DNA of 64,000 bases, taken from Raineyella fluvialis (lineage in GTDB: Bacteria > Actinomycetota > Actinomycetes > Propionibacteriales > Propionibacteriaceae). Where the stretch lies: the NCBI RefSeq assembly GCF_009646095.1, contig NZ_CP045725.1, positions 1,860,001 through 1,924,000 on the forward strand. The letters are read 5' to 3'. Of the stretch, positions 1 to 64,000 are shown piece after piece. How positions within the stretch are numbered: the first letter of the stretch is position 1; every line of letters starts with the position of its first letter. Both the position numbers and the translations under genes were made by a program. A model generated the notes under the pieces. The model worked only from the letters and a program-made list of their open reading frames with translations, did not search any database and was not told the origin of the DNA.

Positions 1-3270
<3,270 letters not shown>

Positions 3271-4965
3271 TCAGAGTCCAATCCTGGTCGAGGCCTCGTG
3301 GGACTGTGCGGCGGACGCCAGGTCAGGCGGCAGCGCGACACCCTCGGGCACCATCTCGATCGCATGGACCGGGCACTGCTCGTAGCAGGTGGCGCAGCCC
3401 GTGCACTTGTCGTAGTCGAAGCGGTAGCGGTGGCCCTTGCCGAGCCGGATCACGGCGTCCTCGGGGCAGGCCCCCAGGCAGCCGTTGCACTCGAAGCAGT
3501 TGCCGCAGGAGAGGCAGCGCTGCGCCTCGAACATCGCCTGGTCCGGGGTCAGGCCGCCGACGATCTCGCCGAAGTCCGACAGCCGGGTCTCCGGGTCGAG
3601 CTCGGGCTGGGTGCGCTGGGAGTCGCTGTCGCGGAAGTACCACAGGTTGAGCTTGTCGAAGTCGGCCTGCGGGTGCTTCGGCGGCTCGGCGACCTGGCCC
3701 TGGGTGAGGTACATGTCGATGTTGTGGGCCGCCCGCTTGCCGTGGCCGGTGCCGATGGTGACCGTACGCTCGGAGGGGACCGCGTCGCCGCCGGCGAAGA
3801 GGCCGGGGACATCGGACATCAACGTCTTCGGATCCACCTGGAGGGTGTCGTCCTCGAACCGCAGGCCGCGGATGTTGTGCAGGAAGCCGGTGTCGGGCTT
3901 CTGGCCGACGGCCATGATGACCGTGTCGGCGTCGAGCTTCTCGAACCGGCCGGTGCCGCGAGGACGGCCGTCGTCGCCGAGCTCCATGATCTCGACGGTC
4001 AGGTCCTCGCCGACCTCGGTGATCGTCTGCAGCCAGTTGATCTTGACGCCCTCGCGCTCGGCGGCCTCCGCCTCATCGGCGTGCGCCGGCATCTGCTCGC
4101 GCGTACGCCGGTAGATGATCGTCGTCTCGTCGGCGCCGAGGCGTCGGGCCGTCCGGGCCGCGTCCATGGCGGTGTTGCCGCCGCCGTACACGGCGACCTT
4201 GCGGCCGATCAGGGGCCGCTCGCCGCCCGCGACGTCGCGCAGGAAGCTGACCGCGTCGACCATCTTGGAGGTGTCCTGGGCCGGGATGTCGACCTTCTTG
4301 GACAGGTGCGCCCCGATGGCGATGAAGCAGGCGTCGAAACCGCCCTGGGCCAGCTCGAGGGCGAGGTCGTGCACCGGGTGGTTGCAGGTGATCGTCACGC
4401 CCAGGTCGACGAGGCGGGCGATCTCCGCGTCGAGGACGTCACGCGGCAGGCGGTACTCCGGGATGCCCCAGCGCATCATGCCGCCGGGCTTGTCGGAGGC
4501 GTCACGGATCTCGACGGTGTGCCCCAGGCGGGCCAGGTGGTAGGCGGCGGAGAGGCCCGAGGGGCCAGCACCGATCACCAGCACCTTCTTGCCGCTGGGA
4601 TGGGAGGGCTTGTCGAAGGCCCAGCCCTTCTCGATCGCCAGGTCGCCGAGATAGCGCTCGACGGCGTGGATCGAGACGGATTGGTCGAGCTCCGCCCGGT
4701 TGCACGCGGCCTCGCACGGGTGGTAACACACGCGGCCGTGGATGGCCGGGAAGGGGTTGTCGTCCGTCAGCTGGCGCCAGGCATCGTATGCGCGGTCCTG
4801 CTTGATCAGATACAGCCAGTTCTGGATGTTCTCGCCGGCGGGGCACCCCGCGTTGCACGGGGGGAGCAGGTCCACGTAGACCGGCCGGCGAGTTCGCTGG
4901 GGGGTGACCCGTCCTTGCGTTGCGCCGAGGTCGGGGAGCTTGGTGACGTCCTTGCGGCTCTGCAT
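3271..4965 (-). CDS. GltD-like NAD(P)H flavoprotein with C-terminal 4Fe-4S ferredoxin domain
   Basis: 564 residues of the glutamate-synthase small-subunit superfamily. An N-terminal Fe-S segment (PCNAGCPAGENIQNW at 36-50, further Cys 80, 84 and 88) is followed by an FAD Rossmann motif GAGPSG at 132-137, an NAD(P) motif GGGNTAMDAA at 261-270, and two ferredoxin-type clusters (CLSCGNCFECNGCLGACP from Cys484, CTGCATCYEQCP from Cys521). The extra ferredoxin domain distinguishes it from plain GltD and suits electron exchange with ferredoxin. No glutamate-synthase large subunit is nearby. It is followed 3 bases later by nifJ, so I infer that it moves electrons between NAD(P)H and the ferredoxin used by pyruvate oxidoreductase. 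A TAATCT box 6 bases before the ATG suggests a leaderless transcript. The exact physiological reaction is not determined by sequence. Confidence 0.9.
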   Translation of the reverse strand: MQSRKDVTKLPDLGATQGRVTPQRTRRPVYVDLLPPCNAGCPAGENIQNWLYLIKQDRAYDAWRQLTDDNPFPAIHGRVCYHPCEAACNRAELDQSVSIHAVERYLGDLAIEKGWAFDKPSHPSGKKVLVIGAGPSGLSAAYHLARLGHTVEIRDASDKPGGMMRWGIPEYRLPRDVLDAEIARLVDLGVTITCNHPVHDLALELAQGGFDACFIAIGAHLSKKVDIPAQDTSKMVDAVSFLRDVAGGERPLIGRKVAVYGGGNTAMDAARTARRLGADETTIIYRRTREQMPAHADEAEAAEREGVKINWLQTITEVGEDLTVEIMELGDDGRPRGTGRFEKLDADTVIMAVGQKPDTGFLHNIRGLRFEDDTLQVDPKTLMSDVPGLFAGGDAVPSERTVTIGTGHGKRAAHNIDMYLTQGQVAEPPKHPQADFDKLNLWYFRDSDSQRTQPELDPETRLSDFGEIVGGLTPDQAMFEAQRCLSCGNCFECNGCLGACPEDAVIRLGKGHRYRFDYDKCTGCATCYEQCPVHAIEMVPEGVALPPDLASAAQSHEASTRIGL

Positions 4966-4971
4966 GGCGTC

Positions 4972-4977
4972 AGATTA
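4972..4977 (-). promoter_or_regulatory. -10 box of leaderless promoter for the GltD-like/nifJ operon
   Basis: TAATCT on the minus strand, separated by 6 bases from the ATG at 4965. It fits TANNNT and places transcription start at or next to the start codon. No good -35 hexamer is seen. Confidence 0.5.
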
Positions 4978-5073
4978 CTACTGGTTGTCGTACCCGAAAT
5001 CCGCCGGGTGGCGCAGAGGTCGCAGAGGTGGCGTCGGACCAGCCGTGGAGGTGGTCGTACGGGCTTCAATAAT

Positions 5074-5088
5074 CTACGGATCACGTAG
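5074..5088. promoter_or_regulatory. Dyad CTACG-N5-CGTAG between divergent genes
   Basis: CTACGGATCACGTAG is an inverted repeat with 5-base arms, about 85 bases from the maltose-acetyltransferase-like gene and 109 bases from the GltD-like gene. The overlapping 12-mer ATCACGTAGTAC (5080-5091) recurs, reversed, upstream of ctaA at 26332-26343. Operator function is inferred only from position and recurrence. Confidence 0.3.
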
Positions 5089-5159
5089 TACTGCCGCGCT
5101 CGTTGTGGCGGATCTCTCGTCCCTCACCCGCCCGCGATGTGGAACGAAGCCGCTCGACC

Positions 5160-5165
5160 TAGGCT
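5160..5165 (+). promoter_or_regulatory. -10 box of leaderless promoter for the sugar O-acetyltransferase
   Basis: TAGGCT followed by 6 bases and the ATG at 5172. This supports the upstream ATG as the start although the protein then has an N-terminal extension. Confidence 0.5.
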
Positions 5166-5171
5166 CGTGGC

Positions 5172-5858
5172 ATGGCTGACCTACCTCGACCCGACCATGG
5201 ACAGACCGACCTCGGACACGGCCATCGTGCGGGGGACCCGATCGGCGCCGACTCCTTCGTCCGCCCCGACGACGGTGACGACCGGGACCACTGGGACCGG
5301 ATGGTGGCCGGCGAGCTGTACGTCGCCGCGGCCTCATCCCGGATCGGCGAGGAGTCGTCCCGCGCCGCCGAGCTCGCCGAGCGCTTCAACGCCACCCCGG
5401 CCCGGGACGGGCAGGGCCGTCGGGCCGTCCTGGCCGAGCTGCTCGGGACCTTGGGTGAAGATGTCGAGGTGCGGGCGCCGCTCCACGTCGACTACGGACG
5501 CCACCTGCACATCGGCGCCGGGACCTTCGTAAACTTCGGGCTCACCGCCTTGGACGTCGCCCCGATCCGGATCGGGGAGCACTGCCAGCTGGGACCGAAC
5601 GTGCAACTGCTCACCCCCACCCACCCGGTGGATCCGCCGTTGCGGCGGGCCGGCTGGGAGGGCGCGGCGCCGATCACCCTGGGCGACAACGTCTGGCTCG
5701 GCGGCGGGGTGATCGTCTGCCCGGGAGTGAGCATCGGTGACAACACCGTCGTCGGCGCGGGTGCCGTGGTCACCCGTGACCTCCCCGCGGACGTGGTGGC
5801 GGTGGGCAACCCGGCTCGGGTGATCCGCACCCTCGGGCCGACCGAGGTCTACGCCTGA
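5172..5858 (+). CDS. Sugar O-acetyltransferase (maltose/galactoside acetyltransferase family)
   Basis: Acetyl-CoA-dependent left-handed beta-helix acetyltransferase of the Maa/LacA/NodL family. The maltose-acetyltransferase N-terminal segment begins at MVAGELY (residues 44-50), and hexapeptide repeats run from about 95 to 215. The catalytic His is His151 in [10 protein letters not shown], and the terminal GNPARVI motif is present. The 228-residue frame has about 43 more N-terminal residues than typical Maa proteins, so Met44 (5301) is an alternative start; the TAGGCT box immediately before 5172 favours the longer form. It is divergent from the GltD-like gene. The acceptor sugar cannot be read from the sequence. 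Confidence 0.85.
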
Positions 5859-5924
5859 GATCCCCCGGGCGGGCGTGACGTCTCCGGCATCGCCCGAGGG
5901 CCGTGACCGCCTCGGGGTGCAGAG

Positions 5925-5992
5925 CAGCCGCCGCCGTTTCAGTCAGTCGCCGGGCGCCGACGCCCGGCAGGGAAATGGAACGACGGCGGCTG
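5925..5992. repeat. Large imperfect palindrome, nested hairpin
   Basis: Outer arms CAGCCGCCGCCGTTTC (5925-5940) and GGAACGACGGCGGCTG (5977-5992) match at 14 of 16 positions. A nested perfect 8-bp hairpin GCCGGGCG-CCGA-CGCCCGGC sits at 5949-5968. It lies in the gap between the convergent acetyltransferase and glucokinase genes, so it may act as a two-way terminator. Its internal sequence resembles the palindrome at 8690-8741. Confidence 0.55.
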
Positions 5993-6024
5993 TGCGAGGT
6001 AGGCCGCCCCGAAACCGCCTGCCC

Positions 6025-6999
6025 TCAGCGCGTCCGGGCGAGGTCGGCCGCGCCGATGATGCCGGCATCGTTGCCAAGGGTGGCGAGGCGTACGTCGGCG
6101 ACGGGCCGGAAGTCGGCGGCGCTGAGCGTGGCCTTGAAGGCTGCCTGCGCGGGGGCCAGGAGCAGGTCGCCGGCCTCGCTCACCCCGCCGGCGAGCACGA
6201 ACATCGCAGGATCGAGCACGGCCGCCAGGTCGGCCATCCCGTTGCCGAGCCACCACCCGACCTGACCGAAGCATTCGAGGGCCGCGGGGTCACCCTCCTC
6301 CGCCGCGCGCGTCACGTGCAGGCCGGTGATCTTCTCGGCCGATCCGCCGGCCAGTTCGAGCAACCGCGCGGCGTCATGGGGAGAGGTCCTGGCGATCTCG
6401 CGGGCCTCACGGAGCAGTGCCCGCCCGCTGCAGTAACTCTCCAGGCACCCGCGTTGCCCGCATCCGCATCGCCGCCCGCCCCGGTCGACCTTGATGTGCC
6501 CGATTTCCGCGGCGATGCCATGGTCCCCGCGGACGAGTTGGTTGTCGAGGATCACCCCGCCGCCGATGCCGGTACCGACCGTGATCACCACCGCGGAGGA
6601 GGCCTCCTGGGCGGCGCCGAAACGGAACTCACCCCAGGCGGCGGCGTTCGCGTCGTTCTCCACGACGACCGGCAGACCGCAACGTTGCTCGACCTTCAGC
6701 TTCAGGGGTTCGTCGCGCCAGGCGAGGTTGGGGGCGAAGAGGACGGTCGACCGGGCGGAGTCGATGAATCCGGCCGCGCCGATCCCGACCGCCTCGACGT
6801 CCTGACCCTCAGACAGTTCGGCCACCAGTTCGGCGATCGTGTCGACCACCTCGGCGGTGTCCCTGGCCGGTGTGGGGCGCCGTACGGTCGCCAGGATCGT
6901 GCCTTCGCCGTCGACAAGACCGGCGGCGATCTTGGTCCCCCCGACGTCGACCCCGATGGTCGGACGCGTCGGCAAGGGGCGGTGGGTCAGGGTTGACAT
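6025..6999 (-). CDS. ROK-family glucokinase
   Basis: ATP-dependent phosphorylation of glucose to glucose-6-phosphate in the cytosol. Numbering from the upstream ATG at 7011, the phosphate-binding DVGGTK is at 22-27, the catalytic segment VVVENDANAAAWGE at about 115-128, GTGIGGG at 146-152 and the ROK zinc motif CGCGQRGCLE at 182-191. All are intact, so this is an enzyme rather than a regulator. I place the start at the ATG at 6999 because GGAG lies 6 bases upstream of it; the ATG at 7011 would add 4 residues. A ROK repressor lies about 115 bases upstream on the same strand, so co-regulation of glucose or related sugar use is likely. Polyphosphate-type glucokinase is less likely given the standard ROK zinc site. 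Confidence 0.88.
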   Translation of the reverse strand: MSTLTHRPLPTRPTIGVDVGGTKIAAGLVDGEGTILATVRRPTPARDTAEVVDTIAELVAELSEGQDVEAVGIGAAGFIDSARSTVLFAPNLAWRDEPLKLKVEQRCGLPVVVENDANAAAWGEFRFGAAQEASSAVVITVGTGIGGGVILDNQLVRGDHGIAAEIGHIKVDRGGRRCGCGQRGCLESYCSGRALLREAREIARTSPHDAARLLELAGGSAEKITGLHVTRAAEEGDPAALECFGQVGWWLGNGMADLAAVLDPAMFVLAGGVSEAGDLLLAPAQAAFKATLSAADFRPVADVRLATLGNDAGIIGAADLARTR

Positions 7000-7115
7000 C
7001 GATGTCTCCATGGCGGTCGGTGTGCGCCGTGTGGGGCGCGGGTGGCCGGCGGTCCGGGCGGACGGCCGGGGCTTGTTCGGGTGGTGGTCGGTGGAAGAGC
7101 GGGCCGCGGCCCCGG

Positions 7116-8375
7116 TCAGCTGATCGCGGCCCCGGTCTCCGCATCGAGCGGGGACCGGTCGTCGGCCGTGGCGCCGGCGGCCGTGGCGGTGAGGGCCTCG
7201 GGCGTGACGTGGGCCAGGGCGAAGGCCACGGCGCCCAGCACGTGGGCCCGGGCACCCAGCTCGGCCCGGACGATCTCCAAGGAACGTACGGCGCCCGGGA
7301 TCCCGTTGAGGCGAACGGACTCCCGCATGGGGCCGAGCAGGAGGTCCTCAGCGGCGGAGAGTTCGCCTCCGACGATGAGGCGTTGGGGATTGACGATGTT
7401 GCACAGATTGGCGACGGCCAGTCCGACCACGCGCCCGGTGTCGCCGAGGACGCGTCGGCAGCCCACGTCGCCGGCGCGGGCCAGTTCGATGATGCGGGGG
7501 ATGCTGAGCCGCCCGTGAGTGGGGGCGAGCAGGCCGATCACGTGCGGGGAGTTCGCCACGGTCTCCAGGCAGCCCCTGTTGCCGCACTGGCAGATGGCTC
7601 CGTTCTCGACCACGGTGGTGTGTCCGATCTCGCCGGCCGTGCCCGTAGCTCCCCGGAAGATCTCGCCGTTGAGGATCAGGCCGGCGCCGATGCCGTTGGC
7701 GACCTTGAGGTAGACGAGGTTCTTGATGTCGCGGCCGGCTCCCCAGGTGGCCTCGCCGAGGGCGCCGAGGTTCGCGTCGTTCTCGACCAGGACAGGCAGG
7801 CCGAACACCTCTGCGGCGCTGGTCGCCACGTTGCCGCCGCCGGTCCAACCGGGCATCAGGGCGCTGGCACTGATCACTCCGCTCGCGTCGATCGGGGCGG
7901 GGATCGAGAGGCAGGCGCCGACCACTCGCCGGCGCGGCAGACCCAGGCCGTCGAGCAGCTCGGTCAAGGTGTCGTCGGCGGACCCCAGACCCTTCGTCAT
8001 CGTGTGGCCCTGGGGGAGCGTACGGTGCTGCTCCGCCACCACTTCGTGGGCCAGGTTCGCCAAGGCCACGTGGACGTGGTCACGGCCCATGTCGATGCCG
8101 GCCACCAGCCCGGCGGACGACGACAGGGTGACCAGCTGCCCGCGGCGGCCCTGCTTGTCCGCCTCCATGTCGACGACGTCTGCCTCGAGCAGGGTGTGCA
8201 CGATCTTCGAGACCGTTGAAGGTGCCAGCGACGTCCGGCGTGCCAGCTCGGCCTGGGTCAGCGCCCCACGGCTGCGGAGGGTCTCCAGGACCCTCGCCTC
8301 GTTCGCGCTGCGCAGTGCCGACTGCGAGCCACCCGGACCATAGTTGTCCGCAGAACCTTCATTGGTCGATGACAT
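7116..8375 (-). CDS. ROK-family transcriptional regulator (NagC/Mlc/XylR type)
   Basis: 419 residues from the ATG at 8375. An N-terminal MarR-like winged helix (about 28-70, QAELARRTSLAPSTVSKIV) is joined to a sugar-kinase-like ROK domain with VENDAN near 197-202 and the zinc motif CQCGNRGCLE at 262-271. The phosphate loop is changed to IDMGRDH, as usual in regulators that bind but do not phosphorylate sugar. The longer frame from 8513 adds 46 low-complexity residues with no support and is rejected. It lies upstream of the ROK glucokinase on the same strand, which suggests sugar-responsive control of that gene or of sugar uptake genes. The target is inferred. Confidence 0.85.
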   Translation of the reverse strand: MSSTNEGSADNYGPGGSQSALRSANEARVLETLRSRGALTQAELARRTSLAPSTVSKIVHTLLEADVVDMEADKQGRRGQLVTLSSSAGLVAGIDMGRDHVHVALANLAHEVVAEQHRTLPQGHTMTKGLGSADDTLTELLDGLGLPRRRVVGACLSIPAPIDASGVISASALMPGWTGGGNVATSAAEVFGLPVLVENDANLGALGEATWGAGRDIKNLVYLKVANGIGAGLILNGEIFRGATGTAGEIGHTTVVENGAICQCGNRGCLETVANSPHVIGLLAPTHGRLSIPRIIELARAGDVGCRRVLGDTGRVVGLAVANLCNIVNPQRLIVGGELSAAEDLLLGPMRESVRLNGIPGAVRSLEIVRAELGARAHVLGAVAFALAHVTPEALTATAAGATADDRSPLDAETGAAIS

Positions 8376-8565
8376 AACCCAAGTAAAGCACCTGCAACGT
8401 TCGGTCGGTAGTGCGAGGGGTGTCCGATCATTCGACGTGAGACCGGTAACATGCGCGCGGCCATGGGGATCCGAAGAACGCGGACGGTGGCGTCCGCCGT
8501 CTTCGTCCGGCAAATGGCGTGCCCGCCTCGCCGGGCGGATGGCCGCGCATCATCGCACACGACCA

Positions 8566-8635
8566 GGACGGCCCGGCTCGGACGGCCCGGCTCGGACGGC
8601 CCGGCTCGGACGGCCCGGCTCGGACGGCCCGGCTC
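8566..8635. repeat. 14-bp tandem repeat, five exact copies
   Basis: GGACGGCCCGGCTC repeated five times without mismatch (units start at 8566, 8580, 8594, 8608 and 8622). The period is not a multiple of three, so it is not a protein repeat. Confidence 0.9.
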
Positions 8636-8689
8636 TGACACCTGGTCGCACCTCGCACTCACCAGCCGCCGCCCTTCCAGCTAGCCGCG

Positions 8690-8741
8690 GCGCCCCCAGT
8701 TTCCCGCCGGGCATCGGCGCGCGGCGGGAAAATGGGGGCGC
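8690..8741. repeat. Palindrome with 20-bp arms
   Basis: Arms GCGCCCCCAGTTTCCCGCCG (8690-8709) and CGGCGGGAAAATGGGGGCGC (8722-8741) pair at 19 of 20 positions around a 12-base loop. Its core TTTCCCGCCGGGCATCGGC matches, apart from one indel and one substitution, the reverse strand of the palindrome at 5925-5992, suggesting a dispersed repeat family. Confidence 0.7.
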
Positions 8742-8890
8742 GGCCGCTGCCAGAGAGCGCGGCGGCTGTCAGAATGCGCGGCGGCTGTCGCAGGGCCCGG
8801 CGGCTGTCAGAATGCGCGGCCGCTGTCAGAGAGCGCGGCGGCTGTCAGAATGCGCGGCGGCTGTCGCAGGGCCCGGCGGCTGTCCCCAGG
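8739..8890. repeat. 19-bp tandem repeat, eight units in a duplicated four-unit block
   Basis: Eight consecutive 19-bp units with the core CGGCGGCTGTC. The endings follow the order CAGAGAG, CAGAATG, GCAGGG, CAGAATG, then CAGAGAG, CAGAATG, GCAGGG, CCCAGG. Units 1-4 (8739-8814) and 5-8 (8815-8890) are therefore two near-identical 76-bp blocks. The first unit overlaps the right arm of the preceding palindrome. Confidence 0.88.
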
Positions 8891-8912
8891 ACCAGCACCT
8901 CGTCACAACGCC

Positions 8913-8947
8913 CGAGGCCGGCGCCCCGGGTGGGGACACCGGCCTCG
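8913..8947 (-). terminator. Hairpin downstream of cstA-ybdD
   Basis: CGAGGCCGG (8913-8921) pairs perfectly with CCGGCCTCG (8939-8947), with an inner CCCC/GGGG pairing. It lies 26 bases after the ybdD stop. No U-tract follows, as is common in high-GC actinobacteria. Confidence 0.55.
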
Positions 8948-8972
8948 AGCTAATGGGTGATGGGTGGATCAG

Positions 8973-9263
8973 TCAGCAGCAGCGCGCCTTGGGATTGCGG
9001 CCTTCGGCGTCCCAGGAACAGCGCCAGAACTCCGCCTCGCTCAGCAGTGGCTCGTCGGGATGCGTCCGCGACTGATGGGCGACGTAGCGGTCGTACTTGT
9101 CCAGTCCGGCCAGGCCACGGACGACCGCGACGGTGCCGTGCCAGGCGCGCTGGACGGCGTCGCCCTCCTCGGGCCCGCGCACCGGCGCGGAGCCGTCATC
9201 CCGGGCCGACTCCACTGCGATGGCGAAGCGCCCGGTCCGCTGGTCGGGCTGGAATCCGGTCAT
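8973..9263 (-). CDS. YbdD/YjiX family small protein, CstA partner
   Basis: 96 residues ending in the family signature: KYDRYVAHQSRTHPDEPLLSE, then EFWRCSWDAEGRNP and a terminal KARCC. The family (DUF466) is almost always encoded beside CstA-type peptide/pyruvate transporters and is thought to assist them. Its ATG overlaps the cstA stop as ATGA, indicating translational coupling. The first ~40 residues are not family-typical, so a downstream start is possible. Some family members carry selenocysteine near the C-terminus; here both C-terminal positions are ordinary TGC codons followed by a TGA stop. Confidence 0.82.
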   Translation of the reverse strand: MTGFQPDQRTGRFAIAVESARDDGSAPVRGPEEGDAVQRAWHGTVAVVRGLAGLDKYDRYVAHQSRTHPDEPLLSEAEFWRCSWDAEGRNPKARCC

Positions 9264-11581
9264 AGTTCGTTCTCCTCCTGGACCGTCTCCTGTCGGCTTA
9301 CGTGGTGCATGCCAGGGAGTCGGTCATCACCGGACGGGTTGACCCCAGCCGCCTGCCACTCGGCCAAGACCTCCTTTTCCAGCTTAGTCGGCACGAAACT
9401 GGCCGGCGCGAAGATCTTCGACGGCACGCCCTCCGTCTCCGCATCCGCCAGGCCACCCTGGCGGAGGGCCTTGACGGCGACCCACACGCCGATCAGGAAG
9501 ACGATCAGCACGAGCGCCGCGTACAGGATCGACAGAGTCCCCTGCACGGCGCTGTTGCGGATGACCATGTCGATCTCGTGCGGGTTCTTCGCCGTGGAGA
9601 AGGTCTGTGCGCCCTTCGCCTTCGCCGCACGTGCCGCGGCGTTCAGCGCCCAGTAGCCGAGCGACGCGTTGGGGGAGAAGATCTTCTGCCAGGACGCCCA
9701 CATCGTGATGGTCAGGTCCCACAGCAGCGGCAGGGCCGGGATCCAGGCCCAGCGGAAGAGACCCTTCTTCATCACCACGACGAACACCACGGTGAGCGCG
9801 ATCGCGGCGAGCAGCTGGTTGGCGATGCCGAAGAGCGGGAACAGCATGTTGATGCCACCGAGCGGATCGGTGACGCCCATCACCACGATGGAGCCCCAGC
9901 CGACCACGACGATCGCCGTGCACAACCAAGCGCCGGGACGCCAGGACGGGTCGCGGAACTTGCCCCAGCCGGGGATGTTCGCCAGCGAGTCGGAGAGCAT
10001 GAACCGCGCCACTCGGGTGCCGGCGTCAACGGTGGTGAGGATGAAGAGCGCCTCGAACATCACCGCGAAGTGGTACCAGAACGCCTTCGCCGCACCGACG
10101 ATCGGGATCTGGCTCAGGATATGGGCCATGCCGAAGGCGAGGGTCGGTGCGCCACCCGTACGGGAGATGATCGACTTCTCGCCGACCTCGGCCGCAGCCG
10201 TCGAGAACAGGTCCGGGGTCGCGGCCTGCAGCGGCGCGCCGGAGCCGGTCAACAGGTGCAGTCCGTTGGTGTACGTGGCCGCGGTCGCCGGCGTGCCTCC
10301 GGTCAGACCCAACGGTGCGTTCATGCCGAAGTAGAGGTGCTGGTCGATGACCGCGGCGGCGATCAGCGCCGAGATGGCGACGAACGACTCGGTCAGCATG
10401 CCGCCGTAGCCGATCAGCCGGGCCTGGGACTCCTTCTGGATCATCTTCGGCGTCGTGCCGGAGGAGATCAGCGAGTGGAAGCCGGACAGGGCGCCGCAGG
10501 CGATGGTGATGAAGAGGAACGGGAAGAGGTTGCCTGCGAAGGCGGGCCCCTTTCCGTCCAGGGCGAAGTGGGTGACGGCCGGCATCGACATCACCGGGCG
10601 GACGATCAGGATCGCCAGGGCGAGGAAGACGATCGTGCCGACCTTCATGAAGGTGGACAGGTAGTCGCGGGGGGCCAGCAGCAGCCACACCGGCAGGATC
10701 GCGGCGAGGAAGCCGTAGATCGCCATGGCGTACGCAAGCTGGACGGGGGTCAGGGTGAAGACCTGCGCGAGCACCGGGTGCGAGTTGACCAGCGAACCGC
10801 CGGCGATGGCGAAGACGAGCAGCACGACACCGATGGCTGACGCCTCGCCGACCTTGCCCGGCCGGATGTAGCGCATGTAGAGGCCCATCAGGAAGGCGAT
10901 CGGGATCGTCATCGCGATGGAGAACACGCCCCACGGCGACGAGGAGAGCGCCCCGATGATGACGATGGCCAGGACGGCGATCAGGATGATCATGATGGTG
11001 AACACGCCGACGAGGGCGAACCAGCCGCCGACGGTGCCGAGTTCGTCGCGGGCCATCTGGCCGAGCGAGCGACCGCTGCGCCGGATCGACAGGTGCAGCA
11101 CCATGTAGTCCTGGACGGCCCCGGCGAGGACGACGCCGGCGACGATCCAGATCGTGCCCGGCAGATAGCCCATCTGGGTCGCGAGCACCGGCCCGACCAG
11201 CGGGCCGGCGCCGGCGATGGCGGCGAAGTGGTGGCCGAAGAGGACGGACCGGTTGGTCGGCTCGAAGTCACGGCCGTTGGCGAACTCCTCGGCGGGGGTG
11301 GCGCGGGTGTCGTCCGGCCGGTGGATCTTGCGCTCGATGAGCTTGGCGTAGAAACGCAGGAAGATCAGATAGGTGCAGACGGCGGCGACCACGAACCAGA
11401 CGGCGCTCACCTTCTCGCCGCGCAGGGTGGCGATGAAGTACCAGGCGGCCGCTCCGAGGACACCGAGGCCGCTGAAGAGGATCCGCTGCCCGATCGAGAC
11501 GCCGCCCGGTTCGATGACCGCGACCGGGGGAAGGGCGGGATCGGTCTTCAGCTTCTGACCCGCGTGGCGGGTGACTGTCAT
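9260..11581 (-). CDS. cstA: Carbon starvation protein A, peptide/pyruvate transporter
   Basis: 773-residue polytopic membrane protein of the CstA family. In enteric bacteria it takes up peptides or pyruvate when carbon is scarce. Family landmarks include GHHFAAIAGAGPLVGPVLA near the N-terminus, GAVQDYMVLHLSIRRSGRSL and a long series of membrane helices. The start at 11581 (MTVTRHAG) is chosen because AGGAG lies 6 bases upstream; a 98-residue upstream extension in the same frame is low-complexity and unsupported. It is translationally coupled to ybdD. A 7-bp stem CGGGTCC/GGACCCG lies just upstream in the leader. The specific substrate in this organism is not known. Confidence 0.92.
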   Translation of the reverse strand: MTVTRHAGQKLKTDPALPPVAVIEPGGVSIGQRILFSGLGVLGAAAWYFIATLRGEKVSAVWFVVAAVCTYLIFLRFYAKLIERKIHRPDDTRATPAEEFANGRDFEPTNRSVLFGHHFAAIAGAGPLVGPVLATQMGYLPGTIWIVAGVVLAGAVQDYMVLHLSIRRSGRSLGQMARDELGTVGGWFALVGVFTIMIILIAVLAIVIIGALSSSPWGVFSIAMTIPIAFLMGLYMRYIRPGKVGEASAIGVVLLVFAIAGGSLVNSHPVLAQVFTLTPVQLAYAMAIYGFLAAILPVWLLLAPRDYLSTFMKVGTIVFLALAILIVRPVMSMPAVTHFALDGKGPAFAGNLFPFLFITIACGALSGFHSLISSGTTPKMIQKESQARLIGYGGMLTESFVAISALIAAAVIDQHLYFGMNAPLGLTGGTPATAATYTNGLHLLTGSGAPLQAATPDLFSTAAAEVGEKSIISRTGGAPTLAFGMAHILSQIPIVGAAKAFWYHFAVMFEALFILTTVDAGTRVARFMLSDSLANIPGWGKFRDPSWRPGAWLCTAIVVVGWGSIVVMGVTDPLGGINMLFPLFGIANQLLAAIALTVVFVVVMKKGLFRWAWIPALPLLWDLTITMWASWQKIFSPNASLGYWALNAAARAAKAKGAQTFSTAKNPHEIDMVIRNSAVQGTLSILYAALVLIVFLIGVWVAVKALRQGGLADAETEGVPSKIFAPASFVPTKLEKEVLAEWQAAGVNPSGDDRLPGMHHVSRQETVQEENEL

Positions 11582-11759
11582 GACAGCTCCTGACGTCATC
11601 GGGTCCACGACAACGGTGTGCGGACCCGGAGGGAAGGACACGGAAAAGGGGGTGCAGGCATCCTCCCCACGGGCACGCGGGATCACCGCTTCGTGCGAGC
11701 ACCCCGGGTTGCCGGGGTCGGCGGGGAGGCCGGAGCGGGAGGCGCCCCGGTGGCACCAT

Positions 11760-12952
11760 GTGGTGGTGCTGAAGCGATACCGAGAGGTCCTCAGTCTGCC
11801 CGGTGCGTGGCGGTTCTCCCTGGCGGGTGTGATGGCCCGTCTTCCGATCGGCATGACCGGCCTGGCAATGGTCATGCTGATTTCTCTCGGTTACGGATCG
11901 TACGCCCTGGCGGGTAGCACGACGGCGGTTTACGTCCTCGCGGCGGCGATCTGTGCCCCCGATTGGCCCGGGCCGTCGACCGGTACGGGCAGTCCCGGGT
12001 GATGCTGCCGTCGGTGACGGTCTCGGGGACTGCCGGGCTCTGCCTGGCCTACGCCGGGGCCCACCACGCACCCGGCGGGATGCTGATCGCCGTGGCCGCG
12101 CTGATCGGCGCCACCCAGGGATCGATGTCGACGCTGGTCCGGGCCCGCTGGACGCACCTCACCCGCAATGCCGGCCAACTCCACACGGCGTACTCGATGG
12201 AGGCCGCCCTGGACGAGATCGCCTTCATGGTGGGACCGGTGCTGGCGACATGGCTGGGCGGCACCGTCGCGAACTGGCTGCCGATGGTCATCACCGCCAC
12301 CGTCCAGCTCGTCGGCGGCTGGACCTTCCTGCTGCAGCGCGACACCGAGCCCCCGGTGGGTGCGGGACGCACCGGGGGGAAGGTGCCGCTGACCGGCAGC
12401 CGGGTGCTGTGGCTGGTGTTCGTGGCGTACGGGATGCTGGGGATCGTCTTCGGTGCGGTGGACGTCTCGACCGTGGCCTTCGCGACCGAGGCCGGGCGGG
12501 CCGCGACGGCGGGCCCGGCGTTGTTGCTCTTCTCGCTCGGTTCGTTCCTGGCCGGCTTCGTCTACGGCTCGCGGCACTGGGCCGGGGCGCCGTGGCAGCA
12601 TTTCACCCTCGGGACGGTGCTGATCGGCTGCGGGGCGGGGTCCTTCTTCTTCGCCCGCTCGATCGAGGCCCTGGCGGTGCAGATGTTCCTCACCGGCCTG
12701 GCGCTGTCGCCGACCTTCGTCGCCGCGCAGACCCTGGTGCAGCGGCTCGTCCCGGCGGAGCGGGTCACCGAGGGCTTCGCCTGGGTGGCGACCTCGATCA
12801 ACACCGGCGTCTCCGTGGGCTCCAGCCTTGCCGGTGTCGGGCTGGACCGGGTGGGGTCCCCCGGCGGTTTCGCGGTGACCCTCACGGGCGCGCTGCTGGC
12901 GCTGGCGGTGGCGGTGTCGGCCGCCCCGGCGCTGCGGCGCAGGACCGCCTGA
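11760..12952 (+). CDS. MFS transporter, one apparent frameshift
   Basis: About 397 residues after correction, with 12 predicted membrane segments, of the major facilitator superfamily. The first part (LKRYREVLSLPGAWRFSLAG) is in one frame and the second (LARAVDRYGQSRVMLPS, the cytoplasmic loop between helices 2 and 3) is in another. The change is at a C5 run, 11956-11960, where one added C joins the two parts as ICAPRLARAVDRYG. Three consecutive GTG codons (11760, 11763, 11766) are possible starts and no strong ribosome site separates them. It is divergent from cstA with 178 bases between, containing small GC hairpins. The substrate is unknown; the family resembles drug/sugar efflux proteins. 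Confidence 0.8.
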
Positions 12953-12996
12953 GGAGGGCCTGCCCCTCGTACGTTTCCGGGAGGACGGCAGGCGCA

Positions 12997-13030
12997 ACGA
13001 GCGGGCCCGGCCATGGCCGGACCCGCTCGT
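12997..13030. terminator. Bidirectional terminator hairpin between MFS gene and HU
   Basis: ACGAGCGGGCCCGGCC (12997-13012) and GGCCGGACCCGCTCGT (13015-13030) pair at 15 of 16 positions around a 2-base centre. It sits between the stops of two convergent genes. Confidence 0.7.
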
Positions 13031-13069
13031 GGGGGGATCGGTGGCGGGCGTCGGCTGGCGCCCGGGAGG

Positions 13070-13351
13070 TCACTCCTCGCCGTTGGCGGCGCGCTTCAGC
13101 GCGGCTCCCGGGGTGAGGCGGACGGCACGCTTGGCCGAGATCTCCATGGTCTCGCCGGTGCGGGGGTTGCGGCCGCTGCGGGCGGCCCGCTCGACGACCT
13201 CGAGGGTGAGCAGGCCCGGGATCTGGACCTTCTGGCCCTGCTGGGCGGCCTCCATCAGCGAATCGTTGAGGGCGGTGAGGGCGCGGTTGGCATCTTCCTT
13301 CGACAGCCCGGCGCGCTCGGCGACGGCGGCCACCAGTTCGGTGCGGTTCAT
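13070..13351 (-). CDS. HU-family DNA-binding protein
   Basis: 93 residues, the usual length for a bacterial HU. The N-terminal helices begin MNRTELVAAVAERAG, and the beta-arm signature GRNPRTGE is at 60-67. It is a dimeric nucleoid protein that bends DNA. GAAGGAG lies 4 bases before the ATG. Some actinobacterial HU proteins carry a long lysine-rich tail; this one does not. A good -35/-10 promoter is present about 100 bases upstream. Confidence 0.95.
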   Translation of the reverse strand: MNRTELVAAVAERAGLSKEDANRALTALNDSLMEAAQQGQKVQIPGLLTLEVVERAARSGRNPRTGETMEISAKRAVRLTPGAALKRAANGEE

Positions 13352-13448
13352 GTGTCTCCTTCAGTGATGGTCCGGGACGCAGTCGCGATGACCGCGCCGC
13401 GGTTCGGCGCTGCGCATCGACACAACGCACATGTCGTGACAACCCTGG

Positions 13449-13477
13449 ATGCTAGTGACCGCTGGGGACGTCTGCAA
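13449..13477 (-). promoter_or_regulatory. Promoter of the HU gene
   Basis: On the minus strand TTGCAG (13472-13477) and TAGCAT (13449-13454) are separated by 17 bases, a good vegetative-sigma promoter, leaving a leader of about 90 bases before the ATG at 13351. Confidence 0.55.
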
Positions 13478-13479
13478 TG

Positions 13480-13512
13480 AAAAACCGCGCAGACACGCCG
13501 ATCTGCGGGGTT
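13480..13512 (-). terminator. Rho-independent terminator of the leftward MFS gene
   Basis: On the minus strand AACCCCGCAGA and TCTGCGCGGTT pair at 10 of 11 positions around 8 bases and are followed by a run of T (plus-strand A5 at 13480-13484). This is the only hairpin I found here with a clear T-tract. It lies 63 bases past the stop at 13576. Confidence 0.75.
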
Positions 13513-13575
13513 TGCACCCCCTTTTGAGGGTTCGGAGGCCCTCCGGGGGCCCGGACGAGCGTTCGGGGAGCTCGG

Positions 13576-14745
13576 TCAGCGGTCGCGATCCGTCCTCGCG
13601 GGACGCACCGGGAGGGCGGCGACCAGGGCGCCGAGGGCGGAGACCCCACCGGCCACGCCGGTGGCCAGGGCCGGTGCGGCGGCGTAGAGCGGGAGCAGGG
13701 CCGGGACGGTCGCGGAGCCGAGGAACTGGACCGCCATCGTCACGGAGGTGGCGCCGCCGGTGTTGCGCGGCGTGCTGCGCAGGGCCAGGGTGTTGGTGAG
13801 GATCCGGCTCGCCGTGCCGGCGGCCCCGATCGCCCCGACGAGCAGCACGAGCAGCGCCAGCCAGGGCGCCAGCCCGACCAGGGCCATCGACAGGCCGAGG
13901 ATCAGCAGGGCGGCGATGCCGAGGCGCCGTACGCCCCACCGGTCCGCCATCCGGCCGGCGACGTTGCCGCTGACCAGGCCCGCGACGCCGTAGAACGCGA
14001 CGACCAGGCCCCGGGCCGTCGGGGACAGCCCGAACCTGTCGGTGGCGATCAGGGCGGCCAGCACGGTGACCCCGGTAGCGGTCACCTGGGCCGCGAAGGC
14101 GATGGCCGAGGACTGCGCGACCCGTGCGTTCGCCAGGTCGCGCCAGTCGGCAGCAGGGGCAGGGCCGGACCGTCCGGCGCGACCGGACGGGGTGACCAGG
14201 CCCAGGACGAGCGCCGCGAGCCCGGTGACGGCGAAGGCGAAGCGGTAGTCGGTGTCGGCCGCGACCCCTCCGACCAGTGGGCTGAACGCCTGCCCCGCCG
14301 CCTGCATCGAGGCGAAGAGACCGAGGGAGCGGCCGAGCCGCTCGGGGGACACGAACTCCGCCAGCAGCGTCACCAGCACGGGAGTGGTGAAGGCGTTGCC
14401 GATGCCCTGCGCCGCGCGCCCCGCCATGAACACCGGCACCACCCACCCCGCCGGAAGGGCCTGCGCGAGCACGCAGACCAGGGAGGCGGCCAGGTAGAGG
14501 GCGTAGCCGCCGCGGATCGTACGACCCCGGCCCCAGCGCTGGGCGAGGGTGCCGGAGACCAACAACGCCAGGCAGAACGGGATCATGTACCAGGTCACCG
14601 CCGAGGAGGCGACCTGTAGGTCGGTCCCCAGACCGTGCGCCAGTTCCGGGAGCATGGTGTTGGTCACCGCCCCGCCGAAGGGCCCGAGGAAGCCGCCGGC
14701 GTACAGCGGCCAGAGGCGCGGGCGGGCGGGAGTGGTCGACGGCAT
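13576..14745 (-). CDS. MFS transporter (DHA1-type efflux)
   Basis: 389 residues with about 12 hydrophobic helices. The loop signature between helices 2 and 3 reads GTLAQRWGRGRTIRGG (about 66-80), and the motif-C-like stretch near helix 5 includes GQAFSPLVGG. It is probably a proton-driven exporter; the substrate is not predictable. The start is supported by a TAGCCT box 7 bases upstream of the ATG. It stands alone on this strand with its own terminator. Confidence 0.85.
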   Translation of the reverse strand: MPSTTPARPRLWPLYAGGFLGPFGGAVTNTMLPELAHGLGTDLQVASSAVTWYMIPFCLALLVSGTLAQRWGRGRTIRGGYALYLAASLVCVLAQALPAGWVVPVFMAGRAAQGIGNAFTTPVLVTLLAEFVSPERLGRSLGLFASMQAAGQAFSPLVGGVAADTDYRFAFAVTGLAALVLGLVTPSGRAGRSGPAPAADWRDLANARVAQSSAIAFAAQVTATGVTVLAALIATDRFGLSPTARGLVVAFYGVAGLVSGNVAGRMADRWGVRRLGIAALLILGLSMALVGLAPWLALLVLLVGAIGAAGTASRILTNTLALRSTPRNTGGATSVTMAVQFLGSATVPALLPLYAAAPALATGVAGGVSALGALVAALPVRPARTDRDR

Positions 14746-14752
14746 ACCTGCC

Positions 14753-14758
14753 AGGCTA
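14753..14758 (-). promoter_or_regulatory. -10 box of leaderless promoter for MFS gene
   Basis: Minus-strand TAGCCT, 7 bases before the ATG at 14745. Confidence 0.5.
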
Positions 14759-14848
14759 GGTTCCGGCGCCGCGGCCGGGACAGTTGATCATTCATCCGAT
14801 GGCACGGTGCCGGGGGCGGTGTCTTCGAGGGGCGTGCTGAGCCGTTAC

Positions 14849-14854
14849 TACAGT
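14849..14854 (+). promoter_or_regulatory. -10 box of leaderless promoter for NifX-like gene
   Basis: TACAGT followed by 6 bases and the ATG at 14861. It decides that start against a much longer in-frame extension beginning at 14549. Confidence 0.5.
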
Positions 14855-14860
14855 GAACGT

Positions 14861-15193
14861 ATGAACATCGCTATCCCGGTCACGTCCGACGGTCAGGTCG
14901 AGCCCCGGTGGGGACGAGCTCCGAGGGTGGCCGTCGCCACCCTCGACGCGGGGCAGATCTCCGACTGGGTCGTCCACCACGTCGGCTGGGACGTCGCCCA
15001 CGACGAGGGGACCGAGGGCTCCCATCACGCCAGGATCGTCCGCTTCCTGCGGGAGAACGCCGTCGAGGCCGTCGTCGTCGACCACATGGGGCAGGGGATG
15101 GCGCACACGCTCGACAAGATGGGCATCCCGGTGCTGCCGGCCCGGTCGGCCGATGCGCGGGAGGCCGTACGGCAGGCGCTCGTCACCCCCTGA
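14861..15193 (+). CDS. NifX/NifB C-terminal domain protein (dinitrogenase FeMo-cofactor family)
   Basis: 110 residues with the family fold: MNIAIPVTSDGQVEPRWGRAPRVAV at the N-terminus, GSHHARIVRFLRENAVEAVVVDHMGQGMAHTLDKMGIPVL in the middle (given here only as a span, about residues 50-93). The fold binds Fe-S or metal cofactors in nitrogenase assembly, but stand-alone members occur widely in organisms without nitrogenase and their role is unclear. No nif genes other than the unrelated nifJ are in the window. A strong terminator follows. Confidence 0.72.
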   Translation: MNIAIPVTSDGQVEPRWGRAPRVAVATLDAGQISDWVVHHVGWDVAHDEGTEGSHHARIVRFLRENAVEAVVVDHMGQGMAHTLDKMGIPVLPARSADAREAVRQALVTP

Positions 15194-15210
15194 CCCGAGC
15201 GACGACCTTC

Positions 15211-15241
15211 GTCGGCGGCGCCCCGGGTGGGCGCCGCCGAC
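15211..15241. terminator. Bidirectional terminator hairpin between NifX-like gene and glgP
   Basis: GTCGGCGGCGCCC (15211-15223) and GGGCGCCGCCGAC (15229-15241) form a perfect 13-bp stem with a 5-base loop between two convergent stops. Confidence 0.75.
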
Positions 15242-15247
15242 GTCGGC

Positions 15248-17812
15248 TCACAGCATCGGCTGGGTGTGCCAGATCCGGCGCAGGTAGTCGCGCATCGAGC
15301 GATCGGAGCTGAAGTAGCCACTGCGCGCGACGTTGAGCACCGCGGAGCGGGTCCACGACTCCTGGTCGGCGTACCGTTCCTCCACCCGCGCCTGCGCGGC
15401 GACGTACGACTCGAAGTCGGCCAGCGCCATGAACCGGTCGTGGTGGGTCAGGGACATCGTGACCGACTCGAACATGCCGCGGTCACCGTCGCTGAAGATG
15501 CCCGAGTTGATGAGGTCGATCGCCGCCCTGATCGCCGCGTTGCCCTGGTAGTACGCGCCCGGGTCGTAGCCGCGGGCACCGAGCGCGGCGACCTCCGGTT
15601 CGCTCATCCCGAACAGGAAGAAGTGCTCGTCGCCGACCAGGCGCCGGATCTCGACGTTGGCCCCGTCGTCGGTGCCGATCGTCAGGGCACCGTTGAGGGC
15701 GAACTTCATGTTGCCGGTGCCCGAGGCTTCCATGCCGGCCAGGGAGATCTGCTCGGACAGGTCCGCCGCCGGGATCAGCTTCTCGGCGAGGGTGACGTTG
15801 TAGTTCGCCGGGAAGGCGACCTTCAGCCGGCCCTCGAGACAGGGATCGGCGTTGACGGTCCTGGCCACCCGATTGATCAGGTGGATGATGTCCTTCGCCA
15901 TCCGGTAGCCGGGGGCGGCCTTCGCTCCGAACACCACGGTGCGCGGGGTCAGGTCGGCCGGCGCGAGCTTCCCGGAGAGCACCTGCTCGTAGAGGGAGAC
16001 GACGTGCAGCAGCTTCAGCGTCTGGCGCTTGTACTCGTGGAGGCGCTTGACCATCACGTCCAGCAGGTGGCCGTCGGGCAGGTCGATCCCGTCGCGATTG
16101 CGCAGCAGGGTGGTCAGCCGACGCTTGTTCCAGTCCTTGGCTTCGCGGAAGGCCGCCAGGAAGTCGTCGTCCAACGCGTACGTCTCGAGTTCCTTGAGTC
16201 GCTCGAGGTCGGTGACCCAGCCCGACCCGATCGCGTCGCAGATCACGTCGGACAGCTTGGGATTGGCCATCTTGAGGAAACGGCGCGGAGTGACACCGTT
16301 GGTCACGTTGGTGAACCGCTCGGGCCACAGCGCGGAGAAGTCCGGCAGCACCTTGTCGCGCAGCAGTTGGCTGTGCAACTCGGCGACACCGTTGACCTTG
16401 GTCGCGGCGACCGTGGCCAGGTAGGCCATTCGGACGCCCCGCTCGGGGTATTCGGTGATGATCGACATCCGCCCGGCCCGCAGCTCGTCACCGGGGAAGG
16501 CTTCGCGCACCTCGGCGAGGAACCGGTCGTTGATGCCGTAGATGATCTCCAGGTGCCGCGGCAGCAGGCGGCCGAGCAGGTCGGTCGACCACACCTCGAG
16601 GGCCTCCGGCAGCAGCGTGTGGCAGGTGTAGGCGAAGCACTGGTGGGTGACCTCCCAGGCCTCCTCCCAGTCGAAGCCGCGCTCGTCCATCAGGATGCGC
16701 ATCAGCTCCGGCACCGCGATCACCGGGTGGGTGTCGTTGAGCTGGAAGATGATCCGGCTGGGCAGGTCGTGGAGGTCGAAGCCCTCCTCCAGTTCGTGGT
16801 CGAGGAAGTCGCGCAGCGAGCAGGCGACGAAGAAGTACTGCTGCTGCAGCCGCAGCTCCTTGCCCTGGGGGGTGGAGTCCTCGGGATAGAGCACCTTGGA
16901 GATGTTCTCGGCGAAGGTCTGGGCGCGGACCGCCTCGGCGTAGTCGCCGGCGTTGAAGATCGACAGGTCGAAGGCCTTGGTGGCCTGGGCGCTCCACAGT
17001 CGCAGCGGGTTGACCCGGCCGTTGAGGTAGCCGGGGACCATGTAGTTGTACGGCACGCCGAGGACGTTCCAGGACGGCACCCAGGTGGTCTTCTCCCGGC
17101 CATCGGCGTCGACGCTCTTCTCGGTGTAGCCGCCGAAGTTCACCTGGACCGATTCGTCGGGGTGGGGGAACTCCCACGGCGAGCCGAGCGCGAGCCAGGT
17201 GTCCGGCTGCTCGACCTGGCGGCCGTCGACGAAGGTCTGGCGGAAGATGCCGTACTCGTAGCGGATGCCGTAGCCGATGCAGGGCACGTCCATCGTCGCG
17301 AGCGAGTCGATGAAGCACGCGGCCAGGCGCCCGAGGCCGCCGTTGCCGAGGCCGGGCTCCACCTCCTGGTTGCGCAGCGTCGTCAGGTCGATGCCGCACT
17401 GTGCCAGGCCCTTCTCGGCGATCTCGTTGAGATCGGAAGCCATCAGGGCGTTGCCGAGCTGGCGGCCGAGCAGGTACTCCGCTGAGAGGTAACCGACGGT
17501 CTTCGCCTTGGCCTCGTGGGTCTTGCGGCTCGTCTCCAGCCAGCGGGCCATCAGGTACTGGCGGACGGTGCCCGCCAGGGCCAGGTACTGGGCGTTGGTG
17601 CTGGAGTGGGAGAGGGCGACCCCCTGCTTCGTGTTCAGTTCCGCCAGGAACGCCGCCACGAAACCATCCACCGAGTGCGGCGGCGACCCGACCGGGGCCA
17701 GGGCGAGCGGGTGCGTGGGCGAGAAGGCCGGGCCGTACCCGGCGCGGGTCACCGTGGGCGACTCGTCGGCAGGGATGGCGCGGTCGGTCGTCTGCTGCGC
17801 GTTGTCAGGCAT
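15248..17812 (-). CDS. glgP: Glycogen/alpha-glucan phosphorylase
   Basis: 854 residues, the normal length for the family. It releases glucose-1-phosphate from glycogen using phosphate and pyridoxal phosphate. The cofactor site EASGTGNMKFALNGALTIG is intact with the PLP lysine at 703, and the active-site segments EPGLGNGGLGRLAACFIDS and QLNDTHPVIAVPELMRIL are present. The start at 17812 is supported by TAGGAT 6 bases upstream. It stands as a single transcription unit with a terminator hairpin at 15211-15241. No other glg genes are nearby. Confidence 0.96.
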   Translation of the reverse strand: MPDNAQQTTDRAIPADESPTVTRAGYGPAFSPTHPLALAPVGSPPHSVDGFVAAFLAELNTKQGVALSHSSTNAQYLALAGTVRQYLMARWLETSRKTHEAKAKTVGYLSAEYLLGRQLGNALMASDLNEIAEKGLAQCGIDLTTLRNQEVEPGLGNGGLGRLAACFIDSLATMDVPCIGYGIRYEYGIFRQTFVDGRQVEQPDTWLALGSPWEFPHPDESVQVNFGGYTEKSVDADGREKTTWVPSWNVLGVPYNYMVPGYLNGRVNPLRLWSAQATKAFDLSIFNAGDYAEAVRAQTFAENISKVLYPEDSTPQGKELRLQQQYFFVACSLRDFLDHELEEGFDLHDLPSRIIFQLNDTHPVIAVPELMRILMDERGFDWEEAWEVTHQCFAYTCHTLLPEALEVWSTDLLGRLLPRHLEIIYGINDRFLAEVREAFPGDELRAGRMSIITEYPERGVRMAYLATVAATKVNGVAELHSQLLRDKVLPDFSALWPERFTNVTNGVTPRRFLKMANPKLSDVICDAIGSGWVTDLERLKELETYALDDDFLAAFREAKDWNKRRLTTLLRNRDGIDLPDGHLLDVMVKRLHEYKRQTLKLLHVVSLYEQVLSGKLAPADLTPRTVVFGAKAAPGYRMAKDIIHLINRVARTVNADPCLEGRLKVAFPANYNVTLAEKLIPAADLSEQISLAGMEASGTGNMKFALNGALTIGTDDGANVEIRRLVGDEHFFLFGMSEPEVAALGARGYDPGAYYQGNAAIRAAIDLINSGIFSDGDRGMFESVTMSLTHHDRFMALADFESYVAAQARVEERYADQESWTRSAVLNVARSGYFSSDRSMRDYLRRIWHTQPML

Positions 17813-17818
17813 GGGCGA

Positions 17819-17824
17819 ATCCTA
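17819..17824 (-). promoter_or_regulatory. -10 box of leaderless promoter for glgP
   Basis: Minus-strand TAGGAT with 6 bases to the ATG at 17812. Confidence 0.5.
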
Positions 17825-17913
17825 GGCTGCTGTGATTGCGACTATGTTTCCGTGGGATCTCGGTCACACGTCACACAGGTTTCGTGGGACCCGTGATCCC
17901 CCGAGCGCCGCGG

Positions 17914-18324
17914 TCACCCCAGATAGGCTGTGGCCTCGATCTCGACGAGGAACTGCGGGCGTCCCAGCGCGGCCACTCCCGCCACCGTGTGTGTGGGTTT
18001 CACCGGTCCGGTGAACCACCGGGCCCTGGCGGCGCTCACCACCGGCGCATCGGCCACGTCCACCAGGTAGGTCGTGGTCGCCACGATGTCGTCCATGCTG
18101 CCGCCCGCGGCGGCGACCACCTCGGCCATGTTGCGCAGGGCCTGGTCGACCTGGGCGGTGATGTCGCCCTCCCCGACGATGCTGCCGTCGGCGGCGAACG
18201 CCACCATCCCGGCGATGTGCAGGGTGTCACCGGCTCGGACGCCGTACGAGTAGGTGTTGTTGACGGCCGGGGCCGGCGGCAGCGTGGCGGGCATGATCGC
18301 CTCGTGTCGCGGGGTGTCGCTCAT
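17914..18324 (-). CDS. Rid-family protein (YjgF/YER057c/UK114)
   Basis: 136 residues from the ATG at 18324, chosen because GGAGG lies 4 bases upstream; the longer in-frame start at 18474 is unsupported. The family hydrolyses reactive enamine/imine intermediates or acts in related deaminations. Typical segments are YSYGVRAGDTLHIAGMVAF, the dimer helix region and the C-terminal FLVEIEATAYLG. Where archetypal RidA has the essential Arg (PARS-type motif), this protein reads KPTHTVAG, so the Arg appears replaced by His. It is therefore probably a member of another Rid subfamily and should not be assumed to have classical RidA deaminase activity. Confidence 0.82.
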   Translation of the reverse strand: MSDTPRHEAIMPATLPPAPAVNNTYSYGVRAGDTLHIAGMVAFAADGSIVGEGDITAQVDQALRNMAEVVAAAGGSMDDIVATTTYLVDVADAPVVSAARARWFTGPVKPTHTVAGVAALGRPQFLVEIEATAYLG

Positions 18325-18455
18325 CGTTCCTCCGTGGTCCGGGTACGCCGTGCACCGTGCCCGTCGCACTGGTTCGACGCGCGGTGAGGGTGATCGTACG
18401 GAGTCCGCGACCCGCCCTTGCCCCCCGTTCCTCACCGCGGAGCACCTCGCGTACG

Positions 18456-18461
18456 TAGGCT
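18456..18461 (+). promoter_or_regulatory. -10 box of leaderless promoter for HIT gene
   Basis: TAGGCT with 6 bases to the ATG at 18468. Confidence 0.5.
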
Positions 18462-18467
18462 CGGCAC

Positions 18468-18887
18468 ATGGCAACTGTCTTCACCCGCATCATCAACGGC
18501 GAACTGCCGGGCCGCTTCGTCTACCGCGACGACACCGTGGCCGCGTTCCTGTCGATCGGCCCGGTCGCGTGGGGACACACGCTGGTCGTCCCGATCGAGG
18601 AAGTCGACCAGTGGGTCGACGCGGATCCCGCGCTGTGGGCCCACCTCACCGAGGTCTCCCAGTTGATCGGCCGGGCGATGGTCCGGGTCACCGGAGCCTC
18701 GCGGGCCGGGTTCCTCGTCGCCGGCTTCGAAGTGCCACACCTGCACCTGCACGTCTTCGGGGCCGACGACATGGGTGGGTACACGCTGCGGGCGATCGAC
18801 GTGTCCGAGGCCGAGATGGACCGGGCCGAGGCCGCACTGCGGGCGGCCCTGCGGGAGCTCGGCGCGGGCGAGAACGTCCCCGCCTGA
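18468..18887 (+). CDS. HIT-family nucleotide hydrolase/transferase
   Basis: 139 residues of the histidine-triad superfamily, which cleaves nucleoside phosphoramidates and related nucleotides. The triad HLHLH at 91-95 (followed by VF) is complete, with the upstream GHTLVVPIEEVDQW strand-helix at about 36-49. Its TAGGCT box sets a leaderless start. It is followed 43 bases later by lhr on the same strand, but lhr has its own promoter-like box. It is divergent from the Rid gene. The natural substrate is unknown. Confidence 0.9.
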   Translation: MATVFTRIINGELPGRFVYRDDTVAAFLSIGPVAWGHTLVVPIEEVDQWVDADPALWAHLTEVSQLIGRAMVRVTGASRAGFLVAGFEVPHLHLHVFGADDMGGYTLRAIDVSEAEMDRAEAALRAALRELGAGENVPA

Positions 18888-18930
18888 CGCGGCACGGCCC
18901 ACTGTCGGGGCCCGGTGCCACACTGAACCC

Positions 18931-21900
18931 ATGTCCGCGCTCTCCCGGTTCGACCCCGCCACCCGTGCGTGGTTCGAGGACGCCTTCGGCGCCCCCACCG
19001 CCGCGCAGGCGGGGGCGTGGAGCGCGATCAGCTCCGGGCAGCACGCCCTGGTGATCGCTCCCACCGGCTCCGGCAAGACGTTGTCCGCCTTCCTGTGGGC
19101 GATCGACCGGTTGCTGTTCGGTGCCCCGGTCGCCGTGGAGGAGCCCCGCACCCGGGTCCTCTACATCTCTCCGCTCAAGGCGCTGGGGGTCGACGTCGAG
19201 CGCAACCTGCGGGTCCCGCTGGCAGGGATCGCCGCGGTCGCCGCCGACCGTGGCGAGGAGACCCAGGACGTCCGGGTCGGCGTACGGTCCGGCGACACCG
19301 CCCCCGCCGACCGGCGCCGGCTCCTGCACGACCCGCCCGACATCCTCATCACCACCCCCGAGTCGCTGTACCTGATGCTGACGTCGGCGGCGCGGGAGAC
19401 ACTCACCGGTGTGGGCACCGTCGTGGTCGACGAGGTGCACGCCGTCGCCGGCACCAAGCGGGGCGCCCATCTCGCGTTGTCGCTCGAACGGCTCGACGAA
19501 CTGTTGCCGGCCCCGGCCCAACGGATCGGGCTGTCCGCGACCGTCGAACCGGCGGACGAGGTGGCCCGGTTCCTCGGGGGGCGCCAACCCGTCGAGATCG
19601 TACGACCGCCGTCCGACAAGGCGTGGGACCTCACGATCACGGTGCCCGTCCCGGACCTGGCCGACCTCTCCCGGGACCGTACGGCCGATGACGACCCCGA
19701 GCGGATCCACTCGATCTGGCCCGACATCGAGGAGCGGCTCGTCGACCACGTGCTGGCCCACCGGTCCACGTTGGTCTTCGCCAACTCCCGGCGCTCCGCG
19801 GAGAAGCTCACCACCCGGATGAACGAGGTCCACGCCGAGCGGCTGCGGGACGCCGGGGAGCTCGGCGATGACGAGGACCCCCCGGTCCTGGCCCGCTCGC
19901 ACCACGGGTCGGTCGCCATAGAGCAGCGTTCCATGATCGAGGGGGACCTCAAGGCGGGGCGGCTGCGCTGCGTGGTGGCGACGAGCTCCCTCGAGCTCGG
20001 CATCGACATGGGCGCCATCGACCTGGTCATCCAGGTGGCCGCCCCCTTCTCCGTCGCGTCCGGGCTGCAACGGGTCGGCCGGGCGGGACACCAGGTGGGC
20101 GAAGTGTCGCGGGGCATCATCTTCCCCACCCACCGCGCCGACCTGGTCCACGCCGCCGTCGTCGGCCGACGGATGATCAGCGGGGCCATCGAACCGCTGC
20201 ACGTCGTCGCCGGGCCGCTCGACATCCTCGCCCAGCACACCGTGTCCGCCTGCGCCCTCGGCCCGCTCGACGTCGAGGAGTGGTGGCAGACCGTCCGCCG
20301 CGCGGCCCCGTTCGCGGACCTCCCCCGCAGCGCCTTCGAGGGCACCCTCGGTCTGCTGGCCGGCCGCTACCCGTCCGACGAATTCGCCGAACTGCGCCCG
20401 CGGGTCGTGTGGGACCACGAGCACGGCACGCTGACCGGGCGGCCCGGGTCCCAGCGGCTCGCGGTGACCAGCGGCGGCACCATCCCGGACCGGGGGCTGT
20501 ACCCGGTCTACCTGCTGGCCGGCGACGAGACCCGGGGTCCGCGCCGGGTCGGTGAGCTGGACGAGGAGATGGTCTTCGAGACGAGGGTCGGCGACATCAT
20601 CGCTCTCGGGGCGACCAGTTGGCGGGTCGAGGAGATCACCCCCGAGCGGGTCTCCGTGGTGCCGGCACCGGGGGTGCCCGGCCGCCTGCCGTTCTGGCAC
20701 GGCGAGGACGACGGGCGCCCGGCGGTGCTCGGGGCGGCGATGGGCGGGTATGTCCGGGAGCTGGAGGAGCGGACGGCCGCCCTGGGGGAGGACCGGGTCC
20801 GGGGGGAGTTGCGCGAGGCGGGTCTCGACGCCTGGGCCGCCGACAACCTGCTCGACTACCTGCGCGACCAACGGCGCGCGACCGGTCTCGTGCCGGCCGA
20901 TGACCGACTGGTGGTCGAGCGGTTCCGCGACGAGCTGGGCGACTGGCGGGTGGTCTGCCACACCCCGTACGGCAAGCCGGTCAATGCGCCCTGGGCGCTG
21001 GCCGTGGCCCGCCGGGTCCGCGAGCGCCACGACGTCGACCCGCAGGTGATGGCCTCCGACGACGGCATCGTGCTGCGGGTCCCGGCCACCGACGCAACTC
21101 CTCCCGACGACACACTGTTCCGCTTCGATCCCGACGAACTCGTCCGGACGGTCTCCGCCGAGGCGGAGCACTCCGCCCTGTTCGCCGCGCGCTTCCGGGA
21201 GTGCGCCGCCCGGGCCCTGCTGCTGCCCCGGCGCGACCCCACGAAGCGTTCACCCTTGTGGCAGCAGCGGCACCGGTCCGCACAGCTCCTCCAGGTCGCC
21301 TCCCGCTACCCGGCGTTCCCGATCGTGCTGGAGGCCATGCGCGAGGTACTCCTCGACGCGTACGACATCGGGGCCATGCACTCGCTGCACGAGCGGATCG
21401 CCCGCCATGAGGTCACCCTGACGACGGTCGAGACCGTCAAGCCCTCCCCGTTCGCCTCCTCACTGCTGCTGGGCTACGTCGGTCAGTTCCTGTACGACGG
21501 CGACGTGCCGCTGGCCGAGCGGCGGGCCGCCGCCCTCGGGCTGGACCAGAAGCTGCTCGGTGAGCTCCTCGGCGCGACCGATCTGGCGGACCTGCTCGAT
21601 CCGGCCGTGATCGAGCGGGTCGAGGCGGAGCTCCAGCACACGGCGCCGGACCGTCGGCTGCACGGCCTCGAGGGGGTGGCCGACCTGCTGCGCCTGCTGG
21701 GGCCGCTCACCGTGCCGGAGATCACCGCGCGCCTCGAGGAGGGAGCGGACCCGCAGGGCCGGGAGGCGGAGGCGGTCGCGACGTACGTCGACGCGCTGGT
21801 GTCGCGGCGTCGCGCCATCCTCGTCGACATCGGGGGCGTGCTGCGGGTCGCGGCGGTGGAGGACGCCGCCCGGCTGCGCGATGCGCTCGGGACGGTCCTG

Positions 21901-23547
21901 CCGCCGCTGGTCCCCGCCGCCCACCTCGAGGCGGTTCCCGACCCGCTCCGCGACCTGGTGGGCCGTTATGCCCGCACCCACGGGCCGTTCGTCGTCGCGG
22001 ACGCCGCGAGGCAGCTCGGCATGGGCGCGGCGGTGGTGCAGCATACGGTGCACCGGCTTGTCGAGGAGGACCGCCTGGTGGCCGGTGAGTTCGTCCGGCG
22101 CGCCGATGGTGTGGCGGGCGAGGCGACCCAGTACGTCGATGCCGAGGTCCTCCGTGTCATCCGGAGGCGCTCGCTGTCGGTGCTGCGCGCCCAGGTGAAG
22201 CCTGTCGACGCGCAGCGTTATGCGTCCTTCCAGCAGGTGTGGCAGCACGTCGGCGATGGCAACCGGGTCGACGGTGAGGACGGCGTGCTCAGCGTGGTGG
22301 ACCAGCTCGCCGGGATCCGGCTGCCCGCCTCGGCCTGGGAATCGCTGGTGCTGCCTGCCCGGGTCGACCACTGGACACCAGGACTGCTCGACGCCTTGGT
22401 GGCCGGTGGCGACGTGCTGTGGGCCGGCGACGGCGCCCTCGCCGGCGGTGACGGCTGGCTCACGCTGCACCTGGCCGACGCGCAGGACCTCACCCTGCCC
22501 ACCGATCTCGAGGAGCGGGCCGAGGCGATCACGGACCCGGTGGCGGTGCGCGTCCATCGGCTGCTGGCGGAGAGGGGCGGCGCCTACCTCGTCGACGAGA
22601 TCCTCGAGGCCCTGGTGCGCCAGGAGACCGACCGCGGTCGGGTGCCCGGGTCCGAGGACGGCTCCGATGGCCCGGCGCCGCTGTCCGCCGTGGTGGTCGC
22701 CGAGGCGGTCACGACCCTGGCCTGGGCCGGTCTGGTCACCTCGGACACGTACGCCTCGGTGCGGGCCATGCTCCGCCTCGGCCAAGGCACCCATCGCACG
22801 CCGAGCACCCCCACCCGGGGACGGCCCGGGCGACCCGGACGGCTCCGGCTGCGCCCCCCGGCACTCGCGGCCCGCTCCGTGCTGCCGGGACGGTGGTCGC
22901 TGCTGCGGCCGCGACCACTCGACGCCACGGTCCGGGCCAGCGAACTCGCCCAGCTGCTGCTCGACCGCCACGGCGTGGTGACCCGCGGTGCTGTCGAGCT
23001 CGAGGGCCTCGCCGGCGGGTTCGCCGCCCAGTACCGGGTCCTGACGGCCCTGGAGGAGAACGGCCGCTGCCGGCGCGGCTACTTCGTCGCCGATCTGGGG
23101 CCCGCGCAGTTCGCCGAGGCGGGGACCGTCGACCTGCTCCGCCGCGCGGAGGCCCCGGACGCGGTGCTGCTGGCGGCGACGGACCCGGCCAACCCGTACG
23201 GAGCGGCGCTGCCCTGGCCCGAGGTCCCGGGGGAGGCGGAGGTCGCCTCCCGCCCGGGACGGCGGTCCGGCGCGCTGGTCGTGCTGGCCGGTGGTGCACC
23301 CGTGCTGTTCCTGGAGCGCGGCGGCCGTACGCTCCTCGCCTTCACCGACGACCGGCTGCGGCTCGCGGACGCCGGCCGGGTGCTCGCCGACGCCGTGCAG
23401 CGGGGTGCCGTCGACACCCTGTCGATCGAAACCGTGAACGGTCTGCCGGCGATGGGACTGTCCGGCGCCCCGGTCGCAGTCCGGGCCGGTCTGGTCGAGG
23501 CCGGTGCCTACACCTCGCCCAGAGCCATCCGCCTGCGACGCACCTGA
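18931..23547 (+). CDS. lhr: Lhr-type ATP-dependent DNA helicase
   Basis: 1,538 residues, matching the long bacterial Lhr form. Motif I APTGSGKT (about 44-51), the DEVH box in VVVDEVHAV, SAT motif GLSATVEP, and motif VI region GLQRVGRAGHQVG are all present, followed by the winged-helix and long Lhr C-terminal domains. Lhr proteins are 3'-5' SF2 helicases implicated in repair; in mycobacteria Lhr is induced by DNA damage. The ATG at 18931 has CACACT 6 bases upstream, a weak -10. The frame is uninterrupted over 4.6 kb. Confidence 0.95.
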   Translation: MSALSRFDPATRAWFEDAFGAPTAAQAGAWSAISSGQHALVIAPTGSGKTLSAFLWAIDRLLFGAPVAVEEPRTRVLYISPLKALGVDVERNLRVPLAGIAAVAADRGEETQDVRVGVRSGDTAPADRRRLLHDPPDILITTPESLYLMLTSAARETLTGVGTVVVDEVHAVAGTKRGAHLALSLERLDELLPAPAQRIGLSATVEPADEVARFLGGRQPVEIVRPPSDKAWDLTITVPVPDLADLSRDRTADDDPERIHSIWPDIEERLVDHVLAHRSTLVFANSRRSAEKLTTRMNEVHAERLRDAGELGDDEDPPVLARSHHGSVAIEQRSMIEGDLKAGRLRCVVATSSLELGIDMGAIDLVIQVAAPFSVASGLQRVGRAGHQVGEVSRGIIFPTHRADLVHAAVVGRRMISGAIEPLHVVAGPLDILAQHTVSACALGPLDVEEWWQTVRRAAPFADLPRSAFEGTLGLLAGRYPSDEFAELRPRVVWDHEHGTLTGRPGSQRLAVTSGGTIPDRGLYPVYLLAGDETRGPRRVGELDEEMVFETRVGDIIALGATSWRVEEITPERVSVVPAPGVPGRLPFWHGEDDGRPAVLGAAMGGYVRELEERTAALGEDRVRGELREAGLDAWAADNLLDYLRDQRRATGLVPADDRLVVERFRDELGDWRVVCHTPYGKPVNAPWALAVARRVRERHDVDPQVMASDDGIVLRVPATDATPPDDTLFRFDPDELVRTVSAEAEHSALFAARFRECAARALLLPRRDPTKRSPLWQQRHRSAQLLQVASRYPAFPIVLEAMREVLLDAYDIGAMHSLHERIARHEVTLTTVETVKPSPFASSLLLGYVGQFLYDGDVPLAERRAAALGLDQKLLGELLGATDLADLLDPAVIERVEAELQHTAPDRRLHGLEGVADLLRLLGPLTVPEITARLEEGADPQGREAEAVATYVDALVSRRRAILVDIGGVLRVAAVEDAARLRDALGTVLPPLVPAAHLEAVPDPLRDLVGRYARTHGPFVVADAARQLGMGAAVVQHTVHRLVEEDRLVAGEFVRRADGVAGEATQYVDAEVLRVIRRRSLSVLRAQVKPVDAQRYASFQQVWQHVGDGNRVDGEDGVLSVVDQLAGIRLPASAWESLVLPARVDHWTPGLLDALVAGGDVLWAGDGALAGGDGWLTLHLADAQDLTLPTDLEERAEAITDPVAVRVHRLLAERGGAYLVDEILEALVRQETDRGRVPGSEDGSDGPAPLSAVVVAEAVTTLAWAGLVTSDTYASVRAMLRLGQGTHRTPSTPTRGRPGRPGRLRLRPPALAARSVLPGRWSLLRPRPLDATVRASELAQLLLDRHGVVTRGAVELEGLAGGFAAQYRVLTALEENGRCRRGYFVADLGPAQFAEAGTVDLLRRAEAPDAVLLAATDPANPYGAALPWPEVPGEAEVASRPGRRSGALVVLAGGAPVLFLERGGRTLLAFTDDRLRLADAGRVLADAVQRGAVDTLSIETVNGLPAMGLSGAPVAVRAGLVEAGAYTSPRAIRLRRT

Positions 23548-23615
23548 GGCGCCGCCGACCCGCCGCGCAATCGGTTCTCCGGTGAAATGTCAGAGGCCCC
23601 GGCCACTATGGAGAC

Positions 23616-24545
23616 ATGGGGGATCTCTCAGACAACCTCATCACTCTCATCGGCCTGCTGGAGTCGCGTACGCGATGGTCAGTGGCTGATCTCGCGACGG
23701 CACTGGGCGTCACCGTCCCGACGGTCCGCCGCTATCTCGCGCGCCTGCGGGACCAGGGCTACGGGATCGAGCATGACACCGGTGACGACGGCGGCTACCG
23801 TCTCACCGGCGGTCGGGCTATGCCGCCCCTCGTCCTCGACGACGAGGAGGCGACCGCCACCGCCATTGCGTTGCGTCGGTCCCTGCTCGCCCCGACACCC
23901 CTGGCCGAGGCCGGCACCCTGCGGGCCCTGGCGAAGGTGGAGCAGGCGATGCCGGATCGGGTCCGCTCGTCGGTCGAGGCACACGAAACGGAGCACACGG
24001 TGCTGGGGGAGCGCCTCACGTCGACCCTGGCGGCGATCACCGAGGCCATGCGCGACGGCCGGTTGCTCCGGTTCAGTGTGATGACCGAGCACGGGCTGGG
24101 GGCCGTCCACCACATCGAGCCCCTGGTCGTCCGGGCCCGGGTGGGGCAGTGGTTCCTGATGGGGTACGACCGGGAGCTGCGCCGGATCGCCACCTGGCCC
24201 GCGGAGCGGATCATCGAGCCGGAGGTCACCGCCCTTCCCTTCGATGCGGAGCGCCACCAGCGTCCCCGTCGTGCTCGCGAGGTGGTGCCCGACGACATTC
24301 CCGCCCCGGTCGTGGCCGTCGTGGACGTCCAGGCCCCGCCGACCCGGGTACGTGCCGGCCTGCCGGACGGTGTCGGGTTCATCGAGCCGCTCGATGACGG
24401 CGGGTCACGGGTGATGATCAGCGGCACGAGCACTCGCCGGATCGCGCGGCAACTGCTGCTGCTCCCCGAGGTCTTCACCGTCGTCGAGCCCGAGGAGTTG
24501 CGCGTCGAGCTGCGGGCCATCGCTGAGGTGCTGGCCGGGGTCTGA
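23616..24545 (+). CDS. HTH-WYL domain transcriptional regulator
   Basis: 309 residues. An N-terminal winged helix (about 1-60, WSVADLATALGVTVPTVRRYL) is followed by a WYL ligand-sensing domain (HHIEPLVVRARVGQWFLMGYDRE around residue 168) and a C-terminal WCX-like extension. WYL proteins respond to nucleic acids or nucleotides and often control DNA-damage or stress genes. It begins 68 bases after lhr, so regulation of lhr is possible but not shown. GGAG 3 bases upstream and CACTAT 6 bases upstream both precede the ATG. Its stop is 21 bases from the convergent tenA stop. Confidence 0.85.
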   Translation: MGDLSDNLITLIGLLESRTRWSVADLATALGVTVPTVRRYLARLRDQGYGIEHDTGDDGGYRLTGGRAMPPLVLDDEEATATAIALRRSLLAPTPLAEAGTLRALAKVEQAMPDRVRSSVEAHETEHTVLGERLTSTLAAITEAMRDGRLLRFSVMTEHGLGAVHHIEPLVVRARVGQWFLMGYDRELRRIATWPAERIIEPEVTALPFDAERHQRPRRAREVVPDDIPAPVVAVVDVQAPPTRVRAGLPDGVGFIEPLDDGGSRVMISGTSTRRIARQLLLLPEVFTVVEPEELRVELRAIAEVLAGV

Positions 24546-24566
24546 GCCGACGGAGTGGGCCGGTCC

Positions 24567-25277
24567 TCAGTCCTCGACGCCCTGGGGCTTTCGTGCCGGC
24601 CCTGTGGAGCCGGCGGCGTCGTAGGCGGCGTCGAAGAAGGCCACCTCCGCCCGGACGGTCCGGTGGAACAAGGTGCGGCAGTGCTCGGCCGCCTGCTCGT
24701 CACTGGGCTCGGCGGCATCCAGTTGCTGGCGCAGGAAGGTGACCCAGTCGCGGAACTCGTGGCCTCGGTGCAGGTCGATCCATTCGCGGTGGGCGTCCCG
24801 TGGGGTGACGACCGGACGATCGGGGGCCTCGGCCCAGTCGAGGTAGACCCACTCGAGGACCAGGAGCACCGACAGCACGTGCGGCCAGGAATGGGAGGCG
24901 ATCGCCTCGTACATCAGGTCGAGCAGGTCGACGGTGGCGCGGCCCAGCGGCGGATGCAGCCGATCGTCGAGGCTCACGTCGAGGGCGTTGAGGGTCCGCT
25001 CGAAGTAGCCGTTCTCCTCGGTGGTCAGCATGCCCAGTTGGCGTCCCAGCCGTAGCCGCGCCACGCCGCTGGGCGCGGTCGCCACGGCCTCCCCGAGCAG
25101 CCGCAGGAACGGGTCGAAGAACTGGTAGTCCTGCACCAGGTAATGGGTCAGGACCCGGTCGTCCAGGCTCCCGGCGAACAGCTCGCCGACGAACCGGTGA
25201 CCGGTGGCCGACCCCCAGTCCGCCTGAGCGTCCTCCCGCAGGCGGCGACTGAAATCCGTGCTGGCCGAGATGCTCAT
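24567..25277 (-). CDS. TenA-family protein (thiaminase-2 like, TenA_E type)
   Basis: 236 residues from the ATG at 25277. All-helical TenA/thi-4 fold: HRFVGELFAGSLDDRVLTHYLVQDYQFF (about 27-54) and the terminal HEFRDWVTFLRQQLD region. Classical TenA_C enzymes use a Cys in the helix corresponding here to LVLEWVYLDW; this protein has Glu and no Cys there, fitting the TenA_E subgroup. The family salvages degraded thiamine pyrimidines, but the TenA_E role is less well defined. No other thiamine gene is nearby. TACGTT 6 bases before the ATG indicates a leaderless start, so a 5' TPP riboswitch is excluded for this transcript. Confidence 0.8.
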   Translation of the reverse strand: MSISASTDFSRRLREDAQADWGSATGHRFVGELFAGSLDDRVLTHYLVQDYQFFDPFLRLLGEAVATAPSGVARLRLGRQLGMLTTEENGYFERTLNALDVSLDDRLHPPLGRATVDLLDLMYEAIASHSWPHVLSVLLVLEWVYLDWAEAPDRPVVTPRDAHREWIDLHRGHEFRDWVTFLRQQLDAAEPSDEQAAEHCRTLFHRTVRAEVAFFDAAYDAAGSTGPARKPQGVED

Positions 25278-25283
25278 GCGCCC

Positions 25284-25289
25284 AACGTA
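25284..25289 (-). promoter_or_regulatory. -10 box of leaderless promoter for tenA-like gene
   Basis: Minus-strand TACGTT with 6 bases to the ATG at 25277, immediately downstream of the ctaA terminator hairpin. Confidence 0.5.
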
Positions 25290-25292
25290 CCC

Positions 25293-25333
25293 GTGCCCGG
25301 TGCCCTCGGAGCAGAGCCGGGGGCACCGGGCAC
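25293..25333 (-). terminator. Terminator hairpin of ctaA
   Basis: GTGCCCGGTGCCCTCGG (25293-25309) and CCGGGGGCACCGGGCAC (25317-25333) pair at 16 of 17 positions around a 7-base loop, 9 bases past the ctaA stop. Confidence 0.7.
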
Positions 25334-25341
25334 CTGAGGGG

Positions 25342-26268
25342 TCAGGCCGCCGGAGCGGACACCTCGACCGGGACATCGGACTCCGGTCGATCATCCCCGG
25401 AGACCCGGGTGAACGTCGACCGGGCAGCGATCAGGACGGTGGTCCACAACAGGCAGACCATGCTGACCGCGTAGACCGAGGAGAGGGTGTGGTTCGTGCC
25501 GCGGGCCAGGATCACCAGTCCGACGGCCAGCTCGACGACCAGCAGCACCGCGGCGACGAGGGTCAGCGAGCGGACCGCCGGCACCCGTCGGCCGGCCACG
25601 ATCGCCGCGACGATGAACGCGATGGCGACGGCGGCCAGCACCATCCGGACCACCTGCAGCCAGGCCGGCCCGTCGATCCCGACGATTCCCCACACCGGGC
25701 AGCTCACACAGCGGGTCAGCGATCCCTTGCCGGCGGCGAAGACCCCGGTCACGTGGACGAGCCACAGCACACCCACCGCCGCCCAGGCGTACGCCGCGGC
25801 GGGGGTGAGCGAGGCGCGACGGGGGGAGTGGCTCAGCGCCACGGCGGCGGTGGTCATCGCGATCATCGCGATCAACGACGCGCCGAGGTCGGTCGCCCCC
25901 TGCGCGGTGGTCAGCCCCACCCGGATCGTCAGCATGCCGAAGATTCCGGCGGCGAGTGCGCCGGCGAGGGCGAGCCACGGCAGCACCGAGACGACCAGGT
26001 CGCGCCGGCGCCGCAGTCCGAGGAGGGCGGCCGCCAGCAGCGCCGGACCGGTGCTGACCGCGATGACGCGGTGGACGAACTCGATGACCGGGTTCAGGGC
26101 CGCCCGCGGCATCACCTGGCCCACATAGCAGCCCGGCCAGTTCGGGCAGGCTGCGCTCGAATCGGTGGCGCAGACCAGTGAGCCCAGCGCCACGGCGGCG
26201 AAGGTGAGCACGGCGGCCACGCGGTACAGCGTGATCGTGCTGGATGCGGGGGTACTGCTGGCAGTCAT
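25342..26268 (-). CDS. ctaA: Haem A synthase, COX15/CtaA family
   Basis: 308-residue membrane protein with eight predicted helices. It oxidises haem O to haem A for cytochrome aa3 oxidase. The first external loop has the family motif SSAACPNWPGC (Cys41, Cys47), followed by EFVHR (Glu63, His66), and a second Cys pair CVSC occurs in the central loop, as in the Cys-containing CtaA class. GGAG lies 7 bases upstream of the ATG. The 105-bp upstream gap has a possible TAAGAT -10 and several CGTAG/CTACG elements. Its presence implies an aerobic haem-copper oxidase, alongside the anaerobic-type nifJ. Confidence 0.88.
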   Translation of the reverse strand: MTASSTPASSTITLYRVAAVLTFAAVALGSLVCATDSSAACPNWPGCYVGQVMPRAALNPVIEFVHRVIAVSTGPALLAAALLGLRRRRDLVVSVLPWLALAGALAAGIFGMLTIRVGLTTAQGATDLGASLIAMIAMTTAAVALSHSPRRASLTPAAAYAWAAVGVLWLVHVTGVFAAGKGSLTRCVSCPVWGIVGIDGPAWLQVVRMVLAAVAIAFIVAAIVAGRRVPAVRSLTLVAAVLLVVELAVGLVILARGTNHTLSSVYAVSMVCLLWTTVLIAARSTFTRVSGDDRPESDVPVEVSAPAA

Positions 26269-26331
26269 GGAGTTCTCCGCAGGGGCGAGTCGCTACGTCG
26301 TACGCGGTTCATCGCCGTTCCTACGGCGTGC

Positions 26332-26343
26332 GTACTACGTGAT
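26332..26343 (-). promoter_or_regulatory. 12-mer ATCACGTAGTAC upstream of ctaA
   Basis: The same 12 bases occur at 5080-5091 upstream of the nifJ operon. Here it is part of a wider inverted repeat with GCTACGTCGTACGC (26291-26304), 10 of 14 arm positions pairing. A shared redox or respiration regulator is an inference. Confidence 0.3.
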
Positions 26344-26373
26344 GTCGTCGCACATCTTACGGGCGCGTCCGGT

Positions 26374-26889
26374 TCAGTGGTGGTCGGACTCCCAATCGAG
26401 GAGTGCGGCCTTGATCTCCACGCCATAGCGGTAGTCGCCCAGTCCGCCGGCCGAGCGGACGGCGCGGTGGCAGGGCACGACCCAGGCCAGCCGGTTCCGG
26501 GTGCAGGCCGCCGTCGCCACCCGCACGGCGCGCGGCCGTCCGGCGCGCTCAGCGAGTTCCCGGTACGTGAGGACCTCGCCGGGCCCACTGGAGCGCAGGA
26601 ACGACCAGCAGCTCTGCCGGAACGGCGTGCCCGGTTGGCTGGTCCGCAGCGAGGCGAACCCGGTCAGGTCCCCGTCGAGGACGTCGGCGACGGCCCGCCG
26701 GATGGCGCTGTCGCCGTCGTTCGGGTGGACCGGCAGTCGGCGTGCGCCACGGGGCAGCACCTGCGCGATATCGGTCAGCTCACCGAACCCGCAGGCACGC
26801 AGCACCTCGTCGTCGGGGGTCCAGAACGCGGTGAAGGCACCGAACGGGGTGGCCAGCGTGGTCGCCTCCAGGCTCCTGGTCGTGGTCAT
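26374..26889 (-). CDS. Methylated-DNA-[protein]-cysteine S-methyltransferase
   Basis: 171 residues. It removes O6-alkyl groups from guanine onto its own cysteine. The active motif VVPCHRAV is intact (Cys140), with the helix-turn-helix segment VLTYRELAERAGRPRAVRVATAAC at about 107-129 and C-terminal LGDY...LLDWE. A clear Shine-Dalgarno (GGAGG) lies upstream of the ATG at 26889. It contrasts with the homologue at 50383-50919, which lacks the cysteine. Confidence 0.92.
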   Translation of the reverse strand: MTTTRSLEATTLATPFGAFTAFWTPDDEVLRACGFGELTDIAQVLPRGARRLPVHPNDGDSAIRRAVADVLDGDLTGFASLRTSQPGTPFRQSCWSFLRSSGPGEVLTYRELAERAGRPRAVRVATAACTRNRLAWVVPCHRAVRSAGGLGDYRYGVEIKAALLDWESDHH

Positions 26890-26975
26890 CTCGGGCCTCC
26901 TGGTCAGGGGACGGTCTGGCGGGCTGCATGGGCGTTCCTATTCTGCTGACCCGTGCGCGGGGGCTGGAGGCGGGG

Positions 26976-27892
26976 TCACTCGCCGTCCCCGGTGAGCCCG
27001 CGCGCCGCCGTCCGAGGGGTGCGCCGCGGCGCGGACGCCGAGCGGATGACGACGCTCGCCGCGACGACGAGGACCATGCCCACCCATTCGGGTCCGGTCA
27101 GCCGCTGGCCGAGGACCACCAGTCCGGCCAGCGCCGCGACGGCCGGCTCCAGCGACAGCAGGATGCCGAAGACGTTCGGGGCGATCCGGCGCAGCGCGAT
27201 GTTCTCCAGCGAGTACGGGACCACCGACGACAGCAGCGCGACGCCGAGACCTCGGCCCAGCGCCTGGCCGCCGAACAGCCGGGCGCCGGCCCCAATGCTC
27301 CCCAGGGCGCTACCAGGACGGCGGCGATCAGCATCGCCCAGGCCACCCCGTCGATCCCGCCGAAGCGCCGGGCGGTGTGCCCGGAAGCGATGATGTACGC
27401 CGCCCACGCGGCGCCGGCCAGCAGGGCCAGCCCGATGCCGAGCAGGTCAAGTTCGGCCCACGGCGTCCACAGGGCTCCGGAGATCAGCAGCACGCCGCCC
27501 AGAGCCAGCGCGACGGCACTCAGATCGCGGACGCTGCGCGACGTGACAGCGGCCAGCGTGAGCGGGCCGAGGAACTCCAACGTCACCGCCACCCCGATCG
27601 GCAGCCGGGCGAGGGCACCGTAGAAGGCAGAGTTCATCACCGCCAGGGTCAGCCCGTACGCGGCGACGACCCACCAGTCGCGGCCCCGATGCCCACGCCA
27701 GTGCGGACGGACGGCCACCATCATGATCGCGGCCGCCAGGCTGAGGCGGAGCAGGACTGCTCCCATCACCCCGGCGACCGGGATCAGCGTCACGCCGAGT
27801 GCGCCGCCGAACTGCACCGAGACGATCGCGGTGAGGACCAGGGCGAGGGGCCACCCAGCTGTCTGTCGGGCGCCGCGATCCATGCCTGTCAT
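26976..27892 (-). CDS. EamA/RhtA-family amino-acid or metabolite exporter, one apparent frameshift
   Basis: About 305 residues after correction, ten predicted helices in two EamA repeats. The N-terminal part (GWPLALVLTAIVSVQFGGAL to VLVAPWGAL) and the C-terminal part (GAGARLFGG, LSSVVPYSLENIALRRIAP) are in different frames. They join if one C is added to the C4 run at 27290-27293. Close in sequence style to RhtA/inner-membrane threonine/homoserine exporters (SSVVPYSLE motif). ATGs at 27892 and 27883 are both possible starts. Divergent from the antiporter gene at 28028. Confidence 0.8.
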
Positions 27893-28027
27893 CCTGCCAC
27901 CCGGCCGGCGACGGCTCTGCGGCCCACCGGGGGTCCCGACTTCGTAGAATGGAGAACCGGCGCCGCTGGCCGCCGGGTATCGGTGGGCCGAGGTCGACCC
28001 GGCCACGACCTCGAGCGGGGTGGACGG

Positions 28028-29626
28028 ATGGACACGGCGGTCATCTATCTGGCGATCACCTTCGCGCTGGGCTTCGGCGTGACCCTCGTCCGCCTGCCAC
28101 CACTGGTGGGGTTCCTGGCCGCGGGGTTCGTGCTGAAAGCGCTGGGCGTCGGCACCGCGCCCTACCTTCACCTGCTGTCCGACCTGGGCGTCACGATGCT
28201 GATGTTCACCATCGGTCTCAAACTCGACGTGCGGATGTTGCTGCGGAAGGTGGCGTGGGGCACCTCGCTGCCACACATGGTGTTCAGCACGCTCATCGGC
28301 GCCGGCTTCCTCGGTCTGCTGGCGGTGGTGGGCGCGCCGATGCTCGACCGGGCCGACCCCGCGACCCTGCTCCTGCTCGGCTTCGCGCTGTCCTTCTCCA
28401 GTACGGTCTTCGCGGCCAAGGTGCTGGAGGAGCGTTCCGACGACGGGTCGCTCTACGGCCGTACGGCGCTGGCGATCCTCGTGCTGCAGGACATCGTGGC
28501 GGTCGCCTTCCTGGCCGCCCGGGAGGGTTGGCAGCCGGGGCCGCGGATCCTCGCCCTGGCGCTGCTGTGGCCGATCACTCTGCTCCTGCGCCGGATCTGG
28601 CACAGCGTCGGTCGCGACGAGTTGCAGGTCCTGTTCGGGATCGGCGTCGCCCTGGTGCCCGGGGCCTGGTTGTTCGACTGGGCCGGCCTCACCGGGGATC
28701 TCGGGGCGCTCGTGGTCGGGCTGCTGCTGGCCTCCTCGAAGCGGGCCGCATCCTTGTCGACGGCACTGTTCAGCATCAAGGAGGTGCTGCTCGTCGGGTT
28801 CTTCCTCACGATCGGGGTGGACAGCACCCTGACCCTGCCGTCGGTCCTGATGGGTATCGGGCTGCTGGCCCTGCTGCCGGTCCAAGCCTTCCTCTACATC
28901 GTGCTGCAGCGCCTCTTCGGTCTGCGCAACCGGACCGCCGTGCTGTCCGGCTTCATCCTGGGCACGTTCTCGGAGTTCGGGCTGATCGTCACCGCATTCG
29001 CAGCCGACCGTGGGCTGGTGCAGGCCGACTGGCTGCCCGCCCTGTCGGTCGCCGTCGCCGGCAGCTTCATCCTCGCGGCCGTCGCCAATCGTCGTGGCAC
29101 CCGGCTGATCGAGTGGCTCACCGACGTCCTGCCGAGCCGCGCCGCCGCCCGGATCATCCCCGAGGACCGCCCGGTCACGCTCGGGGACGTCCGGGCCATC
29201 GTGCTCGGGATGGGCCGGATCGGGGCGTCGGCGTACGACCACCTTGCCCACGAGTACGGGCTGAGCGTCGTGGGGGTGGAGAACAACCTCGATCGGGCGG
29301 CCGACCTGCGCCGGCGAGGCATGAACGTCATCGTCGCCGACGCCACGGATGCGGAGTTCTGGCAACGCCTTCACCCGAGCCACACCGTCGCGATCGTCGT
29401 CCTGGCCATGCCGGAGCACGGGTCGAACCTCTTCGCCCTGCACAAGGTCGAGGCCAGCGAGTTCGACGGCACCATCGCGGCCGTCGCCCACAACGATGAC
29501 GATGTCCGGGAGATCCGGGCCTTGGGCGTGGAGGCCGTCTTCCACCTCTACGACGGCGCGGGGGACAGCCTCGCCGACCGCGCCGCCGTCCAGGCCGGGG
29601 TGAGGCCGGTCGACGGCACGGAGTGA
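28028..29626 (+). CDS. CPA2-family cation:proton antiporter with TrkA-N (RCK) domain
   Basis: 532 residues. The N-terminal ~370 residues form 11-12 helices of the KefB/YbaL type (LGVTMLMFTIGLKLDVR, FALSFSSTVFAAKVLEE). The C-terminal domain has a Rossmann NAD-binding fold starting AIVLGMGRIGASAYDHLA, ending in acidic RCK-type segments. Such proteins exchange K+ or Na+ for H+ under control of bound nucleotide. The ATG at 28028 has GGTGG a few bases upstream; extension further upstream in frame is only low-complexity. No ancillary KefF/KefG gene is nearby. Confidence 0.88.
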   Translation: MDTAVIYLAITFALGFGVTLVRLPPLVGFLAAGFVLKALGVGTAPYLHLLSDLGVTMLMFTIGLKLDVRMLLRKVAWGTSLPHMVFSTLIGAGFLGLLAVVGAPMLDRADPATLLLLGFALSFSSTVFAAKVLEERSDDGSLYGRTALAILVLQDIVAVAFLAAREGWQPGPRILALALLWPITLLLRRIWHSVGRDELQVLFGIGVALVPGAWLFDWAGLTGDLGALVVGLLLASSKRAASLSTALFSIKEVLLVGFFLTIGVDSTLTLPSVLMGIGLLALLPVQAFLYIVLQRLFGLRNRTAVLSGFILGTFSEFGLIVTAFAADRGLVQADWLPALSVAVAGSFILAAVANRRGTRLIEWLTDVLPSRAAARIIPEDRPVTLGDVRAIVLGMGRIGASAYDHLAHEYGLSVVGVENNLDRAADLRRRGMNVIVADATDAEFWQRLHPSHTVAIVVLAMPEHGSNLFALHKVEASEFDGTIAAVAHNDDDVREIRALGVEAVFHLYDGAGDSLADRAAVQAGVRPVDGTE

Positions 29627-29642
29627 GGCGAGGCCTGCCGTG

Positions 29643-30575
29643 TCAGTCGACGGTGATGGCGATCTTGCCCTTGACGTGGCCGGACATGCTGCGCCGGTAC
29701 GCCTCGGCCAACTGCTCGAGTGGGTAGGTCTCGGCGACGTCCACCCGCAGCCGTCCCTGCTCCAGCATCGTCGCCAGCGCGGCGAGATCGCCCGCGTCGG
29801 GCCGGACCCACATCCACTGGCCGCCGGCGCCGATCACGCCGTGGTCGGCGATCGACGCATGCCGCCCGCCCTCCTTGAGCACTGCCCGGGTGACCTCGAG
29901 GACGCCCCCGACGAAGTCCGCGACGACGTCGACGCCGTCGGGCGCGAGCGCCAGGACCCGATCCGCCAGCCCCGCACCGTACGTCACCGGCTCGGCACCC
30001 AGGCCACGGACGCGTTCGCTGCTCGCGGGCGAGCAGCTGCCCAGCACCCGGGCACCGAGGTCGCGGGCAATCTGGGCCGCCGCCGAGCCGACGCCGCCGG
30101 AGGCGTTGTGGATCAGCACGGTCTCACCGCGGCTGAGGCCCAGGCGGGCGAGCACCTGGTAGGCGGTGAGACCGGCCAGCGGGACGGCGGCCGCCTCGGT
30201 CCAGGAGAGGGCGGCCGGCTTGGTGGCGATGTGGCGGACCGCGAGGGTCACGTACTGCGCCATCGTCCCGCCGTGCACGTAGTCCTTGCGGGCGTAGCCG
30301 AACACCTCGTCACCCACCGCGTACTCGGGCGTGTCGATACCGACCTTCTCCACCACGCCGGCGACATCCCAGCCGGGGACGACGGGGAACCGTACGTCCA
30401 TCAGGGCGTCGAGCCCGCCGGCCATCACCTTCCAGTCGACCGGGTTCACGGCGGCAGCCTTCACCCGCACCAGCACCTCACCAGGGCCGACCTTGGGGAG
30501 CGGCAGGTCCAGCAGTCGCAGGACCTCCGGGTCGCCGTAGCTGTCATACGTCATCGCGCGCATCGTCTCAGGCAT
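29643..30575 (-). CDS. Zinc-independent MDR alcohol dehydrogenase / quinone-oxidoreductase-like protein
   Basis: About 310 residues of the medium-chain dehydrogenase superfamily. The GroES-like N-terminal domain reads AMTYDSYGDPEVLRL and AAVNPVDWKVMAGG; the nucleotide motif is NASGGVGSAAAQIARDLGA, typical of NADPH-binding quinone oxidoreductases. Structural zinc cysteines are absent. Three in-frame ATGs (30584, 30575, 30563) compete; CAGGAT 7 bases before 30575 slightly favours it. It lies downstream of the LOG gene on the same strand and converges on the antiporter gene with a 16-base gap. Substrate unknown. Confidence 0.85.
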   Translation of the reverse strand: MPETMRAMTYDSYGDPEVLRLLDLPLPKVGPGEVLVRVKAAAVNPVDWKVMAGGLDALMDVRFPVVPGWDVAGVVEKVGIDTPEYAVGDEVFGYARKDYVHGGTMAQYVTLAVRHIATKPAALSWTEAAAVPLAGLTAYQVLARLGLSRGETVLIHNASGGVGSAAAQIARDLGARVLGSCSPASSERVRGLGAEPVTYGAGLADRVLALAPDGVDVVADFVGGVLEVTRAVLKEGGRHASIADHGVIGAGGQWMWVRPDAGDLAALATMLEQGRLRVDVAETYPLEQLAEAYRRSMSGHVKGKIAITVD

Positions 30576-30644
30576 GAGCCCCATCCTGCCCCCGGGCGGA
30601 AGGGACAGCGGGGAAGGGGCAGGGAAGAGCCGGTCCCGCGGCCC

Positions 30645-31199
30645 TCACTCGGTCAGGCTCACCAGCCCCGCCAGAGCCTGGTCGAGGTCGGGCGCCACCA
30701 CCAACCGGCTCACCGCCGACGGCTTGACGAATCCGGCCTCGGCCATGCCCCGGATGGTTGCCAGGAAGGGATCCCAGAACCCACCGATGTTGAGGAACCC
30801 GACCGGTTCGTCCAGCATCCCCAGGTAGCTCCAGCTCCACACCTCGACGATCTCCTCGAGCGTCCCCAGCCCACCGGGGATCGCCAGGAACGCGTCGGCC
30901 AACTCGGCCATCAGGGCCTTGCGCTCGTGCATCGTGCGTACCACCCGCAGCTGGGTGAGGTCGTGACGGCCCCACTCGCGCAGGATCATCTCCTCAGGGA
31001 TGACACCGATCACCTCCCCGCCGGCGTCGAGGGCACCCTGGGAGAGCGCTCCCATCAGCCCGGCACCGCCAGCCCCGTACACCAGGCCGATGCCGCGGCG
31101 GGCGAGCTCGGCGCCGACGTCGTAGGCGGCGCTGCGCAGCGAGGGGTCATGGCCGTCGCTGGCAGCGGCGAAGACGGCGAGGCGGCGCAGCGGACTCAT
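30645..31199 (-). CDS. LOG-family protein (TIGR00730, cytokinin riboside 5'-monophosphate phosphoribohydrolase-like)
   Basis: 184 residues. The family hydrolyses nucleoside 5'-monophosphates to base and ribose-5-phosphate. The two signature motifs are complete: MHERKALM (Arg93, Lys94) and PGGLGTLEE at 108-116. A nucleotide-binding GAGGAGLMG lies at 43-50. The ATG at 31199 has GACAAT 6 bases upstream. It starts 14 bases after the MMPL stop on the same strand, so read-through is possible. Confidence 0.9.
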   Translation of the reverse strand: MSPLRRLAVFAAASDGHDPSLRSAAYDVGAELARRGIGLVYGAGGAGLMGALSQGALDAGGEVIGVIPEEMILREWGRHDLTQLRVVRTMHERKALMAELADAFLAIPGGLGTLEEIVEVWSWSYLGMLDEPVGFLNIGGFWDPFLATIRGMAEAGFVKPSAVSRLVVAPDLDQALAGLVSLTE

Positions 31200-31213
31200 G
31201 CCGGAATTGTCCC

Positions 31214-33468
31214 CTACTGGTCGACCGGGACGCGGGCGGGACCGTCGTCCGTCCGCGCCAGCCGTCGTCGGCCGCGTGCCAGCGGGGAGGGCCACCAGAC
31301 CGCGGCGCCGAGGTCGTGCACCAGGGCGGGAACCAGCACCGAGCGGACGACGAAGGTGTCCAGCAGCACCCCGAACGCGACGATGAACGCGAGCTGCACG
31401 AGGAACAGGATCGGGATCACCGAGAGGGCCGCGAACGTGGCCGCCAGCACCAGCCCGGCCGACGTGATCACCCCACCGGTGACGACCAGACCCCGCAGCA
31501 CCCCGTCGCGGGTGCCATGGGTCAGGGTCTCCTCGCGTACCCGGGTCATCAGGAAGATGTTGTAGTCGATGCCGAGGGCGACCAGGAAGACGAAGCCGTA
31601 CAGGGGGACCGCCGGGTCCGCCCCCGGCAGGCGCAGCACGTCATTGAACACCAGTGCCGAGACGCCCATCGCGGCGGCGAAGGACAGCACCGTCGTGGCG
31701 ATCAGCAGCAGCGGGGCGACCACCGCCCGCAGCAGGGCCATCAGGATCAGCACAATGACTGCCAGCACGACCGGGATGATCAGGGTGCGGTCGTGGATCG
31801 CCGCGTCGACGGTGTCGATCGAGGTCGCCGTCACGCCACCGACCAGCGCCGGACCGGGCAGCGCGTGGAGTTCGTCCCGCACGGAACGTACCGTCGCCTC
31901 CGCGGCGGTGGAGTCGGCCGCCGACGTCAGGGTGGCCTGCACCAGCACCTGCCCCTCGATCGTTGTCGGGGCCGGGGCCGCAGCAGGGGCCGCGGCGGGC
32001 GGGCCACCCGCTCCGGCGACGCCTCTGGGGGCTCCGGTGGCGGGAACGGGACTGCCGAGGGCGCCCTCACGGGTGAGGGGCAGGGTGCCGGTGGGTGAGG
32101 CGGCCGAGGTGACGGCTACCGAGGCGATGCCGTCGTGGCCCCACAACGTGCGGGCGACGGCGGGCAGCTGCGCTTCGTCCGTGAGGACGTAGACGGGAGA
32201 CCCGGCACCGGCGGGGAAGTGTGCGCCGAGCTCCTGCTGGCCCTCGCGCGCCTCCGACGCGCCGAGGACCAGGTCGGACTGCGGCACCCCGTCGGCGCGC
32301 AACTGGCTGACCCCGACTGCCGCCACCGCGAGGACCAGGGCGGTGCTGACCCACAGCACCCGCGGGTGAGCAGCCACGCCGCGGGCGAGCCGGGCCCAGA
32401 CCCCCCGGGTGGGCACCACGTCCGCCGGCGTCGCCGCGGGATCGTACGCGGGCCGGCGCGGCCAGAACGCCGCTCGGCCGCAGGCGAAGAGCACCGCGGG
32501 GAGGAACGTCAGTGCCGCCAGCATCGCGAAGGCGATACCGATGGCCGCGACCGGTCCCAGGGTGCTGTTCGACTTGAGGTCGCTGAGGAGCAGGCAGAGC
32601 AGCCCCGCGATCACCGTGCCCCGGAGGCCAGGATCGGTTCGAGGGCACCGCGCAATGCCACGTGCGTCGCGGTCCAGGCGTGGGACGTATGGCGCAGCGC
32701 CTCGCGGTAGCGGGAGACGTAGAGCAGCGAGTAGTCGGTGGCCGCGCCGATCACGAGGATGAACAGGATGCCTTGGGTCTGGCCGCTCAGCAGTAGCACT
32801 CCAGCCTTCGCCAGCCACCACACGGTCAACAGTGCGACGCACAGCGCGAACATGCTGGTGGCGAGCACGGCGAGGGGGAGGATCGCCGATCGGTAGACGA
32901 GGACGAGGATGACCAGCACCGCGGCCAGCGCGACGCCGAGCAGCAGGCCGTCGATGCCGGCGAAGGCGCCGGCCAGGTCCGCGGTGAATCCCGCCGGGCC
33001 GGTCACGTACGCCCGCACTCCGGTGGGCAGGCCGGTGCGGGTCACGGCGCCGACCTCGCGCGCCACCGCGGGGATGTCGGCGCTGCCCGCGATCGGCACG
33101 AACGCCTGGACCGCCGAACCGTCCGCTGACGGGATGGCCGGCGACACCGGGCCGGCCACGCCCGGGACGTTCGCGGTCGCCGCGATCCGCTCCCTGATCA
33201 CCCCGAGGTCGGCTGGTGTCAGCGGGGCGTCCGCGGTGACGACCACCACCGCGGGGATGGCGGCGCGGCCGGTGAAGTCCGCCAGTCGCTCCTGGACCCG
33301 GGTCGCATCCGCCGACTGCGGCAGATAGGCGGTGGCGTCGTTGGAGGAGACCTCGTCGACCCGGCCGAAGTAGGGCCCACCGACCGAGGCGGCGGTCAGC
33401 CAGGCGAGGATCAGGGCGGCTGGGAGCAGGATCCGCAGCCAGCGGGGTACGTGCGTCATGGTCGGCAT
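31214..33468 (-). CDS. MMPL/RND-family membrane transporter, one apparent frameshift
   Basis: About 751 residues after correction. Two halves each with a large external domain followed by helices, as in MMPL lipid/drug exporters. The first half (to ALEPILASG) and second half (GTVIAGLLCLLLSDLKSNS onward) are in different frames; one extra G/C in the C4 run 32619-32622 joins them as the standard LASGGTVIAG helix. Conserved ATDYSLLYVSRYRE and GIDYNIFLMTRVREE segments carry the proton-relay Asp-Tyr pairs. It is divergent from a MarR regulator across a region with GCTAGC repeats, which suggests repression relieved by a substrate. Start at 33468 or the ATG 9 bases later. Confidence 0.85.
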
Positions 33469-33480
33469 CCTTCAGAGAAG

Positions 33481-33509
33481 AAGCTAGCTTGGCTAGCAAT
33501 AAACCTAGC
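33481..33509. promoter_or_regulatory. GCTAGC-rich operator between MMPL and MarR genes
   Basis: Two GCTAGC palindromes (33483-33488, 33492-33497) 3 bases apart plus a CTAGC half-site (33505-33509). A minus-strand TAGGTT at 33502-33507 could be the MMPL -10, putting its start site inside the repeats. This is a good candidate MarR operator. Confidence 0.5.
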
Positions 33510-33528
33510 ATGGGAAAAGCGTGAGGCA

Positions 33529-33534
33529 TAGACT
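33529..33534 (+). promoter_or_regulatory. -10 box of leaderless promoter for MarR gene
   Basis: TAGACT with 7 bases to the ATG at 33542, which requires the frameshift-corrected reading of the gene. Confidence 0.45.
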
Positions 33535-33541
33535 CGTCGCC

Positions 33542-34143
33542 ATGCCTGCCGATGACCCGCAGGGGGAGCCGTCACCGAGAGCGCCAACGACGTGGCGGCC
33601 TCTGACGTGCCGGTCTATGACGTGGCGGCCAACGACCCCGACGGTCGCCTGATCGATCGAGGTGCGATCAGTGAGACCGACCTCGCCCAGATCACGGCTC
33701 TGATGCAGGCGCTGGGCGCGCTGCGCGACGAGGAGGACCGGTTCGGTCGAGCCTCGGAGGAGTACATGAAGTTGGGGCGTACGGACATGCGTGCGCTGCA
33801 CTTCCTGATCGTCACCGAGAACCTCGGCCGGGTCGTCACCGCCGCCGCCCTCGCCGCCCACTTGCACATCACCAGCGCGTCGACGACCAAACTGCTGGAC
33901 CGGCTCGAGCGGGCCGGCCACATCACCCGCTCACCCCATCCGTCCGACCGGCGGGCCCTGGCCATTCGGGTCACCCCGCGGACCCGTGGGGTCGCCACCG
34001 CGACGGTCGGTGCCTATCAGGCCCGGCGCTTCCGGGCCGCCGCGCGGCTGACGCCGGCCGAGCGGGAGGTCGTCACCCGCTTCCTGCGGGACATGACCGA
34101 CGAGCTGGCCGGAGCGGACGGATCGTTCCCGGAGCCGCTCTGA
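33542..34143 (+). CDS. MarR-family transcriptional regulator, probable N-terminal frameshift
   Basis: The MarR winged helix is clear: TDMRALHFLIVTENLGRVVTAAALAAHL, then SASTTKLLDRLERAGHITRSPHPSDRRAL with the typical D-R wing. The intact frame opens only at a GTG at 33592 with no ribosome site. The ATG at 33542 sits 7 bases after a TAGACT box but its frame stops early. Adding one G to the G5 run at 33562-33566 joins the two into a 200-residue protein. It is divergent from the MMPL exporter and most likely its repressor. Its stop is 3 bases from the convergent argO stop. Confidence 0.8.
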
Positions 34144-34146
34144 GGC

Positions 34147-34755
34147 TCAGGCCGCCAGGACCAGCTTCCCGGCCAGGCCCAGCATCAGCACGCCGACACC
34201 GGTGTCGATCCAGCGCCAGGTCGTGGGGCGCCCGAGCGGACCGGACAGGGCCCGGGCCCCGAACCCCAGTCCGACGAACCACACGGCGCTCGCCGCGAAT
34301 GCACCGGCGGTGAAGATCCACCGCCCCGGATCGCCGAAGCGGTTCGCCAGGTTGCCGAGCAGCACCATGGTGTCGAGGTAGGTCTGCGGGTTGAGGTAGG
34401 TCGCCGCGAGGACGGCGAGGATGACCGTACGGGCCGATCCGCTCCCGGTGACCGCCATCGCCCGCGGCTTCGCGGCGGAGCGGAACGACATCGCCGCATA
34501 GCCCAGCAGGTAGGCCGCGCCGGCCCAGGCCAGCACCTCCATCACCAATGGATGCCGTGCGGCGAGGAGTCCGACGCCGGCCGTGCCCGAGGTGATCAGC
34601 AGGATCTCGCTGAGGATGCAGACGATCACGACCAGTCCGACGTGGTCACGGCGGATGCCCTGCCGCAGCACCATCGTGTTCTGCGCGCCGATCATCGCCA
34701 CCAGCATGAAGCTCGCCGCGAACCCGGTCACCCAGGTGCCGATCCCGATCATCAT
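34147..34755 (-). CDS. argO: LysE/ArgO-family basic amino-acid exporter
   Basis: 202 residues, about six helices. The LysE signature GFAASFMLVAMIGAQNTMVLRQG opens the protein, and ATYLNPQTYLDTMVLLG occurs in the middle. It exports L-arginine and/or L-lysine. It is divergent from an ArgP/LysG-type regulator, the classical arrangement in corynebacteria and enterics, which strongly supports the assignment. GGAGG lies 3 bases before the first of two ATG codons. The leader contains alternative hairpins at 34783-34823. Confidence 0.92.
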   Translation of the reverse strand: MMIGIGTWVTGFAASFMLVAMIGAQNTMVLRQGIRRDHVGLVVIVCILSEILLITSGTAGVGLLAARHPLVMEVLAWAGAAYLLGYAAMSFRSAAKPRAMAVTGSGSARTVILAVLAATYLNPQTYLDTMVLLGNLANRFGDPGRWIFTAGAFAASAVWFVGLGFGARALSGPLGRPTTWRWIDTGVGVLMLGLAGKLVLAA

Positions 34756-34782
34756 CCACCTCCGACATCACCGCCGGAGCGA

Positions 34783-34823
34783 CCGGCGCACGCCAGGCAG
34801 CACCGGAGCGGCCGGTGCGCCGG
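34783..34823 (-). promoter_or_regulatory. Mutually exclusive hairpins in the argO leader
   Basis: CCGGCGCAC (34783-34791) pairs with GTGCGCCGG (34815-34823). The overlapping GCACCGG (34800-34806) pairs instead with CCGGTGC (34812-34818). Both cannot form together. This could be an attenuation switch; function is inferred. Confidence 0.35.
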
Positions 34824-34898
34824 GGCCCATCTCGTCCCCGGCTCCCGACGCTAGGGGCGGTCGCATCGTTAGACAAACGTGGGATTCTTCAGATGGAT

Positions 34899-34904
34899 TA
34901 GATT
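34899..34904 (+). promoter_or_regulatory. -10 box of leaderless promoter for argP
   Basis: TAGATT with 6 bases to the ATG at 34911. The surrounding 50 bases are AT-rich for this genome and hold the divergent argO promoter. Confidence 0.5.
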
Positions 34905-34910
34905 TGCTTC

Positions 34911-35807
34911 ATGAACTTCGAACAGCTGCGCGCCCTCCTGGCAGTGGTCGACGAGGGCACGTTCGAGGCGGCGGCCGACGAGTTGCGGGTCTCGCCGTCA
35001 GCCATCAGCCAACGCATCAAGGCTCTGGAGGCCTCCGTCGGCAACGTCGTGGTGCGGCGTACGGTGCCCTGTACGGCGACCGAGGCGGGAGCGGTGCTGC
35101 TGCGGATGGCGCGCCAGGTCGCGCTGCTCGAGACCGAGGCGATCGAGGCGCTCGGGGCCGGCGATCCCGGGCAGGCGCTGCTGCCGCTGGCCGTCAACGC
35201 CGACTCGCTGGCCACCTGGTTCCGGCCGGTGCTGCGCGAGGCGGCGGGGTGGCAGGACACCATCCTGCGCCTGCAACTCGAGGACGAGGAGCACACCAGC
35301 GACCTGCTCCGCGGCGGCGACGTCGTCGGAGCCGTCACCGCTGCCCCACGAGCGGTCGCCGGCTGCCGGACCGAGAAGCTCGGCGCGATCCGGTACCAGC
35401 CGGTCGCCGCCCCCGACCTGCTCGAGCGCTTCACCCGGCTGCGCGGTGGCAGGCGGGTGGTCGAGTGGAGCCGGATGCCGGTGCTGCGCTACGGCCCCAA
35501 GGACGACCTGCAGAACAAGTTCCTCCGCGCCCGGGGCGTCGAGCAGCTACCGGCCGCTCACCAGATCCCGTCCTCCGAGGCGTACCTGGCCGCGGCCCGC
35601 GCCGGCCTCGGCTGGGGCCTCGTCCCGGAGGTGCAGATGGGGGAGTCGCTGGCGGAGGGATCGCTGGAGATCGTCGTGGCGGACGGCCATCGTGACGTGC
35701 CCCTCTACTGGCAGGTGTGGAAGCTGGGGTCGGCACGGATCGAACGGCTCACCGCGGCCGTCCACCGGGCCTCCGCCTCCCTCCTCAGCGCAGCACCTGG
35801 TAGGTGA
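34911..35807 (+). CDS. argP: ArgP/LysG-type LysR-family regulator of the exporter
   Basis: 298 residues. The LysR helix-turn-helix is at about 16-40 (GTFEAAADELRVSPSAISQRIKALE), and the effector domain includes LPLAVNADSLATWF and LGAIRYQPVAAPDL, typical of ArgP/LysG (IciA) rather than LysR in general. It senses lysine/arginine and activates the divergent exporter gene. Its 3' end overlaps the convergent reductase gene by 23 bases. Confidence 0.9.
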   Translation: MNFEQLRALLAVVDEGTFEAAADELRVSPSAISQRIKALEASVGNVVVRRTVPCTATEAGAVLLRMARQVALLETEAIEALGAGDPGQALLPLAVNADSLATWFRPVLREAAGWQDTILRLQLEDEEHTSDLLRGGDVVGAVTAAPRAVAGCRTEKLGAIRYQPVAAPDLLERFTRLRGGRRVVEWSRMPVLRYGPKDDLQNKFLRARGVEQLPAAHQIPSSEAYLAAARAGLGWGLVPEVQMGESLAEGSLEIVVADGHRDVPLYWQVWKLGSARIERLTAAVHRASASLLSAAPGR

Positions 35808-36345
35808 GTCGGGCGAACTGTCCCAGCTTCTCCGCTGACACGAGGTGCAGCCGATCGGGGCCGATGGTGCGGGGGAACAGCGGTTTCCCGGCCACCAGGG
35901 TGGCCGGGGCGACGTCGACCCGGACCTCGTCCAGCACCCCGGCGTCGAGGAACTGGCCGGCCAGGTCGCCGCCGCCGATCACCCAGAGGATCCCGTCGCC
36001 GACCGCCGCCTCGAGGGTGGCCAGGTGGTCGGCCACCGGACCGGAGAGCACCCGGATGTCCGCGCCCTGCGGGAGGGGAAGCTTCCGGTGGGTGAAGAGG
36101 AACAGTGTCCGGGTGCCGATCATCGCCTCGGTCCAGCGTTCCGGATCCTGCGGGGGCGCCTCGTGGGCGAGCACCCACTCGTACGTCGCGGCTCCGCACA
36201 CGCCCGCACTGGTCGTGCCGATGAAGCTGGCGGGGTCGGGGCCCTCGGTCTCGTCGATCTGGACGTCGAACAACCACTGCAGGTCGTCGTCGGGGCTGGC
36301 CAGGAAGCCGTTGAGTGTGCTCGCGGTGTAGAAGACCGTACGCAT
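35785..36345 (-). CDS. Dihydrofolate-reductase-family protein (RibD C-terminal domain-like)
   Basis: 186 residues with the RibD-C/DHFR fold: FYTASTLNGFLASPDDDLQWL at the N-terminus, ATYEWVL, and VIGGGDLAGQFLDAGVLDEVRV (about 124-145) forming the NADPH-binding region. These stand-alone proteins are probably NADPH-dependent reductases of unknown substrate. They are distinct from FolA. TAGGGT lies 5 bases before the ATG. Its 3' end overlaps argP on the other strand. Confidence 0.85.
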   Translation of the reverse strand: MRTVFYTASTLNGFLASPDDDLQWLFDVQIDETEGPDPASFIGTTSAGVCGAATYEWVLAHEAPPQDPERWTEAMIGTRTLFLFTHRKLPLPQGADIRVLSGPVADHLATLEAAVGDGILWVIGGGDLAGQFLDAGVLDEVRVDVAPATLVAGKPLFPRTIGPDRLHLVSAEKLGQFARLTYQVLR

Positions 36346-36350
36346 GAGTC

Positions 36351-36356
36351 ACCCTA
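36351..36356 (-). promoter_or_regulatory. -10 box of leaderless promoter for the DHFR-family gene
   Basis: Minus-strand TAGGGT with 5 bases to the ATG at 36345. Confidence 0.42.
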
Positions 36357-36435
36357 ACCGCCGAAAGCTGGGCAGGCACAGGGTCGTGGGAGCAGAATCG
36401 ACCCCATCCCGCCCTATGGCTGAACGGAGTGGACG

Positions 36436-37554
36436 ATGCGCGTCGCAGTGCCGACCGAGATCAAGTCCGAGGAGCACCGGGTCGCGGTCACCCCCGCCGG
36501 TGTCCGCGAACTGGTGGCCGATGGTCATGAGGTGGTGATCCAGTCGGGCGCGGGACTCGCCTCCGACATCACCGACGAAGACTTCGAGCGGGTTGGGGCC
36601 GACATCACCGACGACCCCGACGCCCTGTGGCACTGGGCCGACCTGGTCTGCAAGGTCAAGGAACCCCAGCCGGTGGAGATCGCACGGCTGCGCGAGGGAC
36701 AGCTCCTCTTCGCCTATCTCCACCTCGCTCCGGACGCCGCCCAGACCCGCGGGCTGATCGCCTCCGGGGCCACCTGTGTGGCGTACGAGACCGTCACCGA
36801 CGCCGCGGGCAACCTTCCGCTGCTCGCCCCGATGTCCGCGGTCGCCGGCCGGCTTGCGGCGCAGGTCGGGGCGAGGCTGCTGGAGGGCTTCCACGGCGGG
36901 CGCGGTCTGCTGATGGGCGGCGTGCCGGGGGTGCCGGCCGCGCGAGTGCTGGTGTTCGGAGCCGGCGTCGTCGGCAGCAACGCGATCCGGGTGGCCCTCG
37001 GGATGGGTGCCGACGTCACCGTCCTCGACGTCAACCTCGACAAGCTGGCCCATCTCGACTCCCGCTTCGGCGCGGCCCTCACCACCATCCATTCGTCCCG
37101 GCTCGCCGTCGAGGAATCGCTGCAACGGGCCGACCTGGTCATCGGCGCCGCGCTGGTGCCCGGGGCGCTGACCCCCAAGCTCGTCACCCGCGACCAACTA
37201 CGGCTGATGCCCCAGGGCGCCGCGGTCGTCGACGTCGCGATCGATCAGGGCGGTTGCTTCGAGACGAGCCGCCCCACCACCCACCGCGACCCGACCTACT
37301 GGGAGGGTCACGTGCTGCACTACTGCGTGGCCAACATGCCCAGCGCGGTGGCGGCGACGGCGACCCGGGCGCTGGCCAACGCCACCCAGCCCTACCTCGT
37401 CCGGCTGGCGAACGGCGGCATCGACGGGCTGGTCACTGACCACCAACTGCGCGCCGGCCTCAACATCCATCGAGGCATGGTGACGAACGCGGCCGTGGCC
37501 GAGGCGCTCGGCCTGGAACACATCCGTGCCGACGAGGCGTTGTTGGAGGACTGA
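36436..37554 (+). CDS. ald: Alanine dehydrogenase
   Basis: 372 residues, the standard length. It interconverts L-alanine and pyruvate plus ammonia with NAD(H). Catalytic residues align with the mycobacterial enzyme: Arg15, Lys75 in KVKEP, His96 in AYLHLA and Asp270 in VAIDQGG; the Rossmann motif GAGVVG is at 175-180. GGAG lies 7 bases upstream of the ATG. An inverted repeat GGGTCG-N12-CGACCC (36381-36404) is in the upstream gap and could be a regulator site. It may supply or remove pyruvate alongside nifJ. Confidence 0.96.
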   Translation: MRVAVPTEIKSEEHRVAVTPAGVRELVADGHEVVIQSGAGLASDITDEDFERVGADITDDPDALWHWADLVCKVKEPQPVEIARLREGQLLFAYLHLAPDAAQTRGLIASGATCVAYETVTDAAGNLPLLAPMSAVAGRLAAQVGARLLEGFHGGRGLLMGGVPGVPAARVLVFGAGVVGSNAIRVALGMGADVTVLDVNLDKLAHLDSRFGAALTTIHSSRLAVEESLQRADLVIGAALVPGALTPKLVTRDQLRLMPQGAAVVDVAIDQGGCFETSRPTTHRDPTYWEGHVLHYCVANMPSAVAATATRALANATQPYLVRLANGGIDGLVTDHQLRAGLNIHRGMVTNAAVAEALGLEHIRADEALLED

Positions 37555-37574
37555 GGTCGACGCAACTCTGTGAC

Positions 37575-37604
37575 TTGCCAGACTTTTTGCAGGGGATGTA
37601 ATCT
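37575..37604 (+). promoter_or_regulatory. Promoter of the DHA2 efflux gene with flanking TetR half-sites
   Basis: TTGCCA (37575-37580) and TAATCT (37599-37604) with 18-base spacing. TTGCCAGACT over the -35 and AGTCTGCAA at 37610-37618 form a divided inverted repeat around the promoter, a likely binding site for the TetR protein encoded downstream. Confidence 0.6.
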
Positions 37605-37679
37605 TTCAGAGTCTGCAACGGAGCGGGCGTCCGTATGGGCGTGCTCGCCTGTTCTCATGTTCTCGGAAGGTTCCTTCGT

Positions 37680-39749
37680 ATGACCCAAACCGTCGCCTCC
37701 CCCCAGGCCGACGTGCGGAGCGACGCTCCGTCGACGACACCGGTGATGAGCCACCGGCAGATTCTCCTGGTCCTCTACGCCCTGATGGCGGGGATGTTCC
37801 TGTCGTCACTGGACCAGACGGTCGTCGGCACGGCGATCCGTACGATCGGTGATGACCTCCACGGCCTCGACCACCAGGCCTGGGTCACCACGGCGTACCT
37901 GATCACCTCGACGATCGCGACCCCGATCTACGGCAAGCTGTCCGACCTCTTCGGCCGCCGGCCCCTCTACATCTTCGGTCTGGGTGTCTTCATCCTGGGC
38001 TCGTTCCTGTCGTCGTTCTCCACCTCGATGGAGATGCTCGCCGCGTTCCGTGCCTTCCAGGGCATCGGCGCCGGTGCCCTGATGTCGCTGCCGCTGGCGA
38101 TCATGGGCGACATCCTCGCGCCGCGCGAGCGGGCGAAGTACCAGGGCCTCTTCCTTGCCGTCTTCGGCGTCTCGGCGGTCGTCGGCCCGCTGATCGGTGG
38201 CGTCTTCTCCGGTGCCAGCCAGATCCTCGGCATCACCGGGTGGCGCTGGGTGTTCCTGGTGAACGTGCCGATCGGCATCGTCGCGCTCGGCATGGTCATC
38301 GCCTTCCTGCACCTGCCGAAGTTCCACGAGCACACCGTCTCGCGCATCGACTGGTGGGGCGCCACGGCCGTCGTCGCCACCCTCGTCCCGCTGCTGCTGG
38401 TCGCCGAGCAGGGCCGTGACTGGGGCTGGACCTCCGCCGGCTCCATCGCCTGCTACGTGATCGGGACCGTCGGACTGGTCAGCTTCATCCTGGTCGAGAC
38501 CGCGATGAAGGACGACGCGATCATCCCGATCCGGCTGTTCCGCTCCGAGACCTTCTCGATGGCCACCGTGCTCGGCTTCCTGGTCGGCTTCGCGATGTTC
38601 GGCGCCATGCTGACCATCCCGCTCTACCTGCAGTTGGTGAAGGGGCTGACCCCGACCGAGTCCGGGTTCGCCACCCTGCCGATGATCGGCGGCCTGATGG
38701 TCTCCTCGATCGCCTCCGGGCAGATCATCTCCCGTACGGGTCGCTACCGGATCTTCCCGATCACCGGCACCCTGCTGCTCAGTGGCGGCTACCTCTTCCT
38801 CACCTTCATCACGATCGACAAGCCGCTGTGGTTCCTGATGATCGGGATGTTCTCCATCGGCCTGGGCCTCGGCCAGTTGATGCAGACCCTGACCCTGGCG
38901 ACGCAGAACGCGGTGCCGGTGCGGGACATGGGTGTCGCCACCAGCTCGTCGACCTTCTTCCGCCAGATCGGTGGCACGCTCGGCACGGCTGTCCTGCTGT
39001 CGGTGCTCTTCGCCCTGATGCCGACGAACATCACCACGGCGATGACCGACAAGGACGACCTCTCCCGCGCCCTCGACGCGGCCCTCACCCCGTCGGTCGC
39101 CGCTACCCCGGCCAACGCGGGCGTGATGGACAAGATCTGGAACCCGATCGTCACCCCGATCAAGGCCCAGGTCCAGGCCGGCCTCGACCAGGGCACCACC
39201 GCCGCGAAGCAGGCCGCCGACCAGGCCGCCCGCCAGCAGGTCGCCGCCGCCGTGCAGCAGCAGGTGGCCGCGGGCAGGATCCCCGCCGCCGCGGCGCCGT
39301 CGATCATCGACAAGCAGCTCGCCACCGCCCGCCCGGTCGCGGAGCAGAAGGCCCTCGAGGTCGCCGCCCAGAAGGCCGGCGTGTCCGTCGTCGACGGTCA
39401 TCTCGCGGTCGACTACACCGACCAGGCGCAGCGTACGGCCATCGTCGACAAGGTCGTGCCGACGATGATCGACCAGATCAACAGCAAGCAGCAGGAGTCC
39501 ACGTCGTCCTCGACCACCGCGGACACCTCCTTCCTCAAGGGCGCCGACCCGCGTCTCACCCGTCCGTTCATGGCCGGCTTCAACGCGTCCGCCGTGACGA
39601 TCTACTGGGTCGGCCTCGGCGTCGCGCTGCTCGCCTTTGCACTCAGTTGGTTCTTCAAGGTGCCGCCGCTGCGGACGCGCTCGGCGCTCCAGGAACAGGC
39701 GGACAAGGCCGGTGCGAAGGCCGGCGCCCCGGCGCCGCAGCAGGCCTGA
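37680..39749 (+). CDS. DHA2 (EmrB/QacA) family drug efflux MFS transporter with large external insert
   Basis: 689 residues. Fourteen-helix DHA2 signatures: LDQTVVGTAIRTIGDDLHGL near the N-terminus, the GKLSDLFGRRPLYIFGL loop, and GIGAGALMSLPLAI. Typical members have about 470-530 residues. Here an Ala/Gln-rich insert of roughly 160-170 residues (about 455-620) lies between the last two helices and is predicted to be outside the membrane. It is followed by a TetR gene in the same direction, and a hairpin lies between them. Start at 37680 has GGAAGG 9 bases upstream; an ATG at 37635 would add 15 residues. It is probably a proton-driven multidrug exporter. Confidence 0.9.
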   Translation: MTQTVASPQADVRSDAPSTTPVMSHRQILLVLYALMAGMFLSSLDQTVVGTAIRTIGDDLHGLDHQAWVTTAYLITSTIATPIYGKLSDLFGRRPLYIFGLGVFILGSFLSSFSTSMEMLAAFRAFQGIGAGALMSLPLAIMGDILAPRERAKYQGLFLAVFGVSAVVGPLIGGVFSGASQILGITGWRWVFLVNVPIGIVALGMVIAFLHLPKFHEHTVSRIDWWGATAVVATLVPLLLVAEQGRDWGWTSAGSIACYVIGTVGLVSFILVETAMKDDAIIPIRLFRSETFSMATVLGFLVGFAMFGAMLTIPLYLQLVKGLTPTESGFATLPMIGGLMVSSIASGQIISRTGRYRIFPITGTLLLSGGYLFLTFITIDKPLWFLMIGMFSIGLGLGQLMQTLTLATQNAVPVRDMGVATSSSTFFRQIGGTLGTAVLLSVLFALMPTNITTAMTDKDDLSRALDAALTPSVAATPANAGVMDKIWNPIVTPIKAQVQAGLDQGTTAAKQAADQAARQQVAAAVQQQVAAGRIPAAAAPSIIDKQLATARPVAEQKALEVAAQKAGVSVVDGHLAVDYTDQAQRTAIVDKVVPTMIDQINSKQQESTSSSTTADTSFLKGADPRLTRPFMAGFNASAVTIYWVGLGVALLAFALSWFFKVPPLRTRSALQEQADKAGAKAGAPAPQQA

Positions 39750-39777
39750 GAGATCAGCCCACACAGGCGATGAACCC

Positions 39778-39809
39778 GGTGCCGGAGACTCCTCGGGGAC
39801 TCCGGCACC
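39778..39809 (+). terminator. Hairpin between the efflux gene and its TetR regulator
   Basis: GGTGCCGGAG (39778-39787) pairs perfectly with CTCCGGCACC (39800-39809), 12-base loop. It has no T-tract and no separate promoter follows, so it may only reduce read-through or stabilise the upstream mRNA. Confidence 0.4.
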
Positions 39810-39834
39810 GGCCACACCGCCGGGAGGAACCTTC

Positions 39835-40512
39835 ATGATCGTCGATCCGACACTCTTCGCCCGCTCAGCCGTGCGGCCGGCCGACACCGATGCGACCGAC
39901 AGCGATCCGACCGACAGCGAGCCTGCCGGCGCGCTGCCGGCCGCGGGGACCGAGAAGCCCTGCTCGTGGCGCCAGCTCAAGAAGCAGCAGACCCGCGAGG
40001 CGATCCACCTCGCCGCGTACGCCCTGGTCGCCGAGCGTGGCTACGCGCATGTCACCGTCGCGGACATCTGCGCCGCCGCGGGTGTCTCGGAGCGCACCTT
40101 CTTCAACTACTTCCCGTCCAAGACGGCGGCCACCCTGGGCCTGCCGGAGACGGCCATCAGCACCGAGCAGGAACTCGACTTCCTGCGGAGCGGCGGGCCA
40201 CTCGTCGGGGACCTCTGCGCCCTGGTCGCCCACGTCGCCGACAACCGGGACGACAACCTCTCCCGGATCCGTGACCTGATGAAGCGTGAGCCGGACCTCT
40301 TCGCGGCCCTGCACCAGTGGACGTCCGGCCTGCGCCACCATGTCCTGGGACTGTGCGAGCAGCGGACCACGCCCGCCAAGGCCCGCCTCGCCGTGTCACT
40401 CGTCTTCGGTGCGCTCAACCTGCACGCCGACAGCGCCTACACCACCAACCGGCCCTCGGCCGAGTCACTGCGCCGGACCGTCGCGGAGCTCGGGGCGATC
40501 GCCGGCGAATAG
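39835..40512 (+). CDS. TetR-family transcriptional repressor
   Basis: 225 residues from the ATG at 39835 (GGAGG 7 bases upstream). The first ~40 residues are a low-complexity acidic tail (DTDATDSDPTDSEP). The helix-turn-helix follows at 74-93 with VTVADICAAAGVSERTFFNYF, then a ligand domain. It is downstream of the DHA2 efflux gene in the same direction; together with the divided repeat at 37575-37618 this suggests feedback repression of the operon. Confidence 0.88.
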   Translation: MIVDPTLFARSAVRPADTDATDSDPTDSEPAGALPAAGTEKPCSWRQLKKQQTREAIHLAAYALVAERGYAHVTVADICAAAGVSERTFFNYFPSKTAATLGLPETAISTEQELDFLRSGGPLVGDLCALVAHVADNRDDNLSRIRDLMKREPDLFAALHQWTSGLRHHVLGLCEQRTTPAKARLAVSLVFGALNLHADSAYTTNRPSAESLRRTVAELGAIAGE

Positions 40513-40536
40513 GGGTCGCTCGAAGCCAGACACGAA

Positions 40537-40582
40537 ACCGCCGGCCGGGACACGATGCGTACGTCGTGTCCCGGCCGGCGGT
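40537..40582. terminator. Bidirectional terminator, 19-bp perfect stem
   Basis: ACCGCCGGCCGGGACACGA (40537-40555) and TCGTGTCCCGGCCGGCGGT (40564-40582) pair perfectly around an 8-base loop, between the stops of two convergent genes. Confidence 0.8.
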
Positions 40583-40597
40583 GGGTTCTGGGAGCGG

Positions 40598-42025
40598 TCA
40601 GGCCGTGGCCAGCGCCAGCTCCTCCTTGGGCGCGTCGTACACCGTACGGTCGAGGATGCCCTCCCGCTTCGCGACGATGACGGGCACGAGGGCCTGGCCG
40701 GTGACGTTCAGGGCGGTCCGGACCATGTCGATGATCGGGTCGATCGCCATCAGCAGACCGACACCCTCCAGCGGCAGGCCCAGGGTCGACAGGGTGAGCG
40801 TCAGCATCACCGTGGCACCGGTCATGCCGGCGGTCGCCGCGGAACCGAGCACCGCGACCAGCGCGATGAGCAGGTAGTCGGCCAGGTTGAGCTGCACGTG
40901 GAAGAAGTTCGCCACGAAGATCGAGGCCAGGGCCGGGTAGATCGCGGCGCACCCGTCCATCTTCGTCGTCGAGGCCAGCGGCACGGCGAAGGAGGCGTAC
41001 GAGGAGGGGACCCCGAGGTTCTTGACCGTCACCTCACGCGTCACCGGCATGGTGCCGAGCGAGGACCGGGACACGAAGCCGAGCTGGGTGGCCGGCCACA
41101 CGCCGCGGAAGAACGCGCCGACCGACAGGCCGTGGGTCCGTAGGAGCACCGGGTAGACCACGAAGCCGACCACCAAGCAGCCGACGATCACGTCGAGCAC
41201 GAAGACGCCGAGCGAGCCCACCGCGCCCCACCCGTACGAGGCCACCGCGTTGCCGAGCAGACCGACGGTGCCGATCGGGGCGAGCCTGATGATCCACCAC
41301 AGCACGCGTTGGACGACCTTGAAGGCGGAGTTGACCACGGCCAGGAACGGCTCGGCCTTCGCACCGGCGCGCAACACAGCGGCGCCGACGACGATGGCGA
41401 TCACGAGGATCTGCAGCGCGTTGAAGCTCAGCGAGGTGCTGCTGCCGTGGGTGGAGATCTCGAGACCGAGGAAGTTCTGCGGGACCAGCCCGTTGAGGAA
41501 GTCCAGCCAGGTGCCCTGGGTGGAGGAGGCCTTGGCGGCGCTCGCGGCGACCGAGGTGCGGGTGCCCGGCGCGGTGAAGATGCCGATGCCCATCCCGATC
41601 ACGACCGCGATCAAAGCCGTGATGGCGAACCAGATCAGCGTCTGGACGGCCAGCCGGGTGGCGTTGGCGACCTCACGCAGGTGCGCGATCGAGGAGACGA
41701 TCGCCAGGAAGATGAGCGGGGGGACGACGGCCTTCAGCAGGGTGACGAAGATGCTGCCGATCATCCGCAGGGTGGCGGTCAGCCAGTTCGGCACGACGGT
41801 GCCGTCGGCGGCATGCCCGGCCGGACCGAGCCGGACAGCGATCAAGCCCAGGACGATGCCGAGCGCGAGACCGATCAGCACCTGGGTGCTGAACGAGAGG
41901 TGGAAACGCTGCTTGCGGGGGCCGGCGGGGGTGCTGCCGGAGCCCTGAGCGGCTGGGTCAGGTGTCGGGTGTGACGGTGACGAGTGGAGATCAGTGGTGC
42001 TCACGAAGGAGAACCTTACTCCCAC
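40598..42025 (-). CDS. Dicarboxylate/amino-acid:cation symporter (DAACS family)
   Basis: 475 residues. Membrane protein of the GltP/DctA family, which imports glutamate, aspartate or C4-dicarboxylates with Na+ or H+. The first re-entrant loop reads SRSSLGTMPVT (SSxxTLP-like) and the C-terminal region has ALTFxNVTG-like NVTGQALVPVIVAKREG. GTG start at 42025 (an internal GTG at 42004 is an alternative). It lies 34 bases downstream of the sirtuin gene, with two direct TCACCTTAT repeats in the gap. The exact substrate is uncertain. Confidence 0.9.
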   Translation of the reverse strand: MGVRFSFVSTTDLHSSPSHPTPDPAAQGSGSTPAGPRKQRFHLSFSTQVLIGLALGIVLGLIAVRLGPAGHAADGTVVPNWLTATLRMIGSIFVTLLKAVVPPLIFLAIVSSIAHLREVANATRLAVQTLIWFAITALIAVVIGMGIGIFTAPGTRTSVAASAAKASSTQGTWLDFLNGLVPQNFLGLEISTHGSSTSLSFNALQILVIAIVVGAAVLRAGAKAEPFLAVVNSAFKVVQRVLWWIIRLAPIGTVGLLGNAVASYGWGAVGSLGVFVLDVIVGCLVVGFVVYPVLLRTHGLSVGAFFRGVWPATQLGFVSRSSLGTMPVTREVTVKNLGVPSSYASFAVPLASTTKMDGCAAIYPALASIFVANFFHVQLNLADYLLIALVAVLGSAATAGMTGATVMLTLTLSTLGLPLEGVGLLMAIDPIIDMVRTALNVTGQALVPVIVAKREGILDRTVYDAPKEELALATA

Positions 42026-42027
42026 GG

Positions 42028-42058
42028 ATAAGGTGATGCAAAGTAGGCCATAAGGTGA
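42028..42058 (-). promoter_or_regulatory. Direct repeat TCACCTTAT x2 upstream of the symporter
   Basis: Exact 9-base copies at 42050-42058 and 42028-42036 on the minus strand, 22 bases (two helical turns) apart. TACTTT between them is a possible -10. A same-face regulator site is inferred. Confidence 0.4.
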
Positions 42059-42059
42059 G

Positions 42060-42938
42060 CTATAGGCTGGCGACCAGGCCGTGCCTCGCCTCAGCAGCGG
42101 CGCTGTCGGGTGCCAGGCGGTGGGCCAGAGCCGGCAGGGCTTGCTCCAGTGGCGCCTCCCACTTCACGGCGACGAGCTCGTCGGCCCGCGTACGCCCCCG
42201 GGTGATCACGACGATCGGCAGCCCGCGCTTGGCCGCGCGGCGGACGAAGCGCAGGCCGCTCATCACCTGCAGCGACGAGCCCAGCACCAGCAGCCCCTCG
42301 GCCTCCTCGACAAGGGAGAAGCAGTGGTCGACCGTGGCGCGGGGCACGACGTCACCGAAGAACACCACGTCCGGGCGGAGCCGATCCGCCGAGCAGCACC
42401 CGCACAGCGGCGCCCGGAAGCTGTCCACCAGCAGCGTGGAGAGCACCGCGTCCCCATCGGGACGGATCTGCGTCCCGGTGCCGGCGAAGTCTGGGTTGGC
42501 CGCCGCCATCCGTCTGTCGAGGGCGGAGCGGGACGTCACCTCTCCGCACGCTTCGCAGACCACCCGCGACAGCGAGCCGTGGAGTTCGGTGATGTGGGTG
42601 GTGCCGGCCGCGTGGTGCAGGCCGTCGACGTTCTGGGTGATCACCGGGCCGGCGAGCCCGGCGCGCTGGAGTGCGGTGACGGCCAGGTGGGCCGGGTTGG
42701 GCCGGGCGCGATGCAGGTTCTGCCAGCCGACGTAGGACCGGGCCCAGTAGCGTCGCCGCGCCTCCGCGGACGTACGGAACTCGTCGATCCGCATCGGCTG
42801 GATCCGCCGGGTGCCGTCGGGGTCGCGGTAGTCCGGGATACCGGAGGCCGTGCTCATCCCGGCGCCGGTCAGCACGAGCCATCGGCGGGTCGGGAGCAGC
42901 GAGGTCAGGCGGTCGAGCACGCGTTGAGAGTACGTCAC
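42060..42938 (-). CDS. NAD-dependent protein deacylase, class II sirtuin
   Basis: 292 residues. NAD-binding GAGMSTASGIPDYR at 25-38, TQNVDGLH at 101-108, catalytic His120 in ELHGS. Zinc cysteines are Cys128/Cys131 and Cys179/Cys182, separated by a long 47-residue insert, and YWARSYVGW follows the first motif; both are class II (SIRT4-like) features. It removes acyl groups from lysines, releasing nicotinamide. GTG start at 42938 without a clear ribosome site. Two identical palindromes lie 45 and 117 bases upstream. Confidence 0.9.
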   Translation of the reverse strand: MTYSQRVLDRLTSLLPTRRWLVLTGAGMSTASGIPDYRDPDGTRRIQPMRIDEFRTSAEARRRYWARSYVGWQNLHRARPNPAHLAVTALQRAGLAGPVITQNVDGLHHAAGTTHITELHGSLSRVVCEACGEVTSRSALDRRMAAANPDFAGTGTQIRPDGDAVLSTLLVDSFRAPLCGCCSADRLRPDVVFFGDVVPRATVDHCFSLVEEAEGLLVLGSSLQVMSGLRFVRRAAKRGLPIVVITRGRTRADELVAVKWEAPLEQALPALAHRLAPDSAAAEARHGLVASL

Positions 42939-42981
42939 CGGCGCAACGCCGCGCGTCGCCTACCGCCCCATGTCCCGGATA

Positions 42982-42999
42982 GCGTTCCCGCGGGAACGC
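42982..42999. promoter_or_regulatory. Perfect 18-bp palindrome upstream of the sirtuin gene
   Basis: GCGTTCCCGCGGGAACGC. Its 16-bp core CGTTCCCGCGGGAACG is repeated exactly at 43055-43070, 72 bases away centre to centre. Probable binding site of a dimeric regulator. Confidence 0.6.
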
Positions 43000-43053
43000 C
43001 CGAGACCCTCGTTCCGTGTGATGGGATGGAGATCTCGCCGATGAGTGCCTGGA

Positions 43054-43071
43054 ACGTTCCCGCGGGAACGT
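43054..43071. promoter_or_regulatory. Second perfect 18-bp palindrome, same core
   Basis: ACGTTCCCGCGGGAACGT. Preceded by GGA so that a third half-site GGAACGTTCC overlaps the left arm. It lies between the DUF1684 stop (43096) and the sirtuin start (42938). Confidence 0.6.
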
Positions 43072-43095
43072 CCACCCACCCGATCCCCGCCTCGA

Positions 43096-43896
43096 TCAGG
43101 CGCCGGGCCGCCGCTCGCCGGCCGTGACGGGGAAGGGGATCTCGTTCTCCGCGACCGGCCGAGGGCACGTCGCGTACGACGGGACGAAGGCGGCCGGGAA
43201 GTTCAGCGCGCGGTTGAAGTCCAGACTGGTGCCCCCCGCGGGGTCGACCTCGCCCAGCATCACGAATCGCCAGTCGGCGGTGTCCATCCCGTTGGTCGGG
43301 TCGTGGAAGACGACGTACGCGTCGCCGTGCCCGCCGCTGACCAGCAGCCGCACGTCGTGGTCGTCCCGGGTGAACGACACCTCGCCCCAGAAGGACATCG
43401 GTTGGACGACGCCCGGGTAGGCGGTCTCGATGTCGCGGACGACGTCGGACTCGTACCGTTCGAAGTGGGCGCGGACGATCCAGGCCGGATCCCAGTCGTA
43501 GGTCGGGACGCCGGTGAAGCCGGTCAAGGTCGGTGCCGCGGGGTTGCGGAGGCGCACCATCGGGTGCCCGCCCCGGATCCCGGCCTCCGCCACGATCCCG
43601 TCGTGGCTGAGGGACGCATCCGACTCGTCCTCCTCGAGGTCGACCTCGACCGTCCCGCTGATCGGGGCGTCGAGACGCAGGACGTTGTCCTCGGGCGCCA
43701 GGTCGACGCGGACCTGCTCCCCGTCACCGGACCAGAGGCCCGGGAAGCCCTCGATCGGGCGCGGGGTGTCGTCGAGCCAGTGGAGCGCGGTGATGGAGAG
43801 CCACCCGTGCGGAGCGGTGAGCCCCTTCTCGCGCATCCGGTGCCAGCGCTTCCATTCGCTGTGCTCCCACATGCTCCAGTCGGGTCCGGTCCCCAT
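43096..43896 (-). CDS. DUF1684 domain protein
   Basis: 266 residues from the ATG at 43896, preceded by AGGAGGAG. The DUF1684 pattern is recognisable: WKRWHRMREKGLTAPHGWLSITALHWLDD at the N-terminus and the conserved core GEVSFTRDDHDVRLL, FHDPTNG, and a C-terminal LDFNRALNFPAAFVPSYATCPRP. Function of the family is unknown; no signal peptide or membrane helix is visible. It lies upstream of the sirtuin on the same strand, separated by the two palindromes. Confidence 0.82.
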   Translation of the reverse strand: MGTGPDWSMWEHSEWKRWHRMREKGLTAPHGWLSITALHWLDDTPRPIEGFPGLWSGDGEQVRVDLAPEDNVLRLDAPISGTVEVDLEEDESDASLSHDGIVAEAGIRGGHPMVRLRNPAAPTLTGFTGVPTYDWDPAWIVRAHFERYESDVVRDIETAYPGVVQPMSFWGEVSFTRDDHDVRLLVSGGHGDAYVVFHDPTNGMDTADWRFVMLGEVDPAGGTSLDFNRALNFPAAFVPSYATCPRPVAENEIPFPVTAGERRPGA

Positions 43897-43973
43897 TGCT
43901 CCTCCTGTGTCGCCTGCAGCCGAGGGTAGCGCGCGGCACCGTCCCCACCCTCCCTGCGGACACCGATCCGCCT

Positions 43974-45023
43974 TCAGTCCAGGGACTCCCGCAGCGCGGC
44001 GAGGAAGGCGTCGACGTCGGCCTCGGTGGTGTCGAAGCTGCACATCCACCGCACCTCGCCAGTGGCCTCGTCCCAGTCATAGAAGAAGAACTGCTCGCGC
44101 AGCCGTGCCGCGGCCTCCTTGGGCAGGATCGCGAACACCGCGTCGGACTCGACCGCCTGCGTGATCCGGACGCCGGGCAGATCGCGGACGCCTGCCGCCA
44201 GCCGGGCCGCCATGGCGTTCGCCCGGCCCGCGGAGCGCTGCCAGAGGTCGCCCTCGTAGAGGGCGATGAGCTGGGCCGAGATGAAGCGCATCTTGCTGGG
44301 CAGTTGGGTGAGGAGCTTGCGGACGTAGAGCGGACCCCGGACGGCGTCCGGGTTGAGGACGACCACGGCTTCCGCGCCGAGCAGGCCGTTCTTCGTGCCG
44401 CCGAGGCTGAGGATGTCCGCGCCGATCGCGGTGGTGATGTCGCCGAGCCCACAGTCCAGGGAGACCGCGGCGTTGGCCAGCCGGGACCCGTCGACGTGCA
44501 GCAACATCCCCAGCCGGTGCGCGTGGTCGGCCAGCGCCCGTAACTCCTCCGGTGAGTAGACCGTGCCCAACTCGGTGGACTGGGTGACGCTGACCACCTT
44601 CGGCTGGGCATGGTGCTCGAAGCCGAAGCCGTGGGCGCGCCGATCGATCAGCGCGGGGGTGAGCTTGCCGTCGGGGGAGTCGACGGTCAGCGTCTTGACG
44701 CCGACCAATTTCTCCGGGGCACCGCACTCATCGACGTGGATGTGGGCGGTCTCGGTGCAGATGACCGCGTCCCAGCGTTCGGTCAGGAGTCCCAGCGACA
44801 TCACGTTGGCGCCCGTCCCGTTGAAGACCGGGTACGCCGTCGCCTGTGGGCCGAAGTGGGTGCGGATGACCTCCTGCAGCCGTGCGGTGTAGGGATCGTC
44901 CCCGTAGCTCGTCAGGTGGCCGAGATTGGCGGCCACGATCGCCTCGATCACTTCGGGATGGGCTCCGGAGGTGTTGTCGGAGGCGAAGCCGTGGCGGGTC
45001 GGATCATGCAGCGGGACGGGCAT
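43974..45023 (-). CDS. Low-specificity L-threonine aldolase / beta-eliminating lyase family
   Basis: 349 residues of the PLP-dependent aldolase family that cleaves L-threonine to glycine and acetaldehyde. FASDNTSGAHPEVIEAI opens the fold, HVDGSRLANAAVS holds the cofactor-contacting Asp and Arg, and the PLP lysine is in SLGGTKNG. The start at 45023 is supported by TAGGGT 7 bases upstream and by the family N-terminus; an 85-residue upstream extension is spurious. Activity on other beta-hydroxy amino acids is possible. Confidence 0.88.
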   Translation of the reverse strand: MPVPLHDPTRHGFASDNTSGAHPEVIEAIVAANLGHLTSYGDDPYTARLQEVIRTHFGPQATAYPVFNGTGANVMSLGLLTERWDAVICTETAHIHVDECGAPEKLVGVKTLTVDSPDGKLTPALIDRRAHGFGFEHHAQPKVVSVTQSTELGTVYSPEELRALADHAHRLGMLLHVDGSRLANAAVSLDCGLGDITTAIGADILSLGGTKNGLLGAEAVVVLNPDAVRGPLYVRKLLTQLPSKMRFISAQLIALYEGDLWQRSAGRANAMAARLAAGVRDLPGVRITQAVESDAVFAILPKEAAARLREQFFFYDWDEATGEVRWMCSFDTTEADVDAFLAALRESLD

Positions 45024-45030
45024 GCGATCC

Positions 45031-45036
45031 ACCCTA
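45031..45036 (-). promoter_or_regulatory. -10 box of leaderless promoter for the aldolase
   Basis: Minus-strand TAGGGT with 7 bases to the ATG at 45023. Confidence 0.5.
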
Positions 45037-45079
45037 GTGGTGGCCGATGCCCGTCCCGTGTGGGGCCGTACGGCGCCCG

Positions 45080-45586
45080 TCAGCCCAGCTTGATGCGGTA
45101 CTCCGCCTCGAGGCGCCCGGTCACCTCGTGCTTGCGGGTGCGGCCGGTGGCGTTCCAGCCCATCGCCTCGTACACCCAGATGGCGCGGGTGTTGTCGGCG
45201 TAGACCCAGAGGATGAGGTCGTTGAAACCCTCCTCGCGGCAGGCATCGGGCAGCGCGACCAGGAGTCGGCGCGCCCACCCCTCGCCCCAGTGCTCGGGGG
45301 CGACGCCGAGGAAGCGCAGTTCCCCGCGGCCCTGGTGGGTGGCTTCGCGCTCTGGCTCGACCGCGGCGAAGGACACGATGCCCCCGTCGTCGTCCGCGAT
45401 GGCGAGCAGGAAGGAGTGATCGGAGGAAGAGAGGACCTCCTCGATCAGCGGAATGGAGTCGTTGATCTTCACGTCGCTCGCGTCGACGAGATCGCGGTGC
45501 GCCGTCGCCTCAGCCCAGATGGTCGCGGCCTGCTTGATCAGCTTGGGGTCGCGGGTCTTGGTGGCACCCATCTCGAACTCGGTCAT
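45080..45586 (-). CDS. GNAT-family N-acetyltransferase
   Basis: 168 residues from the ATG at 45586, which has AAGGAG 5 bases upstream. The acetyl-CoA site is LRFLGVAPEHWGEGWARRLLVALPDACREEG (a span at about 92-122, with the Q/RxxGxG-like WGEGWA) followed by ILWVYADNTRAIWVYEAMGW, the usual GNAT C-terminal half. The acceptor is unknown. A second possible start is a GTG at 45670, 6 bases after a TAGAGT box, which would add 28 residues. Confidence 0.85.
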   Translation of the reverse strand: MTEFEMGATKTRDPKLIKQAATIWAEATAHRDLVDASDVKINDSIPLIEEVLSSSDHSFLLAIADDDGGIVSFAAVEPEREATHQGRGELRFLGVAPEHWGEGWARRLLVALPDACREEGFNDLILWVYADNTRAIWVYEAMGWNATGRTRKHEVTGRLEAEYRIKLG

Positions 45587-45676
45587 GATGGCTCCTTCGG
45601 TGTCATGCCGCGCCACGGCGGGGATGCCAGGACGCTTCGGTGCGCAGATCCCGGTCGGTCGGGCGGGCACGTGCTC

Positions 45677-45682
45677 ACTCTA
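45677..45682 (-). promoter_or_regulatory. -10 box upstream of the acetyltransferase
   Basis: Minus-strand TAGAGT, 6 bases before a GTG (45670) in frame with the acetyltransferase. Either a leaderless GTG start or a leader of about 85 bases to the Shine-Dalgarno-preceded ATG at 45586. Confidence 0.4.
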
Positions 45683-45718
45683 ACGGGTGTCGGGCCGGGC
45701 TGGTCCAGCCTCCGAACC

Positions 45719-46237
45719 TCAGTCGGCGAGGACCTGGAACAGCACGTGGTCCTGCCAGCGACCGTTGATCTTCAGGTAGCGCGGGGCCCGCCCGATCCGG
45801 GCGAACCCGTTGCTGAGCAGGACCCGCTGGGACGCGATGTTGTGAGGCAGGGTGGCCGCCTCCAGCCGGTGCAACCCCAGCTCCCCGAAGGCGTACGCCT
45901 TGACGGCGGCCACCGCCGAGGTGGCCAGGCCCCGGCCGGTGTGGTCGAGCGAGACCCAGTAGCCGATGCCGCCCGACAGGAAGGCGCCGCGCGTGATCCG
46001 GGAGAGGGTGATCCGGCCGACGGGTTCGTCGTCGTCGAGGATCAGGAACGTCACTGCCAGCCCCGCCTCGCGATCGTGCTGGGCCTCGGTGAGGAAGGCC
46101 TGCTGGCCGGCAACGGTGAACCATGCATCGTCGCGCTGGGGCTCCCAGGGTTGAAGGAACGAGCGGTTGCGTCGGTAGAGGGCGGCCAGCACCGGCGCGT
46201 CCTCGAGGGTCGCCGGACGGATGACGGGACTGGGCAT
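45719..46237 (-). CDS. GNAT-family acetyltransferase (RimJ/RimL type)
   Basis: 172 residues from the ATG at 46237. RimJ-like features: IRPATLEDAPVLAALYRRN, the GIGYWVSLDHTGRGLATSAVAAV cofactor site (about 98-120, YWV-RGLAT), and HRLEAATLPHNIASQRVLLSNGF. RimJ/L-type enzymes acetylate ribosomal-protein N-termini, but many relatives have other substrates. CAGAAT 7 bases before the ATG is a weak -10. Confidence 0.87.
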   Translation of the reverse strand: MPSPVIRPATLEDAPVLAALYRRNRSFLQPWEPQRDDAWFTVAGQQAFLTEAQHDREAGLAVTFLILDDDEPVGRITLSRITRGAFLSGGIGYWVSLDHTGRGLATSAVAAVKAYAFGELGLHRLEAATLPHNIASQRVLLSNGFARIGRAPRYLKINGRWQDHVLFQVLAD

Positions 46238-46282
46238 GGGGCCAATTCTGCCAGCAGTCGTGCGCCTGGTTCCGTTGAGCAT

Positions 46283-46312
46283 TTGATTAGCAGAGGTAAT
46301 GAACTATGCTAA
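46283..46312 (+). promoter_or_regulatory. Promoter and probable MarR operator of the efflux operon
   Basis: TTGATT (46283-46288), 16-base spacer, TATGCT (46305-46310). TTAGCA (46287-46292) and TGCTAA (46307-46312) form an inverted repeat covering both hexamers, so a bound regulator would block polymerase. The start site would fall near 46317, which rules against translation from the ATG at 46299. Confidence 0.55.
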
Positions 46313-46385
46313 GTATGTCCGGCCCGGCGGCCGGTGCGGAGGACTAGTAAGAACTCGGGAAGGAACGGACACGACGAGCAGCGGG

Positions 46386-46865
46386 ATGGCAAGCGTTGGC
46401 ATGACAAGCAGCGGTGCGACAGCAGCGGAGGTGCCGGCGGTGGCCGACACGGAGGCACTCCTGGGGCTCGCGAACGACGTCCGGATGGTCTGCCAGCAGG
46501 TCAGCCGTCGGGTGCGGTTCGAGAGCGACGCCGACGTGGCGCCGCACCAGTTCAGCGTCCTGGTGAAGCTGCGGCATCGGCCGTGGACGCCGGGGGAACT
46601 GGCTGAGGCCGAGCGCGTGAGCGCCCCGAGCATGACCCGGACGGTCAACTGCCTGTGCGAGCGCGGACTGGTCGAGAAGGTCGGGAACCCCCAGGACGGC
46701 CGCCAGCGTCTCCTCCACCTGACCGCCTCGGGTGAGGAGGTCGTCGAGCGGACGATCAGTGCCCGCGACACCTGGATGATGCAGCGCCTCTCGGAGCTCA
46801 CGCCGGCACAGCGCGAGACCCTGGCCGCGGCCACGGTCGTGCTCCAGGAGGTGCTCGCCCGATGA
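46386..46865 (+). CDS. MarR-family transcriptional regulator
   Basis: 159 residues from the ATG at 46386. Winged helix: FSVLVKLRHRPWTPGELAEAERVSAPSMTRTVNCL then RGLVEKVGNPQDGRQRLLHLT, with the wing D-R pair. The ATG at 46299 gives 29 extra residues, but it overlaps the -10 box at 46305-46310 and is unlikely to be transcribed from that promoter. No strong ribosome site precedes 46386. Its stop overlaps the ATG of the next gene by 4 bases, so it is co-translated with the transporter it probably represses. Confidence 0.85.
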   Translation: MASVGMTSSGATAAEVPAVADTEALLGLANDVRMVCQQVSRRVRFESDADVAPHQFSVLVKLRHRPWTPGELAEAERVSAPSMTRTVNCLCERGLVEKVGNPQDGRQRLLHLTASGEEVVERTISARDTWMMQRLSELTPAQRETLAAATVVLQEVLAR

Positions 46866-48217
46866 GCCGCACCCAGGCCCAGCCCCGTCCCCTCGGACTG
46901 ACCACCCCACGACGCCCTGCCGCACCACGCGGTCTCTTCGCCTCGCTGCACCTGCGTAATTACCGGCTGTTCTTCTTCGGCATGTTGCTGTCGAACGTCG
47001 GGCTGTGGATGTTCCGGGTCGCCCAGGACTGGCTGGTGCTGACCCAGCTCACCCCCCACTCGTCGCTGGCGCTGGGCACGATCACCGGGTTGCAGTTCCT
47101 GCCGATCCTCCTGCTGTCGGCGTACGGGGGCGCGATCGCCGACCGCTTCGACCAGCGCAAGCTGCTGATGGTCACCCAGACGGCCGCCGGGCTGGTCGCG
47201 CTCGTCCAGGCGGTCCTGGTGCTCACCGGCAGCGTCGCGTTGTGGCACGTCTACGTGCTCGCCACCCTCGGTGGGGTGGTCGCATCGTTCGACAACCCGG
47301 CCCGTCAGGCGTTCGTCTCCGAGATGGTGCCCGAGGCCTACCTGGTCAACGCCGTCGGCCTGAACTCCACGACCTTCAACGCCTCGCGCCTCCTCGGGCC
47401 CGGCCTGGCCGGTCTGATGATCGGCGCCTGGGGCGTCGGCCCGGTCATCCTGATCAACGCCATCAGCTACGCCGCGACCCTCGCCGCCCTGCTCCTGATG
47501 GACCCGGCCGCGTTGCACCCGGCGCCCCGGACCCGCGGTCGGGGCTCGGTGCGCGCGGGGATGGCGTACGTCTGGCGGCGCCCGGACGTCCTGCTGGTCC
47601 TCTTCATGGTCTTCATGCTCGGCACGTTCGGGCTGAACTTCCAGGTGACGAACGCGCTGATGGCCACCCAGGTGTTCCACGTCGGCCCGGAACAGTACGG
47701 GCTGATGGGCACCGTGATGGGGATCGGCACGCTCGGGGCGGCGCTGCGGGCAGCCTCCCGCAGACGCCCCCGGATGGGTGTCCTGGTCGGTGGTCTCGGC
47801 GTGTTCACCCTGGGCATGGTGGGGCTGGCTGCCGCCCCGTCGTACGCCACCTACATCGTCGTGCTGGTCGTCGTCGGGGTGTCCTCGATGACCGTGATGA
47901 CCAGCGCCAACGCGACCGTCCAGTTGTCGGTCGAACCCGCCATGCGCGGCCGGGTGATGGCTCTCTACATGATGGTGTTCATGGGCGGCACCCCGGTCGG
48001 TGCCCCGTTGATCGGCTGGATCGGTGCCCGGTTCGGTGCCCGGTCGACGCTCGCGGTGGGGGCCGTCGCGACCGGTGTCGCGACCCTCGTCGCGCTGTGG
48101 ATCCTCCTGCGGGCACGGCGTCGTACGGGTCTCGCCGACGAGGCGGCATCGCCGCTGCGGGAGCGTCCCGCCGAGGCGGTGACCGGGTCGGCCGAGCATG
48201 GCACCATGACGGCATGA
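46862..48217 (+). CDS. MFS transporter (EntS/MFS_3 type)
   Basis: 451 residues. SLHLRNYRLFFFGMLLSNVGLWMFRVAQDWLVL begins the transporter (about 28-60), with loop motif GAIADRFDQRKLL and FDNPARQAFVSEMVP, both characteristic of the EntS-like group that exports siderophores, macrolides or other drugs. ATGA overlap with the MarR gene upstream and with the HhH-GPD gene downstream shows a three-gene translationally coupled operon. Confidence 0.88.
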   Translation: MSRTQAQPRPLGLTTPRRPAAPRGLFASLHLRNYRLFFFGMLLSNVGLWMFRVAQDWLVLTQLTPHSSLALGTITGLQFLPILLLSAYGGAIADRFDQRKLLMVTQTAAGLVALVQAVLVLTGSVALWHVYVLATLGGVVASFDNPARQAFVSEMVPEAYLVNAVGLNSTTFNASRLLGPGLAGLMIGAWGVGPVILINAISYAATLAALLLMDPAALHPAPRTRGRGSVRAGMAYVWRRPDVLLVLFMVFMLGTFGLNFQVTNALMATQVFHVGPEQYGLMGTVMGIGTLGAALRAASRRRPRMGVLVGGLGVFTLGMVGLAAAPSYATYIVVLVVVGVSSMTVMTSANATVQLSVEPAMRGRVMALYMMVFMGGTPVGAPLIGWIGARFGARSTLAVGAVATGVATLVALWILLRARRRTGLADEAASPLRERPAEAVTGSAEHGTMTA

Positions 48218-48786
48218 CCCGTACGCTCCACCTCGTCGGTGACGAGAAGGCCGACGCGTTGCTGGCCGGCGAGCCGTTCGCGCTGCTGACCGGCATGGTC
48301 CTCGACCAGCAGGTGCCGATGGAGGTCGCCTTCTCCGGCCCCGCCAAGATCGTCGACCGGCTGGGCACCATCGACCCGGCGGCGATCGCCGCGATGGACC
48401 CTGAGGCGGTCCTCGCCGCCTTCGCCGAACGGCCGGCGGTCCACCGTTTCCCGCGCTCGATGGCCCAACGGGTGCAGGCTCTGGCCGCCGAGATCGTCGC
48501 CAGCTACGGCGGCCGGACGGAGGCGATCTGGACCGAGGGCGAGCCGACCGGTGCGGAGGTCCTGCGACGGCTGAAGAAACTGCCCGGCTTCGGCGACCAG
48601 AAGGCGCGGATCTTCCTGGCCCTGCTCGGCAAGCAGTGGGGGCTGCAGGCGCCGGGCTGGCAGGAAGCTGCCGGCGACTACGCCGCCGAAGGGTGCCGGC
48701 GCTCCATCGCCGACGTGGTGGACGAGCAGAGCCTGGCCGAGGTCAGGGCCTTCAAGAAGGAGATGAAGGCCCGCGCGAAGTCGTGA
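48214..48786 (+). CDS. HhH-GPD base-excision DNA repair family protein
   Basis: 190 residues. The helix-hairpin-helix is LKKLPGFGDQKARIFLALLG (about 120-139), and an N-terminal PFALLTGMVLDQQVPMEVAFSGP segment is typical of an actinobacterial HhH-GPD subfamily. The family removes damaged bases, but no clear catalytic Asp or Lys of a named glycosylase could be assigned, and the C-terminal Fe-S Cys motif of EndoIII is absent. It overlaps the transporter stop by ATGA, an unusual operon partner for an efflux pump. Confidence 0.82.
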   Translation: MTRTLHLVGDEKADALLAGEPFALLTGMVLDQQVPMEVAFSGPAKIVDRLGTIDPAAIAAMDPEAVLAAFAERPAVHRFPRSMAQRVQALAAEIVASYGGRTEAIWTEGEPTGAEVLRRLKKLPGFGDQKARIFLALLGKQWGLQAPGWQEAAGDYAAEGCRRSIADVVDEQSLAEVRAFKKEMKARAKS

Positions 48787-48816
48787 CCCGTCGCGGGCGG
48801 GACAACCTCCGGTCTC

Positions 48817-50247
48817 TCACCGGGCCAGCGCGTGCCGCAATGCGGCCGTCAGGTCGGGCTGCTCGAACCGGAAGCCGGCCGCCTCCAGCCTGGCCGCCGA
48901 CACCCGCTGGTCGGTGTGCACCAACTCCTCCGCGCCCTCCTTGCCCAGGAGGAGGCGGGGCCCGAAAGCCGGGGTCGGGACCAGGGACGGCCGGTGCAGC
49001 ACGTGGCCGAGTTGCGTCGCGAAGGCCCCGGCCGTCACCGGGGCCGGGGCCACCGCGTTGAACACGCCCGACCAGGTCGGATCGAGGACCGCCTGGGCGT
49101 AGATCCGCGCCATGTCGTCGAGGCCGATCCAGCTCAGCACCGCCTGCGGACGGGTCAGCCGGCCTCCCGCCCCGGCGAGGAAGAGCGGCAGCTGCAGACC
49201 CAGGGCGCCGGCGGAGGCGGTCAGGACGATGCCGGTCCGCAGCATCACCCGGCGGATCCCCGCATCCTCCGCCCGCTCCGACGCGGCCTCCCAGCGCCGG
49301 ACGACATCGGCGAGGAAGTCCTGCCCGGTCGCCGAGTCCTCCTCGAGCAGCTCGCCGGGACGCCTCGCCCCGTACACGCCGATCGCGCTGGCCTGCACCA
49401 GTGTCGACGGCCCCTCACCGGCCCGCCGCGCGGCCACCATCGCCTTCGCCAGGGTCGTGGTCGCGTCGAGACGCGACCAGAGGATCTCGTGCTTCGCCTG
49501 CTCGCTGAACCGTCCCCCGATGGAGCGGCCGGCGAGGTTCACCACCGCCTCGACCCCGGCCAGCTGGGCCGGGTCCAGGTCACCGAGGTCCGGTGCCCAG
49601 CTGATCTCGTCCGCTGCCCGGGCGGGGCGACGGACCAGCCGTCGCACGGTGTGCCCGCCGTTCGCGAGCAGTGCGCACAGCTGGGTGCCGATCGTGCCGG
49701 AGGCTCCCGACACCACCACCACCCGAGGGGTCGCTGACTCGGGCAGGCGTGCCTGGAGGGCGAGGTCGCCGCGGAGCTGGTCCTCACGGAACCGGAACAA
49801 CCCCTCCAGGTACTGACGCACCCGGTGCTCGCCCAGCGGCCCGAGCGCCGCCGGCAGCTCGTACGTCACCCGATCGGTGACACGGGTGCCGCCCTCGGGA
49901 GTGTCCTCGAAGATGTGCTCGTGGCGCCAGCTGCGCAACGGGCCACTCACCTGCTCGTCGACGAAGAGGGCCCCGGGCTCGTATGCGGTGTGCTCGACCA
50001 GCCAGCGCAGACCGGGAGCCGTACGGATGGGGGCGGGCATCGTCTTGCCCGGCCACAGGGCCGCCACGACGGGGGAGGAGATCCGCAGGGCCCGCCGGGA
50101 GCCGACCCGGATCCCGTCACTCGGGCCATCGACGGTGACGATCGTTCCCGGAGGACTCAGCCGGACGAAGGCGCCCGGACGCTCGTGCCAGGCGAAGACC
50201 TCCTCCCGGGGGTGGGGATAGGTGGCGGTGTGCTCGAAGATGGTCAC
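48817..50247 (-). CDS. SRPBCC (polyketide cyclase-like) - TIGR01777 epimerase fusion
   Basis: 476 residues, two domains. Residues 1-~160 are a START/SRPBCC hydrophobic-ligand fold (FEHTATYPHPREEVFAWHERPGAFVRLSPPG). Residues ~170-476 are an SDR-type epimerase of the YfcH/TIGR01777 group with VVVSGASGTIGTQLCALL as nucleotide motif and AIGVYGARRPGELLEED. This fusion is common in actinobacteria; its substrate is unknown. GTG start at 50247 with GAGAGG 7 bases upstream. Convergent with the HhH-GPD gene (30-base gap). Confidence 0.87.
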   Translation of the reverse strand: MTIFEHTATYPHPREEVFAWHERPGAFVRLSPPGTIVTVDGPSDGIRVGSRRALRISSPVVAALWPGKTMPAPIRTAPGLRWLVEHTAYEPGALFVDEQVSGPLRSWRHEHIFEDTPEGGTRVTDRVTYELPAALGPLGEHRVRQYLEGLFRFREDQLRGDLALQARLPESATPRVVVVSGASGTIGTQLCALLANGGHTVRRLVRRPARAADEISWAPDLGDLDPAQLAGVEAVVNLAGRSIGGRFSEQAKHEILWSRLDATTTLAKAMVAARRAGEGPSTLVQASAIGVYGARRPGELLEEDSATGQDFLADVVRRWEAASERAEDAGIRRVMLRTGIVLTASAGALGLQLPLFLAGAGGRLTRPQAVLSWIGLDDMARIYAQAVLDPTWSGVFNAVAPAPVTAGAFATQLGHVLHRPSLVPTPAFGPRLLLGKEGAEELVHTDQRVSAARLEAAGFRFEQPDLTAALRHALAR

Positions 50248-50382
50248 GATCCAACCTCTCCTGGGGCCCTGTTGCCATCGGTGTGTCACCATCATGCGTC
50301 GCCGGTCGACGATGGGACCAGCGTGAGGGCCGTTGCGCTGTGGTGGCGGTCACGTACGAGTCCAGTGTGCTCGCCCGGCGGT

Positions 50383-50919
50383 TCAGAGCAGGGAGGACTC
50401 CCAGTCGAGTAGCGCCTCCTTGAGGTCCTCGCGCCCTCCGTAGCCGCCGAGGGAACCGTCGGCCCGCACCACCCGGTGGACCGGGAGGATCCAGGAGACA
50501 CGGGTCGCGGCGCACGCATTCGCGGCGGCGCGGGCCCCACGGGGCGCCCCGGCGAGGCGGGCGAGCTCTCCGTAGCTGATCCGCTGCCCGAACCGGGTCT
50601 CACGGATCGCCTGCCAACAGAGCCGATGGAAATCGGCTCCCGGCTGTTCGACGGCCAGGCCATCGAAGGCGGTCCGGTCACCCTCGAGGTGACGGAGCAC
50701 TGCGGATCGTACGATGCCCGGCCCATCGTCGCGCACCGGAGTGACGGCCGCCCGGCCGGTCAGACCGGTCAAACCGGTCAGGTCGTCCAGGCCGGCGAGG
50801 ACCTCGGCGACCGGACCGAAACCTGCTGCGCGCACAGTGGGGCGCTCCTCACCCGTCCACGCCACGACGAACCCGCCGAACGGCGTGGTCAGTTCGGTCC
50901 ACCGTGCCCGCTCACCCAC
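50383..50919 (-). CDS. Alkyltransferase-like protein: MGMT homologue with PVHR instead of PCHR
   Basis: 178 residues from a GTG at 50919. It has the whole DNA-binding half of O6-alkylguanine transferases: RISYGELARLAGAPRGARAAANAC (about 113-136, including the Arg finger position) and the terminal GGYGGREDLKEALLDWE. The catalytic cysteine is replaced by valine: the motif reads ILPVHRVV with Val147, encoded GTC, and the hinge Asn before it is replaced too. It therefore cannot transfer alkyl groups and resembles ATL proteins (normally PWHR), which bind lesions and flag them for excision repair. The intact homologue is at 26374-26889. TACGCT 6 bases before the GTG indicates a leaderless start. 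Confidence 0.85.
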   Translation of the reverse strand: MGERARWTELTTPFGGFVVAWTGEERPTVRAAGFGPVAEVLAGLDDLTGLTGLTGRAAVTPVRDDGPGIVRSAVLRHLEGDRTAFDGLAVEQPGADFHRLCWQAIRETRFGQRISYGELARLAGAPRGARAAANACAATRVSWILPVHRVVRADGSLGGYGGREDLKEALLDWESSLL

Positions 50920-50925
50920 GCCCCG

Positions 50926-50961
50926 AGCGTAACCAGCGGCTGTGGCACGCCGTGCCACGAT
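50926..50961. promoter_or_regulatory. Back-to-back leaderless promoters with a central palindrome
   Basis: Minus-strand TACGCT (50926-50931) is 6 bases from the GTG of the ATL-like gene; plus-strand CACGAT (50956-50961) is 6 bases from the GTG of the hydrolase. Between them GTGGCACG-C-CGTGCCAC (50942-50958) is a perfect palindrome with 8-base arms. It could control both genes. Confidence 0.5.
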
Positions 50962-50967
50962 GGGAGC

Positions 50968-52010
50968 GTGCGTACCGTGAGCGCTCCACCCCCTGAGGCA
51001 CCCACTCCTGACGTACCGGTCCCTGCCGTGCGCCCAGCACGGCGCCGCCGGCCGTGGTGGTGGCGCGCGACCCGGGCGCTGGTCGGGTCGGTGGTCGGAT
51101 TCGTGGTCCTGGTGACCCTGGCCTCGGTGGTCTTCAACGCCGTCAGCCGGCCGGCGTCCACGCTGGCCGCCCCGAGCGGCGCGGATGTCACCGTCGACGG
51201 GACGCGGGTGCACTACCAACGCTGGGGCAGTCAGGGCACGCCGATCGTCCTCGTCCATGGGTTCGCCGAGTCGACGCTCGTCTGGGGTCCGGCTGCCGAG
51301 GTCCTCGCCCGGGACCATGTCGTGTACGCCGTGGATCTGGCCGGCTACGGCTACACCGAGTACTCCGGCCATTACACGCTCGATGACCAGGTCGCGCTGG
51401 TCGACGGTTTCGTACGAGCCATGGGCCTCGACCACCCGATCCTCGTCGGGCACTCGATGGGAGCCGCCGTCGTGGGTGGCGTGGCCCTGCGGCACCCCTC
51501 GGACGTGGGAGGCATCGTCTTCGTCGACGGCGACGGGCTCCCGTTCGCCGACGGCAACGGCCGTCCCAGGGGGCGTCCCGCCGCCGGAATCATCGGCACG
51601 CCCTACCTGGTGTCCGCCTATCGGCTGGTGACGAGGTCGACCTGGCTGGGGGGACGCCTGATCGAGTCCCAGTGTGGTTCGCCCTGCCGGGGGCTCACCC
51701 CTGGCTTGGTCGATCAGTGGCTGCGCCCGCTGCGGCAGGGGCGGCGGAGGCCGCCCTACCGAGCATGGCGGCGAGCGGAGTGCTGCACCTCACCCCGGAG
51801 CAGCTGCGGGCGATCACGGTGCCTCGCGGCATCCTGTGGGGAGCCGACGACCTGCACTCGGGGGGCTCGCTGAGCGATGCGCAGCAGGACCTCGGGCAGC
51901 CGATCACCATCGTCATCCCGGGTGCCGGGCATCTGTCGATGCTTGCCGACCCGGCGGTGTTCGCCGCCGACCTCGAGCAGATCCTCGCCACCATGCCGGC
52001 GGCCCACTGA
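50968..52010 (+). CDS. Membrane-anchored alpha/beta hydrolase, one apparent frameshift
   Basis: About 347 residues after correction. An Arg/Trp-rich cytoplasmic start, a single helix at about 35-57, then an external alpha/beta hydrolase fold: oxyanion region VLVHGFAEST, nucleophile Ser163 in VGHSMGAA, and the catalytic His region PGAGHLSML near the C-terminus. The frame changes after LVDQWLRPLRQ; one G added to the G4 run 51738-51741 gives GAAEAALPSMAASG and the rest of the fold. The start is a GTG at 50968 (another at 50977). Substrate unknown. A 15-bp terminator follows. Confidence 0.8.
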
Positions 52011-52063
52011 CACTTACTCGGGCCTGCTCGGGGTGTGGGGACATGCCGGCGGGTGAACGAGAA

Positions 52064-52097
52064 CCGTCCCCCCGGTTCGGCTGAACCGGGGGGACGG
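52064..52097. terminator. Bidirectional terminator, 15-bp perfect stem
   Basis: CCGTCCCCCCGGTTC (52064-52078) and GAACCGGGGGGACGG (52083-52097) around the loop GGCT, between convergent stops. Confidence 0.8.
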
Positions 52098-52120
52098 CGG
52101 GGGTCAGGTGGGGCTGACCG

Positions 52121-54220
52121 TCACTCGGCGGTGGCCGTGGCGACGACCGGCTCCGACTCGGGCTCGGGGGTCTTGGCGTTCACGATGATGACCGGCGTGC
52201 CGATCGTCACCTCACCGGAGATGGCCTGGGCGATCGAGCCGAACTTCTTGCCGTTGGTCACCAGGACGGGGGTCACCAGCGAGTAGCCCTCTTCCTCGAT
52301 GACGCCGCGGTCGAAGACGACCAGAGGGGTGCCCGCCTCGACCCGGTCACCGGTCTTGACCTTCACATCGAAGCCACGGCCCTCCATGTTGACCGTGTCG
52401 ATGCCGACGTGGATCAGCAGTTCGATCCCGCTGTCGAGACGGATGCCGAAGGCGTGCCCGGTCGCGTGGGCGACGAGGATCTTGCCGGCGGCGGGGGACA
52501 CCACGGTGTTGCCGTGGGGCAGGATGCCGACGCCCGCGCCGACGGTGCCGCGGCTGAACACGGGATCGGGGACCTGCTCGAGAGGCATCACGACGCCGTC
52601 CATGGGGGCGGCGATCTGGGTGATCGCACCGGGCCGGAGGGCCGGCTTGATCGGACGGCCCGCGGCGGGGGCACCGGCGGCGGATGCCTCGGCGGCGACC
52701 TCGAGGGCAGCGGCCTGGACGGTCTCCTCGGCCTCGCGGATGGCTTCCGCCTCGGCCTCACGGACGGCGGCGGCTTCGGCCTTCTGCTCGGCGGTGCGGT
52801 AGTCGGAGATGATGACCAGGATCATCGCGGTGAAGAACGCCGCGCCGATCGAGATGGCGTACAGGCCGATGTTGTTGAAGGCGGGGATGGTCAGCAGCGA
52901 GGTGAAGACGAACGCGCTGGTCTTCAGGCCGCCGCCGAGGCCGGTGATCAGACCGCCGACGAGGCAGCCCACCAGCATGCGGGGGTAGATCCGCTTGTAG
53001 CGGAGGTGGATGCCGTAGAGGGAGGGCTCGGAGATACCACCCAGCAGGCCGGCGGCAAGAGCACCGGTGGCGGTCTGGCGCATCATCTTGTCCCGGTCAC
53101 GGATGGCGAGGAAGAGGACACCGGCGGTCGCACCGAAGGCGGCGAAGTTCCACGAACCCATCGGGCCCTGGATGAAGTCGTAGCCGAGGGTCTGGATGTT
53201 CAGCAGCATGATCGCGTTGATCGGCCAGTGCAGGCCCAGCGGCACCATGAAGGGGTAGGCCAGCGGCACGACGATGGCGAAGATCAGCGGCGAGAAGTCG
53301 TTGACCGTACGCAGCGCGTTGGCCAGACCGGCGCCGGCGTAGACACCGGCCGGACCGATGAGGAACGCGGTCAGCGGCATCATGATCAGCATCGACAGGA
53401 ACGGCACGAAGATCAGCTGGACGTTCTCAGGGATGAGCTTGCGCAGGAGCTTGGTCAACGGGCCGAGGACGCCAGCCATCAACAACGGCGGGAAGACCTG
53501 CGAGCTGTAGTTGAAGATCGTCAGCGGGGCCCCGAAGATGCTCACCACGTTGATGGTGCTGCCGGCGAACTTCATCTGCACCGCGGCATCCTTCAACGCG
53601 GTGAAGCCCGGGAGCATGACGACGGCCATGATGGCGAAACCGACCCACGGGTCAGCGCCGAGCTTCTTGGTCGCGTTGTAGGCCACCATCAGCGGCAGGA
53701 AGACGAAGACGCTCTGCCAGGCGAGGTTGACGAACTGCCACGAGGTCGGGAGGGCGACGCGGGGGTCGGCCCAGTTGCCGATGATGCCCAAGGTGCTCAT
53801 CAGCGACATGAAGGTGATGAACAGGGAGGCGCCGAGCAGGGCGCCGATGGTCGGACGGAAGGAGTCCGACAGGAACTCGAAGAACGAGTCGAGCCAAGCG
53901 AACTTACCGCGGGGACCGTGGGCCCGGGCGGCGGCCTTCACGTCGTCATCCGATTCGCCGCTGGAGACCTTGGCCATCTCCGGGAGCTTCTGGATGTCCT
54001 CGAACATCTGGGTCACGGCGCCGCCGATGACCACCTGGAAGCGATCGCCGGCCTGCGGCACCGCCCCCATGACCGCGGGGATCGACTCGACGGTCTTGGT
54101 GTCGACCTTCGTGCCGTCCTGCAACTGGAAGCGCAGGCGTGTGGCGCAGTGGGTGAAGCTCTGGATGTTTCCAGCGCCTCCCAGGGCCTTCACGATGTCG
54201 CTTGCTGGTGAACTCGCCAT
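52121..54220 (-). CDS. PTS EIIBCA permease, beta-glucoside/sucrose/glucose family
   Basis: 699 residues in the order IIB-IIC-IIA. The IIB phospho-Cys is Cys25 in FTHCATRLRF; the IIC domain (about 105-475) contains the sugar-binding GISEPS at 395-400; a charged Ala/Glu linker (475-520) leads to IIA with His589 and the phospho-His604 in LLIHVGIDTV. It phosphorylates a sugar during uptake; sequence alone does not separate beta-glucosides, sucrose, trehalose or glucose. Start at 54220 (AGAG upstream); the ATG at 54307 would add 29 atypical residues. No antiterminator, hydrolase or regulator gene adjoins it. A CRP-like site lies about 350 bases upstream. Confidence 0.92.
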   Translation of the reverse strand: MASSPASDIVKALGGAGNIQSFTHCATRLRFQLQDGTKVDTKTVESIPAVMGAVPQAGDRFQVVIGGAVTQMFEDIQKLPEMAKVSSGESDDDVKAAARAHGPRGKFAWLDSFFEFLSDSFRPTIGALLGASLFITFMSLMSTLGIIGNWADPRVALPTSWQFVNLAWQSVFVFLPLMVAYNATKKLGADPWVGFAIMAVVMLPGFTALKDAAVQMKFAGSTINVVSIFGAPLTIFNYSSQVFPPLLMAGVLGPLTKLLRKLIPENVQLIFVPFLSMLIMMPLTAFLIGPAGVYAGAGLANALRTVNDFSPLIFAIVVPLAYPFMVPLGLHWPINAIMLLNIQTLGYDFIQGPMGSWNFAAFGATAGVLFLAIRDRDKMMRQTATGALAAGLLGGISEPSLYGIHLRYKRIYPRMLVGCLVGGLITGLGGGLKTSAFVFTSLLTIPAFNNIGLYAISIGAAFFTAMILVIISDYRTAEQKAEAAAVREAEAEAIREAEETVQAAALEVAAEASAAGAPAAGRPIKPALRPGAITQIAAPMDGVVMPLEQVPDPVFSRGTVGAGVGILPHGNTVVSPAAGKILVAHATGHAFGIRLDSGIELLIHVGIDTVNMEGRGFDVKVKTGDRVEAGTPLVVFDRGVIEEEGYSLVTPVLVTNGKKFGSIAQAISGEVTIGTPVIIVNAKTPEPESEPVVATATAE

Positions 54221-54721
54221 CTGGGTTCTCTTTCTCGTGCGACCAGTGGACGCGTCAGTGGATCCGGCAGTGCCCGCATGGATCGGGTTCCCTGTACTCG
54301 GTTCCATTGAACGAATACAACTGTAGCCCGGTGTTGTCGTTGTGTGCTAGTGGTACGCGCACTCAGATCGGGCTGTACGTCGAGTAAAGACGCGGCATCG
54401 CCTCATTTTGTCCCGTCTGGGCGAAAATGGCAGACGAAAGACCTTGTCTACGCGGAGTGAAGGTATTGCCCGGTGCTCGGCGCAGCAAGGTTCGAGTGCG
54501 ATCGCTTTCCAGCGCAAGAGGGGGCTGCTGTGATGCTCCCGCACCGCCGGGGGTGACGGGTAGTGCTATGAGTGTGTCGAAGATCACACTCTGCGGCAAT
54601 GGTTCGTTCTTGACGTGAGCGGAGGTCGCCTCGGTCCCGGCGAACCCGGAGGCGGGGTGTGGCCGATTAGGCTGGTCGGGTCGCTCGGGACAGCCAGAGC
54701 GGACGACGGGAAGGACGGGCG
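54221..54721. other. ~500-bp intergenic region between PTS permease and patatin genes
   Basis: Lower in GC than its surroundings from about 54300 to 54600. A minus-strand TACAGT at 54320-54325 is a possible PTS -10. A CRP-like site is at 54573-54588 and a plus-strand TAGGCT near 54666 may be the patatin -10. Short open frames on both strands lack ribosome sites and codon bias. I see no gene. Confidence 0.5.
54573..54588. promoter_or_regulatory. CRP/GlxR-like site TGTGT-N6-TCACA
   Basis: TGTGTCGAAGATCACA matches the TGTGA-N6-TCACA consensus at 9 of 10 fixed positions and extends as GAGTGTG-N8-CACACTC. It stands between the divergent PTS permease and patatin genes, fitting cAMP-dependent control of sugar uptake. 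Confidence 0.55.
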
Positions 54722-55618
54722 ATGACCGAGAGGGTGACGAGCAACGTCACGGATACCGCGCTGATCTTCGAGGGCGGCGGGATGCGGGCCAGCTACACCT
54801 CGGCCGTGGTCGTCGAGCTGCTCCGGGCGGGCATCCACATCGACTGGGTAGGGGGGATCTCCGCCGGGTCCTCGAACACCGTCAACTACCTGACGCGCGA
54901 CGCCGTACGCGCCCGGACGTCCTTCGTGGAGTTCTCCGCCGACCCACGGATGGGCAACGTCCGTACGTGGGTCCGGGGCAAGGGCCTGTTCAACGCCGAG
55001 TACATCTACGAGACGTCCGGTCATCCGGGCCAGGCCCTGCCGTTCGATTTCGCCGCCTACCAGGCCAATCCCGCCACCATGGCGATCGGATCGTTCCGGA
55101 TGAGCGACGGGGAGATGGTCTACTGGGGCAAGAGTGACACTCCCGACCTGGTGTCGCTGATGAAGCGTGTCCGCGCCAGTTCGACCATGCCGGTGCTGAT
55201 GCCGCCGGTGACGATCGACGGCGTCGACTACATCGACGGGGCGCTGGGGCCGACCGGTGGGATCGCCCTCGACGCCGCCCGGGCCGCCGGCTACCAGAAG
55301 TTCCTCGTCATCCTCACTCAGCCGCGGACGTACGTGAAGCCGCCGCTGCGCAACGAGCGGCTCTACGGGCGGTGGTTCCGCCGGACCCCCGCCGTCGTCG
55401 ATGCCCTGATCCGTCGCCCGGCGCGGTACAACGCCACCCGCGAGGAACTGTTCGAGCTGGAGCGCGAGGGCCGGGCGATGCTGTTCGTGCCCGAGACGAT
55501 GCCGGTGACGAACGGGGAACGCAGCGTCGCGAAGCTGCAGGCCGCCCACGAGCTGGGCCTGGCCCAGGTCCGCCGGGAGTTGCCGGCCTGGCGGGAGTTC
55601 CTCGGCCTGCCCCGGTGA
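54722..55618 (+). CDS. Patatin-like phospholipase family protein
   Basis: 298 residues. Serine-Asp dyad hydrolase: oxyanion loop GGGMR at 18-22, nucleophile Ser47 in GISAGS, and the DGA motif with Asp172 (DYIDGALGPTGG). It is a close match to the bacterial YjjU-type patatins that act on acyl lipids. No signal peptide, so it is cytosolic. GGAAGG precedes the ATG at 54722. Confidence 0.9.
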   Translation: MTERVTSNVTDTALIFEGGGMRASYTSAVVVELLRAGIHIDWVGGISAGSSNTVNYLTRDAVRARTSFVEFSADPRMGNVRTWVRGKGLFNAEYIYETSGHPGQALPFDFAAYQANPATMAIGSFRMSDGEMVYWGKSDTPDLVSLMKRVRASSTMPVLMPPVTIDGVDYIDGALGPTGGIALDAARAAGYQKFLVILTQPRTYVKPPLRNERLYGRWFRRTPAVVDALIRRPARYNATREELFELEREGRAMLFVPETMPVTNGERSVAKLQAAHELGLAQVRRELPAWREFLGLPR

Positions 55619-55636
55619 TGTCGGCCCTGCGCGGCC

Positions 55637-55995
55637 TTACGTCCTGGGTCTGCGCGGCTTGGGCTCCTTGGGCGGCAGCGTCACCACGTACGCGTACGCC
55701 CGCTCGAACCAGTCGGTGATCTCAGCGTCCGGCAGGTCCTCGGGCAGACCCAGCCAACCGCCCATCGGGCGCTCCGCCGGGCCGAAGGGCCCCGCCCCGG
55801 CAGTTGGTGTAGCTCAGCCATCGCGGCCTCGTCGAGCTTGACCCCCATCACCGGTCCGAACATTCCGGCGTACATGTTTCCGTTGACGAAGGCCCCCAGC
55901 GAGCCGAACATCGGCTTCACGACGGTGCCTTCCAGGTCGGGGACGAGGCTGCGGAAGCGGGCCTTGTCCTCCTCGGAGTGCTTCGGCATCTGCAT
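55637..55995 (-). CDS. TfoX/Sxy N-terminal domain protein, one apparent frameshift
   Basis: 119 residues after correction. MFGSLGAFVNGNMYAGMFG is the TfoX-N signature. The frame changes after HQLPG; one C added to the C4 run 55795-55798 gives AGPFGPAERPMGGWLGLPED and DWFERAYAYVVTLPPKEPKPRRPRT with a TAA stop at 55637. Despite the name, this single-domain group is not linked to competence in actinobacteria and its role is unknown. It starts 16 bases after the VOC gene, so the two are likely one operon. Confidence 0.8.
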
Positions 55996-56011
55996 GGCGG
56001 TCTCCCCGGCC

Positions 56012-56413
56012 TCAGGCGGCGTTGGGGTCAGGCTGGTGCAGGCCGAAGATGTTGCCCTCGGTGTCCTTGAAGTACCCCTGCCAGGCCATGCCCATCAGGG
56101 CCTGCTTCGGCAGGGCCACCTCCCCACCGTGGGCCAGGATCCGTTCGGCGTACGCGTCGAAGTCATCGCAGGACATCGTCACGACGTAGGCATTGATCGG
56201 CTGGTCCATCGCGGGACTGCCCCCCGGGCGCGGGAGCAGGCCCCCGTTGATGCCGGGCGTTCCCTCCTCGCCCGTGGTGATCCCCAGGTAGGTGAAGTCG
56301 GGACCGGACCAGTCCTGGAACTCCCAACCGAAGACCTCGGTATAGAACGCCCTGGCGCGGTCCAGGTCGTCTGCTTGGATCTCGAAGTGCACGGGACGGG
56401 CTGCGCTGGACAT
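56012..56413 (-). CDS. VOC (glyoxalase/bleomycin-resistance) family protein
   Basis: 133 residues with two beta-alpha-beta-beta-beta modules. PVHFEIQADDLDRARAFYTEVFGWEF is the classical start with the first metal His in HFE, and YFKDTEGNIFGLHQPD carries the end of the second module. Function may be a small-molecule lyase or binding protein. GAGGAG lies 5 bases before the ATG. TfoX follows 16 bases downstream. Confidence 0.87.
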   Translation of the reverse strand: MSSAARPVHFEIQADDLDRARAFYTEVFGWEFQDWSGPDFTYLGITTGEEGTPGINGGLLPRPGGSPAMDQPINAYVVTMSCDDFDAYAERILAHGGEVALPKQALMGMAWQGYFKDTEGNIFGLHQPDPNAA

Positions 56414-56588
56414 CTGGACTCCTCAGGGTAGGACCGGCTCCGGTCGGCGGAGGGGGCGTCGGGTGGCCCGGCGGGACCCGGGCGCCGACGTCGTGACCAG
56501 CCTGCCGCACCCCGGGCCGGCGCACCAGCGTTTCGGGGTGTCCGGTCGCCGCTTCCGTGCTCCCCGGGTCGCGTCCGGAGGAAGGGCT

Positions 56589-57281
56589 TCAGCCCTTGGG
56601 CACCACCGGGATGGGTCGGATCTTGATCTCCTCGACCGTCCCCTCCGGAGTCGCGTCCACAGCCGTCCGGACGACCGCGGCCACCGACTGCACACGGAGG
56701 TGCTCGGCGGGGTTGTAGCCCCGGCCCGACTCCGCCTGGAGGTGGCGTTGCATGTCGGTGTCGACCCGGCCGGGATAGATGGTGGTCACCCTGACCCGGC
56801 CCCGCTCGTCCTCGCGCAACCCGTCGGCCAGCGCCCGCAGTGCGTACTTCGATGCGGAGTAGGCGGGCGAACCCACGACGCGGAGCCCGGCGCCGGAGTT
56901 GATCATGATCACCATGCCCTGGGCCGCGCGGAGTGCCGGCAGCAGCAGTCGGGTGAGATCGGCGACCGCGATGACGTTCACCTCCATCAGGTCGCGCCAG
57001 TCCTCCCGGGTCATGTCCTCGAGATGGCGCGTCGCGTCCCGGCCGGCGGAGTGCACGAGGACATCGAGACGGTCGATGCCGCGGACGGCGCCCTGGGTGG
57101 CCGCCGCGTCGGTGAGGTCCGCGACGAAGGGCTCCGCGGAGGGCAACGCCTCCACCACGGCGGCGACGGCGTCGGCGGAGCGTCCGCCGACGAGCAGGTG
57201 GTGGGTGCTCGCGAGCTCGTCGGCGATGCCGCGGCCGATGCCTCGGGTGGCGCCGGTGATCAGTGCTACGGGTCGGTCCAT
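56589..57281 (-). CDS. Short-chain dehydrogenase/reductase
   Basis: 230 residues. NAD(P) motif TGATRGIGRGIA near the N-terminus, NVIAVADL, Ser in INSGAG, and the catalytic Tyr-Lys in AYSASKYAL, followed by YPGRVDTDM. Classical SDR with unknown substrate. The start is the ATG at 57281: the upstream GTG at 57290 falls inside the TAGCGT -10 box, so it cannot be the start of this transcript. Confidence 0.9.
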   Translation of the reverse strand: MDRPVALITGATRGIGRGIADELASTHHLLVGGRSADAVAAVVEALPSAEPFVADLTDAAATQGAVRGIDRLDVLVHSAGRDATRHLEDMTREDWRDLMEVNVIAVADLTRLLLPALRAAQGMVIMINSGAGLRVVGSPAYSASKYALRALADGLREDERGRVRVTTIYPGRVDTDMQRHLQAESGRGYNPAEHLRVQSVAAVVRTAVDATPEGTVEEIKIRPIPVVPKG

Positions 57282-57288
57282 GCCGGGC

Positions 57289-57294
57289 ACGCTA
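57289..57294 (-). promoter_or_regulatory. -10 box of leaderless promoter for SDR gene
   Basis: Minus-strand TAGCGT with 7 bases to the ATG at 57281. It resolves the start choice. Confidence 0.5.
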
Positions 57295-57311
57295 GTGCAC
57301 GCGTGGCCCGA

Positions 57312-58412
57312 TCAGGCGAAGGGCGGTGCCCCGGCACCGGATGCAGGCCACTGACCGGGTGCCCCCGGCCTGTTCCCGTACCCCGGTCCCCAGACCTGCG
57401 GCCCTTCCGGGGCCAGGATCTCCAGGCCCAGGCGGCGGCGCTGGTCGATGTAGAGGACGGTGGTGAACAGGACCGTGAACGGGCGGCTGAGCAGCTGGAC
57501 GACCTGGCTCCCGAGGAGGCCCACCAGGAAGAAGGGGATCATCGCGGTCAGTTGACCGATCAGCTGCGGCAGGCTGTCCGCGGCCTCCATCCCGGCGAGC
57601 CGTGAGGTCATCAGGGAGTTCGTCACGCCGCTGACGGCACCACCGACCGCCCCGACCAGCAGTCCGGCCACGAGGAGATAGCCGAAGACCCGCCAGAAGG
57701 CGCCGCGCGTGGTCCGCCACGAGCTGCCGAGCGCCGCCAACGGCCCGGCACCCTCGATCGCCAGCGCCTGCACGACGAAGGCCCACCGGGTCTGCAGATA
57801 GATCGCCGCGAGGACGATCACGATGGCCAGGATCACCGTGGTGCCGACGCTTGCTCCCGACCCGTCGCTGTTCGTGAGCCAGACGACGAGCACGCCGAGG
57901 GTGGCGGACAGGACCACCATGGCAAGGACGAGCAGCAGGATCAGCGCCAGCGCCCGGACAGCCATCCCGCGCGTACGCCGCCACAGGTCACCCACCGTGG
58001 AGGGGCGTCCGTCCTCGAGATCGCGCCCGGCCAGCGCGATCATGCCGTCACATTTGATCTGCACCAGGCCGGCGACGATTCCCGCGACGACCAGCAGGAG
58101 GACACCACCGACCAGCAGGCCCAGCGTCGAGGTGTCCCTCAGTGCAGCGGCGGGGCCGTAGGTGAAGGAGCCGGCGAGCCGGACCGCGGCGACGACCATG
58201 GCGGCCGCTGCGGCCCCGACCAGGACGAGACCCACCAGCGACGGGATCAAGGCGATCACGACCAATTGGCCGAAACGCCGACCGTAGAGCCGGAAGGATG
58301 CCGACAGCACCTCGCCGAGGTTGAGCGGATGGCGGGGCAGGGTCGGCCAGGTGGGCGGAGGAACGGGCATGCCTTGTGCGTACGGGCCGCCCTGGCCCGG
58401 AGGATTCGTCAT
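57312..58412 (-). CDS. Multi-pass membrane protein, GDPD-membrane-domain-like
   Basis: 366 residues. A Pro/Gly-rich N-terminus (MTNPPGQGGPYAQGMPVPPP) precedes LNLGEVLSASFRLYGRRFGQL and about six hydrophobic helices, ending in a Pro/Gly-rich tail. This pattern matches the actinobacterial membrane proteins related to the membrane domain of glycerophosphodiester phosphodiesterases; there is no catalytic domain. Function unknown. TACGCT 6 bases upstream of the ATG marks a leaderless start. Divergent from the antiporter. Confidence 0.78.
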   Translation of the reverse strand: MTNPPGQGGPYAQGMPVPPPTWPTLPRHPLNLGEVLSASFRLYGRRFGQLVVIALIPSLVGLVLVGAAAAAMVVAAVRLAGSFTYGPAAALRDTSTLGLLVGGVLLLVVAGIVAGLVQIKCDGMIALAGRDLEDGRPSTVGDLWRRTRGMAVRALALILLLVLAMVVLSATLGVLVVWLTNSDGSGASVGTTVILAIVIVLAAIYLQTRWAFVVQALAIEGAGPLAALGSSWRTTRGAFWRVFGYLLVAGLLVGAVGGAVSGVTNSLMTSRLAGMEAADSLPQLIGQLTAMIPFFLVGLLGSQVVQLLSRPFTVLFTTVLYIDQRRRLGLEILAPEGPQVWGPGYGNRPGAPGQWPASGAGAPPFA

Positions 58413-58418
58413 ACCTTG

Positions 58419-58424
58419 AGCGTA
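58419..58424 (-). promoter_or_regulatory. -10 box of leaderless promoter for the membrane protein
   Basis: Minus-strand TACGCT with 6 bases to the ATG at 58412. Confidence 0.5.
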
Positions 58425-58554
58425 CGGACCTCAGGGTGCAGCGGCCGGGGCGAAACCCACGTCGGATTCCCCCGGGTGGCGGCGCGATCCGGCTTCCGTC
58501 GGCGCGGCGATGGGGCACTCTGAGGGGAGGCCATCGAAAGAAGGGGACTGAGTG

Positions 58555-59724
58555 ATGAGTTTCTCCGTCCTCGCCCTGCTGTGCTTGGTGGCCCTCGCCG
58601 GACCGGTGTTGTCACTGCCCCGTGGTTCACACCTGCCGGTGGCGATCGGCGAGCTGGCGGTCGGCCTCGTGCTGGGCGCCACCGGTCTGCGGGTCCTGCA
58701 TGCCGCCGACCCGACGTTCTCCTTCCTCGCGGACGTCGGCTTCGGATTGGTGATGTTCGTCGCCGGCACCCATGTGCCGGTCCGGGACCCCGCGTTGCGG
58801 ACGGGGCTGCGGGTGGGGGTGCTGCGCGCGGTGCTGGTCGGGGTGCTCGCGGCGGTGCTGGGCGTCGGGCTGGCGATGGCCTTCGGCACGGGTCATGCCG
58901 CCCTGTACGCGGTCGTGCTGGCCTCGTCCTCGGCCTCCATGGTGATGCCGGCCCTGAACGGCCTGCCCCTCGACGGCCGGGCGATCGTGCAGATGCTGCC
59001 GCAGGTCGCGCTGGCCGACGCCGCCTGCATCGTCCTGCTGCCGCTGGTGATCGACCCCGCGCACGTCCTCCGGGCCGGGCTCGGGGCCCTGGTGGTGCTG
59101 GTGGCCGCGGCGGCGATCCTCGGGTTCCTCTTCTGGCTGGAACGGTCGGGGCGGCGCAAGGCCATCCACGACCTGTCCCAGGACCGCGGTCTCGCCGTCG
59201 AACTCCGGCTGGCGCTCACCCTGCTGTTCGCCCTCGCCGCGCTGGCGACGAGCATGCATGTGTCGATCATGCTGGCGGGCTTCGCGCTGGGCCTGGCGTA
59301 CGCCGCGATCGGCGAGCCCCGCCGGTTGGCGCACCAGGTGTTCGCCCTCACCGAGGGGCTCTTCTCGCCGATCTTCTTCGTCTGGCTGGGCGCCTCGCTC
59401 AACCTGAGGTTGCTCGGTGCCTACCCTTCCGCCATCGGCCTGGGGCTCGCCCTGGGTGCGGGCGCCCTGTTGGTGCACGCAGCGATGGCCCTCACCGGCC
59501 AGCCGCTGCCCGTCGCGGCGATCACCGCCGCCCAGATGGGCGTGCCGGTGGCGGCGGCAACGCTGGGCACCAACCTCGGCGTGCTGCGGCCGGGGGAGGA
59601 TGCGGCCCTCCTGCTCAGCGCCATCGTCACCGTGGTCGCGATCGCCGCGTTGTCGGCCCCGCTGGCCAGGATCGCGACGGAAGGCGCGACCGGAGCCGCC
59701 CCCTCGGGCGGCGCTGCACGGTGA
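58555..59724 (+). CDS. CPA2-family cation:proton antiporter
   Basis: 389 residues, about 12 helices, no cytoplasmic nucleotide-binding domain. PRGSHLPVAIGELAVGLVLGATGL and LADVGFGLVMFVAGTHV correspond to the Na+/H+ exchanger fold; SPIFFVWLGASLNLRLL near residue 275 is the second half-repeat landmark. The GTG at 58552 immediately before the ATG is an alternative start. The second CPA2 protein of this window (28028-29626) differs by carrying a TrkA-N domain. Ion specificity unknown. Confidence 0.85.
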   Translation: MSFSVLALLCLVALAGPVLSLPRGSHLPVAIGELAVGLVLGATGLRVLHAADPTFSFLADVGFGLVMFVAGTHVPVRDPALRTGLRVGVLRAVLVGVLAAVLGVGLAMAFGTGHAALYAVVLASSSASMVMPALNGLPLDGRAIVQMLPQVALADAACIVLLPLVIDPAHVLRAGLGALVVLVAAAAILGFLFWLERSGRRKAIHDLSQDRGLAVELRLALTLLFALAALATSMHVSIMLAGFALGLAYAAIGEPRRLAHQVFALTEGLFSPIFFVWLGASLNLRLLGAYPSAIGLGLALGAGALLVHAAMALTGQPLPVAAITAAQMGVPVAAATLGTNLGVLRPGEDAALLLSAIVTVVAIAALSAPLARIATEGATGAAPSGGAAR

Positions 59725-59726
59725 CC

Positions 59727-59760
59727 GCTGCCCCGTCCGCGAGGCCGCGGACGGGGCAGC
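59727..59760. terminator. Bidirectional terminator, 15-bp perfect stem
   Basis: GCTGCCCCGTCCGCG (59727-59741) and CGCGGACGGGGCAGC (59746-59760) around AGGC, between convergent stops. Confidence 0.8.
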
Positions 59761-59790
59761 AGGTGGTCACCTGGGGTGGGGCACCCGGCG

Positions 59791-60819
59791 TCAGGCGGCG
59801 GCGAAGAGTCGTCCCGCGTTGGCGAGGTAGATATGCGCCAGCGCGGCGGTCCCCTCGGCGTACGTGTCCTGGAGCCCGGCGGCCTCGGCGGCGTCGGGGT
59901 GGCTGCCCAGCCAGGCCTGCAGCATCAGCCGGCGCATCATCACGAAGCTCGGCAGCATGACCTCGTCCTTGCGGGACAACGGCCGCACCTCGCGATACCC
60001 GCTGGCCCAGGCCTCCTGCCAGGTGCAGAGCCGCGGATCGGTCTCCAGGAAGGAGACGGCCGCCGCGAAGTCGTACATGAACCACCCGAAGCCGCAGTCG
60101 TCGAAGTCGATGACCGTGTACCCGTCCGCATCCTCCATCAGGTTGGAGACGCGCAGATCGGCATGGATCAGTCCGAACCGGTGGGCATCGCGCCCGTACA
60201 CCGCCAGTCGGGTCTTCAACAGCCGGAGGGCCGGCTCGATCTCGGCCACCAGTGCCGGAGTCATGCCCGGGCCGTCCTGCCAGCGTCCCCACCGGGCCCT
60301 GTCACCCAGGGTGTGCTCCCAGTCCCAGGAGAACCGGGTGATCGGCCGGTGGATGTGCCGGACGCTCTCGTGCAGGGTGGCGGCGATCCGGCCGAGCCGA
60401 CGGAAGTCGCCGGGGCGCAGCAGCGCCTCGTCGGTCGTCGCGCCGGGAAGGGCCTCGAACGCCACGGCGTAACGGACGACGCCGCCGACCGGGAACGCCA
60501 GCACCCGCTCTCCGGTGGCGGTGGCGAGCGGCTTGATGGCCGGCACGATCCTGCGGTCGTGCAGGACGTCGAGCCAGGTCAGTTCGGACTCGATCGCGTC
60601 GCGGTCGCGGCTGCCAGGCCGGTGGACGCGGATCACCGCCGACCTGTCGCCGTACGAGCAGGTCTCGGTGACCAGGAACGTGGCGTTCTCCGACACCTGC
60701 ATCAGGTCGATCCTCGCCGCGCTGCCGAAGCCGTGCGCGGCGGCAGCCCGGACGGCGACCTGCTGGGACAGCTGTCGCTCCGAGGTCTCGTCGGGAAGGG
60801 GTGCGGGTTCGAACATCAT
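59791..60819 (-). CDS. APH/homoserine-kinase-II-type phosphotransferase
   Basis: 342 residues of the aminoglycoside phosphotransferase superfamily. ATP-grasp-like kinase core: catalytic loop LIHADLRVSNLMED with Asp221 and Asn226, and metal-binding VIDFDDCGFGWFMYD with Asp238/Asp240. Similar proteins with DDCGFGWF are annotated as homoserine or choline-type kinases; resistance function is not implied. GGAGGAG lies upstream of the ATG pair at 60819/60816. Confidence 0.87.
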   Translation of the reverse strand: MMFEPAPLPDETSERQLSQQVAVRAAAAHGFGSAARIDLMQVSENATFLVTETCSYGDRSAVIRVHRPGSRDRDAIESELTWLDVLHDRRIVPAIKPLATATGERVLAFPVGGVVRYAVAFEALPGATTDEALLRPGDFRRLGRIAATLHESVRHIHRPITRFSWDWEHTLGDRARWGRWQDGPGMTPALVAEIEPALRLLKTRLAVYGRDAHRFGLIHADLRVSNLMEDADGYTVIDFDDCGFGWFMYDFAAAVSFLETDPRLCTWQEAWASGYREVRPLSRKDEVMLPSFVMMRRLMLQAWLGSHPDAAEAAGLQDTYAEGTAALAHIYLANAGRLFAAA

Positions 60820-61082
60820 GGGTCCTCCTCCAGTCAGGCGCTCGGAACGGTGATGCCTCGATGGTGTCCGAGGACCCGGTCGATCTCCTAGCCGAGAGCG
60901 GGTGATTAACCCGACCGGAACACGACTGTTCGCCCGCCGGGTCGCGGGGACCTCGGAGGCAAGCGTCGTGTCACCGGATGGAAACAGCAGCCGAGGCGGT
61001 GTCACGCCTTACTGACCTCGGTCGCCTGGTTCGTGATCGTGGGAGTCGGGGCGTAGGCCCTCGTCGGATCAGGAGGTGGCGG

Positions 61083-61202
61083 ATGGATGTGGACCTGTTC
61101 ATCCACGTTGCCGAGATGGTCTGCATCCTGTTCGAGACGGCGATCAACCTGGTCGACCTGGTGTTCACCGCGCAGAGACCGTCACACCCTGATCCCGGAT
61201 GA
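61083..61202 (+). CDS. Putative small protein, 39 residues
   Basis: A short frame with a textbook Shine-Dalgarno: AGGAGG with 6 bases to the ATG at 61083. The product begins MDVDLFIHVAEMVC and has one continuous hydrophobic or amphipathic helix to about residue 29 (ILFETAINLVDLVF), ending in a polar Pro-rich tail. I recognise no family. A possible TAGGCC -10 lies near 61054. It stands alone between the APH-like gene (divergent) and the repeat array. It could be a membrane micropeptide; it could also be a chance frame, but the ribosome site is better than most in the window. Confidence 0.45.
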   Translation: MDVDLFIHVAEMVCILFETAINLVDLVFTAQRPSHPDPG

Positions 61203-61240
61203 GAGTCCACTGGCTCAGCAGGGGCGCGGTGATGCCCAGG

Positions 61241-61435
61241 CTCGCGGATCTTCCCGTTCCTCGCGGATCTTCCTGGCTCCTCGCGGATCTCACGCGGTCC
61301 GCGGGGATCTGCATCGTCCGCGGGGATCTGCATCGTCCGCGAGGACCTGCATCGTCCGCGGGGGCGCTCGGACCTGGTGCATCGTCCGCGGGGATCTGCA
61401 TCGTCCGCGGGGATCTGCATCGTCCGCGGGGATGT
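61241..61435. repeat. Degenerate tandem array with 19-20 bp period
   Basis: About ten units. The first three are CTCGCGGATCT-type (61241-61300). The rest are GCATCGTCCGCGGGGATCT, exact at 61311-61329, 61379-61397 and 61398-61416, with variants at 61330, 61349 (expanded to 30 bases) and 61417. The period is not a multiple of three. Confidence 0.85.
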
Positions 61436-61532
61436 CGTTCCCGACCCTCGAGCCTCCCAGACCACGACCGTCCCGCCTGCCTCGAACTTCAGGGACTTCC
61501 CCCATGGTGGGAATACCGATCCGCGCGGCATG

Positions 61533-61553
61533 GTTGAGTGGATGCGACTCAAG
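61533..61553. promoter_or_regulatory. HAIR operator 1 (HspR binding site)
   Basis: TTGAGT-N7-ACTCAA, matching the CTTGAGT-N7-ACTCAAG consensus at all but the outermost left base. Confidence 0.85.
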
Positions 61554-61559
61554 CACAGC

Positions 61560-61580
61560 CTTGAGCGGGTTAGACTCAAC
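61560..61580. promoter_or_regulatory. HAIR operator 2, overlapping the dnaK -10 box
   Basis: CTTGAGC-N7-ACTCAAC. TAGACT (61571-61576) lies inside it, so bound HspR would block initiation. Centres of the two operators are 27 bases apart. Confidence 0.8.
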
Positions 61581-61681
61581 TCAACAGCAGTTCCCTGGTC
61601 CGTGTGGACCGGTGTCACCGGCACCGGACACCGGCACCACTCGGACAACCATGCAGGTCAATCACCATGGAGGTACATCAC

Positions 61682-63544
61682 ATGGCTCGTGCAGTAGGCA
61701 TCGACCTCGGCACCACCAACTCTGTCGTCGCCGTCCTCGAGGGCGGCGAGCCGACGGTCATCCCGAACGCCGAGGGTGCTCGTACGACCCCGTCCGTCGT
61801 CGCCTTCTCCAAGAGCGGCGAGGTCCTGGTCGGTGAGGTCGCCAAGCGTCAGGCCGTCACCAACGTCGACCGTACGATCCGCTCGGTGAAGCGTCACATG
61901 GGCACCACCTGGACCACCAAGATCGACGACAAGACCTACAAGCCCCAGCAGATCTCCGCCTTCGTGCTGCAGAAGCTGAAGCGCGACGCCGAGGCGTACC
62001 TGGGTGAGACCGTGACCAACGCCGTCATCACCGTGCCCGCCTACTTCTCCGACGCGGAGCGGCAGGCCACCAAGGAGGCCGGTGAGATCGCCGGACTGAC
62101 CGTCGACCGCATCATCAACGAGCCGACTGCCGCCGCCCTGGCGTACGGCCTGGACAAGGCCGACCAGGAGCAGACCGTGCTGGTCTTCGACCTCGGTGGT
62201 GGCACCTTCGACGTCTCCCTGCTCGACATCTCCGACGGCGTCTTCGAGGTGAAGGCCACCAAGGGTGACAACCGCCTCGGTGGCGATGACTGGGACAACC
62301 GGGTCGTCGAGTGGATGGTCCAGCAGTTCAAGAACAAGCACGGCGTCGACCTCGGTCAGGACAAGATCGCCCGCCAGCGCCTCCAGGAGGCCGCGGAGAA
62401 GGCGAAGATCGAGCTGTCCGCCGCGTCGGAGACCTCGATCAACCTGCCCTACATCACGCTGGGCGAGTCCGGGCCGCTCCACCTCGAGGAGAAGCTGTCC
62501 CGGTCCGAGTTCCAGAAGATGACCCTGGACCTGCTCGACCGTTGCCGCGCCCCGTTCAACTCGGTGCTGCAGGACGGCGGGATCCCGGTCGCGAAGATCG
62601 ACCAGGTCATCCTGGTCGGCGGCTCGACCCGCATGCCCGCTGTCGTCGACCTGGTCAAGGAGCTCACCGGCGGCAAGGAGCCGAACAAGTCGGTCAACCC
62701 CGACGAGGTCGTCGCCCTGGGTGCCTCCCTGCAGGCCGGTGTGCTGAAGGGTGAGGTCAAGGACGTCCTGTTGCTCGACGTGACCCCGCTGTCGCTGGGC
62801 ATTGAGACCAAGGGCGGTGTGATGACGAAGATCATCGAGCGCAACACCACCATCCCGACCAAGCGCTCCGAGGTGTTCACCACCGCCGAGGACAACCAGC
62901 CGTCGGTGATGATCCAGGTCTACCAGGGCGAGCGGGAGTTCGCGCGGGACAACAAGTCCCTGGGTAACTTCGAGCTGACCGGCCTGATGCCCGCTCCGCG
63001 CGGTGTGCCGCAGATCGAGGTCACCTTCGACATCGACGCGAACGGCATCGTCCACGTCAACGCCAAGGACATGGCGACCGGCAAGGAGCAGTCGATGACC
63101 GTCACCGGCGGCTCCGCCCTCGGCAAGGACGAGATCAACGACATGGTCAAGCAGGCCGAGGCCCACGCCGAGGAGGACCGCAAGCGTCGCGAGGCCGTCG
63201 ACACCCGCAACGAGGCCGAGGCCCTGGTCTTCCGCACCGAGAAGCTGTTGAAGGACAATGCCGACAAGATCGGTGAGGACACCAAGGCCCCGGTCGAGGA
63301 GTCCATCACCGAGCTGAACGAGGCGCTGAAGGGCGAGGACACCGAGGCCATCAAGGCCGCGATGGAGAAGCTCAACACCACCTCCGCCGCGATGGGCCAG
63401 GCGATGTACGCGGCTGCCCAGGCGCACGCCGCCCAGGAGCAGCAGGCCGGTCAGACCGAGGAGACCGCGGGCTCGGCCAAGGACGACGACGTCGTCGACG
63501 CCGAGATCGTGGACGACGAGAACGACAAGGGTGGCAAGAAGTGA
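61682..63544 (+). CDS. dnaK: Chaperone DnaK (Hsp70)
   Basis: 620 residues. ATPase signature GIDLGTTNS at 6-14, [13 protein letters not shown] in the middle of the ATPase domain, substrate-domain segment [14 protein letters not shown] and an acidic C-terminal tail ([14 protein letters not shown]). Folds or refolds proteins with DnaJ and GrpE. The start at 61682 has GGAGG 8 bases upstream; an in-frame extension from 61604 overlaps the leader and is rejected. Two HAIR operators upstream indicate HspR repression, relieved by heat shock as in Streptomyces and mycobacteria. Coupled to grpE by a GTGA overlap. Confidence 0.98.
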
Positions 63545-64000
63545 CCGATCCCGAGAACGTGAACGGCGAACCGGAGGAGCAGGAGGGCCTGCACATCTCC
63601 GACAAGCGCCGTTTCGATCCCGAGACGTACGCGCGCCGTGACAGGCCGGCGCCCGAGCCGGAGCCGGGCGCTGAGCCCGGAGCCGGCGAGGGCGACGGCC
63701 CGGCGGAGGACACCGACGAGACGCTCGACGAGGGCGAGGTGCCCGGTGAGTTCGTCGTGCCGGACGACGCCAGCGAGTTGCTGAGCGACGCCCGGGTGGT
63801 CGAGCTGGAGGGCCAGGTGCGCGAGCGCACCGAGGATCTCCAGCGGCTCAAGGCCGAGTACGTCAACTACAAGCGGCGCGTCGACCGGGACCGGGACCTC
63901 GCCCGCCAGGGTGGGATCGAGACGGTGATCACCGACCTGCTCGCGGTCCTCGACGACCTCCGCTCGGCACGGGCCCACGAGGACCTCACCGGCGGCTTCA
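63541..64000 (+). CDS. grpE: Nucleotide exchange factor GrpE, partial (cut by window edge)
   Basis: The GTG at 63541 overlaps the dnaK stop (GTGA). About 153 residues are visible: an acidic, Pro/Glu-rich disordered N-terminus of ~85 residues, then the coiled coil [22 protein letters not shown] and [11 protein letters not shown], and [21 protein letters not shown] leading into the beta domain beyond the edge. It exchanges ADP for ATP on DnaK. The next genes would be expected to be dnaJ and hspR. Confidence 0.93.

Follow-up and report, generated by a model that had tools for sequence, protein, structure and literature searches.

The 64 000 nucleotide stretch of the Raineyella fluvialis genome analysed here (the window; contig NZ_CP045725.1) encodes a homologue of the O6-alkylguanine transferases (AGT/MGMT) in which valine occupies the position of the catalytic cysteine, so that the usual motif PCHR reads PVHR. 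On the evidence of sequence and phylogeny, this protein is like the alkyltransferase-like proteins (ATLs) by anatomy, but it is no ATL by descent. We propose, giving the idea about an even chance, that it is a catalytically dead AGT of independent origin that works like an ATL and flags O6-alkylguanine for nucleotide excision repair (NER).

The PVHR gene is an uninterrupted frame coding for a full-length AGT/MGMT homologue, and its sequence contains AATRVSWILPVHRVVRADGSLGGYGG (table 1). The start of the protein lines up with the MDERLRW/MDGLRW starts of its orthologues. It scores 81.9 bits against Pfam PF01035 (cut-off 27) and 72.4 bits against TIGR00589 (cut-off 46.4), and is an AGT/MGMT homologue by both models; annotation based on such family models would label the gene an active methyltransferase. 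A search for promoters and terminators gave no match.

Table 1. Features of the PVHR locus and its paralogue in the window.
Feature	Position	Strand	Remarks
PVHR AGT homologue	50383..50919	minus	178 aa; GTG start at 50919, TGA stop
C-terminal DNA-binding/active-site domain	50395..50634	minus	residues 96-175, PF01035
Val147 codon GTC, catalytic cysteine position (human Cys145)	50479..50481	minus	
Thr139, asparagine-hinge position (human Asn137)	50503..50505	minus	
TIGR01777-family oxidoreductase	48817..50295	minus	87 bp gap, downstream of the PVHR gene
HhH-GPD-type base excision repair protein, TIGR03252	48214..48786	plus	two genes from the PVHR gene
PCHR paralogue P0003, 171 aa	26374..26889	minus	sister of the PVHR clade; 41% identical to the PVHR protein

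An earlier reading of this DNA, made from the sequence only, had reported the motif ILPVHRVV, a valine codon (GTC) too far from TGC for a simple read error, and a second, intact PCHR copy. All three points are confirmed. The motif is in frame, GTC is two changes from TGC, and the PCHR copy is the paralogue P0003. The same GTC codon is found in all three PVHR genes, the two others being syntenic orthologues from congeneric genomes. A sequencing error is excluded by these orthologues together with the dN/dS ratios given below.

The same reading held that the helix-turn-helix (HTH), the arginine finger and the C-terminal part of the transferases are retained, and the HTH, the flipping tyrosine and the arginine finger are indeed conserved. 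The residues kept (human numbering in brackets) are Y116 (Y114), R130 (R128), H148 (H146), Y160 (Y158) and E174 (E172), with the roles of base-flipping tyrosine, arginine finger, histidine, active-site tyrosine and glutamate. The nucleophilic cysteine is absent, with no new cysteine beside the site, and the asparagine hinge that precedes the motif is also gone. The other cysteines of the protein are C101 and C136.

The departures of the three PVHR proteins were scored against 57 AGT rows. The two strongest fixed changes are at the hinge, where threonine replaces an asparagine found in 57 of 57 AGTs, and at Val147, where 56 of the 57 rows have cysteine. R163 is likewise fixed in the trio (glycine in 55/57), and weaker fixed departures were detected at positions 77, 105 and 128. 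The hinge is also missing in all six ATL rows compared, which have a gap or leucine, in agreement with a review describing ATLs without an asparagine hinge (PMC10779285). At human position 160 the PVHR proteins have glycine (Gly162 in the protein described here), whereas all 25 other members of their clade have Tyr, Phe, Trp or Ser. In Ada, a bulky residue (Trp) at this position reportedly keeps large lesions out (PMC10779285), and the PVHR pocket may accept larger lesions. However, R163 replaces the conserved glycine next to this position, so that a plain widening of the pocket may be too simple a reading.

Orthologues of the PVHR gene are present in two of the three congeneric genomes (G001 and G003), with 71 and 74% identity. 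Their common gene order is the HhH-GPD protein, the TIGR01777 oxidoreductase, the PVHR gene and then further shared genes. In the fourth species of the genus (G002), the PVHR gene and the orthologue of P0003 are both missing; the neighbours are present and the local gene order is rearranged. Ratios of dN/dS were estimated by the Nei–Gojobori method for the three species. In the C-terminal domain they are 0.12-0.17 for the PVHR gene, no higher than those of the PCHR paralogue (0.11-0.22); in the N-terminal domain they are 0.30-0.49, versus 0.14-0.23 for P0003. These values indicate that the DNA-binding and base-holding part is maintained by strong purifying selection with the valine in place. 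Lone decay is ruled out by the syntenic orthologues and the C-terminal ratios: both the valine and the threonine recur in three species under purifying selection.

The gene neighbourhood was considered as a functional clue and rejected. The oxidoreductase is a conserved neighbour of the PVHR gene and carries no indication of a repair role. The TIGR03252–TIGR01777 pair also occurs in G002, which is devoid of the PVHR gene, and the neighbourhood therefore says little about PVHR function. The TIGR03252 protein itself scores 286 bits.

The distribution of the PVHR form was analysed with a DNA pattern in which the remainder of the motif is read in frame with a catalytic codon whose first base is anything but T. 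This pattern recovers 50 of the approximately 60 AGTs known and may therefore overlook rare forms; with it, only the three PVHR genes were matched in 198 genomes of the taxonomic family, that is, in three of the four species of one genus and nowhere else in these genomes. The scan of 394 genomes of the class adds one true AGT with PGHR and two chance matches. The PGHR protein (L057, G507:C1:1807361-1807407, minus strand) is an otherwise canonical AGT from one genome of another family of the class. There are no matches in plasmids (at E 1e-15) or in viral contigs, and only weak ones in phages. A protein scan of genome contigs returned four relatives, none with PVHR, and a literature search found no mention of PVHR alkyltransferases. 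PVHR homologues exist in two congeners; among the genomes searched, the form is confined to one genus.

In the maximum-likelihood tree of 66 proteins, the three PVHR proteins form a single clade (100/99), and the P0003 orthologues are its sister group, with joint support of 99/98. Both sit within an AGT clade found across the taxonomic family (100/99). The classical ATLs, among them E. coli YbaZ and CWWRV/PWWRV proteins of the family, form a separate clade (100/99). The nearer as well as the outer AGT relatives carry cysteine; the valine is therefore derived. Descent of the protein from the ATL family was rejected on the grounds that it nests within the AGTs, apart from the ATL clade. The earlier suggestion of a Val-variant ATL subgroup stands as regards the lost cysteine and the lesion-binding residues kept, not as regards ancestry, the protein being an AGT paralogue.

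Structure and domain composition were compared as well. The PVHR protein has, like ATLs, a replaced cysteine in the active-site motif, no asparagine hinge, and a conserved HTH, arginine finger and flipping tyrosine; its N-terminal half aligns with that of the paralogue. Its C-terminal domain scores 63 bits with Ada and 26 bits with Atl1. The predicted model is of moderate quality (mean pLDDT 66.8, built from six sequences; 73-94 in the C-terminal blocks). Its alignment to two-domain AGT structures, including AGT–DNA, spans the whole length, with Z values reaching 17.1; that to the Atl1–DNA structure (Z 11.2) covers the C-terminal domain.

Classical short ATLs are encoded by 146 of 197 genomes of the family (111 of the 141 of good quality). 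Those of the family (L072/L082, L083-L086) read CWWRV or PWWRV, tryptophan replacing also the histidine of PCHR. G002 encodes one reading CWWRV (L072/L082, G002:C13:49139-49465). In the present genome (G000) and in G001 and G003, a PF01035 search, a direct search with the G002 protein and a profile failed to detect a classical ATL. Within the genus, PVHR proteins and classical ATLs are thus mutually exclusive, in four genomes and probably through one evolutionary event. This exclusivity suggests that PVHR replaced the classical ATL. Many ATL-less genomes of the family are also without the PVHR gene, which is therefore no required substitute.

The AGT content of the genus is variable. The third AGT of the genome, a PCHR protein (L001, G000:C1:2361206-2361442), lies outside the window. 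Its neighbours are two frames, one similar to DNA-3-methyladenine glycosylase I and the other sigma-factor-like (similarity judged by eye), and the group is possibly an alkylation-repair cluster. According to the tree, the third AGT of G003 (L067, G003:C1:131526-131765) is not an orthologue of the third AGT of G000 and G001, which indicates fast turnover of AGT content in the genus.

We suggest the following course of events. A duplicate of an AGT would have lost both the nucleophile, through a change of Cys to Val, and the asparagine hinge, through a change of Asn to Thr, and would have retained DNA binding, the flipping of O6-alkylguanine and its holding in the pocket. Such a protein would be unable to alkylate itself, and binding of the lesion would therefore not use it up. 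The lesion-bound protein might then recruit or license NER through UvrA, as ATLs do, and may have taken over from the missing short ATL in the genus. Lesion binding, the absence of transfer activity and the hand-over to NER are predicted from the residues kept and lost and by analogy with ATLs; the interaction with UvrA is presumed from that analogy. The genome encodes a full-length UvrA. A second UvrA-like sequence (G000:C1:3632856-3635119) is split over two open frames of 377 and 585 aa; it may reflect a frameshift or represent a diverged paralogue.

In the main rival explanation, the protein is a dead AGT that assists or regulates the active ones; it would bind lesions or join AGT clusters and present, shield or regulate PCHR repair without NER. 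All three species with the PVHR gene also have P0003, the fourth has neither, and cooperative clustering of AGTs on DNA has been reported (PMC10779285). However, the N-terminal domain, the reported mediator of clustering, evolves faster in PVHR than in P0003, and we consider this explanation unlikely. Recruitment of the DNA-binding protein to another task, for example as a regulator or as a binder of another flipped base, would fit the conserved HTH domain and the conservation of the adjacent oxidoreductase gene, which has the same orientation; it is improbable given that the arginine finger, the flipping tyrosine and the equivalents of Tyr158 and Glu172, all serving O6-alkylguanine, are kept.

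An enzyme decaying towards a pseudogene could account for the longer stem branch of the PVHR clade, the relaxed N-terminal domain and the absence of the gene from one congener. This explanation is largely refuted, and very improbable, as the gene is intact and syntenic in three species, with the identities and C-terminal ratios given above and with shared valine and threonine. It is scarcely credible that the protein is still an alkyltransferase with another acceptor residue: C101 and C136 exist, but neither is at the active-site motif, C136 is common in PCHR-bearing Ada-type AGTs and C101 is shared with P0003, and the asparagine hinge is lost too.

A broader reading of the proposed ATL-like sensor is more tentative, and we regard it as possible rather than probable: that this is a second, independent origin of ATL function, in which a two-domain AGT, after duplication, turned into a lesion sensor without the cysteine, replaced the ancestral ATL in one genus, and converged with it on the loss of nucleophile and asparagine hinge. 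If true, a suicide repair enzyme can become a lesion sensor in a few steps, for which the fixed replacements of Asn by Thr, Cys by Val and Gly by Arg are the candidates. A Trp-to-Cys change in the E. coli ATL is reported not to restore activity (PMC10779285), so that other residues separating AGTs from ATLs are still in question. The recent PVHR/PCHR split within one genome provides a cleaner pair for asking which they are.

Among known systems, the Ada C-terminal-type and Ogt AGTs, especially P0003, share with the PVHR protein the fold, both domains, the HTH, the arginine finger, the flipping tyrosine and the active-site Tyr and Glu. Unlike them, it has neither the catalytic cysteine nor the asparagine hinge, and has Gly for an aromatic residue at human position 160 and Arg for Gly at 161. 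The ATLs (E. coli YbaZ/eATL, S. pombe Atl1 and the short CWWRV/PWWRV proteins of the family) are similar to it in the absence of the cysteine and the hinge and in the flipping residues kept. Most ATLs have Trp at the cysteine position, and described ATLs have no N-terminal domain (PMC10779285). The PVHR protein, in contrast, has valine, possesses that domain and belongs to a different clade; it also keeps the C-terminal end of AGTs, without the C-terminal extension of ATL type. The Thermus thermophilus ATL TTHA1564 carries alanine at the cysteine position. This Cys-less homologue is annotated as an ATL (PMC7216122). The Sulfolobus AGT mutants C119L and C119F (PDB 4zyh, 5llq) show that the fold can accommodate hydrophobic side chains in place of the catalytic cysteine; these are laboratory mutants, whereas PVHR is a natural protein.
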